The notes below the pieces were generated by a model. The model did not search any database. It was not told the DNA's origin and worked only from the letters and a program-made list of their open reading frames with translations. Shown here piece after piece: positions 1-30,271 of a stretch of 30,271 nucleotides of DNA. Where the stretch lies: positions 1-30,271 of IMG/VR virus record IMGVR_UViG_3300021356_000110. One strand, written 5' to 3'. The stretch's first letter is position 1; each line of letters opens with the position of its first letter. A program made the position numbers and the translations under genes. The stretch is from a virus.

Positions 1-2
1 AG

Positions 3-293
3 CCAGCACTAGAAGGACTATACACTGCAATGGAACAAGCACGTGAAAGCCTAAGCAATGGTGTTGGACTATTAACAGGTGAAGGTGCTCCTGCTCCGGC
101 AATGGGTGCAGAAGAAATACCAGCAGATGATATGGGTATGGAACCAACAGTTGATATGGACGCAGCAGAGCCAATGCCAGCTGAAGGTGATGTTGACCTA
201 GCAGCAGCAGGCGGCGAAGAGCCAGCAGGTAGAGAAACACGTGAAAGTGTTGATCCACGTAACCTAGCTCGCAAACTTTCAAAAAAAAAGTAA
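3..293 (+). CDS. C-terminal end of an acidic Ala/Glu/Pro-rich phage protein (5' end outside window)
   Basis: The frame is open from the first bases of the window, so the ATG at 30 is probably internal and the true start lies upstream. The visible part is rich in Ala, Glu, Asp, Pro and Met (about residues 20-75) and ends in a basic Lys tail. Such low-complexity acidic segments occur in phage head scaffold or core proteins, but no family motif is recognisable and I assign no function. The end is odd. The last codons run through nine consecutive A's (281-289) before TAA, and the -1 frame stays open to 595. The short product may therefore be only one of two products (see the next entries). Confidence 0.6.
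   Translation, partial: PALEGLYTAMEQARESLSNGVGLLTGEGAPAPAMGAEEIPADDMGMEPTVDMDAAEPMPAEGDVDLAAAGGEEPAGRETRESVDPRNLARKLSKKK
281..290 (+). other. Candidate -1 frameshift slippery site (A AAA AAG)
   Basis: Nine A's followed by G end the first gene. In its frame, bases 284-290 read A AAA AAG, the heptamer used for -1 frameshifting in E. coli dnaX. A -1 slip enters the frame that runs without a stop to 595. I see no clear upstream Shine-Dalgarno stimulator and only a weak CAGC/GCTG hairpin near 332-344. A homopolymer sequencing error is an equal alternative. Confidence 0.35.
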
Positions 294-325
294 CCGAGAA
301 TACTAATCCAAAAACAATACAAGTT

Positions 326-595
326 TTGAAGCAGCTACAAGCTGACGGCGAAACCTCTATTGGAGTAGATGAACTAAATGATATGCTGGCAGGCATGGGC
401 GTAGAAGCATTTAGTTACGAAACGTTTGCTATGAACTATAACAAAGATCCACAACTTAAAAAGATAATCAAAAACTTTAATAAAGACGAAATTAACTTCC
501 AAGGTGATAGTGTGGATGCACTACCACAAGGTGGTGAAGGTGGAGACACTGTAGGACAAATGGCTAAAAACGCTGTTGACTTATCAGACCTTTAA
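326..595 (+). CDS. Small hypothetical protein or frameshifted extension of the upstream gene
   Basis: The 89-residue frame opens at a TTG with no convincing ribosome binding site, and there is no ATG in the N-terminal part. In the same frame the sequence is open back to 263 and joins the preceding gene through the A9 run, so it may be translated only by a -1 frameshift. The product is hydrophilic, with a helical-looking first half (conserved-looking L-N-D-M-L-A-G-M-G), a Lys/Asn-rich middle and a Gly-rich acidic end. I recognise no domain. TTG initiation remains possible. Protein-like composition makes it likely to be coding in some form. Confidence 0.5.
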   Translation: MKQLQADGETSIGVDELNDMLAGMGVEAFSYETFAMNYNKDPQLKKIIKNFNKDEINFQGDSVDALPQGGEGGDTVGQMAKNAVDLSDL

Positions 596-609
596 TGTTA
601 ATATAACAT

Positions 610-1287
610 ATGAATTTAATCAAACCCAAGTACACGTATGAAAAATTAAAACGTGTAGAAGTAGACGGCAAGCGCCGTTATGCAGCACCTGGCGGCGCAC
701 CAGTAGCCAGTGTTACTACTATCCTAAGCAACACAAAAGATATGAGCCATTTAATTGCGTGGAAAAAACGTGTAGGCGAACAGAAAGCACAAGAGATTGT
801 TACAGAAGCAAGTGGCGTTGGAACTAGGATGCACCACTACTTAGAGAAGTATGTTGAAACAGGAGAGTGGCCACAACCTGGTAGTAATCCTTATGCACAA
901 CAAGCACATATGATGGCTACAACTATCAAAGTACACGCCATGGATGATGTAGACGAAATATGGGGCAGTGAAGTTCCACTATATGTTCCTAATATCTATG
1001 CAGGTACAACTGACTTGGTTGGTGTGTATAAAGGCAATCCATGCATCATGGATTTTAAGCAAACGAACAAGCCTAAGAAATTAGAATGGGTTGAAGATTA
1101 TTTCCTACAACTTACAGCTTATGCAATTGCACATAATGAAGTGCATGGCACTGATATACGTGAAGGACATATCTTCATGTGCAGTCGTGCAGGAGAGTAT
1201 CAACAGTTTGACTTGTGGCCAGACGAATTTGCTGAATGGGAACAAGAATGGTGGAATCGTTGTAAACAATATTATGAAAAAGCATAA
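610..1287 (+). CDS. PD-(D/E)XK exonuclease (RecB/Cas4-like phage nuclease)
   Basis: A 225-residue protein with the full RecB-type nuclease signature in order: the GTRMHH motif I with His75/76, Asp135 in GTTDLVG, Asp148-Phe-Lys150 as the (D/E)XK pair, and the QLTAY motif (Gln167, Tyr171). These residues bind two metals and cleave DNA in the RecB/Cas4/lambda-exonuclease-like superfamily. A role in phage recombination or host DNA breakdown is inferred. Length fits stand-alone phage members. The ATG at 610 follows the previous stop by 14 bases without a strong Shine-Dalgarno. The 3' end overlaps the kinase-like gene by 14 bases, so the two are probably translationally coupled. Confidence 0.8.
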   Translation: MNLIKPKYTYEKLKRVEVDGKRRYAAPGGAPVASVTTILSNTKDMSHLIAWKKRVGEQKAQEIVTEASGVGTRMHHYLEKYVETGEWPQPGSNPYAQQAHMMATTIKVHAMDDVDEIWGSEVPLYVPNIYAGTTDLVGVYKGNPCIMDFKQTNKPKKLEWVEDYFLQLTAYAIAHNEVHGTDIREGHIFMCSRAGEYQQFDLWPDEFAEWEQEWWNRCKQYYEKA

Positions 1288-1780
1288 AAGCATAGTAAAA
1301 AGAGAAAGCAAGATTGTTTTTAAAAAGAATCTTGTTATTAAAACTTTACGCCGTGAGAGTTGGTCTAAAGAAAATTTTGATCTATATAAACAATACAGCA
1401 GTAGAAATAATTATGCTGTTAAATTAATTGAATGGATCGATGAGAAAACCTTTTCTATGGAATACATTGATATAGATCAATCTGTCTCAACATTACTTGA
1501 AGACAAATACAATCTATCTGAAGAATTTAAGCGTGATTTTTTAATTCTTTATACAAGAATCTATACAGAGTGTTTGCTTTTTTCTAAGCAGAACTTACCT
1601 GCCGGTAGTTATTTTATGCACATGGATATGAACTTAGCTAACTTTGTACTAGACAAACAAGGTAATATCAAACTATTAGATCCAAATTCTTTTACAATAC
1701 AAAATAATCCTATTAATGAATCTTACGCATTTCGATCACAACAACTTTTATGGAATTTAATGAAGACATACTCTAGATAA
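1274..1780 (+). CDS. Small kinase-fold protein (phosphotransferase-like)
   Basis: The open frame starts at 1091, but the likely start is the ATG at 1274, overlapping the exonuclease end by 14 bases; upstream codons are a shadow of that gene. The 168-residue product has a compact protein-kinase-like core. Lys23 in VIKTLRRE may bind ATP. EYIDID (63-68) looks like the hinge. HMDMNLANF gives the catalytic loop with Asp118 and Asn123, and Asp136 in LLDPN replaces the DFG Asp. This matches the aminoglycoside/choline/lipopolysaccharide kinase branch rather than Ser/Thr kinases. The substrate is unknown. It is shorter than usual family members (about 250 residues), so it is a minimal or degenerate version. 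It sits just before the tail fibre gene. Confidence 0.6.
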   Translation: MKKHKSIVKRESKIVFKKNLVIKTLRRESWSKENFDLYKQYSSRNNYAVKLIEWIDEKTFSMEYIDIDQSVSTLLEDKYNLSEEFKRDFLILYTRIYTECLLFSKQNLPAGSYFMHMDMNLANFVLDKQGNIKLLDPNSFTIQNNPINESYAFRSQQLLWNLMKTYSR

Positions 1781-1784
1781 ATAC
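1776..1784 (+). promoter_or_regulatory. Putative T4-type late promoter (GATAAATAC)
   Basis: GATAAATAC overlaps the stop of the kinase-like gene and lies 24 bases before the tail fibre ATG, with the binding site CAGGAG between them. It resembles the T4 late -10 element TATAAATA, and the same motif recurs before several other genes here. Confidence 0.5.
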
Positions 1785-1807
1785 ATTTACAATATCAGGA
1801 GTTAAGA

Positions 1808-3535
1808 ATGGCCGTTGTACAGATATCTCGTATTCAACACAGACGTGGCAGAAAAAATCAAGGAAGTGGATTACCTCAACTTGCATCAGGTGAAATAGGA
1901 TGGGCTATTGACACCCAAGAACTTTACATTGGTAATGGTGCGGTGTCTGAAGGTTCGCCGCAAGTTGGTAATACAAAAATCTTAACTGAAGCAGATGATC
2001 TACTAACAACAGTTGGAAATTATGCTTATAAAAGAGGTGAAATACAAACAGGCGAAGCCATTAGTAGTCCAGTAGAAAGAACACTACAAGAAAAATTAGA
2101 TGATATTGTTAACATTAGAGACTTTGGTGTTGAAAGCAGCACAGAAGATCAAACTGTAAAAATACAACGTGCTATTGATCAACTGTTTTTAAATCCAGCA
2201 TCAAAGGGTTTAGCTAAAAGCAGAATTAAATTATATTTTCCTGCAGGTGAATACTACATCGGAGGCAGTGGTTTAAGAGTTCCTCCATACGCAAATCTTA
2301 TTGGTGATGGAATAGACAAGACCACAATTTTGAGTCTTGCAGATAATTCGCCTGCTCATATTTTCCAAACTGTAAATGACACCAGTGTGCCTGGAACATA
2401 TGCTGATCCAAGTACAACAGATTCAACCAATATGGCTCGTAATATTACTATTCAAGATATGACAATCACTCACACAAGTTATGGTGGTGCAATCTTACTA
2501 GAAAATTGTAAAGACAGTGAATTTGAAAATATCAAAATCAATGGATCTTGGAGCAATGGATTAGCAATTAACAGTGATGGCGATCCTGCAAGTAATTGGA
2601 TTGGTATATATCTTTCAAACGGTAGTGTTGCAACAGCAACCACTGATAATAACATATTCAAAAATGTGCATTACAATGGATTAAGTTGTGCAGTATGGAG
2701 TGATTACGACATAAATTACAACAAATTTATGTTTGGCAAGGCAGAAAATTGTGGTATTGGATTTAGTCTTGGAGGAGACGCACTTACTGTGCTTCCGGTA
2801 GGAAAACAAAATGGATCACAACATACTTTAATTAAAGATTATGTATTTGATGCAATTGACAAACAGGGTATTTACGTTCGCACTGGTAATTACAACCGTA
2901 GTGAAAGTAACACATTCTTAAATGTAGGCAGAGACAACAGTAGCAGCGTGGTTGTAACACCTGTGATTGAATTTTATAAAAATGATGTTACTGGTATTTC
3001 TGATGCAGACTATAGAGATATGGATTTCAACAGCAGCGTAAATGATTACTTCCAAAGAACGCAAGAATTAACAGTTGACGATTTATATTTTTCACAAGAT
3101 TACCTACCAGAAATAAAAGGTAGTAAAAGGACTAATTTAAATTTTCCTGTAAAAAGAGAAATTGGTGCAATTTTAGACACAGGTAGTGTAGAAACTGATG
3201 GTACTACAATCATTAGATTGCCAGCTGATTCCAACAGAGGTACTATTGAGCTTAATTATATGTACAGGGCAGAAGTATCTCCTGGACCAGTTTATCAGCA
3301 AGGTACTATAAGGATTTTGTATAATAAATTATACACAGGTGCAAGTATTAGTTTTAATGATGACTACGTTTTTACAGGTAACCCTAGTAAGGCAGGACTT
3401 CTAGTATTTGGTATTAGAGGCAATGCATTCCAAAACAGTGATACAGAAATACACATTAATGCATTCAACACTGTTATTGATTCACTATCTCCAGTTGATG
3501 ACGAACTAGAATTCTCAATTAAATATATAGTTTAA
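1808..3535 (+). CDS. Tail fibre or tailspike with pectate-lyase-type beta-helix
   Basis: A 575-residue structural protein. The first 75 or so residues (RIQHRRGRKN, LASGEIGWAIDTQELYIGNG) match the short N-terminal domain common to marine phage fibres and hyaluronidase-type tail proteins. This is followed by the entry motif of pectate-lyase-3 folds (IRDFGVESS, then a helix with AIDQL and FPAGEYYIGG). Residues of roughly 110-420 are Asn/Gly/Ile-rich with the repeated short strands of a parallel beta-helix. The C-terminal 150 residues look like a separate beta-sandwich. Expected role: host receptor binding or glycan cleavage at the tail tip. A clear CAGGAG precedes the ATG and a late-type promoter lies upstream. 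Its 3' end shares one base with the next start (TAATG). Catalytic residues cannot be assigned by eye. Confidence 0.8.
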   Translation: MAVVQISRIQHRRGRKNQGSGLPQLASGEIGWAIDTQELYIGNGAVSEGSPQVGNTKILTEADDLLTTVGNYAYKRGEIQTGEAISSPVERTLQEKLDDIVNIRDFGVESSTEDQTVKIQRAIDQLFLNPASKGLAKSRIKLYFPAGEYYIGGSGLRVPPYANLIGDGIDKTTILSLADNSPAHIFQTVNDTSVPGTYADPSTTDSTNMARNITIQDMTITHTSYGGAILLENCKDSEFENIKINGSWSNGLAINSDGDPASNWIGIYLSNGSVATATTDNNIFKNVHYNGLSCAVWSDYDINYNKFMFGKAENCGIGFSLGGDALTVLPVGKQNGSQHTLIKDYVFDAIDKQGIYVRTGNYNRSESNTFLNVGRDNSSSVVVTPVIEFYKNDVTGISDADYRDMDFNSSVNDYFQRTQELTVDDLYFSQDYLPEIKGSKRTNLNFPVKREIGAILDTGSVETDGTTIIRLPADSNRGTIELNYMYRAEVSPGPVYQQGTIRILYNKLYTGASISFNDDYVFTGNPSKAGLLVFGIRGNAFQNSDTEIHINAFNTVIDSLSPVDDELEFSIKYIV

Positions 3536-3957
3536 TGGTTGATAAAAATTTATTTGACAGAATCAAACTCTGGCGACAGTTCCGTGAACAATTGGAAAAA
3601 GCAGAAAATCCATTGCTTGATGTTATTTATTTTTGGAACAATGTGCCTATCAGCAGCATTGCAGCCGATCCTTATGATACAAAAACTTGGCCCGATCCTT
3701 GGGAGTTGCTCAAAGAAAACACCTATTGTGAATTTACAAAAATTCTTGCAATGTACTATACTTTACAGTTAACTGACCGTTTTTCCCACAGTCGTTTCGA
3801 GATACATATAGTACTAGACAAAAAAGAAAGTGCTATGAAGTATCTTCTTTTTGTTGACAATCAAGCAATTGGGTATTATTATGATAAGAGTATTGACACA
3901 AAAGAATTACCAAATCTCGAATGTCAAATACGATATGATGAATTACCAACCTATTAA
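3535..3957 (+). CDS. Conserved-looking phage protein of unknown function
   Basis: A 140-residue protein starting on the last base of the tail fibre stop codon (TAATG), so probably translated by re-initiation. It is rich in aromatic residues (Trp, Tyr, Phe) and has the motif DPYDTKTWPDPWELL near residues 45-60, followed by a helix and an alternating C-terminal beta pattern. There is no signal peptide or membrane segment. Its position directly behind the fibre gene suggests a chaperone or accessory for tail assembly, but that is inference from order only. I do not recognise the family. Confidence 0.65.
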   Translation: MVDKNLFDRIKLWRQFREQLEKAENPLLDVIYFWNNVPISSIAADPYDTKTWPDPWELLKENTYCEFTKILAMYYTLQLTDRFSHSRFEIHIVLDKKESAMKYLLFVDNQAIGYYYDKSIDTKELPNLECQIRYDELPTY

Positions 3958-3964
3958 TAAATAC
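3956..3964 (+). promoter_or_regulatory. Putative T4-type late promoter upstream of nrdA
   Basis: AATAAATAC begins within the stop of the preceding gene and lies 30 bases before the nrdA ATG. The leader also carries AAGGAT as binding site. It matches the recurring TAAATA motif of the window. nrdA is usually an early or middle gene, so the assignment is tentative. Confidence 0.35.
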
Positions 3965-3993
3965 CTGATAACTAAAAAATAAGGATAAAAATA

Positions 3994-6306
3994 ATGATTC
4001 AAGTTACCAAGCGTGACGGACGCCGTGAGCCGTTAGACATCGAAAAATTACACAAAGTTGTTTTTTATGCTACAGAAAATATTACAGGCGTTAGTCCAAG
4101 CGAGGTAGAAATTAAGAGTCAGATCCAATTTTTTAATGGAATGCACACAAGTGAAATCCAAGAAACACTTATCAAAGCAGCAGCAGATCTTATCAGTGAA
4201 GAAACACCAAACTATCAGTTTGTAGGTGGTAGACTTATTAATTATGCACTACGTAAAGAAGTTTACAATGGCTACGAGCCATGTACAGTAAAAGAATTAG
4301 TAGAGCGCAACACAGAAAAAGGTTTTTATGATCCAGAACTGATAACCTATTACGATGATGAAGAATGGGATGCTATAAATAGTTTTGTTAAACACGAGCG
4401 TGATGAAAATCTAACTTATGTTGCCATGGAGCAGTTGCGTGGTAAGTATTTGTGTCAGAACAGAGTATCAGGTGAAATATTCGAAACACCACAGATGTGT
4501 TATGTGCTGATTGCAGCAACATTGTTCCAAGGATATCCAAAAGAAACAAGGTTGCGTTGGGTAAAGGATTATTATGACGCTATTAGCCTACATGATATTA
4601 GTCTTCCTACTCCTGTTATGGCTGGAGTACGAACGCCTCAGCGGCAGTTCTCTTCATGCGTCCTTATTGAAACTGACGATAGTCTTGATAGCATCAATGC
4701 TACTAGCGCAAGCGTTGTTAAGTACGTAAGTCAAAAAGCAGGTATTGGTATAGGTGGCGGAAGTATCCGTGCTATTGGCAGCCCAATACGTAAAGGTGAT
4801 GCATATCACACAGGTATTATTCCATTCTACAAAATGTTCCAAGCAGCAACAAAGTCATGCAGCCAAGGTGGTGTGCGTGGTGGAGCAGCTACAATCTACT
4901 ATCCAATTTGGCACTTAGAAGTAGAGGATATGTTGGTGCTGAAGAACAACAAAGGCACAGAAGAAAATCGTGTGCGTCATATGGACTATGGTGTGCAGTT
5001 TAACAAGTTGATGTATGAGCGTCTTATCACAGGCGGAGATATTACATTGTTCTCACCAAGTGATGTGCCAGGACTTTACGATGCGTTTTTTGCTGACCAA
5101 GACAAGTTCCGTGAGCTATATGAAACAGCAGAGCGCAATACAAGACTACGTAAGAAAACTATTCCAGCAGCACAGTTGTTTGGTGCGTTTATGGAAGAAC
5201 GTAAAAACACAGGACGTATCTACTTACAGAATGTAGACAATGCAAATGATCACGGTGCATTCCTTCCAGAGGTTGCACCTATTAGACAAAGTAATTTGTG
5301 TGCAGAAATTGACTTGCCAACAAAGCCATTAAAAGATCTAAATGATCCTGAAGGTGAAATTAGCCTTTGCACATTGAGTGCTATTAATTGGGGTAATGTG
5401 CGCACACCAGCAGACTTTGAAAAGGCTTGTACACTTGCAGTGCGTGGACTAGATGCACTACTAAGTTATCAAGGTTATCCAATACTTGCCGCAGAACTTT
5501 CTACAAAGAAACGCCGTCCTATTGGTGTTGGTATTATTAACTTTGCATATTGGTTAGCCAAGCATGACCTAACATATCAAGACATTGACACACAAGGATT
5601 AGAACTTATCGACGAGTATGCAGAAGCATGGTCATACTATCTAATCAAAGCAAGTGCAGATTTAGCAGTAGAGCAAGGTGCTATCAGCGGCACATTAGAA
5701 ACAAAGTACGGACATGGTATTACACCAAACATGACCTACAAAAAAGATTTAGACGAATTGATTAAACATAAAGAACGCATGGACTGGAAAGGTTTGCGTA
5801 AGCAACTAAAAGAAACAGGCATCCGTAACAGCACACTAATGGCACTAATGCCAGCCGAAACAAGTGCGCAGATTGCAAATGCTACAAACGGAATTGAGCC
5901 ACCACGTAGCCTTATCAGTGTAAAGCAATCAAAGCATGGTGTGCTTAAACAAGTAGTACCAGAGTACAAGCGACTAAAGAACAAATATGATCTACTTTGG
6001 GATCAACGTAGCCCAGAAGGTTATATTAAAATTATGGCAGTGCTACAAAAATATATTGACCAAGGCATCAGCGTAAACACAAGTTACAATCCAATCTACT
6101 TTGAAGATGAAAAGATTCCTATGAGCTTGATGTTACAGCATATGTTGATGTTTTACAAATATGGTGGTAAACAGTTATACTACTTTAACACACATGATGG
6201 ACAAGGCGAACTAGATGTAAGCAAACTTGTTGGTGAAGCAGAAGTACCACAAACAAACGGCTATCACATTGAGGATGATGAGGAATGTGAAAGTTGCGTA
6301 ATTTAA
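3994..6306 (+). CDS. nrdA: Ribonucleoside-diphosphate reductase, class Ia alpha subunit
   Basis: A 770-residue enzyme reducing ribonucleoside diphosphates to deoxy forms. An ATP-cone allosteric domain occupies about residues 1-90 (VTKRDGRREPLDIEKL). The catalytic set is complete: Cys222 in FSSCVLIE, the NLCAE motif with Asn434, thiyl-radical Cys436 and Glu438, and the radical-transfer tyrosine pair Tyr729-Tyr730. The C-terminus ends CESCVI, so the redox-relay cysteines (765, 768) are spaced as CxxC rather than the wider E. coli spacing. Full length compared with about 760 for E. coli NrdA. It is followed by nrdB and a glutaredoxin, giving a self-contained dNTP supply module. The ATP cone suggests dATP feedback is retained. 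Confidence 0.96.
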   Translation: MIQVTKRDGRREPLDIEKLHKVVFYATENITGVSPSEVEIKSQIQFFNGMHTSEIQETLIKAAADLISEETPNYQFVGGRLINYALRKEVYNGYEPCTVKELVERNTEKGFYDPELITYYDDEEWDAINSFVKHERDENLTYVAMEQLRGKYLCQNRVSGEIFETPQMCYVLIAATLFQGYPKETRLRWVKDYYDAISLHDISLPTPVMAGVRTPQRQFSSCVLIETDDSLDSINATSASVVKYVSQKAGIGIGGGSIRAIGSPIRKGDAYHTGIIPFYKMFQAATKSCSQGGVRGGAATIYYPIWHLEVEDMLVLKNNKGTEENRVRHMDYGVQFNKLMYERLITGGDITLFSPSDVPGLYDAFFADQDKFRELYETAERNTRLRKKTIPAAQLFGAFMEERKNTGRIYLQNVDNANDHGAFLPEVAPIRQSNLCAEIDLPTKPLKDLNDPEGEISLCTLSAINWGNVRTPADFEKACTLAVRGLDALLSYQGYPILAAELSTKKRRPIGVGIINFAYWLAKHDLTYQDIDTQGLELIDEYAEAWSYYLIKASADLAVEQGAISGTLETKYGHGITPNMTYKKDLDELIKHKERMDWKGLRKQLKETGIRNSTLMALMPAETSAQIANATNGIEPPRSLISVKQSKHGVLKQVVPEYKRLKNKYDLLWDQRSPEGYIKIMAVLQKYIDQGISVNTSYNPIYFEDEKIPMSLMLQHMLMFYKYGGKQLYYFNTHDGQGELDVSKLVGEAEVPQTNGYHIEDDEECESCVI

Positions 6307-6308
6307 GA

Positions 6309-6337
6309 TTGACAAACGGACCAGATCCGATTATAAT
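6309..6337 (+). promoter_or_regulatory. Sigma70-type promoter for nrdB-grx
   Basis: TTGACA at 6309-6314 and TATAAT at 6332-6337 are both exact consensus hexamers with 17 bases between them. They lie just after the nrdA stop and 26 bases before the nrdB ATG. A purine-rich binding site (AGAGAGAGG) precedes the gene. This indicates expression by host RNA polymerase early in infection, separately from nrdA. Confidence 0.85.
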
Positions 6338-6363
6338 TTAATACATACAGAGAGAGGAATACT

Positions 6364-7491
6364 ATGAGCGTTTTTGACGTAGAAAATCGTGCCAACCATA
6401 CAGAAGTGTTGGCGTTCTTGGACCCAACAGGTGGTCCTACAATCCAGCGTTATGATACGCTGAAGTATAAAAGTTTTGATAGTTTAACAGATAAACAGTT
6501 AGGATTTTTTTGGCGTCCTGAAGAAGTAGACATCTATAAAGATGCAAAAGACTTCAAAGGTTTGACTGATCATGAGCAGCATATCTTCACAAGCAATCTC
6601 AAGCGTCAAATCCTATTGGACAGTGTGCAAGGGCGAGCACCAGTAGAAGCATTTGGTCCTGTGGTTAGTTTGCCAGAGCTAGAGAACTGGATCCAAACTT
6701 GGACGTTTAGTGAAACTATCCATAGCCGCAGTTACACCCATATCATTCGCAACGTGTACAGCAATCCAAGTAAAATCTTTGACGAGATGTTGGACATTGA
6801 GGAAATTGTTGACTGTGCAGGAGACATCTCAAAGTATTACGATGACTTAATTGAACAAGCAGGCTACTATAATTTGTTAGGTGCAGGAACCCACACAGTG
6901 AATGGTAAAAAAGTTAATGTTGATTTATACGAACTAAAGAAAAACATTTGGCTTACACTTATGAGCGTGAACATTCTTGAAGGTGTGCGTTTCTACGTAT
7001 CGTTTGCTTGCTCATGGGCATTTGCAGAGCTAAAGAAAATGGAAGGCAATGCAAAGATTATCAAACTAATCGCACGTGATGAAAACTTGCACCTAGCAAG
7101 CACACAGATGTTGCTAAAAGTTTTACAAAAAGATGATCCAGACTTTGCCAAAATTGCAAAAGAAACTGAACAAGAATGTTTGCAAATGTTTGTAGATGCA
7201 GCAGATCAAGAAAAGGCTTGGGCAGAATATTTGTTTAAGGATGGCAGCATGATTGGTTTAAACACCCAGTTGTTAGGCGATTATGTTGAGTGGATTGCTA
7301 CACGCAGAATGACAAATGTAGGCCTTAAGAGTCCTTACAATATAAAGAGCAACCCGTTGCCTTGGACACAGAAGTGGATATCAGGTGCTGATGTACAAGT
7401 GGCTCCACAAGAAACAGAAATCACATCATATGTATCAGGTGGTACAAAGCAGGATGTGAGCACAGACACATTTAAAGGATTCTCATTATGA
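6364..7491 (+). CDS. nrdB: Ribonucleoside-diphosphate reductase, class Ia beta subunit
   Basis: A 375-residue radical-generating subunit partnering NrdA. The diiron and tyrosyl-radical residues are visible and offset by two from E. coli: Asp86 in LLDSVQGRAP, Glu117 and His120 in SETIHSRSY, and radical Tyr124. The second-half ligands lie in EGVRFYVSF and ARDENLHL. The C-terminal tail (about residues 345-375) is flexible and ends in GFSL, as expected for the part docking on NrdA. The stop overlaps the glutaredoxin start (ATGA), so the two are coupled. It has its own consensus promoter. Confidence 0.96.
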   Translation: MSVFDVENRANHTEVLAFLDPTGGPTIQRYDTLKYKSFDSLTDKQLGFFWRPEEVDIYKDAKDFKGLTDHEQHIFTSNLKRQILLDSVQGRAPVEAFGPVVSLPELENWIQTWTFSETIHSRSYTHIIRNVYSNPSKIFDEMLDIEEIVDCAGDISKYYDDLIEQAGYYNLLGAGTHTVNGKKVNVDLYELKKNIWLTLMSVNILEGVRFYVSFACSWAFAELKKMEGNAKIIKLIARDENLHLASTQMLLKVLQKDDPDFAKIAKETEQECLQMFVDAADQEKAWAEYLFKDGSMIGLNTQLLGDYVEWIATRRMTNVGLKSPYNIKSNPLPWTQKWISGADVQVAPQETEITSYVSGGTKQDVSTDTFKGFSL

Positions 7492-7739
7492 TACATATTT
7501 GGGGTAAACCAGCTTGTCCAAGTTGTAACAAAGCAAAAATGCTATGCGAACAGCGTGGCTATCAATATGAATATTTGGAAATGGGCAAAGACTTTACAAG
7601 AGAAGCGGTCCTTGCAGAGTTTCCAGAAGCAAGAACATTTCCACAGATTGTAGTTGGCGGACAAAAAGTCGGCGGCTTTGAACAGTTTGTAAAATACATT
7701 GAAGACACTAACTATACAGGAACAGGACACACATTATAA
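7488..7739 (+). CDS. grx: Glutaredoxin
   Basis: An 83-residue glutaredoxin with dithiol active site CPSC (Cys10, Cys13), the cis-proline motif TFPQI and the glutathione-binding GG of VGGFEQF. It reduces the disulfide formed on NrdA at each turnover using glutathione. It starts within the nrdB stop (ATGA overlap) and ends sharing a base with the next start (TAATG), fixing it in the nrdB operon. Full length for the family. There is no signal peptide, so it is cytoplasmic. Confidence 0.93.
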   Translation: MIHIWGKPACPSCNKAKMLCEQRGYQYEYLEMGKDFTREAVLAEFPEARTFPQIVVGGQKVGGFEQFVKYIEDTNYTGTGHTL

Positions 7740-8032
7740 TGTTAATACAACCCCCATACAATAAAAATGATACTATTACTTTCCGCACAAGTGCAGGTGA
7801 AGAAATTGTTGCTCGTTTTATTGAAGAAAACGATAAAACCCTTACAGTTACAAAGCCTATGGCATTAATGCAAAACCAAGGTGGTTTTGGACTAGGACCT
7901 TGGTTGCTGACAGCAGATCCAGCCCAAAATATTGTGGTAAATAAAAGTGTAGTTCAGTTTGTGGTAAAAACACAAGCCGATATGGCAAGTCAATATACAC
8001 AAGCAACAACAGGATTAGCAATGCCAGGATAA
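7739..8032 (+). CDS. Small beta-rich protein, possibly SH3/LSm-like fold
   Basis: A 97-residue protein translationally coupled to the glutaredoxin (TAATG). The first 45 residues alternate short beta strands (DTITFRTSAGEEIVARFIEEN, then TLTVTKPMAL), a pattern typical of small SH3 or Sm-like barrels. A Gln/Gly-rich loop and a VVQFVVKT strand follow. Similar proteins are common near structural genes of T4-like marine phages, but the function is not known to me. It lies between the nrd module and the PAAR tail-tip gene. The fold is inferred from pattern only. Confidence 0.6.
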   Translation: MLIQPPYNKNDTITFRTSAGEEIVARFIEENDKTLTVTKPMALMQNQGGFGLGPWLLTADPAQNIVVNKSVVQFVVKTQADMASQYTQATTGLAMPG

Positions 8033-8036
8033 TTTT

Positions 8037-8372
8037 ATGGGTGGTTTAGTTGCAAGAAAAACTGATACTTGTACAACAGGACATTCTTGTGATACTACAA
8101 CTACCCTTAGCAATGGGCAAAGTTCAGTATTTGCCGAAAATCAACTTGTTTCAAGAATAACCGATCCAACAGTGTCACATAATGTTCCTACGCCGGTTCC
8201 AGATGGAATGGGTGGAACAACAATTGTTTGTCTTCCTCACACAGGATCAGTAAGAACAGGAAATAGCTCGGTATATGCAGTAAATAAACTTGTAACCTTT
8301 CTTGGCGAAACAGTCTCATGTAACAATGGCAAAATAACAAGTTCAGCATCAACTGTGTATGTTGAGGCTTGA
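8037..8372 (+). CDS. PAAR-domain baseplate spike tip protein
   Basis: A 111-residue PAAR protein expected to cap the gp5-like central spike and sharpen the membrane-piercing device (T4 gp5.4 equivalent). The start GGLVARKTDTCTTGHSC, the repeated S-S-V-(F/Y)-(A)-(E/V)-N-(Q/K)-L-V segments and the His/Cys residues at about 16-18, 50 and 60-85 fit the repeated PAAR fold that binds one zinc ion. The whole protein is the domain, with no effector extension. The stop codon lies inside the -35 box of the next promoter. Confidence 0.85.
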   Translation: MGGLVARKTDTCTTGHSCDTTTTLSNGQSSVFAENQLVSRITDPTVSHNVPTPVPDGMGGTTIVCLPHTGSVRTGNSSVYAVNKLVTFLGETVSCNNGKITSSASTVYVEA

Positions 8373-8397
8373 CAAACTAAAAAAAATCTATTATAAT
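8369..8397 (+). promoter_or_regulatory. Sigma70-type promoter for the 8426 gene cluster
   Basis: TTGACA at 8369-8374 and TATAAT at 8392-8397 are exact consensus boxes 17 bases apart. The -35 box overlaps the PAAR stop codon. Likely early promoter for the HAD phosphatase and the small genes behind it. Confidence 0.85.
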
Positions 8398-8425
8398 AAA
8401 GCATAGGCAATTAGAAAGGCAAATT

Positions 8426-9019
8426 ATGAATAAGATTATTTTGACAGACTGTGATGGGGTACTACTTAACTGGGAATGGGCATTTTGTATTTGGATGGAG
8501 CAACATGGTTATACACAAATACCAAATGGTAATCAAGAATATAACATTAGTAAACGTTTCCAGATTCAAGAAAAAGAAGGTAAAGCATTAGTAAATCGGT
8601 TTAATGAATCAGCAGCAATAGGCTTTCTACCTGCACTACGTGACAGCATTTATTATGTAAAGCGACTACACGAAGAACATGGATACGAGTTCCATTGCAT
8701 CACAAGCCTTAGCTTAGATCCAAGTGCTAAAAAACTACGTCAAATGAATCTTGAGAAGATGTTTGGTCCTACAGCATTTACAGTGCTTGAGTGCTTAGAC
8801 ACGGGTGCTGACAAAGATGAGTTCTTAGATGAACACTATGCTGACACTGGTTATTATTGGATCGAAGATAAGATGCAGAATGCCATTGCAGGACTTAACG
8901 TAGGACTTAATCCGATCCTTATCGAACACGGATGGAATATGAATGACAGTGTTCCAGTTGGTATGAAGAAGGTTGTTAAGTGGAAAGAAATATACGAGCA
9001 CATTGTAGGTAATGAGTGA
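8426..9019 (+). CDS. HAD-superfamily phosphatase / 5'-nucleotidase-like
   Basis: A 197-residue HAD-like protein. Motif I is TDCDGVLLNWEW with the nucleophile pair Asp8/Asp10. HCITSLS in the middle fits motif II (Ser/Thr). YYWIEDK near residue 150 is the motif IV acidic region, followed by ILIEHGWN. The expected reaction is phosphate removal from a small molecule such as a nucleotide; the substrate is not visible. It heads a cluster of small genes under a consensus early promoter and overlaps the next start by eight bases. Similar enzymes are frequent in T4-like marine phages. Confidence 0.75.
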   Translation: MNKIILTDCDGVLLNWEWAFCIWMEQHGYTQIPNGNQEYNISKRFQIQEKEGKALVNRFNESAAIGFLPALRDSIYYVKRLHEEHGYEFHCITSLSLDPSAKKLRQMNLEKMFGPTAFTVLECLDTGADKDEFLDEHYADTGYYWIEDKMQNAIAGLNVGLNPILIEHGWNMNDSVPVGMKKVVKWKEIYEHIVGNE

Positions 9020-9191
9020 TATACACGAACAACTTAAAATTGCCTTTGCAACTTATGTAAAAGAGAGTGAAAAGTTTGAACAAGAAGGCGTCAAAGTAAG
9101 TGCTGTCCGTGCTCGGCAGGCTCTTAACGATATCAAACAACTAATAGTTGAACGTAGAAAAGAAATACAAGATTTGAAAAATAAGACATGA
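9012..9191 (+). CDS. Histone-H1-like (Hc1-type) mini-protein
   Basis: A 59-residue protein in a tight overlap chain: it starts eight bases before the HAD stop and ends with ATGA overlapping the next gene. The middle (EKFEQEGVKVSAVRARQAL, then IKQLIVERRKEIQDLK) closely follows the pattern of bacterial histone H1-like Hc1 proteins, where an Arg-Ala-Arg turn links two amphipathic helices. Family members bind nucleic acid or act in nucleoid compaction. Here the lysine-rich tail is almost absent, so DNA binding is uncertain. No other domain is present. Confidence 0.6.
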   Translation: MSDIHEQLKIAFATYVKESEKFEQEGVKVSAVRARQALNDIKQLIVERRKEIQDLKNKT

Positions 9192-9499
9192 ATGAAAAAA
9201 CATATCTCGAAAATATCGCATATAAAGTTCAAATGTATAATGATGCCAAAGAAAAAGCAATAGAATGGCTTGTAAAAAATAAAATTACAGATAAGCCAAA
9301 AATACAAAATGCTTTGATAATGAGTCAAATATGGTTAGCACATAATATAAAAGATTCTATTACAATGGCTGACTTACTTATATACCTTGGGGATGATAAT
9401 ATAATCGATAAAGAAGATATGAGAGAAATTGTGTTAGACAATGATATGCATGGTTTAAATTTACAACAAATATTGGAAGCATCAGTTAATTATGATTGA
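9188..9499 (+). CDS. Hypothetical helical protein
   Basis: A 103-residue soluble protein, mostly alpha-helical by pattern. It begins within the previous stop (ATGA) and overlaps the next start by eight bases. It has acidic C-terminal segments (LGDDNIIDKEDMREIVLDND). I recognise no motif. The tightly linked overlap chain 9012-9925 argues that it is genuinely translated. Confidence 0.6.
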   Translation: MNEKTYLENIAYKVQMYNDAKEKAIEWLVKNKITDKPKIQNALIMSQIWLAHNIKDSITMADLLIYLGDDNIIDKEDMREIVLDNDMHGLNLQQILEASVNYD

Positions 9500-9737
9500 A
9501 AAGTTATTCGATAACACTATTATTTTTGTTTGTGAAGACACGGCAAGGACAGTGGTATATCAACCAACAGAAAAGAATAAAAATAATATTGTTGATTGGA
9601 TTGACAAGAACAATTTTACCTGTGAAGGTGTTTACACAGTAAACGAAAACGTTGCACACACGTTTGATTACTATTTTCATTGCACTATTAGCAAAGACAT
9701 TAATATAATTAAAGAAGTGGAGAAAACGTTCACATGA
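9492..9737 (+). CDS. Hypothetical small protein
   Basis: An 81-residue protein in the same overlap chain. It has an alternating beta pattern (TIIFVCEDTARTVVYQP and VAHTFDYYFHCTIS) around a helix, with two cysteines in addition to Cys14. No membrane segment is visible. It starts eight bases inside the previous gene and ends overlapping the next ATG by four bases. Function unknown. Confidence 0.55.
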   Translation: MIEKLFDNTIIFVCEDTARTVVYQPTEKNKNNIVDWIDKNNFTCEGVYTVNENVAHTFDYYFHCTISKDINIIKEVEKTFT

Positions 9738-9925
9738 AAATTAATGCAAAAAATGCAATACTTAAATTTGACACAAAAACTGTTGAATTTGATTTAAGAT
9801 TCAATATGGCTTATATCGATTATTATGATTCAGATGAATTTATATATCAATTAGAATGTCCAAAACCTCAAGCTAATAAAATTTATAAACAATGTATTTT
9901 AGAAGGATACAATGAAGCATTTTGA
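9734..9925 (+). CDS. Hypothetical small protein
   Basis: A 63-residue protein, Tyr- and Asp-rich (MAYIDYYDSDEFIYQLECP), last in the overlap chain under the 8369 promoter. It starts in an ATGA overlap. No recognisable motif. The AT-rich codon use resembles its neighbours at 9188-9737. Confidence 0.5.
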   Translation: MKINAKNAILKFDTKTVEFDLRFNMAYIDYYDSDEFIYQLECPKPQANKIYKQCILEGYNEAF

Positions 9926-9968
9926 ACTTATGTTAGCGCCCTAAATGTAACAAATATGTAAATACAGT

Positions 9969-10190
9969 ATGTTGAGAAACGACCTTAAAGAAGAGTACAG
10001 ATTGTTCTATATGGTTAAAGGTCACCTCGACGCTACCCCTGAAACAGTTATAGGAAGTGCAGAAGGATACTTTAGACGTCTATGGATGGCGGGTTCTAAT
10101 GGTGCCCCTTTGTATGACTATGACGAACAGTTTGAACAAGCATGGAGAGACATACAGAATGGTTTCGAAGAAGATACAAGAACTAAGTGA
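9969..10190 (+). CDS. Hypothetical small protein
   Basis: A 73-residue acidic protein with several aromatics (EEYRLFYMVKGHL, FRRLWMAG). The start is uncertain. A late-type motif (TGTAAATAC, 9957-9965) lies only three bases before the first ATG, too close for a transcript from it to include that codon, and no Shine-Dalgarno is evident. The ATG at 10011 is an alternative. It overlaps the next gene by 32 bases in another frame. Function unknown. Confidence 0.5.
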   Translation: MLRNDLKEEYRLFYMVKGHLDATPETVIGSAEGYFRRLWMAGSNGAPLYDYDEQFEQAWRDIQNGFEEDTRTK

Positions 10191-10377
10191 CGACGACTTG
10201 TCGTACTTAGAAAAACTTTTAGGTGAAAAGTTTGCACTAGAACTTGAACAAGATAAAACTTGGGAACAGAAGAATAACTATTCACGCCCAGGGGAAAAGA
10301 AAAGCAGAATCATTCGTCTTATGAATGCTATCCGTGCCCAAAAAGATATCAAAAAAAGAACAGCAGAAAAGTGGTAA
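10159..10377 (+). CDS. Hypothetical small basic protein
   Basis: The frame is open from a GTG at 10057, but the ATG at 10159, preceded by GGAGAG, is the likely start, giving 72 residues. The product has an acidic N-terminal helix (IQELSDDDLSYLEKLLG) and a strongly basic C-terminal helix (KKSRIIRLMNAIRAQKDIKKR). This could bind nucleic acid or another protein, but nothing more can be said. It ends two bases before the 3' end of the opposite-strand tRNA, so transcripts converge here. Confidence 0.55.
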   Translation: MVSKKIQELSDDDLSYLEKLLGEKFALELEQDKTWEQKNNYSRPGEKKSRIIRLMNAIRAQKDIKKRTAEKW

Positions 10378-10379
10378 CT

Positions 10380-10479
10380 TGGCTCCGGGGGTAGGACTCG
10401 AACCTACACGGTAAATATTTTGCGTACATCTACCACACGATAAACAGTCGTGCGTGTCTACCTATTCCACCACCCCGGA
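10380..10479 (-). tRNA. Unusual tRNA: GUU (Asn) anticodon on a class II, long-variable-arm body
   Basis: Read on the minus strand, all arms are present. The acceptor stem is TCCGGGG/CCCCGGA with discriminator G and an encoded CCA. The D-arm (GTG...CAC with loop GAATAGGTAGA) is the leucine-tRNA type. The anticodon stem is CACGA/TCGTG with loop CTGTTTA, giving anticodon GUU. The variable region is about 28 nt with a seven-pair stem (GGTAGAT/ATTTACC). The T-arm is canonical: GTAGG, TTCGAGT, CCTAC. First pair U1-A72, G73 and GUU are features of tRNA-Asn. The D-loop and long variable arm belong to Leu/Ser-type tRNAs, and U37 is unusual. It lies five bases behind the synthetase-like gene on the same strand. 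A Leu- or Ser-accepting tRNA cannot be excluded. Confidence 0.85.
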
Positions 10480-10484
10480 TTAAG

Positions 10485-11327
10485 TTATGCTGCCTGGGCT
10501 AATGCCTGTTGCTTGTCTAGTGCAGCAATCATTCTTGTCATACCAATACCGCCTCCAACTCTTTGGAAGAAGTCAAACTTCAAAAACTCTTCTAGTTCTG
10601 CTTCAACACGTTCTTTGCCAAACAGTTTGTAAAGCAATGCACTGTATTCGCCATCTGTTATACTGTGGAATGTGTACCGCATCATGTCAACATCGCAACT
10701 ACGTTCTGCACTACCAATAGTCTCCATTCCGCCCAAGATAACATCCATCTTTTTAGCAGTCTCACCATCATCGTTCCTACTCATATTCCAAAATGGTGAT
10801 GTCATTTCTGGGAAGTTGGTAATCAAACTGCTACCAAATTGTGCTTCCATAGCTAGTTCGTGATCTGCATCCATTTCTTCAAGTTCATCTAATCCAAAGT
10901 GTTCTTGCCATTCTGCATATGTTTTTTCTGTAAGTGGATCAAATCCTAGGTATTCACATAGTTCATATTCCATTGCTTTGAGATCATCTACACTGCCAGG
11001 AAACTCAAACTCAAACATAGGAAAGATTATGTCGTGTCTGCCTGGTATTGCATTTGGCTCTTGTCTATAGGAAGTGCTGACACAAAAAAACCCCTTGCTA
11101 TTGGGGCTGCTTAATAGTTCATGTTCTAACCACATCTGGCCTGTTTGCGGTAACGGCCAAACATTGCCTGCATAGTTATACGTTGCTACATTGAACGGAT
11201 CTTCACAAGCGGCTAGTATGCTTAATCTATTTTGTGTATGGACTTCTTCAAAACCTTTGTCCAAAAAAAATGACCTTAAAAGGCCAACTGTCTTTGTAAA
11301 CTTTGTGGGTGATATTAGTTGTGTCAT
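10485..11327 (-). CDS. AsnRS-like class IIb synthetase core lacking the anticodon-binding domain
   Basis: A 280-residue protein with the class II synthetase core. PLPQTGQMWLEHELL resembles the LTVSGQLYLE region of AsnRS. Motif 2 is SYRQEP (Arg88, Glu90) with GRHD behind it, followed by FPEMTSPFWNMSR and GGMETIGSAER, which resembles the EIIGGSERE region of AsnRS/AspRS. Motif 3 is VGGGIGMTRM (Arg265). It lacks the roughly 100-residue N-terminal OB-fold that reads the anticodon in AsnRS. Archaeal AsnRS paralogues without this domain make asparagine instead of Asn-tRNA, and AsnA shares the GGGIG motif, so two functions are possible. The tRNA is five bases downstream. The ATG is preceded by AAGGAG. 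It is one of two protein genes on the minus strand. Confidence 0.8.
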   Translation of the reverse strand: MTQLISPTKFTKTVGLLRSFFLDKGFEEVHTQNRLSILAACEDPFNVATYNYAGNVWPLPQTGQMWLEHELLSSPNSKGFFCVSTSYRQEPNAIPGRHDIIFPMFEFEFPGSVDDLKAMEYELCEYLGFDPLTEKTYAEWQEHFGLDELEEMDADHELAMEAQFGSSLITNFPEMTSPFWNMSRNDDGETAKKMDVILGGMETIGSAERSCDVDMMRYTFHSITDGEYSALLYKLFGKERVEAELEEFLKFDFFQRVGGGIGMTRMIAALDKQQALAQAA

Positions 11328-11393
11328 TTTTTCTCCTTTTTTCGACCTAAAAAAAATATGTCCAGAAACTATCTGAAACTAATCTTAAACCAA

Positions 11394-11403
11394 GTTATTT
11401 ATC
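11394..11403 (-). promoter_or_regulatory. Putative late promoter for the synthetase-tRNA unit
   Basis: On the minus strand GATAAATAAC lies 66 bases before the synthetase ATG. It matches the TAAATA core recurring elsewhere and ends four bases short of the tmRNA -35 box, so the two promoters are back to back. No sigma70-type alternative is obvious on this strand. Confidence 0.35.
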
Positions 11404-11406
11404 AGG

Positions 11407-11437
11407 TTGACATCTTTTTTGTTCTATGTTATAAATA
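11407..11437 (+). promoter_or_regulatory. Promoter of the tmRNA gene
   Basis: TTGACA at 11407-11412 and TATAAA at 11430-11435 are separated by 17 bases, a strong sigma70 promoter. The -10 region also reads TATAAATA, the exact T4 late consensus, so it could be used both early and late. Transcription would begin near 11442, at the 5' end of the tmRNA acceptor segment. Confidence 0.75.
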
Positions 11438-11439
11438 GC

Positions 11440-11745
11440 TGGTAGGCGTTACAAAGCGTATTTGGACTCCGGGGCGGTACCGGACGCCTCCACCATAAAC
11501 ACATGAGAGTAGATGCACCTGCTTTCCTGTGCATAGGACAAGAGCCGAGAGGCAACAAGTCGTGTGTTTATGATGGGGGCGACATAGGATTCGACAGGTA
11601 GGCAAGTTTACAAAACACAAATGCAAACGATAACTTTGCACCTTCTGGATTTGCTCTAGCAGCGTAATCTAAGGGGGTTGGTCACTTACCTAGCAACAGA
11701 AAAGTGGCACTTACACACACGGGTGAAACATTTTATAGTTAGAGA
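11440..11745 (+). ncRNA. ssrA: Permuted (two-piece type) tmRNA
   Basis: The acceptor half comes first. A T-arm TCCGG/CCGGA (11468-11484, loop GGCGGTA) is followed by CGCCTCC and ACCA ending at 11495. The coding half starts at 11575 with GGGGGCG, pairing with CGCCTCC over seven pairs including the G3-U70 wobble that marks alanine acceptance. GGATTCGACAGG follows as in known tmRNAs. The intervening 11496-11574 segment is bounded by ATAAACACATG and CGTGTGTTTAT, which extend the stem and are presumably cut away. The tag frame is at 11623-11667. The T-loop is non-canonical. The 3' end of the coding half is uncertain. tmRNA with SmpB rescues stalled ribosomes and tags the nascent chain. The permuted layout is typical of alphaproteobacteria. 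Confidence 0.85.
11623..11667 (+). other. tmRNA proteolysis-tag reading frame
   Basis: From resume codon GCA the frame reads ANDNFAPSGFALAA then TAA. The AND(N) start and the ALAA end are hallmarks of SsrA tags; the C-terminal LAA is recognised by ClpXP and the N-terminal part by SspB-type adaptors. This confirms the tmRNA call and shows the tag is intact. Confidence 0.88.
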
Positions 11746-11768
11746 ACACCCACAACGAAAGGAATAAC

Positions 11769-12869
11769 ATGAAACTATTTAAACTATTGGCCGCATCACT
11801 TATGTTGATGGGGTCTTTCGGCTTGGCTGCAAGTGCAGGAGAGCCAAAAGATAAAGTAACAGTCGGGTTTGTTTACGTAGGACCAACAGGTGACCACGGT
11901 TGGACATACAGACACGACATTGGTCGTCAGCAAGTTGAAGAAGCTTTCGGCGACAGAGTAGAAACAAGATTTGTAGAGTCAGTTGCTTATGGTGCAGACG
12001 CTACTAGAGTTTTTACACAGATGGCTATGCAAGGTGTAGACATTATTTTTGGAACTAGTTTTGGATATATGGATGCAATGTTAGAAGTTGCAGAGAAGTT
12101 TCCAAACACAAAGTTTGAACACGCAACTGGTTATAAAACCAATGGCACTAACATGGCCAACTACGGATTGCGCCTCTATCAAGCAAGACACGTTCAAGGT
12201 GTTGTTGCTGGTATGATGACAAAGACCAACAAGATTTGTTACGTGGCAGCATACCCTATTCCAGAAGTTGTGCGTGAAATCAACACATACTATCTCGGTG
12301 CCAAATCTGTCAATCCTGACGTTGATATAGACATAGTATGGGTTTACACTTGGTATGATCCAGGTAAAGAAAAAGACGCAGCAGATGCGCTATTCAACAA
12401 TGGTTGTGACGTGATTGCACAGCACACAGATTCGCCTGCTCCAATCCAGGCAGCAGAAGAAAGAGGCCTAGTTGGTTTTGGTCAAGCAAGTGATCAGTAT
12501 CGTTTTGCTCCAAAAGCACAGTTGACAGCAACTATTGACAACTGGGGACCATACTATGTTGCAAAAGTTGGTGCATTGTTAGACGGAACTTGGACTACAG
12601 CTTGTGACGGACCAGATGGTTGTTACTTTGGACATATGAACGATGGATCAGTTGAAATGGCTCCATTTACCAATATGCCAGCAGAAGTAGAAGCAAAAGC
12701 ACAAGCGGTCAAGGATGCTATCCGTGACGGTGAATACTTTGCATTTACAGGTCCAATCTACGACAACAAAGGCAACTTACAACTTGCAGAAGGTGAAGTT
12801 GCAGACAGAGCACATCTTGATTCAATGATGTACTATGTTGAAGGTATTGACGCAGAGTTGCCTAAATGA
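11769..12869 (+). CDS. BMP-family periplasmic substrate-binding protein
   Basis: A 366-residue exported protein. Residues 1-23 form a signal peptide (basic start, hydrophobic core, cleavage after ASA). The mature part is a BMP/PnrA-type binding protein: VGFVYVGPTGDHGWTY at the start, GVDIIFGTSFGYMDAM, the Tyr-rich centre, GCDVIAQHTDSPAPIQAAEERG and DRAHLDSMMYYVEGI at the end. Family members bind nucleosides or related small molecules for an ABC importer; the ligand here is unknown. No permease or ATPase lies nearby, so it would have to use a host transporter. AAAGGA precedes the start and the tmRNA lies directly upstream. The next gene overlaps by four bases (ATGA). Confidence 0.88.
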   Translation: MKLFKLLAASLMLMGSFGLAASAGEPKDKVTVGFVYVGPTGDHGWTYRHDIGRQQVEEAFGDRVETRFVESVAYGADATRVFTQMAMQGVDIIFGTSFGYMDAMLEVAEKFPNTKFEHATGYKTNGTNMANYGLRLYQARHVQGVVAGMMTKTNKICYVAAYPIPEVVREINTYYLGAKSVNPDVDIDIVWVYTWYDPGKEKDAADALFNNGCDVIAQHTDSPAPIQAAEERGLVGFGQASDQYRFAPKAQLTATIDNWGPYYVAKVGALLDGTWTTACDGPDGCYFGHMNDGSVEMAPFTNMPAEVEAKAQAVKDAIRDGEYFAFTGPIYDNKGNLQLAEGEVADRAHLDSMMYYVEGIDAELPK

Positions 12870-13726
12870 TACCCATAATAGATTTACAAGCCGAAGACGC
12901 TTTAGATCGCATTGACGAAGCCTACTCCACAGTGGGCTTCGCAGTGTTTACCAATGCACTAGATGAACAAGACAGTGTGAATATGAAAGCGTGGCAACAG
13001 CAAATGAGATCATTTTTTGATTTGCCATTAGAAACAAAACAGCAGTATCCTTATGAAGGTGACACCAACTTAGGTTACAGTATGGTAGGTGACGAAAATG
13101 TAGATCCTACTGCACCAAAAGATATCAAAGAATCATTTAACTACAACGATACTCGTATGCCAGATCATTTGTGGCCAGACATAGATGGCTTCAAAATCAG
13201 CGCATTAGACAGCATAAATATTGCTGATAGATTAACGTTACGCATTTTGGAGAAGTTTGATACTATCTTAGATACAGGCACTACATTAGTAGATGCACAC
13301 AAAGTCCCATTCAACACAACAAGAGTTATACATTATCCAGCATATGATGGGCCTATGTTAGACAAACAAATGCGTATAGGAGAGCATAGTGACTACGGTA
13401 CTATTACTTTACTTTGGCAGATTAATGACGTCCCCGGACTTCAAGTTCAAGACCTTGGTGGCGACTGGCATCCAGTACCCTTTGCGGACGACGGCGTTGT
13501 TGTTAATATTGGTGACTTACTACAGCGTTGGACTAATGATTATTTTAAAAGTACTAAACATAGAGTGGTAAACACTCACATACATCAACAAAGATATTCA
13601 ATGCCACACTTTGTTGATCCTACACCTGGCACAATAGTCAAAAACTTGCGCAAAGGTGAAGAGGACAAGTATGATCCAATCGAATCAAAAGAATATTTAA
13701 TGTGGCGACTAGCACAGAGTTATTAA
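12866..13726 (+). CDS. 2-oxoglutarate/Fe(II)-dependent oxygenase (isopenicillin-N-synthase-like)
   Basis: A 286-residue oxygenase of the IPNS/2-ODD type. The iron triad is His174-x-Asp176 (EHSDYGTITLL) and His232 (STKHRVV). The 2-oxoglutarate carboxylate clamp is Arg243-x-Ser245 (QRYSMPHF). An N-terminal segment resembling DIOX_N (IIDLQ, VGFAVFTN) is present. Full length and catalytically complete. The substrate is unknown; family members hydroxylate or oxidise small molecules. It is coupled to the binding-protein gene by an ATGA overlap, so the two may act on the same compound, which is inference. The next gene starts directly after its stop. Confidence 0.88.
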   Translation: MIPIIDLQAEDALDRIDEAYSTVGFAVFTNALDEQDSVNMKAWQQQMRSFFDLPLETKQQYPYEGDTNLGYSMVGDENVDPTAPKDIKESFNYNDTRMPDHLWPDIDGFKISALDSINIADRLTLRILEKFDTILDTGTTLVDAHKVPFNTTRVIHYPAYDGPMLDKQMRIGEHSDYGTITLLWQINDVPGLQVQDLGGDWHPVPFADDGVVVNIGDLLQRWTNDYFKSTKHRVVNTHIHQQRYSMPHFVDPTPGTIVKNLRKGEEDKYDPIESKEYLMWRLAQSY

Positions 13727-14065
13727 ATGAAATATGTAATAGACATTGACGGCACCATCTGCAAGGAAGTTATCATTCCAGACAGTGGTGGTAAAAAAGA
13801 TTACGCAAATCATATTCCAATGCCCGAGCGCATTGCACGAGTAAATGCATTGTATGATGCAGGACACACAATCAAATACATGACTGCAAGAGGATGTGTG
13901 AGTGGAGTAGACTACTACGACCTTACCAAGAATCAACTTGATGGTTGGGGTTGCAAGTATCATGAACTCAGCGTAGGTGAAAAAGAAAACTACGATGTAT
14001 GGATTGACGACAAAGCATTTTGGAGTGAAAACTTTTTTAGAGAGACAGGAGAATCATATGAGTGA
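13727..14065 (+). CDS. Small HAD-family phosphatase
   Basis: A 112-residue minimal HAD protein: motif I YVIDIDGTIC (Asp6, Asp8), motif II in KYMTARG, and motif IV YDVWIDDKAFWSE. This architecture matches small phage and capsule-related phosphatases of sugar phosphates or nucleotides. It begins directly after the oxygenase stop and overlaps the aldolase by eight bases. The substrate is not evident; the position beside aldolase and phosphoribosyltransferase genes suggests a sugar phosphate. Confidence 0.75.
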   Translation: MKYVIDIDGTICKEVIIPDSGGKKDYANHIPMPERIARVNALYDAGHTIKYMTARGCVSGVDYYDLTKNQLDGWGCKYHELSVGEKENYDVWIDDKAFWSENFFRETGESYE

Positions 14066-14858
14066 TTTTATTGCGGCTATGGATCACAGCGGAGGCAGCA
14101 CAGGTGGTGTGTTGGAACGCTATGGTCAAAAATACAAAGAAAGCAATAAGATGGAACTGGTCCACGAGATGCGACTACGTATGGTAAAGTCGCCCGACTT
14201 TACAAGCGAAAATATTTGGGCCGCAATACTTTACAAAGATACTGTGGAGCGTGGTATGGTTCCTGTGCTAAAAGCCAAAGGCATAGAAGCGTATCTAAAA
14301 ATAGACAGCGGCTGTGAGGACAATGGATATCTAAAATACTTCCGTTGGAACGAAATGACAGACTTTGCAAAGGAACATGGCTGCACAGGAACTAAGATGC
14401 GCAGTATTGTAAAGTCGGACAAAGACCTATCAATGATATTGGATCAGCAGTTTGCACTAGCCGAAGGCATATACGGTGAAGGACTGATGCCTATCGTTGA
14501 ACCAGAAATACCTATTGAACATCCAGACAAAGAACTTTACGAATACAAACTTCGTGATGAACTTGCAGAAAGATTAGATGCTTTTAACGGACGTTGTATA
14601 TTGAAACTGACATTGCCTGAACAGGATGACTTTTATTCCGGTATAATCCCACACGATCGTGTTGAACGGGTTGTTGGATTGTCAGGTGGATACAGCACAG
14701 AAGAAGCCTGTAGGAGATTGAGAAGACAGCGTGGAATGACAGCAAGTTTTTCAAGAGGATTGAGTGAAGGTTTGTTTGCATCACAAACTGATGAAGAGTT
14801 CAATGAACATATAACTAAAAACATACACATGATAAGGGAGGCTGGCAATGGCATATAA
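14058..14858 (+). CDS. fda: Class I fructose-bisphosphate aldolase
   Basis: The frame is open from 13977, but the ATG at 14058 with ACAGGAG is the start, giving 266 residues. The sequence follows bacterial/cyanobacterial class I aldolases: AAMDHSGGST at the N-terminus, TGTKMRS, the Schiff-base lysine Lys183 in LKLTLPEQDDFY, LSGGYSTEEA and the phosphate-binding ASFSRGLSEGL. It interconverts fructose-1,6-bisphosphate with two triose phosphates. It is about 30 residues shorter than cellular forms at the N-terminus. In the phage it may steer carbon toward pentose phosphates and nucleotides. It overlaps both neighbours (8 and 11 bases). Confidence 0.9.
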   Translation: MSDFIAAMDHSGGSTGGVLERYGQKYKESNKMELVHEMRLRMVKSPDFTSENIWAAILYKDTVERGMVPVLKAKGIEAYLKIDSGCEDNGYLKYFRWNEMTDFAKEHGCTGTKMRSIVKSDKDLSMILDQQFALAEGIYGEGLMPIVEPEIPIEHPDKELYEYKLRDELAERLDAFNGRCILKLTLPEQDDFYSGIIPHDRVERVVGLSGGYSTEEACRRLRRQRGMTASFSRGLSEGLFASQTDEEFNEHITKNIHMIREAGNGI

Positions 14859-15273
14859 AACAAGCGCAAACCTATTTGAAGTAGGAGACTTTATCAGTCA
14901 CGCAGGTAACAAACTACCATGGAAGATTGAATGTGATGCAATCCGTCCAGAGTGGTGGGATGGACTAGCACGTATGGTTATGGATTATCAAGAAAGACCA
15001 TTTTACAAAGCAGTGGGTATTCCAAGAGGCGGAATACCATTTGCACAAGCTATGAACAAATATGCAAGTGGTGATCCCAATGATCAGATTATGATTTGTG
15101 ATGATGTGTTTACCACAGGCACAAGTTTTAAGGAGTTCATACGAGAAAACTATCCTGACTGGACAATGGGTCAGGGCTATCGTTGGGTGGTGTTTGCAAG
15201 GCAACCTTGTTATGAACATCCTCATCATGTGCGAGCCTTGTTTACAATGCCCAAGCCTCCATACAAACGGTAA
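14848..15273 (+). CDS. Phosphoribosyltransferase-like protein
   Basis: A 141-residue type I PRTase-like protein. The PRPP-binding loop is IMICDDVFTTGTSFKEF, and GIPRGGIPFAQAMNKYA upstream matches the pyrophosphate-binding part. The product may belong to nucleotide salvage or orotate-PRTase-like chemistry; the base substrate cannot be read from sequence. It is short compared with orotate PRTases (about 200), so it may be a core version. A strong AAGGGAGG precedes the ATG, inside the aldolase end. It closes the 11769-15273 cluster. Confidence 0.8.
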   Translation: MAYKTSANLFEVGDFISHAGNKLPWKIECDAIRPEWWDGLARMVMDYQERPFYKAVGIPRGGIPFAQAMNKYASGDPNDQIMICDDVFTTGTSFKEFIRENYPDWTMGQGYRWVVFARQPCYEHPHHVRALFTMPKPPYKR

Positions 15274-15290
15274 CTGCTACAATATAACAC

Positions 15291-15331
15291 ACCCTAGTAG
15301 GGTTGACTTTACACTGCTAACCTGCTATATA
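15291..15331 (+). promoter_or_regulatory. Sigma70-type promoter with overlapping palindrome
   Basis: TTGACT (15303-15308) and TATATA (15326-15331) are 17 bases apart, ahead of the membrane/redox cluster. A perfect 13-base palindrome (ACCCTAGTAGGGT, 15291-15303) abuts and overlaps the -35 box by one base, a common place for an operator. No binding protein is identifiable. Confidence 0.6.
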
Positions 15332-15358
15332 TTAATACATAGACACACGGAGAATGAT

Positions 15359-15718
15359 ATGAATCAGAAACCAAAGCCCATTGGTTGGGCAACAACTATC
15401 ACTTCACTTCGCAGCGAACTAGGACTTATGTGGACAAGTTTTATGACTATTGAAAACTCTCCACTACGTAAACTAGATCCAAGAGTATCACATATGATAT
15501 TCCAATGCCTAGCATTTATTTGGAGTGGATTATTTGCCATTATGATTGGCAGTTACATGGCATTTGGCATCAGTGCTATATTCCATGTATGTTTGATCGC
15601 AGGTATCTTTATCACAGCAGTGATAATGAACGAATCAGACAAGCGTCCACAAGTTGTTGATCGTTTTGTAAAAGACAATGTCATCAACAGCAGAGGTGTT
15701 GGAGGTGAGCATGAGTGA
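15359..15718 (+). CDS. Small membrane protein with two transmembrane segments
   Basis: The frame opens at 15098, but the ATG at 15359, after CGGAG and a promoter, is the start, giving 119 residues. Two hydrophobic helices are clear: about residues 47-67 (MIFQCLAFIWSGLFAIMIGSYM) and 70-88 (SAIFHVCLIAGIFITAVIM). The N-terminal part is soluble and amphipathic and the C-terminus is charged. I recognise no family. It heads a cluster of membrane and redox proteins and overlaps the next start by eight bases. Confidence 0.65.
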   Translation: MNQKPKPIGWATTITSLRSELGLMWTSFMTIENSPLRKLDPRVSHMIFQCLAFIWSGLFAIMIGSYMAFGISAIFHVCLIAGIFITAVIMNESDKRPQVVDRFVKDNVINSRGVGGEHE

Positions 15719-15893
15719 ACAACATAACTATTGCACTACAAAAGGTTTAGGTTGGGCATTTTTGATTGTGGCGAGTTTTATTTTATTTGTCCCAATGGGC
15801 ATGACATATGCTATGGTTGGACATGATGATTATGCACGTTACTGTAAAATGACACCTATCCTGCCGTGCTTCGGAGCAGGCGATGACTTATAA
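15711..15893 (+). CDS. Small single-pass membrane protein
   Basis: A 60-residue protein starting at the ATG at 15711 after GGAGGTGAGC. One membrane helix spans about residues 14-35 (WAFLIVASFILFVPMGMTYAMV). The C-terminal part carries two Cys (RYCKM, ILPCFG). Function unknown. Its overlaps with both neighbours (8 and 11 bases) support real translation. Confidence 0.6.
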   Translation: MSEQHNYCTTKGLGWAFLIVASFILFVPMGMTYAMVGHDDYARYCKMTPILPCFGAGDDL

Positions 15894-16071
15894 CTTTTTG
15901 AACACTAACAATGGTGATGCTTTTAGTATGTCATTTGAAACTGACGAAAAGAAAAAGCAATATCTAAAAAACGCACCTAACATTGTTTGCCTAGGCGAAC
16001 AAGAATACACATTGCCTACAAGACACGTTAGGATGGCTAACAAAGAGGAGTTTGCAGGATGGGGAAGTTGA
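15883..16071 (+). CDS. Small soluble hypothetical protein
   Basis: A 62-residue protein starting inside the previous gene and lacking a membrane segment. It has a charged central helix (ETDEKKKQYLKNA) and a C-terminal TLPTRHVRMANKEEFAGWGS. No motif recognised. It overlaps a possible 28-codon ORF that starts at 16059. Confidence 0.55.
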   Translation: MTYNFLNTNNGDAFSMSFETDEKKKQYLKNAPNIVCLGEQEYTLPTRHVRMANKEEFAGWGS

Positions 16072-16145
16072 ATCCAATATTAGATTATAAAACTCTTAGT
16101 CCTAAACTTGACTACAAAAAATGTAAGGTAACCTATGGATCCTAA
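16059..16145 (+). CDS. Possible 28-residue peptide
   Basis: An ATG at 16059, preceded by GAGGAG at 16045-16050, opens a frame of 28 codons that overlaps the gene before it (13 bases) and the one after it (11 bases). It thus fills the only gap in an otherwise overlapping gene chain. The peptide is basic and Tyr/Lys-rich (DYKTLSPKLDYKKCKVTYG). It is too short for a family call; it may instead be a leader. Confidence 0.4.
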   Translation: MGKLNPILDYKTLSPKLDYKKCKVTYGS

Positions 16146-16347
16146 GGTAGAAGCACAAGCAGAAGCAGAACGCACATTCGAAATGTTTATGCTGTGGACA
16201 AAAAGAGTTACTATTGCAAGCATACTCTTTTTATTAACTGTCGTTGTTGGTTGCAACAGTGGAGTTGAAACAGGCAAGGGAAAAACGGGATCGCAATATA
16301 ATGGAGAACAATATTCTCCGAGTAATCTTAATGTAAAGGACAAATAA
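16135..16347 (+). CDS. Membrane peptide resembling aa3-type cytochrome oxidase subunit IV
   Basis: A 70-residue protein. Its first 40 residues (QAEAERTFEMFMLWTKR then a hydrophobic helix VTIASILFLLTVVVG) follow the pattern of the short bacterial aa3 oxidase subunit IV (COX4_pro_2), where E-x-T-(Y/F)-x-x-F-x-x-x-T-(K/R) precedes a single helix. A Gly-Cys at residues 39-40 ends the helix, so a lipoprotein is the main alternative. The C-terminal 30 residues are polar. It is immediately followed by pseudoazurin, so a link to electron transfer is plausible but inferred. Confidence 0.5.
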   Translation: MDPKVEAQAEAERTFEMFMLWTKRVTIASILFLLTVVVGCNSGVETGKGKTGSQYNGEQYSPSNLNVKDK

Positions 16348-16767
16348 ATGAAACTACTATCAATTACTATAGCAGTTTTAATGGCTATGTCTTTTCCTGT
16401 ATATGCAGGAGATATAGCTATTGAAATGTTAAACAAAAGAGACGATGGAGCCAAGATGGTTTATGGTACCGACATTGCAAGAGTAGAAGTTGGTACTACA
16501 ATTACATGGATTCCAACATCAAAAGGTCATAATGTAGAATTTATCGCAGGCCCAGATGATTGGGAAGCACCAAAGAAATCTAAATTAGGCAAAGAGTATG
16601 CATATACATTTGATACACCAGGTGTATATCTATATCAATGTACACCACATAAATCAATGGGCATGATTGCCGTTGTTGTTGTAGGTGATGGTGACAATGA
16701 TATCTCAGGTGCAAAAGTAAAAGGCAAGTCCAAGAAAAAACTAAAAGAGATCTTGGAGCAACTGTAA
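16348..16767 (+). CDS. Pseudoazurin (type 1 blue copper protein)
   Basis: A 139-residue exported cupredoxin. Residues 1-20 are a signal peptide ending YAG. The mature protein matches pseudoazurin: IEMLNK at the start, WIPTSKGHNVEF with copper ligand His61, and YQCTPHKSMGM giving Cys98, His101 and Met106. The usual family spacing is intact, so it should bind copper and shuttle electrons in the periplasm, for example to nitrite reductase or oxidases in alphaproteobacteria. A Lys-rich tail of about 25 residues extends beyond the normal end. It starts directly after the previous stop and runs into the next ATG without a gap. Confidence 0.9.
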   Translation: MKLLSITIAVLMAMSFPVYAGDIAIEMLNKRDDGAKMVYGTDIARVEVGTTITWIPTSKGHNVEFIAGPDDWEAPKKSKLGKEYAYTFDTPGVYLYQCTPHKSMGMIAVVVVGDGDNDISGAKVKGKSKKKLKEILEQL

Positions 16768-17184
16768 ATGACAACATTAGCACAGCGAATTACCTCCGCA
16801 ATTCCTGAATTCTGTATGAGCCATTGGCTCATACGGATACCACTTATCATTGTATTCTTACAGCAAGGCATCAGTAAACTACCATTCTCAGTAGAAGATG
16901 CTGAAGCAATGGACTTGCCAGCGTTGGTTTGGTGGTTTGTTGTATATGGTGAGATTGGTGCTGGTATTGGACTTGCAGTTGGTGGTATTGTTATTGTTAA
17001 AGCATTAAAAGAACTACAAGATCTAATCACACGTTTTTCAGGTATTGTGATTTGTAGTATCATGACAGGTGTTATTTGGACACTACAACCAGAAAACTTA
17101 TGGGAGTTTTTGCTATATGATCCATTCCATGTTATGTTGTGGGTTGGTGGTTTGTTCTTCGCACTAAGAGGAAACAGAACGTGA
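16768..17184 (+). CDS. DoxX-like four-helix membrane protein
   Basis: A 138-residue integral membrane protein with four hydrophobic helices (approximately residues 22-36, 51-78, 88-108 and 115-132). RIPLIIVFLQQGISKLPF at the start of helix 1 matches the R-x(n)-F-x-x-x-G-x-x-K-L signature of DoxX-type proteins, several of which associate with terminal oxidases or thiol redox. It directly follows pseudoazurin. The stop overlaps a GTG start (GTGA). Function here is inferred. Confidence 0.65.
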   Translation: MTTLAQRITSAIPEFCMSHWLIRIPLIIVFLQQGISKLPFSVEDAEAMDLPALVWWFVVYGEIGAGIGLAVGGIVIVKALKELQDLITRFSGIVICSIMTGVIWTLQPENLWEFLLYDPFHVMLWVGGLFFALRGNRT

Positions 17185-17405
17185 AGTTTTTGATTATAGT
17201 TACAATGGCAGTAGCTGATCCGTTTATAGTTCCAATATTAGAGTTTGGATCAAAAGATGAATGCGTTAAATATGTTATGGATCCTAATAACAGTGACAGG
17301 CTTGCTGTTGAAGTTATTGCTAAGGCAGGATTCAATGATGAAATCACAGCAGTATTGTGTCTGCCAGAAACACAGGATTTAGTGGAGAGGGAAAATGAAG
17401 CCTAA
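17181..17405 (+). CDS. Small hypothetical protein with GTG start
   Basis: I choose the GTG at 17181, which overlaps the previous stop as GTGA and follows GAGGAA at a normal distance, over the upstream ATG at 17139 lying inside the previous gene. The product is 74 residues. The first 13 residues are hydrophobic (KFLIIVTMAVADP) and could be a short signal peptide. The rest has a helical pattern with Cys in DECVKYV and VLCLP, which could form a disulfide. Function unknown. The next gene overlaps by 11 bases. Confidence 0.6.
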   Translation: MKFLIIVTMAVADPFIVPILEFGSKDECVKYVMDPNNSDRLAVEVIAKAGFNDEITAVLCLPETQDLVERENEA

Positions 17406-17616
17406 TACAAAATTTGAACTTAGTGTAAATGATATTGAGATTATAGAATCTGCACTTAGAGCAAAAGCAGGACGCCGTGGAATGAAAATACTCACAGGCG
17501 AAGGTGACTATAAGAGGCTCAAAGGAGAAGCAGAGGAAATAATGGATTTGCTTGGAAGACTACATCAACAAAAGATTTGGTATCGTCCTAAAGAGCAAAC
17601 TTATGTAGGTGGATAG
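17395..17616 (+). CDS. Small conserved-looking helical protein
   Basis: A 73-residue basic soluble protein, AGGGAG-like site (GGAGAGGG) before ATG. It shows a helix-turn-helix-like succession (VNDIEIIESALRAKAG, then KGEAEEIMDLLGRLHQQKIWYRPK). Similar short proteins are frequent in T4-like marine phages. I cannot name its function. It ends the 15359-17616 cluster. Confidence 0.6.
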   Translation: MKPNTKFELSVNDIEIIESALRAKAGRRGMKILTGEGDYKRLKGEAEEIMDLLGRLHQQKIWYRPKEQTYVGG

Positions 17617-17634
17617 TGTTGCATTTATGCAACA
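17617..17634 (+). terminator. Hairpin after the membrane/redox cluster
   Basis: TGTTGCAT and ATGCAACA (eight-base inverted repeat, two bases between) follow the stop directly. Only short T runs come after it, so it is a weak intrinsic terminator or an RNA 3' end stabiliser. Confidence 0.45.
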
Positions 17635-17680
17635 TTGTAATCTTTGTGCCTTCATTTTGTGCAGATGCAGTAACTTAAGG

Positions 17681-17688
17681 TATAAATA
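17681..17688 (+). promoter_or_regulatory. T4-type late promoter (exact TATAAATA) for the outer-membrane protein
   Basis: TATAAATA is the exact T4 late consensus, 74 bases before the gene start. A ten-pair hairpin starts eight bases downstream and would form the 5' end of the mRNA. Confidence 0.7.
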
Positions 17689-17696
17689 AAACAGCG

Positions 17697-17726
17697 AAAG
17701 GGCAAGCGGTTAAAAACTTGCCCTTT
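17697..17726 (+). promoter_or_regulatory. 5' leader hairpin of the outer-membrane protein mRNA
   Basis: AAAGGGCAAG (17697-17706) pairs with CTTGCCCTTT (17717-17726) around a ten-base loop. Placed at the predicted transcript start and not followed by a T run, it more likely protects the 5' end than terminates transcription. Confidence 0.6.
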
Positions 17727-17761
17727 GCTTTATAAACACATAATAAAGAAGGAAAAATATT

Positions 17762-18544
17762 ATGCGCAAGGTATTTACCATTTTAGCAGCAACCCTGTTC
17801 GCAGGCGCTGCATTCGCAGAAGCACCGGCAATGGGTCCAGTGTTATCAGGCGAAGTAGAACTAAAGTTTACCCAAGACGCTAATGACGACTGGGGCGGAG
17901 CAATGGGTTTAGACCTAGGTGTTGACGCAGCAGGTCTAGCATCAGTAGACTTAGACTTCAGTGCAACTGACGGAAACGCAGTAGCACTTGATAACTGGAC
18001 AGTTGGTACAACTGTGAACAGCATTGGAATCGCAATTGGTGACGACAATGGTGTTATGCCAGACGCAGAAGGCAACCACACATTAGCAGCACCAGCAATG
18101 ACTGAATCAGTCAAAGTAACAGCAGGTTCTGCAAACGTAGCAGTTGGTTTCTCAAACTGGGGCAGCGATATCACAGACTTGAGCAACATTCAAGGTTCAT
18201 ATGATATTGATGCAGGTGTAGCACAAGTTACAGCAGGCTTAGACTACAACTTGGACAGTGAAAACACTGTACTAGGTGCAGGCGTAAGTGGATTTGGTGT
18301 AGGCTCAATGTCATTAGGTGGTGCAGCTACTTATGATATGGATGCTGAAAAATTTGCATACGAAGGCACACTTGGTTTAGCAGGTTTAACAGGTTATATG
18401 AACGGTGACCAAGATGACGCACTACAAAACATTGGTGGTGATTACACATATATGTTAGGTGGAGCAGAACTTAACGGTGGCGTTAACTATAACATGGATT
18501 CAGAAGAATTCACACCGCAAGTAACTGTTGGTTTTAGCTTCTAA
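17762..18544 (+). CDS. Porin-like outer-membrane beta-barrel protein
   Basis: A 260-residue exported protein. The signal peptide (residues 1-19, ending AFA) is followed by Gly/Asp/Asn/Ala-rich alternating strands typical of a small beta-barrel. The C-terminus VTVGFSF ends in Phe with alternating hydrophobics, the signal for the BAM insertion machinery. No Cys occurs. The strand-and-loop pattern suggests roughly 12-14 strands, an estimate by eye. Its own late promoter, leader hairpin and strong terminator make it a single-gene unit probably expressed at high level. It may alter host surface permeability or phage receptor access. The sequence does not match a named porin by eye. Confidence 0.75.
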   Translation: MRKVFTILAATLFAGAAFAEAPAMGPVLSGEVELKFTQDANDDWGGAMGLDLGVDAAGLASVDLDFSATDGNAVALDNWTVGTTVNSIGIAIGDDNGVMPDAEGNHTLAAPAMTESVKVTAGSANVAVGFSNWGSDITDLSNIQGSYDIDAGVAQVTAGLDYNLDSENTVLGAGVSGFGVGSMSLGGAATYDMDAEKFAYEGTLGLAGLTGYMNGDQDDALQNIGGDYTYMLGGAELNGGVNYNMDSEEFTPQVTVGFSF

Positions 18545-18564
18545 GCAAAAAAACAATAACAAGG

Positions 18565-18588
18565 AAAGCACCTTCGGGTGCTTTTTTT
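18565..18588 (+). terminator. Rho-independent terminator after the outer-membrane protein
   Basis: AAAGCACC, loop TTCG, GGTGCTTT, then a run of T's to 18588. The UUCG tetraloop and seven T's make this the clearest intrinsic terminator in the window. It lies 20 bases behind the stop. Confidence 0.92.
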
Positions 18589-18592
18589 ATGG

Positions 18593-18600
18593 CTAAATAA
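18593..18600 (+). promoter_or_regulatory. Putative late promoter for the nuclease gene
   Basis: CTAAATAA begins directly after the terminator, 24 bases before the nuclease ATG, and a strong AAGGAGAGGG follows. It matches the recurring TAAATA core. Confidence 0.5.
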
Positions 18601-18624
18601 TGTGGGCATATAAAGGAGAGGGCA

Positions 18625-19095
18625 ATGCAGCAGAACAAATATGACGTGACAGTCATTAAAGTAGTTGATGGAGATACAGTAGACGTAGATATAGATCTAG
18701 GTTTTGGCGTGACACTTAAAGATGAACGTGTTCGCATCATGGGCATTGATACACCAGAATCACGCACCAGAGATAAAGTAGAAGACTTATTTGGCGAAGC
18801 AGCCAAAGCAAGACTTAAAGAACTTATGAAAGATGGCGGTAAACTAATTACTACAGAAGATCGTAAAGGCGAGGACATGAAGGGCAAATTTGGCCGTATC
18901 TTGGGAGACTTTGAAGTAGGTGATAAACGTGTAACAGACATTATGATAGAAGAAGGTCATGCAGTAGCTTACTTTGGAGGTAGCAAAGAAGAAATTCAAA
19001 TGAAGCACATGGCCAATAGAGAGAAGTTGTTGCGTGAAGGAGTGGTAAGTAAAGAAGCATACGAAGAAGCTCAAAAACTTATGGAAGGAAAATAA
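18625..19095 (+). CDS. Staphylococcal-nuclease-like (TNase/SNase) protein
   Basis: A 156-residue nuclease of the SNase fold. VVDGDTVDVDIDLGFGV gives the calcium-binding Asp residues. ERVRIMGIDTPESR carries the catalytic Arg and Glu positions, and KGKFGRILGDF the second Arg. The order and spacing match thermonuclease (Arg35, Glu43, Arg87 in the Staphylococcus enzyme). There is no signal peptide, so unlike the secreted prototype it should act in the cytoplasm on DNA or RNA. A helical, charged C-terminal extension (about residues 110-156) follows. It shares one base with the next start (TAATG). Confidence 0.88.
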   Translation: MQQNKYDVTVIKVVDGDTVDVDIDLGFGVTLKDERVRIMGIDTPESRTRDKVEDLFGEAAKARLKELMKDGGKLITTEDRKGEDMKGKFGRILGDFEVGDKRVTDIMIEEGHAVAYFGGSKEEIQMKHMANREKLLREGVVSKEAYEEAQKLMEGK

Positions 19096-19328
19096 TGTTT
19101 AACACTCGACCAAGTACAATTAATGAAGTAAATGGTTGGGTATCGAAAAGATTAAGTGCAGCTCGAGATGAATTAAGTAGAACTGATAAAGACGATCCTT
19201 TGTATGAATACTTGTTAGAAAGAATAGCTTATCTAGAAAAATTTATAGATGCCCGCAGCAAACTAATTGGAAAAAAATTACCAGAATCAAAAAGAAATGC
19301 ATGGCTGAAAAAACTTGACAAACTATAA
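19095..19328 (+). CDS. Small helical hypothetical protein
   Basis: A 77-residue charged, predominantly helical protein (SKRLSAARDELSRTD and YEYLLERIAYLEKFIDARSKLIGKK), probably coiled-coil. Starts on the last base of the nuclease stop (TAATG). No family recognised. Its 3' end contains the -35 element of the next promoter. Confidence 0.6.
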   Translation: MFNTRPSTINEVNGWVSKRLSAARDELSRTDKDDPLYEYLLERIAYLEKFIDARSKLIGKKLPESKRNAWLKKLDKL

Positions 19329-19342
19329 ACTCCTGCTATACT
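19315..19342 (+). promoter_or_regulatory. Sigma70-type promoter with extended -10
   Basis: TTGACA (19315-19320) lies inside the end of the preceding gene, with TATACT (19337-19342) 16 bases on and preceded by TGC (extended -10). It should drive the 19373 gene. Confidence 0.75.
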
Positions 19343-19369
19343 AGTAAAGTAATAACAACACAGGAGTTT
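19327..19369 (+). repeat. Inverted repeat able to mask the Shine-Dalgarno of the 19373 gene
   Basis: AAACTCCTG (19327-19335) is perfectly complementary to CAGGAGTTT (19361-19369), which contains the binding site AGGAG. The left arm lies in the promoter spacer. Only read-through RNA from upstream contains both arms; RNA started at the local promoter does not. Confidence 0.6.
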
Positions 19370-19372
19370 ATT

Positions 19373-19738
19373 ATGAGTATGCATCTTGTAGGTCCTTATA
19401 TGACCACAACTAACTACAAGAAACGCAAACAAAAAGGTCTCACCAAGAGAGACCGTCAAGCACAAATCGATCACGAGAAATGGCTAGTATCAATGGGTGT
19501 AGGCAAATCACCAAAGCAAGACTATCGTGCGCCTATGCCAGATTATTCTTCACCATCGGGCAACAAGATTCCAACTAGTGATCGCATTGATGGTCATGCA
19601 CCACAAAGAGAACGCAATGTATATTCAGGCGAACGCACATTGCTAGGTGTAGCTACAATGCACAAATCTAACATGGTACCAGTATTTGCGGACAAGAAAG
19701 AAGATGCAAAAGACATTGCCGCAATGCGCAGAAATTAA
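19373..19738 (+). CDS. Basic hypothetical phage protein
   Basis: A 121-residue, strongly basic N-terminal half (NYKKRKQKGLTKRDRQAQIDHEKWLVSMGVGK) followed by a Pro/Ser-rich segment and a short C-terminal domain (YSGERTLLGVATMHKSNMVPVFADKKEDAKDIA). The last motif looks conserved and recalls small proteins I associate with T4-like marine phages, but I know no function. It has its own early promoter and a potentially controlled ribosome binding site. The next gene follows nine bases later. Confidence 0.65.
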   Translation: MSMHLVGPYMTTTNYKKRKQKGLTKRDRQAQIDHEKWLVSMGVGKSPKQDYRAPMPDYSSPSGNKIPTSDRIDGHAPQRERNVYSGERTLLGVATMHKSNMVPVFADKKEDAKDIAAMRRN

Positions 19739-19747
19739 GAGGCAGCA

Positions 19748-20263
19748 ATGAAAAAACTACTAGCACTTCTGGTCGTATGGACTATGTGTTCTAGCGCAAC
19801 ACAGGCACAAGACGAACTTATCACAGAAGAAACTTATCCAGAGCATTACTGTATGGCTCTAAACATTTATTATGAAGCACGAGGTAGCAACCTTGCAGAC
19901 AAAGTAGCAGTCAGCGATGTTGTGCTCAATCGTGTAAATGATAATCGCTATCCTAATACAGTATGCGAAGTGGTAAAACAAGGCAAACAAAAGCCAAGTT
20001 GGAAAGATCCTAATGTAATGGTTATGGTGCGCAATGCGTGTCAGTTTAGTTGGTATTGTGATGGTAAGGCAGACAATCCACAAGAAGATGATCGTTGGGT
20101 TGAAGCACAAATGCTGGCTTGGAGTATTATGGAATATGAAAAATATCGTGGTATCACAGAAGGTGCAACACATTATCACGCTACATATGTAAGTCCAAAA
20201 TGGGCAAAAGATATGCAATTAGTAGGCAGAATAGGTGCGCATATATTCTACCGTTGGGAATAG
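19748..20263 (+). CDS. SleB/CwlJ-type cell wall hydrolase
   Basis: A 171-residue exported protein. The signal peptide covers residues 1-20 (ending TQAQ). The Hydrolase_2 (SleB) domain follows: LNIYYEARG with the catalytic-type Glu, VAVSDVVLNRV, YPNTVCEVVKQ, CQFSWYCDG, THYHATYVSPKWAKDM and GAHIFYRW at the end. All family landmarks are present with several Cys. The predicted activity is a lytic transglycosylase-like cut of peptidoglycan, so it is a candidate lysis or entry enzyme. A signal peptide suggests Sec export rather than holin release. It starts after GAGGCAG. Confidence 0.9.
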   Translation: MKKLLALLVVWTMCSSATQAQDELITEETYPEHYCMALNIYYEARGSNLADKVAVSDVVLNRVNDNRYPNTVCEVVKQGKQKPSWKDPNVMVMVRNACQFSWYCDGKADNPQEDDRWVEAQMLAWSIMEYEKYRGITEGATHYHATYVSPKWAKDMQLVGRIGAHIFYRWE

Positions 20264-20278
20264 GTTAAATATTATGTA

Positions 20279-22102
20279 ATGATATTAGGATTATTAGTAA
20301 TGATTACGGCGCTGTCGATCAGCGCCGTTGCTATCTATTATAGCGTAAGCGGATTAGTCGCTATTTTTGCGGCTGCCGCCCTTCCCATTATTATCATGGG
20401 TAGTGCATTGGAAATTGGTAAACTGGTCACAGCAGTTTGGTTGCACTGGTATTGGCACAAAGCAAAATGGTGGTTAAGAACCTATTTGAGTATAAGTGTG
20501 CTTGTGCTTATGTTTATTACCAGTATGGGTATATTTGGTTTCTTATCAAAAGCACATATTGAACAAACAGCAGCCGCTGAAGAAGGTGTAGCACAGATTG
20601 CTAGGATAAACGACGAACTAGGTAGACAAGAACTAATAATACAACGTGCTGAACAACGTATTGTAGAAGCAGAAGCTAGTGTGGGTAAAGGCAATGCAGA
20701 AATACAAGCACAGATAGACAAAGAACAAGAACGCATTGACACAGCATATGACAGGATACAACCTGCTATTGATGAACAAGCCACTATCATCCAAAATGCA
20801 CGTGAAAATGATAAAGATAGAACAAAGCCTTTTGAAGAACAACTTGTCAGCATACAAGAAGAAATAGTCCGTTTAGAAAACAGCGCACAAGAATATGAGT
20901 CAAAAATATTTGGACTTAAAGCAGACACTAGTGCAGTAGAGCCAATCCGTGCGCAAATACAAAGTATACAAAACAGTATTACAAAAGTAGAAGGACAAAT
21001 TGCCAGTGGCGAACGTGAGCAAATAAAACAAGCACAACAAACCATTGGTGCTAATCCAGACGGAGCAGCAGGTCCAAACACAAGACGTGCAGCGAATGCT
21101 TGGATAGGCGAACAAAAAAACATAGTAGAAAATTTAAATAAAGAAATTGCAGATTTACAAGCATCAGCTATCGCAACAGTTGACAACGAAAGAGCACGTT
21201 TAACAAACATAGTAGCAGGCATAAGAGAACGTCAAATACCAGCACTCAAAGATAGAGAGCAAAATATGTTGGCAAAAATTGAAGAAGTGCGCAGCACTGA
21301 ATCTCCTGTTATAGTAAATGCTAGAGAAGAAATCAACAACATAAGAGATGGTGCTGATAGACAAATAGCAGCAAGCAACAATTTAATTCAACAATTACGC
21401 AACAGTATTACAGTGGGGAAAGATCCACAAGTTGAAGCAGTAGTAGTTGAACAGACACAGAAAATAATAGAAGCAAATAATTCTATTGACAACTTAACAG
21501 AACAAAAGTATACTCTTCAAGCAGAGTACAGAAAATTAGAAGCAGAAGTAGGACCGATAAAGTATCTTGCAGAATTTATATATGGTGAAACAGATAAAGA
21601 TATACTTGAGGAAGCAGTTAGATGGGTAATCATCACTATTATATTTGTTTTCGATCCTTTAGCAGTTCTCCTGCTTATAGCAAGCCAAGCGACATTCGAA
21701 ATGCGCAGGGCGGAGGGAAAGAAAAATGGGAATGAGAGCAATGATAATCAGTATGCTGAATATGCACAATCCAGAAGTGAACACAGCACATCTGATGAAG
21801 ATACCACCAGCGATACCGCAACCGATCAAAAAAACACAAACAATGAGCATAGAAAGGATGAGAGAGATTCTGCCATCGATAGAACCAACGATGATGGAGG
21901 AAGCAATACCCCAATCCTTTCTCAACCCGAGCAAGAAGAAAGACGACAAGAATTAGAAACCAAGGAAGAAGATATCAAATACAGAGAACAAAAAATGCAA
22001 TGGAAAGAAAATAATCCAGATGATACTCTCAAGAGACATAAAGAAGCATATATAGTTGGTAAAATAGATAAACTTCCATGGGATTTAAATGACAAAAATT
22101 AA
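20279..22102 (+). CDS. Large membrane-anchored coiled-coil protein
   Basis: A 607-residue protein. Three hydrophobic helices lie in the first 100 residues (about 1-25, 27-48, 66-90). A coiled-coil rich in Glu, Gln, Arg, Ile spans about residues 95-440. A further membrane helix (about 448-470, VIITIIFVFDPLAVLLLI) precedes a polar tail. The first part of the tail (480-545) is unusually Ser/Thr/Asp/Asn-rich and overlaps a second ORF with a good ribosome binding site. The last 60 residues again look like ordinary protein. Function unknown; similar architecture occurs in T4-like marine phages. The start lacks a Shine-Dalgarno; the ATG at 20300 is an alternative. Confidence 0.75.
   Translation: MILGLLVMITALSISAVAIYYSVSGLVAIFAAAALPIIIMGSALEIGKLVTAVWLHWYWHKAKWWLRTYLSISVLVLMFITSMGIFGFLSKAHIEQTAAAEEGVAQIARINDELGRQELIIQRAEQRIVEAEASVGKGNAEIQAQIDKEQERIDTAYDRIQPAIDEQATIIQNARENDKDRTKPFEEQLVSIQEEIVRLENSAQEYESKIFGLKADTSAVEPIRAQIQSIQNSITKVEGQIASGEREQIKQAQQTIGANPDGAAGPNTRRAANAWIGEQKNIVENLNKEIADLQASAIATVDNERARLTNIVAGIRERQIPALKDREQNMLAKIEEVRSTESPVIVNAREEINNIRDGADRQIAASNNLIQQLRNSITVGKDPQVEAVVVEQTQKIIEANNSIDNLTEQKYTLQAEYRKLEAEVGPIKYLAEFIYGETDKDILEEAVRWVIITIIFVFDPLAVLLLIASQATFEMRRAEGKKNGNESNDNQYAEYAQSRSEHSTSDEDTTSDTATDQKNTNNEHRKDERDSAIDRTNDDGGSNTPILSQPEQEERRQELETKEEDIKYREQKMQWKENNPDDTLKRHKEAYIVGKIDKLPWDLNDKN
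21486..21514 (+). promoter_or_regulatory. Possible internal sigma70 promoter
   Basis: TTGACA and TATACT with a 17-base spacer lie within the coiled-coil gene, 211 bases before the nested ORF at 21726 and about 570 before 22089. It may arise by chance in AT-rich coding sequence. Confidence 0.35.
21726..21956 (+). CDS. Possible nested gene overlapping the coiled-coil protein tail
   Basis: A 76-codon frame in the +1 register inside the 20279-22102 gene. It has GGAGGGA at 21714-21720, a well-placed Shine-Dalgarno for the ATG at 21726. The product is Met/Pro-rich and reads like a genuine protein (HLMKIPPAIPQPIKKTQTMS, ERMREILPSIEPTMMEEA), while the main frame over the same bases is low-complexity Ser/Thr/Asp. 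Either this is an overlapping gene, or ribosomes shift into it from the main frame. It may also be a shadow. No family is recognised. Confidence 0.4.
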   Translation: MGMRAMIISMLNMHNPEVNTAHLMKIPPAIPQPIKKTQTMSIERMREILPSIEPTMMEEAIPQSFLNPSKKKDDKN

Positions 22103-22472
22103 TGTAATTACACCTCCAGACATTTTACATAATCAAGCCAAAAGTTTTTTCCTTGTTCAACCTAGTAATGAAATAAGAAATCAGTTTCAAACAGTGTTAC
22201 AGGAAATTGATGAACCTTGTAATATATATTTGTATGATCCACAAGACAACGAGCGGATGTATGATTGGTTATTAAACATTGCTAAAATAGTAGATTGTGT
22301 GATAATTGATGTAGATAATTTAAGTACTATTGAGCGTAATTTGTGTAGTTATTTAATTAGTCTACCACACAGTTTTTACTTGACAAAAGACGATGTAACA
22401 CCGTATAATATGCTTAATGTTAATAGAATTTATGATTTAGATTGGTTAGCAGAAAAACTCAAAGAGGAATAA
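22089..22472 (+). CDS. Hypothetical protein preceding bS21
   Basis: A 127-residue soluble protein overlapping the coiled-coil gene by 14 bases and ending directly at the next ATG. Alternating beta/alpha pattern (NVITPPD, FFLVQPS, CNIYLYDPQDNERMYDWLLNIAK, CVIIDVDNLS, HSFYLTKDD) looks Rossmann-like, as in receiver or toprim-type small domains, but no catalytic motif is certain. AAATGAC is the start context, with weak Shine-Dalgarno. The 3' end contains the promoter for the bS21 gene. Confidence 0.65.
   Translation: MTKINVITPPDILHNQAKSFFLVQPSNEIRNQFQTVLQEIDEPCNIYLYDPQDNERMYDWLLNIAKIVDCVIIDVDNLSTIERNLCSYLISLPHSFYLTKDDVTPYNMLNVNRIYDLDWLAEKLKEE
22380..22409 (+). promoter_or_regulatory. Sigma70-type promoter for the bS21 gene
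   Basis: TTGACA (22380-22385) and TATAAT (22404-22409), both exact, separated by 18 bases, lie within the end of the preceding gene, 63 bases before the bS21 ATG. Confidence 0.7.
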
Positions 22473-22709
22473 ATGAGTAGACATAACAAAAAAGAATCTA
22501 TTATGCAAGGACTTTACGTAGAAGTCCGTAATAATGATGTTAATAAAGCGTTACGTAAGTTTAAGAAAAAGGTTGCCGAAGATGGAATCTTACAAGACTT
22601 GCGTAAACGTGAATATTTTGAATCTAAAGGTACAAAACGCCGCTTAGAAAAACAAGCAGCGATCCGTAGATTCAAAAAAAAGCGTCTTAAAGAACAAGAC
22701 AATTGGTAA
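22473..22709 (+). CDS. rpsU: Ribosomal protein bS21 homologue
   Basis: A 78-residue, strongly basic protein. After a 13-residue leader, YVEVRNNDVNKALRKFKKKVAEDGILQDLRKREYFESKG and the following Lys/Arg-rich tail match bS21, the small-subunit protein near the mRNA exit/anti-Shine-Dalgarno. I prefer the ATG at 22473 with AAAGAGGA upstream; an ATG at 22503 would give the usual N-terminus. Phage bS21 has been described in marine phages including those of SAR11, and may replace the host protein to bias initiation toward phage mRNA; that is inference. It has its own consensus promoter and is followed by a hairpin. Confidence 0.92.
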   Translation: MSRHNKKESIMQGLYVEVRNNDVNKALRKFKKKVAEDGILQDLRKREYFESKGTKRRLEKQAAIRRFKKKRLKEQDNW

Positions 22710-22742
22710 ATAACAGTGGACGCCATAAAGGGTCCACTTTTA
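22706..22742 (+). promoter_or_regulatory. Late-type motif plus hairpin between bS21 and Hsp20 genes
   Basis: GTAAATAAC (22706-22714) overlaps the bS21 stop. It is followed at once by AGTGGAC (22715-22721), a ten-base loop, GTCCACT (22732-22738) and TTT. It can serve as terminator for bS21 or as the capped 5' leader of the Hsp20 mRNA, like the arrangement at 17681-17726. Confidence 0.6.
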
Positions 22743-22768
22743 TATCTTGCTTAATAAGGAGAAATGAA

Positions 22769-23215
22769 ATGACAAGATTAACAACTCTAGACTTACCTCA
22801 CTTTACACGTGCCACAATTGGCTTTGATAGACTGTTTGATGAAATGACACGTTCATTCGAAAACACAAAGTCAAATGGTTACCCTCCATACAACATTGAA
22901 CAAATCAACGACAACGAGTATATGATTACACTCGCAGTTGCAGGTTTTAGTATGGAAGATTTGGACATTACACTAGAAAAGAATGTTCTTACAATCGAAG
23001 GTAATACTACAAAAGCAGACGAGGAAATAAACTATCTACACAAAGGGATTGGCGGACGCAACTTCCGTAGATCATTTACACTAGCTGAACACATCGAAGT
23101 AGAAGATGCTGGATTGGATTTAGGTATGTTAAACATTCATTTGAAAAGAAACGTACCAGAGGCAGAACAGCCAAAGAAAATTCAAATCCGTTCATTGAAC
23201 ACAATCGAAGGCTAA
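22769..23215 (+). CDS. hsp20: Small heat-shock protein (Hsp20/alpha-crystallin)
   Basis: The ATG at 22769 with TAAGGAG is the start; the open frame upstream is leader. The 148-residue product begins like IbpA-type proteins (TLDLPHFTRATIGFDRLFDEM, YPPYNIEQ) and contains the alpha-crystallin domain: YMITLAVAGFSMEDLDITLEKNVLTIEG, the RNFRRSFTLAEHIEV segment and GMLNIHLKRNVPE. An ATP-independent holdase preventing aggregation; phage Hsp20 is common in T4-like marine phages and probably assists virion protein folding. A G6/C6 hairpin follows its stop, then clpS. Confidence 0.93.
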   Translation: MTRLTTLDLPHFTRATIGFDRLFDEMTRSFENTKSNGYPPYNIEQINDNEYMITLAVAGFSMEDLDITLEKNVLTIEGNTTKADEEINYLHKGIGGRNFRRSFTLAEHIEVEDAGLDLGMLNIHLKRNVPEAEQPKKIQIRSLNTIEG

Positions 23216-23222
23216 CAGTCTA

Positions 23223-23247
23223 GGGGGGAGTAACATCCCCCCATTTT
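23223..23247 (+). terminator. G6/C6 hairpin between Hsp20 and ClpS genes
   Basis: GGGGGG (23223-23228) and CCCCCC (23237-23242) around AGTAACAT, followed by ATTTT. Very stable stem but a short T run, so partial termination or attenuation is likely. The clpS binding site TAGGAG follows immediately. Confidence 0.65.
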
Positions 23248-23257
23248 AGGAGATAAA

Positions 23258-23563
23258 ATGAGTACAGATACCGAAATTGTATTAGACGAAAAAATCAGTT
23301 TAGATATTAAAGAACCAAAAAAGTACAAGGTTCTATTATTAAATGATGATACAACTCCTATGGACTTTGTTGTAGGAATCTTAATTGAAATCTTTAAACA
23401 TACAGCTAGTACAGCAGAAACAATAACAATGAAAATACACAATGAAGGCAGCGGAGTAGTTGGCATTTATTCTCACGAAATTGCAGAAATGAAAGCAGCA
23501 GAAACTGTTAACTCAGCTAGGAATCAAGGCTTTTCATTGCAGGTTAAAATAGAGGAAGAATGA
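23258..23563 (+). CDS. clpS: ClpS-like Clp protease adaptor
   Basis: A 101-residue protein. The ClpS core is clear: KYKVLLLNDDTTPMDFVVGIL, the helix EIFKHTASTAETITMKIHNEGSGVVGIYSHEIAEMKAAETVN and the end SARNQGFSLQVKIEEE. ClpS delivers N-degron proteins to ClpAP and in E. coli inhibits ClpAP degradation of SsrA-tagged substrates. Full length. The ATG is placed after TAGGAG. It overlaps heme oxygenase by four bases (ATGA), so the two are co-translated. The presence of a tmRNA in the same window makes an effect on tag turnover an interesting possibility. Confidence 0.9.
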   Translation: MSTDTEIVLDEKISLDIKEPKKYKVLLLNDDTTPMDFVVGILIEIFKHTASTAETITMKIHNEGSGVVGIYSHEIAEMKAAETVNSARNQGFSLQVKIEEE

Positions 23564-24099
23564 GCAAACTTAAAGAATTAACTTGGGAGAATCACCAAAA
23601 AGCCGAGCGTACAGAACACGCTCGTAAGTTACTAAAAGGTATGTCACCAGAAGAATATCACAGATATCTTTACAATCAATATGTTCAATATGCAGCATTA
23701 GAAAGCATCGCAAACACAGAAGGTGTTTTAACGGGTATTGAACGTATTGTAAGAGCACAACATATTCTAAACGACATTAAAGAGATTGAAAACGAACACA
23801 GCATTGAACGCAAGACAGAAGACATTTGTCCTGTGGTTGGAGAATATGTTGCACACGTAATGGGCTTAGAAGCCACAGATGATATTTTAGCACACATCTA
23901 TGTAAGACACTTTGGAGATATGTATGGCGGACAAATGATTGCAAAACGCAATCCAGGATCAGGCTCAATGTATGTGTTTGAAGATGTAGAAGAACTAAAA
24001 ACCACAGTAAGAGCAAAACTAAATGACAATATGGCAGACGAAGCCAATAGATGTTTTGAGTTTGCTATGCAACTATTTGAGGAGTTAGGTGATGAGTGA
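23560..24099 (+). CDS. hemO: Heme oxygenase (biliverdin-forming)
   Basis: A 179-residue heme oxygenase-like enzyme. His12 in WENHQKAE is the proximal heme ligand position, YNQYVQYAALE matches the family's second helix, and YVRHFGDMYGGQMI gives the distal helix with the flexible Gly-Gly. It opens heme to biliverdin, Fe2+ and CO using reductant. It is shorter than cyanobacterial Ho1 (about 240) but complete in the conserved parts. It overlaps clpS (ATGA) and the bilin reductase by eight bases, so product hand-over from heme oxygenase to reductase is likely. Confidence 0.92.
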   Translation: MSKLKELTWENHQKAERTEHARKLLKGMSPEEYHRYLYNQYVQYAALESIANTEGVLTGIERIVRAQHILNDIKEIENEHSIERKTEDICPVVGEYVAHVMGLEATDDILAHIYVRHFGDMYGGQMIAKRNPGSGSMYVFEDVEELKTTVRAKLNDNMADEANRCFEFAMQLFEELGDE

Positions 24100-24778
24100 A
24101 GTTTGGGATACGCTGATTAAAATACAAGACAGATTGATTGAACGTTTTGATGCAACAGGCACTGAAGTTGAAGAACAAGGCATGGATAGATTCAATCAGC
24201 CAGGTTGGATCAACAGAGTTTGGAACAGCGACAAATATCGCAGAGCACACGTTGATGTTGTAGATGCAAGAGACACAAAAGGTTTGTGGATGATGCATTG
24301 TTGTGTGTTTCCACACTTAGACAATGACGGTCCTATCTTTGGACTAGATGTTATCGCAGGTAAAAACAAAATCACAGGTTACTTCCATGACTACTCACCA
24401 ACAACTAATCCTGCCAACGAAATGATTGAAGCATTTGGCGATGAAGTTGCAAAACTAGAATGGCGCAAACCACGTGAACTACCAGAATGGGCTAAAGCAA
24501 TCTTTACTGAACATATGGTTGCAGCAGGTAATGTAAACAGCACAGAAGAACTAGAACAACTACTAGAATTAAGTTTTGATAGCATTGACAACTATTTAGA
24601 ATACATTGATGCTTACAATGGTATAGGTAAAGAAGAAACGGGCAAGGAAGCACAAAACCGTTATGCTCACTTTCAAAAACAAAATCCTCACACGCCTCGC
24701 ACAATGACAAGTTTAGGACTTGACGAGGAAGATGTGCGTGTATTCGTACAGGAATGTTTATTCCCTGATATTGACTAA
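24092..24778 (+). CDS. pcyX: Ferredoxin-dependent bilin reductase (PcyX/PcyA-like)
   Basis: I choose the ATG at 24092 after GAGGAGTTAGGTG; an in-frame GTG at 24089 is less likely. The 228-residue product matches the bilin reductase family: WMMHCCVFPHLDNDGPIFGLDVIAG contains His69 and Asp86, corresponding to PcyA His88 and Asp105, and NRYAHFQKQNPHTPRT with VFVQECLFPDID is the typical C-terminus. PcyX proteins from uncultured oceanic phages are known to reduce biliverdin to phycoerythrobilin with ferredoxin. Subtype (PcyX, PebS or PcyA) is inferred from the heme-oxygenase pairing and the non-cyanobacterial context. The physiological use in such a host is unknown. Confidence 0.85.
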   Translation: MSEVWDTLIKIQDRLIERFDATGTEVEEQGMDRFNQPGWINRVWNSDKYRRAHVDVVDARDTKGLWMMHCCVFPHLDNDGPIFGLDVIAGKNKITGYFHDYSPTTNPANEMIEAFGDEVAKLEWRKPRELPEWAKAIFTEHMVAAGNVNSTEELEQLLELSFDSIDNYLEYIDAYNGIGKEETGKEAQNRYAHFQKQNPHTPRTMTSLGLDEEDVRVFVQECLFPDID

Positions 24779-24782
24779 ATAC
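24775..24782 (+). promoter_or_regulatory. Putative late promoter (CTAAATAC)
   Basis: CTAAATAC overlaps the stop of the bilin reductase gene, 17 bases before the next ATG, with CAGGAG as binding site. It fits the recurring late motif. Confidence 0.5.
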
Positions 24783-24799
24783 TATACCAGGAGTGAATA

Positions 24800-25870
24800 A
24801 TGCGTTATAAAGACCTTTTTGAATATGATGATTTAAACAAAGAAAAAGAACAGATTATATCAACTATATCTGGGTTGAGTGCTGATAATCAAGATGAAGC
24901 TAACTTGCTAGATAGAATTTGGAAAATTCTAAACAGTGGTACTATTAGTACAAATATTGACAGTGCATTTAACATTCCGTTATCAGATGAAAATATGGGC
25001 GATAAAGAAAAACTTATCGTACGTCAAGATATGACAAAAATATTTTCTACTATAGAAAGTGATTACAAGACAATGGATAATCTTCTCAAGCGTTTAGAGA
25101 AGGGAGGCATTGTCGATATTGCTGCACTATCAAAGCCAATGAACACATTTAGTGCAGTGTTTGGCGACGAAGCAGGCGGAGCAGCTTTTAGAAAATTAGC
25201 AGCGTATGGTGTTGGTAAAAAGCAAAAAGGTCCAGGCGAATATGGGTTAGCTTGTTTATCAAATAAAATTAGACTAGCAGCAGGCGAAGGCGATTTAGAA
25301 ATAGATGGCATTGGTAAAGTAGAACTAAAAGCAGCAATGAGTTCAAGTGGTGGACGTATCGGATACGGTGGTGGATCGCAAAAAGCAAAACGTGCTGTAT
25401 TAGAAAAATACAAAAATAAAATTCCTACTGTAATTGGTGCCATTGGTCAAAAAGGCGGCAGTTTAGGACTAGGTCCTTTTATGCAGGCATTGAACACAGA
25501 CTTGCCTACTAATGACCCTAACAATCAAAAAGTAAGAAAAGCATTGATGCTAGATTTATTACAAATGGATATGGAAGGATATGCCGATCCAGTTGCCGAA
25601 AAAATAGCAATCACAGAAGATACATCTCAAGTAGAACTTGCATATCTAGCAGCAAACTTTGAATGGTACAAAAACAGAGATGATTTTGATGCTTTGTTGC
25701 TGATGAGTATTCCTAATCAAAAAACAGCGTGTCTTAAAAACGTCAATGATCTACAAGCGTTTAGACAAGGCGGCCACGCAGGCGGATTGTCAATAAGTAT
25801 TATTCCAACACAAGCAGGCGCTGGACGTGAGCAATGGGCACAGCTTACATTAAATAAAGCAAAACTATAA
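24800..25870 (+). CDS. PD-(D/E)XK-like nuclease domain protein
   Basis: A 356-residue soluble protein. The centre carries a restriction-endonuclease-like signature: GPGEYGLACL (Glu147), GDLEIDG (Asp165), KVELKA (Glu175, Lys177), followed by SSSGGRIGYGGG. This spacing of E...D-(9)-E-x-K matches the PD-(D/E)XK fold. N-terminal 120 residues are helical and the C-terminal 130 resemble an alpha/beta extension (WYKNRDDFDALLLMSIPNQK). I do not recognise a named family. It lies between bilin and curli genes, has a late-type promoter and ends at the next promoter motif. Could be a packaging-, head- or host-DNA-related nuclease. Confidence 0.6.
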   Translation: MRYKDLFEYDDLNKEKEQIISTISGLSADNQDEANLLDRIWKILNSGTISTNIDSAFNIPLSDENMGDKEKLIVRQDMTKIFSTIESDYKTMDNLLKRLEKGGIVDIAALSKPMNTFSAVFGDEAGGAAFRKLAAYGVGKKQKGPGEYGLACLSNKIRLAAGEGDLEIDGIGKVELKAAMSSSGGRIGYGGGSQKAKRAVLEKYKNKIPTVIGAIGQKGGSLGLGPFMQALNTDLPTNDPNNQKVRKALMLDLLQMDMEGYADPVAEKIAITEDTSQVELAYLAANFEWYKNRDDFDALLLMSIPNQKTACLKNVNDLQAFRQGGHAGGLSISIIPTQAGAGREQWAQLTLNKAKL

Positions 25871-25873
25871 ATA
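25866..25873 (+). promoter_or_regulatory. Late promoter (TATAAATA) ahead of the curli genes
   Basis: Exact T4 late consensus TATAAATA overlapping the preceding stop codon and only five bases before the csgF ATG. The transcript would start at or after that ATG, so it may serve csgG or a later start rather than the first codon. Confidence 0.5.
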
Positions 25874-25878
25874 GCTGT

Positions 25879-26337
25879 ATGCGATACATACTATTATTAC
25901 TTTTCTTACCAACACTAGCCTCAGCGGATTTAGTACACAATTTTAAATCACCAGCATTTACAGGACAGGGTTACAGTGCCCATATGTTGAGTCTTGAACA
26001 ACTTACTTTTAATCGAAAAGAAGATATAGAAAAAGAAGCAGAACGTGAACAAGAACGGATAGAGCGTGAACTTGAAAACACAGTGCTTAACAAATTTATA
26101 CGCAACTTGGAATCACGTATCTATGCTACTCTATCAAAACAATTAGTAGATGGAATGTTCGCAGCCTGCGGTGAAGAAGATCAACCAGCGTGTGCTAATT
26201 CAGGTACCACAGAAGTAGAAGGTGCCCAAATTACGTGGACAAAGGACGAAACAACAGGAAGCATTACACTAATAGTAGATGGGCCTGACGGATACACAGA
26301 AATTACAATACCAGGTGCAGGAGAATTTAACTTTTGA
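25879..26337 (+). CDS. csgF: CsgF-like curli assembly protein
   Basis: A 152-residue exported protein with signal peptide 1-16 (ending ASA). The mature start DLVHNFKSPAFTGQGYSAHMLSLEQLTFN parallels E. coli CsgF (F-x-N-P-x-F-G-G at the mature N-terminus), the part that inserts into the CsgG pore. A helical middle (FIRNLESRIYATLSKQLVDGMF) is followed by ITW, SITLIVDG and TEITIPG strands as in CsgF. A Cys pair with seven residues between (residues about 95-103) is not found in E. coli CsgF. No clear Shine-Dalgarno precedes the ATG. It overlaps csgG by four bases (TTGA). Confidence 0.8.
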   Translation: MRYILLLLFLPTLASADLVHNFKSPAFTGQGYSAHMLSLEQLTFNRKEDIEKEAEREQERIERELENTVLNKFIRNLESRIYATLSKQLVDGMFAACGEEDQPACANSGTTEVEGAQITWTKDETTGSITLIVDGPDGYTEITIPGAGEFNF

Positions 26338-27137
26338 AATATCTAGCATTGATATTATCGCTGGCAATCACAGGATGTGCAGCAAAAGGCAAAGTTCCTA
26401 GTGTATTGCAAAAACCGCCAAGTGTGCAAGAAAATCCAATGGTTACAGAACTTAACGACTTACCTGAATTAGATGGTCCTAGAATGACCGTGGGTGTATA
26501 TGAGTTTGTTGATAAAACTGGACAACGTAAGCCAGCAGACAATGTAGCTAACCTAAGTTCTGCTGTGACACAAGGTGCAGAGGTTTGGGTAATAGATGCA
26601 CTACTACAAGCAGGTGATGGAACCTATTTTGAAGTTGTAGAACGTGGCGGAATGGATCACGTTATTAAAGAACGTCAACTTATACGTAACACAAGAGAAA
26701 ACTATGAAAAAGACAATCCTACACCATTAGCAGCAATGAAGTTTGCAGGTGTGTTGGTCGAAGGCGGCATCGTAGGTTATGATAGCAATATTCAAACTGG
26801 CGGTAATGGTGCTATGTATTTGGGGGTAGGTACAGCAGTTGAATACAGAGTTGACACTGTAACAGTTGCTATGCGTCTTGTAAGTGTTAGCACAGGGCGT
26901 GTACTAGTAAGTGTAGCAGCAGAAAAATCAATAGCAAGTTACAGACAAGGTGCGAGCGCATTTAAGTTTTTTGATTTAGGCACAGAAGCATTGGAAATAG
27001 AAACTGGATATTCAGTAAATGAACCAACAAACTATGCAGTGCGTCAAGCCATAGAAGCAGCAATTATAGAATTAATTTATCAAGGCGCTGAACAAAAACT
27101 GTGGAAGTTTAAAGAAGACAATACTTCTTCATCTTAG
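26334..27137 (+). CDS. csgG: CsgG-like curli export pore lipoprotein
   Basis: A 267-residue lipoprotein starting at TTG within the csgF stop (TTGA), after GCAGGAG. The lipobox is AITGC with Cys15. The rest aligns along its length with E. coli CsgG: MTVGVYEFVDKTGQRKP, AVTQGAEVWVIDAL, FEVVERGGMDHVIKERQLIR, VEGGIVGYDSNIQTGGNGA, GVGTAVEYRVDTVTVAMRLV and the end SVNEPTNYAVRQAIEAAI. CsgG is the nonameric outer-membrane pore for curlins. In the constriction loop the Asn is kept, but the aromatic Tyr and Phe of E. coli are replaced by small residues and Leu. The 3' end overlaps the minus-strand Fis-like gene by 29 bases. Confidence 0.92.
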   Translation: MKYLALILSLAITGCAAKGKVPSVLQKPPSVQENPMVTELNDLPELDGPRMTVGVYEFVDKTGQRKPADNVANLSSAVTQGAEVWVIDALLQAGDGTYFEVVERGGMDHVIKERQLIRNTRENYEKDNPTPLAAMKFAGVLVEGGIVGYDSNIQTGGNGAMYLGVGTAVEYRVDTVTVAMRLVSVSTGRVLVSVAAEKSIASYRQGASAFKFFDLGTEALEIETGYSVNEPTNYAVRQAIEAAIIELIYQGAEQKLWKFKEDNTSSS

Positions 27138-27381
27138 CCAAAAGCGTTTCCCTTTTTATTCCTAATTTATCAGCAGTGTGTGTGCGATTGTGATTGCACT
27201 CTTTTAGAGCTGATGAAATCCTATCTATTATAAAATCATCTACTTCGTCGTGTAAGCATTTATCGTCATAGTGACGGTCTTGCACAGGCCAAATTTCGTC
27301 GAATGTATCCCAAAATTCTTGTTGTTCTTTGTGTATTTTTTCTGCTTTTTCTAATGCGCTCATAACTGTATTTATATTCAT
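27109..27381 (-). CDS. Fis-family DNA-binding regulator
   Basis: A 90-residue protein on the minus strand. The C-terminus (ISSALKECNHNRTHTADKLGIKRETLLAKMKKY) is a Fis-type helix-turn-helix, matching the HTH_8 domain of Fis and NtrC-like activators. The N-terminal half is acidic and helical and resembles no known sensor. The ATG at 27381 follows AGGTG; an ATG at 27363 is alternative. It converges with csgG, overlapping by 29 bases, and its promoter region is shared with curlin 1 on the other strand. This placement suggests local regulation of curli or antisense control; both inferred. Confidence 0.8.
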   Translation of the reverse strand: MNINTVMSALEKAEKIHKEQQEFWDTFDEIWPVQDRHYDDKCLHDEVDDFIIDRISSALKECNHNRTHTADKLGIKRETLLAKMKKYCLL

Positions 27382-27398
27382 TAAACACCTACTTTACT

Positions 27399-27458
27399 GT
27401 AAAAATATTTACACTAAATATCTTTGTATTTATGTGGCTGTGAGGGACGGATAAATAT
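27399..27458 (+). promoter_or_regulatory. Divergent regulatory region with palindrome and late motif
   Basis: Between the Fis-like start and curlin 1, the region contains the inverted repeat GTAAAAATATTTAC (27399-27412), CTAAATATC just behind, and GATAAATAT (27450-27458). A GGCGTAAGCC hairpin and GGAGG follow before the curlin start. The last motif is the likely late promoter for curlin 1, and the palindrome a possible operator. Confidence 0.45.
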
Positions 27459-27487
27459 GTTTGGCGTAAGCCGGAGGATGATATAAA

Positions 27488-28225
27488 ATGAGGGCAATAC
27501 TATACGGGGCTATCCTGTCATTGGTTCTCGCAAGTGCAGCGTATGCAAACGAGATTTACATCACACAAATTGGTGACACATTAGACTTGGATATTACCCA
27601 AGATGGAACAGATAACGAGTTTGGTGATTCAACCACCGATGTAACTCTGGACGGTGATGATATGACGTTCAGCATAACACAAACAGGTAACAGCAATATT
27701 ATTGATGCTAAAATAAAAGGTAATTCATATACTGGTACTTGGACTTTTACAGGCAACAACAATTTTGTTGATTTGGTCTGTGATGATACATCAGGTGTAA
27801 ACTGTGAAAACGTTACGCTGAATATTGCAACACAAGGCGATACCAACAAGTACTATCTAGAAATTGGTGAAACAGCAGATGCTGACGGAGCACAGGTAGA
27901 CTTTGAAGTAGACGGTGACGGAAACATATTGATCACTGAAGTAGATGGAACAAGCGCAGTAGTAAACATTACATTAGATAACAGTAACACCATAAGCACA
28001 GCAACAACATCAGATTCAACATCAACATACACATCAGGACAAGGTGGTACGGTAATCGAGATAGATCAAGATGGAGATGGCGACAGTGCAGGACACAGCG
28101 TTACCCTTGACATCACCGGCGGCGGCAGTAACTACTACATTAAACAAAGCGGTGTTAAAGACAACACAGTAGATGCTACATTCTCAGGTGACGAGCATGA
28201 TGTTGATATTACGCAGTCTGATTAG
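27488..28225 (+). CDS. Curlin-like amyloid subunit 1
   Basis: A 245-residue exported protein. The signal peptide ends at YANEI (residues 1-20). The mature protein starts NEIYITQIGD and has repeated Q-x-G-x-x-N-type strands (ITQDGTDNEFGD, ITQTGNSNIIDA, then degenerating Asp/Asn/Thr-rich repeats to IKQSG and ITQSD), typical of CsgA/CsgB curlin repeats. Expected to be secreted unfolded through CsgG and polymerise as amyloid on the cell surface. Repeats are less regular than in E. coli and more acidic. It contains a Cys pair (CDDTSGVNC). GGAGG precedes the ATG at 11 bases. The 3' end overlaps the FecR gene by 29 bases. Confidence 0.82.
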   Translation: MRAILYGAILSLVLASAAYANEIYITQIGDTLDLDITQDGTDNEFGDSTTDVTLDGDDMTFSITQTGNSNIIDAKIKGNSYTGTWTFTGNNNFVDLVCDDTSGVNCENVTLNIATQGDTNKYYLEIGETADADGAQVDFEVDGDGNILITEVDGTSAVVNITLDNSNTISTATTSDSTSTYTSGQGGTVIEIDQDGDGDSAGHSVTLDITGGGSNYYIKQSGVKDNTVDATFSGDEHDVDITQSD

Positions 28226-29309
28226 TCTATTAATTTTAACCACACCTGTATACGCAAGCATTGGGGAAATAGCACAGCATAAAGGCAGCAGTGTTGTTGA
28301 ACGTGAACAACTCAAGTATGACGGCGAAGTAGGACTTGGGCTTGAGATGAACGATAGGATCATCACAGGCAAAGGCAGTTTACGTATGGACTTTGTGGAT
28401 GAGACCCGTGTTGATGTTACAGAACATTCACGTATGACCATAGACGAATTTATCTATGACCCAAACACAAAAACTGGCGCACTAAGTATGAAAGCCACAT
28501 TAGGAGCAGTGCGTTATGCGTCAGGACAAATAGCAAAGAACAGCAGACAACGTGTGAATATAAGAACACCAAGTGCTACAATCAACGTGCGAGGCACAGA
28601 CTTTATAATGATTATAGATGAAGTAGGTGGATCAATGATAACATTGTTACCAAGTTGTGATGCATCAGGACAATGTATTGTGGGCGAAATATCAGTTGAA
28701 TCAGATGTTGGACAGGTTATAATGAACCAAGCATATCAAACCACAGTGGTGCCACACAGCGGAGCGATACCTGGTCCTACAGTGATATTAGACTTGCCTG
28801 AAAATATGCTTACATCAATGTTAATAATAAGAAAAGTAGACCCATACACAGAAGAAATAGTAAAACGCTATCCAGAGACCAATCTGTTGGACATTGATTT
28901 CCTAAAGTTTGATGAACTGGATAAAGATCCATTGATAGAAGGCATCAAAAACATTTGGGTAACAGACTTAGACAATATGACCTACTTGAATCCTGTGTGG
29001 GTAGACGAAATGGAACGTCAACTACAGGAGATATTAGCACAGTGGATTGATGAACTTACAGTGCAAAACCAAGAATTATTAGATGTAAAGTTTTTAGGAC
29101 TTGATCCAGAAACAAATATTTTTTATGATGAACCATTTCCTAATTTTGTCGTGCGTAGACAAGAAGGTGATCAGCACATATTCCAACTTACATTGGATCA
29201 AGGTTATGGATACACTATAGATATGGAACAGGAGAGTTTTTATGAATACGGCTACCGTGTTGGCGTGGGCGGCGGGAATAGTATTACTATTACCCAACGT
29301 AACTTCTAG
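28197..29309 (+). CDS. FecR-domain protein within the curli locus
   Basis: The frame opens at 28173, but ATG codons at 28197 and 28200 are the likely start, giving about 370 residues. A signal peptide (LILRSLISLLILTTPVYAS) leads to a FecR-type domain at about residues 25-150: LEMNDRIITGKGSLRMDFVD, SRMTIDEFIYDP, ATLGAVRYASGQIAK and TPSATINVRGTDF. Residues 150-320 are a mixed region of unknown fold with a C-x5-C loop. The C-terminus returns to a curlin-like Q-rich strand (SITITQRNF). FecR domains are periplasmic and carry signals or anchors. Between two curlins it could serve as nucleator or surface tether; inference only. It overlaps both neighbours. Confidence 0.75.
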   Translation: MMLILRSLISLLILTTPVYASIGEIAQHKGSSVVEREQLKYDGEVGLGLEMNDRIITGKGSLRMDFVDETRVDVTEHSRMTIDEFIYDPNTKTGALSMKATLGAVRYASGQIAKNSRQRVNIRTPSATINVRGTDFIMIIDEVGGSMITLLPSCDASGQCIVGEISVESDVGQVIMNQAYQTTVVPHSGAIPGPTVILDLPENMLTSMLIIRKVDPYTEEIVKRYPETNLLDIDFLKFDELDKDPLIEGIKNIWVTDLDNMTYLNPVWVDEMERQLQEILAQWIDELTVQNQELLDVKFLGLDPETNIFYDEPFPNFVVRRQEGDQHIFQLTLDQGYGYTIDMEQESFYEYGYRVGVGGGNSITITQRNF

Positions 29310-30271
29310 TAATGAAATCTATATTAATCAGATAGGTGACGATGTCACTGTGACTATCACTCAGGATGGAGAAAATAACAAGATTGGTGATTTGAATAAT
29401 CTATCAAACAAAGGTTTGTTAGGAAGTTATGGTCCTTCAACATACACTTATTCACAAACAGGCAACAACAATACGCTTGGATTTTACAATGCTGATATAG
29501 GAGATAGTAGTAGCACTCTAACACAGACTGGCGATAATAATGCGGCTGTGATAGACTGTCACGGTGAAGACTGCACAATGAGCGTTACACAACTAGGTGA
29601 CAACAATGATGCTCACGCCGAAACTGGCAGTAGTTACAGTGATGATGGCAATACAATCGTAATATATCAAAACGGTGATTACAACGAGTCATATGCAGAA
29701 GCCGACGGAGACAGTAATGATTTAGATAGTTATCAAGGATCAGACAATAACTTTAGCCGTGTTGTAGTATCGGGTAATTATAATGCTGTCAATGCTTGGC
29801 AAGGCAAACACGACGATGGCACTATTGATGTAGATGAAACAGGTGATCACGAAGTATACTGGACTGTCACAGGCGATAATAATATGCTAGACAGTTATCA
29901 AACAGACACCAACAGAGGTGGTGGAGGTGGCGCTGGACATCACATAGCAAATGTTGTAAATGGTGACAATAATGGTGTAACGCATACACAAATGGGCAAA
30001 GCAGGACACGATGGCTTTATTGAAATACAAGGTGACAACAATGATGTTACACTAGAGCAAAGAGGCAATGGTGGTCAACAATGGGCAGACATAGTGCTTA
30101 CAGGTGATGATCATAGTGTTGATGCTAGTCAACGTGGAACTATGGCACATTCATTTGAAGTTGATCTTACAAACAGCGGCGGTGCTTACAGTGTAAATAG
30201 CAATCAAACAACTAACAACACAGCCACAAGCAAGACCTACAGCCTTACTGGTATTTGCACTAATGGTAATG
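29242..30271 (+). CDS. Curlin-like amyloid subunit 2 (3' end outside window)
   Basis: An ATG at 29242, preceded by CAGGAGAG, opens a frame without a stop through the window end (at least 343 residues), so this gene is partial. It overlaps the FecR gene by 68 bases. After a signal peptide (about residues 1-23) the mature start NEIYINQIGD is almost the same as in curlin 1. Canonical curlin repeats follow: TQDGENNKIGD, SQTGNNNTLGF, TQTGDNNAAV, TQLGDNNDAH, and more degenerate units through IQGDNNDVTLEQRGN. A Cys pair (CHGEDC) lies at a position comparable with curlin 1. It is longer than E. coli CsgA (151 residues) and strongly Asn/Asp/Gly-rich. Confidence 0.82.
   Translation, partial: MNTATVLAWAAGIVLLLPNVTSSNEIYINQIGDDVTVTITQDGENNKIGDLNNLSNKGLLGSYGPSTYTYSQTGNNNTLGFYNADIGDSSSTLTQTGDNNAAVIDCHGEDCTMSVTQLGDNNDAHAETGSSYSDDGNTIVIYQNGDYNESYAEADGDSNDLDSYQGSDNNFSRVVVSGNYNAVNAWQGKHDDGTIDVDETGDHEVYWTVTGDNNMLDSYQTDTNRGGGGGAGHHIANVVNGDNNGVTHTQMGKAGHDGFIEIQGDNNDVTLEQRGNGGQQWADIVLTGDDHSVDASQRGTMAHSFEVDLTNSGGAYSVNSNQTTNNTATSKTYSLTGICTNGN

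Follow-up and report, generated by a model that had tools for sequence, protein, structure and literature searches.

In a 30,271-nucleotide stretch of DNA from a marine phage (IMG/VR record IMGVR_UViG_3300021356_000110; hereafter the window), we found a gene for a single-domain enzyme with the fold of asparaginyl-tRNA synthetase (AsnRS), directly followed by an unusual tRNA-Asn with a long variable arm. The pair recurs across hundreds of phages, and relatives of the enzyme in cell genomes frequently lie beside pyrimidine genes. We infer, with a probability of roughly 0.4, that the phage enzyme would convert asparagine, bicarbonate and ATP to L-dihydroorotate and so stand in for CarAB, PyrB and PyrC; reaction, substrate and the role of the tRNA are all part of this proposal.

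The enzyme and its tRNA

The enzyme (280 aa; positions 10485-11327, minus strand) belongs to PHROG 29758, a group of unknown function, and most other open reading frames (ORFs) of the window are found on the opposite, plus strand. Pfam tRNA-synt_2 matches it with an E value of 2.5e-15, and it carries a class II motif 2 (TSYRQEPN), a motif 3 (GGGIGMTR) and the pocket motifs QTGQMWLE and ETIGSAER. An AlphaFold2 model calculated from 36 sequences of the enzyme family reached a mean pLDDT of 93. In a structure search, residues 1-275 of this model could be aligned to AsnRS over its catalytic domain alone, the best match being AsnRS with bound Asn-adenylate (8h53; Z 26.6, rmsd 2.4, 250 residues). 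AspRS (Z up to 25.4), EpmA/GenX (23.5) and archaeal asparagine synthetase A (3rex, 23.3) were matched as well, each again in its catalytic domain alone. Since we counted Z differences below 1 as ties, AsnRS is preferred over AspRS mainly on sequence motifs. The whole 280 aa were aligned to the catalytic domain, and an N-terminal OB-fold anticodon-binding domain is absent, as the preliminary description of this DNA had claimed from the sequence. Searching solved structures with the single sequence gave no match; a profile was required.

All curated NCBIfam models touched by the enzyme score far under their cut-offs. The full-length AsnRS model TIGR00457 (asnS) reached 28.1 bits (cut-off 342.6) and the asparagine synthetase A model PRK06462 19.6 bits (cut-off 389); the EpmA/GenX model did not match the enzyme at all and matched some relatives weakly. 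By these membership tests the enzyme stands outside AsnRS, AS-AR/AsnA and EpmA, although their fold is the same and their mode of action may be similar. Its key residues are strongly conserved: across 325 family sequences E68, R88, E202 and R209 are invariant and ETIGSAER nearly all so, and of the class II motif 2 and 3 arginines R88 is kept in 325 of 325 and R265 in 322, with three gaps. In sequence and profile alignments QTGQMWLE resembles QSGQLYNE of AsnRS, while the lysine of the AspRS motif QSPQLFKQ is missing and leucine found there; judged from these alignments, the pocket is of the Asn type rather than the AspRS type.

The tRNA lies on the same strand (10380-10479; RF00005, 49.6 bits) and starts at 10479, five bases after the stop codon of the enzyme gene, which ends at 10485; here, too, the preliminary description was right. 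CCA is encoded (10380-10382), G73 is at 10383, and the acceptor stem is formed by 10473-10479 with 10384-10390. The anticodon GUU (10443-10445) sits in a loop, CUGUUUA, with an unusual U37, and the true anticodon arm reads CACGA-CUGUUUA-UCGUG. The variable arm (10408-10435) measures 28 nt, compared to 13-32 nt in distinct relatives and 39 nt at locus L196. Energy folding of the window tRNA alone did not recover the cloverleaf. Covariation in 19 relatives did support it: 99.6% of cells were paired and 16 of 27 pairs had changed on both sides, a level matched by none of 500 shuffles, with slid controls nowhere near. The long variable arm itself is paired (helix 4; 98.2% of cells, three pairs with changes on both sides). 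The window tRNA is a genuine tRNA-Asn, maintained by selection and built on a class II body. We rejected the 'Asp, ATC' anticodon proposed by ARAGORN, since it depends on an anticodon arm placed out of register and covariation backs the GUU reading.

Among 94 distinct copies, selected by GUU and a long arm, G73 was present in all, U1-A72 in 89 and A1-U72 in five, whereas pairs 2-71 and 3-70 were variable; U37 was kept in 86. The window tRNA has G73, U1-A72 and U37. With the anticodon filter switched off, 87 of the 88 distinct tRNAs directly downstream of the enzyme still had GUU, the exception being L196 with GUC. Anticodon and G73 are the known determinants of bacterial Asn identity, U1-A72 is the determinant for amidation on tRNA-Asn, and long variable arms are a feature of Leu, Ser and Tyr tRNAs (PMC9976931). 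By its nucleotides, the window tRNA carries Asn identity in anticodon and acceptor (GUU, G73, U1-A72). Canonical tRNA-Asn has a short variable loop and A37, the t6A site; the window tRNA has neither. U37 is unusual because it excludes t6A37, which is odd for a tRNA decoding codons that start with A, and the D arm resembles that of tRNA-Leu.

Several further tRNAs deviate from expectation. Seven copies (L012, L013, L022, L023, L025, L026, L037) contain an extra T in the T stem (GCATGG-TTCGAAT-CCTGC), either a bulge or a decaying copy. L427 (the record of L243) has a long-arm GUC (Asp) tRNA tens of kilobases from the enzyme; the GUC tRNA of L196 lies directly after it. In the 484-kb phage LR756508 (L436), a UUG (Gln) and a UCG (Arg) tRNA at 6919 and 7713 also parse with variable arms of 28-29 nt, and more tRNAs that combine a class II shape with an unusual identity may exist in huge phages. 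In P-SSM7, the tRNA annotated as Leu (UAA; L081:3872-3944) has, when parsed, a variable loop of 5 nt where a long arm would be expected.

Linkage in viruses and gene context

Whether gene and tRNA stay linked in other phages had been set as a test beforehand, and the linkage holds in both directions. IMG/VR protein scans returned 572 enzyme relatives in one case and at least 600 in others; the family is present in well over 500 viral contigs, and the enzyme-tRNA arrangement recurs in more than 140 loci, so it is not due to chance. Among the 80 closest loci, scored by finder or by eye, the tRNA follows the gene in all except L005, L006 and one truncated contig, mostly within 30 nt; L005 and L006 encode enzymes more than 90% identical to that of the window and have no tRNA near. 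In the cyanophage set our first finder detected the tRNA in 65 of 80 loci; the nine remaining non-truncated loci have C33, and their tRNA was seen by eye or with a widened finder. P-SSM2, P-SSM5 and P-SSM7 have a long-arm GUU tRNA 7-9 nt downstream of the enzyme. In the P-SSM2 record (NC_006883.2, L082) tRNA-Asn is annotated at 164094-164179 inside another ORF; in fact it follows the 'tRNA ligase' directly, about 2.0 kb before the annotated position.

In the reverse direction, 99 viral stretches match the tRNA pattern. Four of them start too near the tRNA to judge; in each of the 95 testable ones a short gap separates the tRNA from the enzyme gene, which lies immediately upstream in the same orientation. 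Which genes and further tRNAs flank the pair varies from phage to phage. Most of the distant viral family members are found without the tRNA. Inspection of a dozen large viral records revealed canonical Asn tRNAs in some and no distant copy of the long-arm GUU tRNA, and an IMG/VR search from the 484-kb phage protein gave no match. On a tree of 85 family members the tRNA label changes at least four times, so the link was either gained repeatedly or lost repeatedly; the common odd U37 loop favours, as we read it, a single origin followed by losses. On the same tree the tRNA-linked phage clade nests with pyr-linked enzymes from cells.

The window also encodes a short PyrE-like phosphoribosyltransferase (14848-15273, plus strand), which has the PRPP-loop ICDDVFTTGTS and weak Pfam and NCBIfam matches below cut-off; it is 38% identical to its homologue in a pyrD-enzyme-pyrF-pyrE cluster of Pasteurella atlantica. 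Its gene lies 3.5 kb from that of the enzyme and is common to many phages with the pair; among GenBank phages the protein found no match. The large and small subunits of ribonucleotide reductase (3994-7491, plus strand) provide a nucleotide supply context, and a substrate-binding protein of the nucleoside-binding PnrA/Bmp type (11769-12869, plus strand; PF02608, E 1.7e-51) has counterparts in the loci of 11 of 80 close relatives. Reductase, PnrA-like and PyrE-like proteins fit a nucleotide-supply programme.

Head to head with the enzyme gene, we observed a permuted, two-piece tmRNA of alphaproteobacterial type (11403-11711, plus strand; tag ANDNFAPSGFALAA). Permuted tmRNAs also stand beside the pair in L003, L014, L018, L041 and L049 and may point to alphaproteobacterial hosts. 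Elsewhere in the window, 1808-3535 encodes a protein with an Mtd_N (major tropism determinant) N-terminus and 27488-28225 a secreted curlin-repeat protein. The preliminary description had regarded Asn-rich curlins as a possible use of the pair. This idea found no support: the curlin-like ORF is rich in Asp (13.8%) with just 7.3% Asn, and the Asn content of the window ORFs is ordinary (5.4%).

Cell relatives beside pyrimidine genes

A scan of one genome per bacterial or archaeal species yielded 129 enzyme relatives, of which we kept 80; most are 48-66% identical to the phage enzyme, and one apparent phage contig, L315, reaches 78%. The carriers are Patescibacteria, Dependentiae, Chlamydiae, Nanoarchaeota, Bacteroidota and Proteobacteria. 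No such tRNA was found near these relatives, except on the phage-like contig L315. Instead, pyrE/pyrF and/or pyrD neighbour the enzyme gene in 29 of the 80 loci (checked with Pfam/NCBIfam in three). In the complete genome of Pasteurella atlantica the order is pyrD-enzyme-pyrF-pyrE; family models confirm its PyrD and PyrF, and its PyrE is atypical. In Ca. Bandiella the enzyme comes first in a run with pyrF, a pyrE-like gene, a PyrD-like ORF and a PRPP-synthetase-like ORF.

We then compared the pyrimidine enzymes of carriers and controls. Among 31 carrier genomes, about two thirds of them chosen as pyr-linked and many incomplete, matches over cut-off were obtained for PyrB in two, CarB in four, PyrC_multi in one, PyrC_dimer in none and DHODH in 24. 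The 14 control genomes had PyrB and CarB in 14 of 14, PyrC_multi in 11, PyrC_dimer in one and DHODH in all. Within the order around G022, the enzyme is present in seven of 150 genomes, each of them one of the 23 without PyrB (p 8e-7, uncorrected for kinship); within the order around G028, the five known carriers are all among the 11 of 36 genomes without PyrB (p 0.001, likewise uncorrected). In one of the two PyrB exceptions, G020, the enzyme is encoded on a contig with several virus-like ORFs. The Coatesbacteria genome G015 holds the enzyme plus PyrB/PyrC, several Bacteroidota encode PyrC_multi-like proteins under cut-off (180-260 bits), and the seven of 31 carriers without a DHODH match are small Patescibacteria, Nanoarchaeota and Dependentiae.

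Between the tRNA-linked phage clade and the pyr-linked members, just two well-conserved positions differ, V47/I and I169/L. Since the conserved residues scarcely differ between phage and cell groups, both probably share a core reaction, which the sequences suggest to be on asparagine. This weakens the earlier idea of a phage-specific aminoacylation.

Proposed reaction and alternatives

We propose that this family of single-domain AsnRS-fold enzymes binds asparagine and ATP, forms an adenylated intermediate and in cells would replace CarAB, PyrB and PyrC at the start of pyrimidine synthesis. N-carboxylated (carbamate) asparagine would be adenylated, and the side-chain amide nitrogen would then close the ring. 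Dethiobiotin synthetase is a precedent for ring closure through an activated carbamate, and the mass balance (Asn + CO2 = dihydroorotate + H2O) is exact; on these two grounds we propose asparagine-dependent dihydroorotate formation, although we know of no AsnRS-fold enzyme that makes dihydroorotate. The phage enzyme, with the same catalytic residues, would make pyrimidine precursors past the feedback-controlled first steps of the host, acting together with the PyrE-like protein and ribonucleotide reductase. The tRNA would be co-inherited because both draw on one asparagine pool: it might keep Asn codons read while the enzyme drains asparagine, or bring tRNA-made asparagine to the enzyme.

This pyrimidine reading is favoured by the cell enzymes, which mostly occur in genomes lacking CarB, PyrB and PyrC and often beside pyr genes, by the nesting of the phage clade with them, by the AsnRS-like pocket and the invariant E68, and by the PyrE-like, PnrA-like and reductase genes of the window. 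Against dihydroorotate formation stand the carriers without DHODH (7 of 31), G015 with its enzyme and PyrB/PyrC, and the sub-cut-off PyrC_multi-like proteins of Bacteroidota. In addition, it does not by itself explain why several distinct phage lineages all have a GUU tRNA of this kind next to the enzyme. In an unlikely variant, which agrees with the data, pyrimidine synthesis would be tRNA-dependent, and the phage tRNA would be an asparagine carrier and not mainly a decoder. A non-discriminating AspRS of the host would, together with GatCAB, make Asn on this tRNA, which its Asn/Asp identity (GUU, G73), U1-A72 and the missing A37 would permit; the enzyme would turn that Asn into dihydroorotate in one step and so replace CarAB, PyrB and PyrC.

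The main rival would explain the tRNA directly. As a dedicated AsnRS, the enzyme would charge its own long-arm tRNA with Asn through the acceptor end and the long arm, not the anticodon, and would supply Asn-tRNA that does not depend on host enzymes and may resist anticodon nucleases, with the pyr-linked cell members used otherwise. We consider this less probable than dihydroorotate formation, but a serious candidate. It agrees with the linkage in both directions and its recurrence in several lineages, with the identity of the tRNA (GUU in 87/88, G73 in 94/94, U1-A72 in 89/94) and with AsnRS bound to Asn-adenylate as the top structural match; a precedent is offered by phage tRNAs known to escape anticodon nucleases (PMC10264068). 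However, cell members without such a tRNA nearby keep the same conserved residues, the tRNA is lacking at L005, at L006 and in most of the distant viral members, the pocket of L196 is unchanged despite its GUC tRNA, and the conserved U37 is odd for decoding codons that start with A. Thus, of the dedicated aminoacylation pair suggested in the preliminary description, the linkage, the Asn identity of the tRNA and the AsnRS-like pocket stand, while the wider family without the tRNA and the pyr operons speak against it. A dual role is possible.

Three other explanations appear considerably weaker. An asparagine synthetase of the AsnA/AS-AR kind (Asp + NH3 + ATP to Asn), forming a joint Asn-supply unit for translation with the tRNA-Asn beside it, would fit the structural match to archaeal asparagine synthetase A (3rex, Z 23.3), the weak PRK06462 match and the identity of the adjoining tRNA. 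We nevertheless regard it as rather unlikely, because the PRK06462 score (19.6 versus 389) is so low, leucine takes the place of the aspartate-binding lysine of AspRS, and both the pyr operons and the missing CarB and PyrB would be left without explanation. Slightly less plausible still is another ligase use, in which an amino acid is attached to a protein or small molecule (compare EpmA), or a role as pyrimidine-gene regulator (compare HisZ for histidine). The EpmA/GenX match (Z 23.5) and the pyr operon context are consistent with it, but the invariant or nearly invariant motif 2 and 3 arginines argue for catalysis over a bare regulator, and we found no partner protein common to all groups. 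Finally, the tRNA could be a hitchhiker, part of a phage tRNA cluster and functionally unconnected to the enzyme. Many of these phages do have other tRNAs near, but with the enzyme directly upstream in 95/95 testable pattern matches, though neighbours vary, and with GUU retained without an anticodon filter, this is very improbable.

In the open-access literature (few preprints, no subscription papers), we found no description of such a phage AsnRS-tRNA pair or of dihydroorotate formation from asparagine. In general, genes for tRNA synthetases and for de novo pyrimidine synthesis have been described from huge phages (PMC7162821). The family has so far been annotated only as 'tRNA ligase' or 'unknown', and its function is now directly testable. 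If dihydroorotate formation is true, a single small enzyme does the work of the three carbamoyl-phosphate steps in a pathway regarded as near-universal, and this new pathway occurs in symbionts, predatory bacteria and abundant ocean phages, which could bypass the main control of pyrimidine supply in their hosts. If aminoacylation is true, the phages have a naturally minimal synthetase whose partner is a tRNA-Asn of class II shape, and this orthogonal pair would be useful for genetic-code work.

Compared to known systems, the enzyme is closest to the catalytic domain of AsnRS (8h53, 9sh8, 1x54; residues 1-275, Z 25.6-26.6, rmsd 2.4-2.8 Å), with which it shares QxGQxxxE and class II motifs 2 and 3; it differs from AsnRS in sequence (about 20% identity) and in having no N-terminal OB anticodon-binding domain. 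AS-AR (3p8t, 3reu, 3rex; Z about 23) is likewise a single-domain protein of similar length without anticodon domain, but the phage enzyme family has invariant QTGQMWLE/ETIGSAER-type motifs and linkage to a tRNA or to pyrD/E/F. EpmA/GenX, the EF-P lysine ligase, is also a class IIb paralogue without anticodon domain, but a lysine enzyme. CarAB, PyrB and PyrC are unrelated proteins, with dihydroorotate as the proposed common product. The 'tRNA ligases' of cyanophages P-SSM2, P-SSM5 and P-SSM7 belong to the same family (65-67% identity), and their tRNAs have no encoded CCA, unlike that of the window. With class II tRNAs (Leu, Ser, bacterial Tyr) the window tRNA shares the long variable arm and, in the case of tRNA-Leu, a similar D arm, but it combines this body with the Asn anticodon GUU, G73, U1-A72 and U37.
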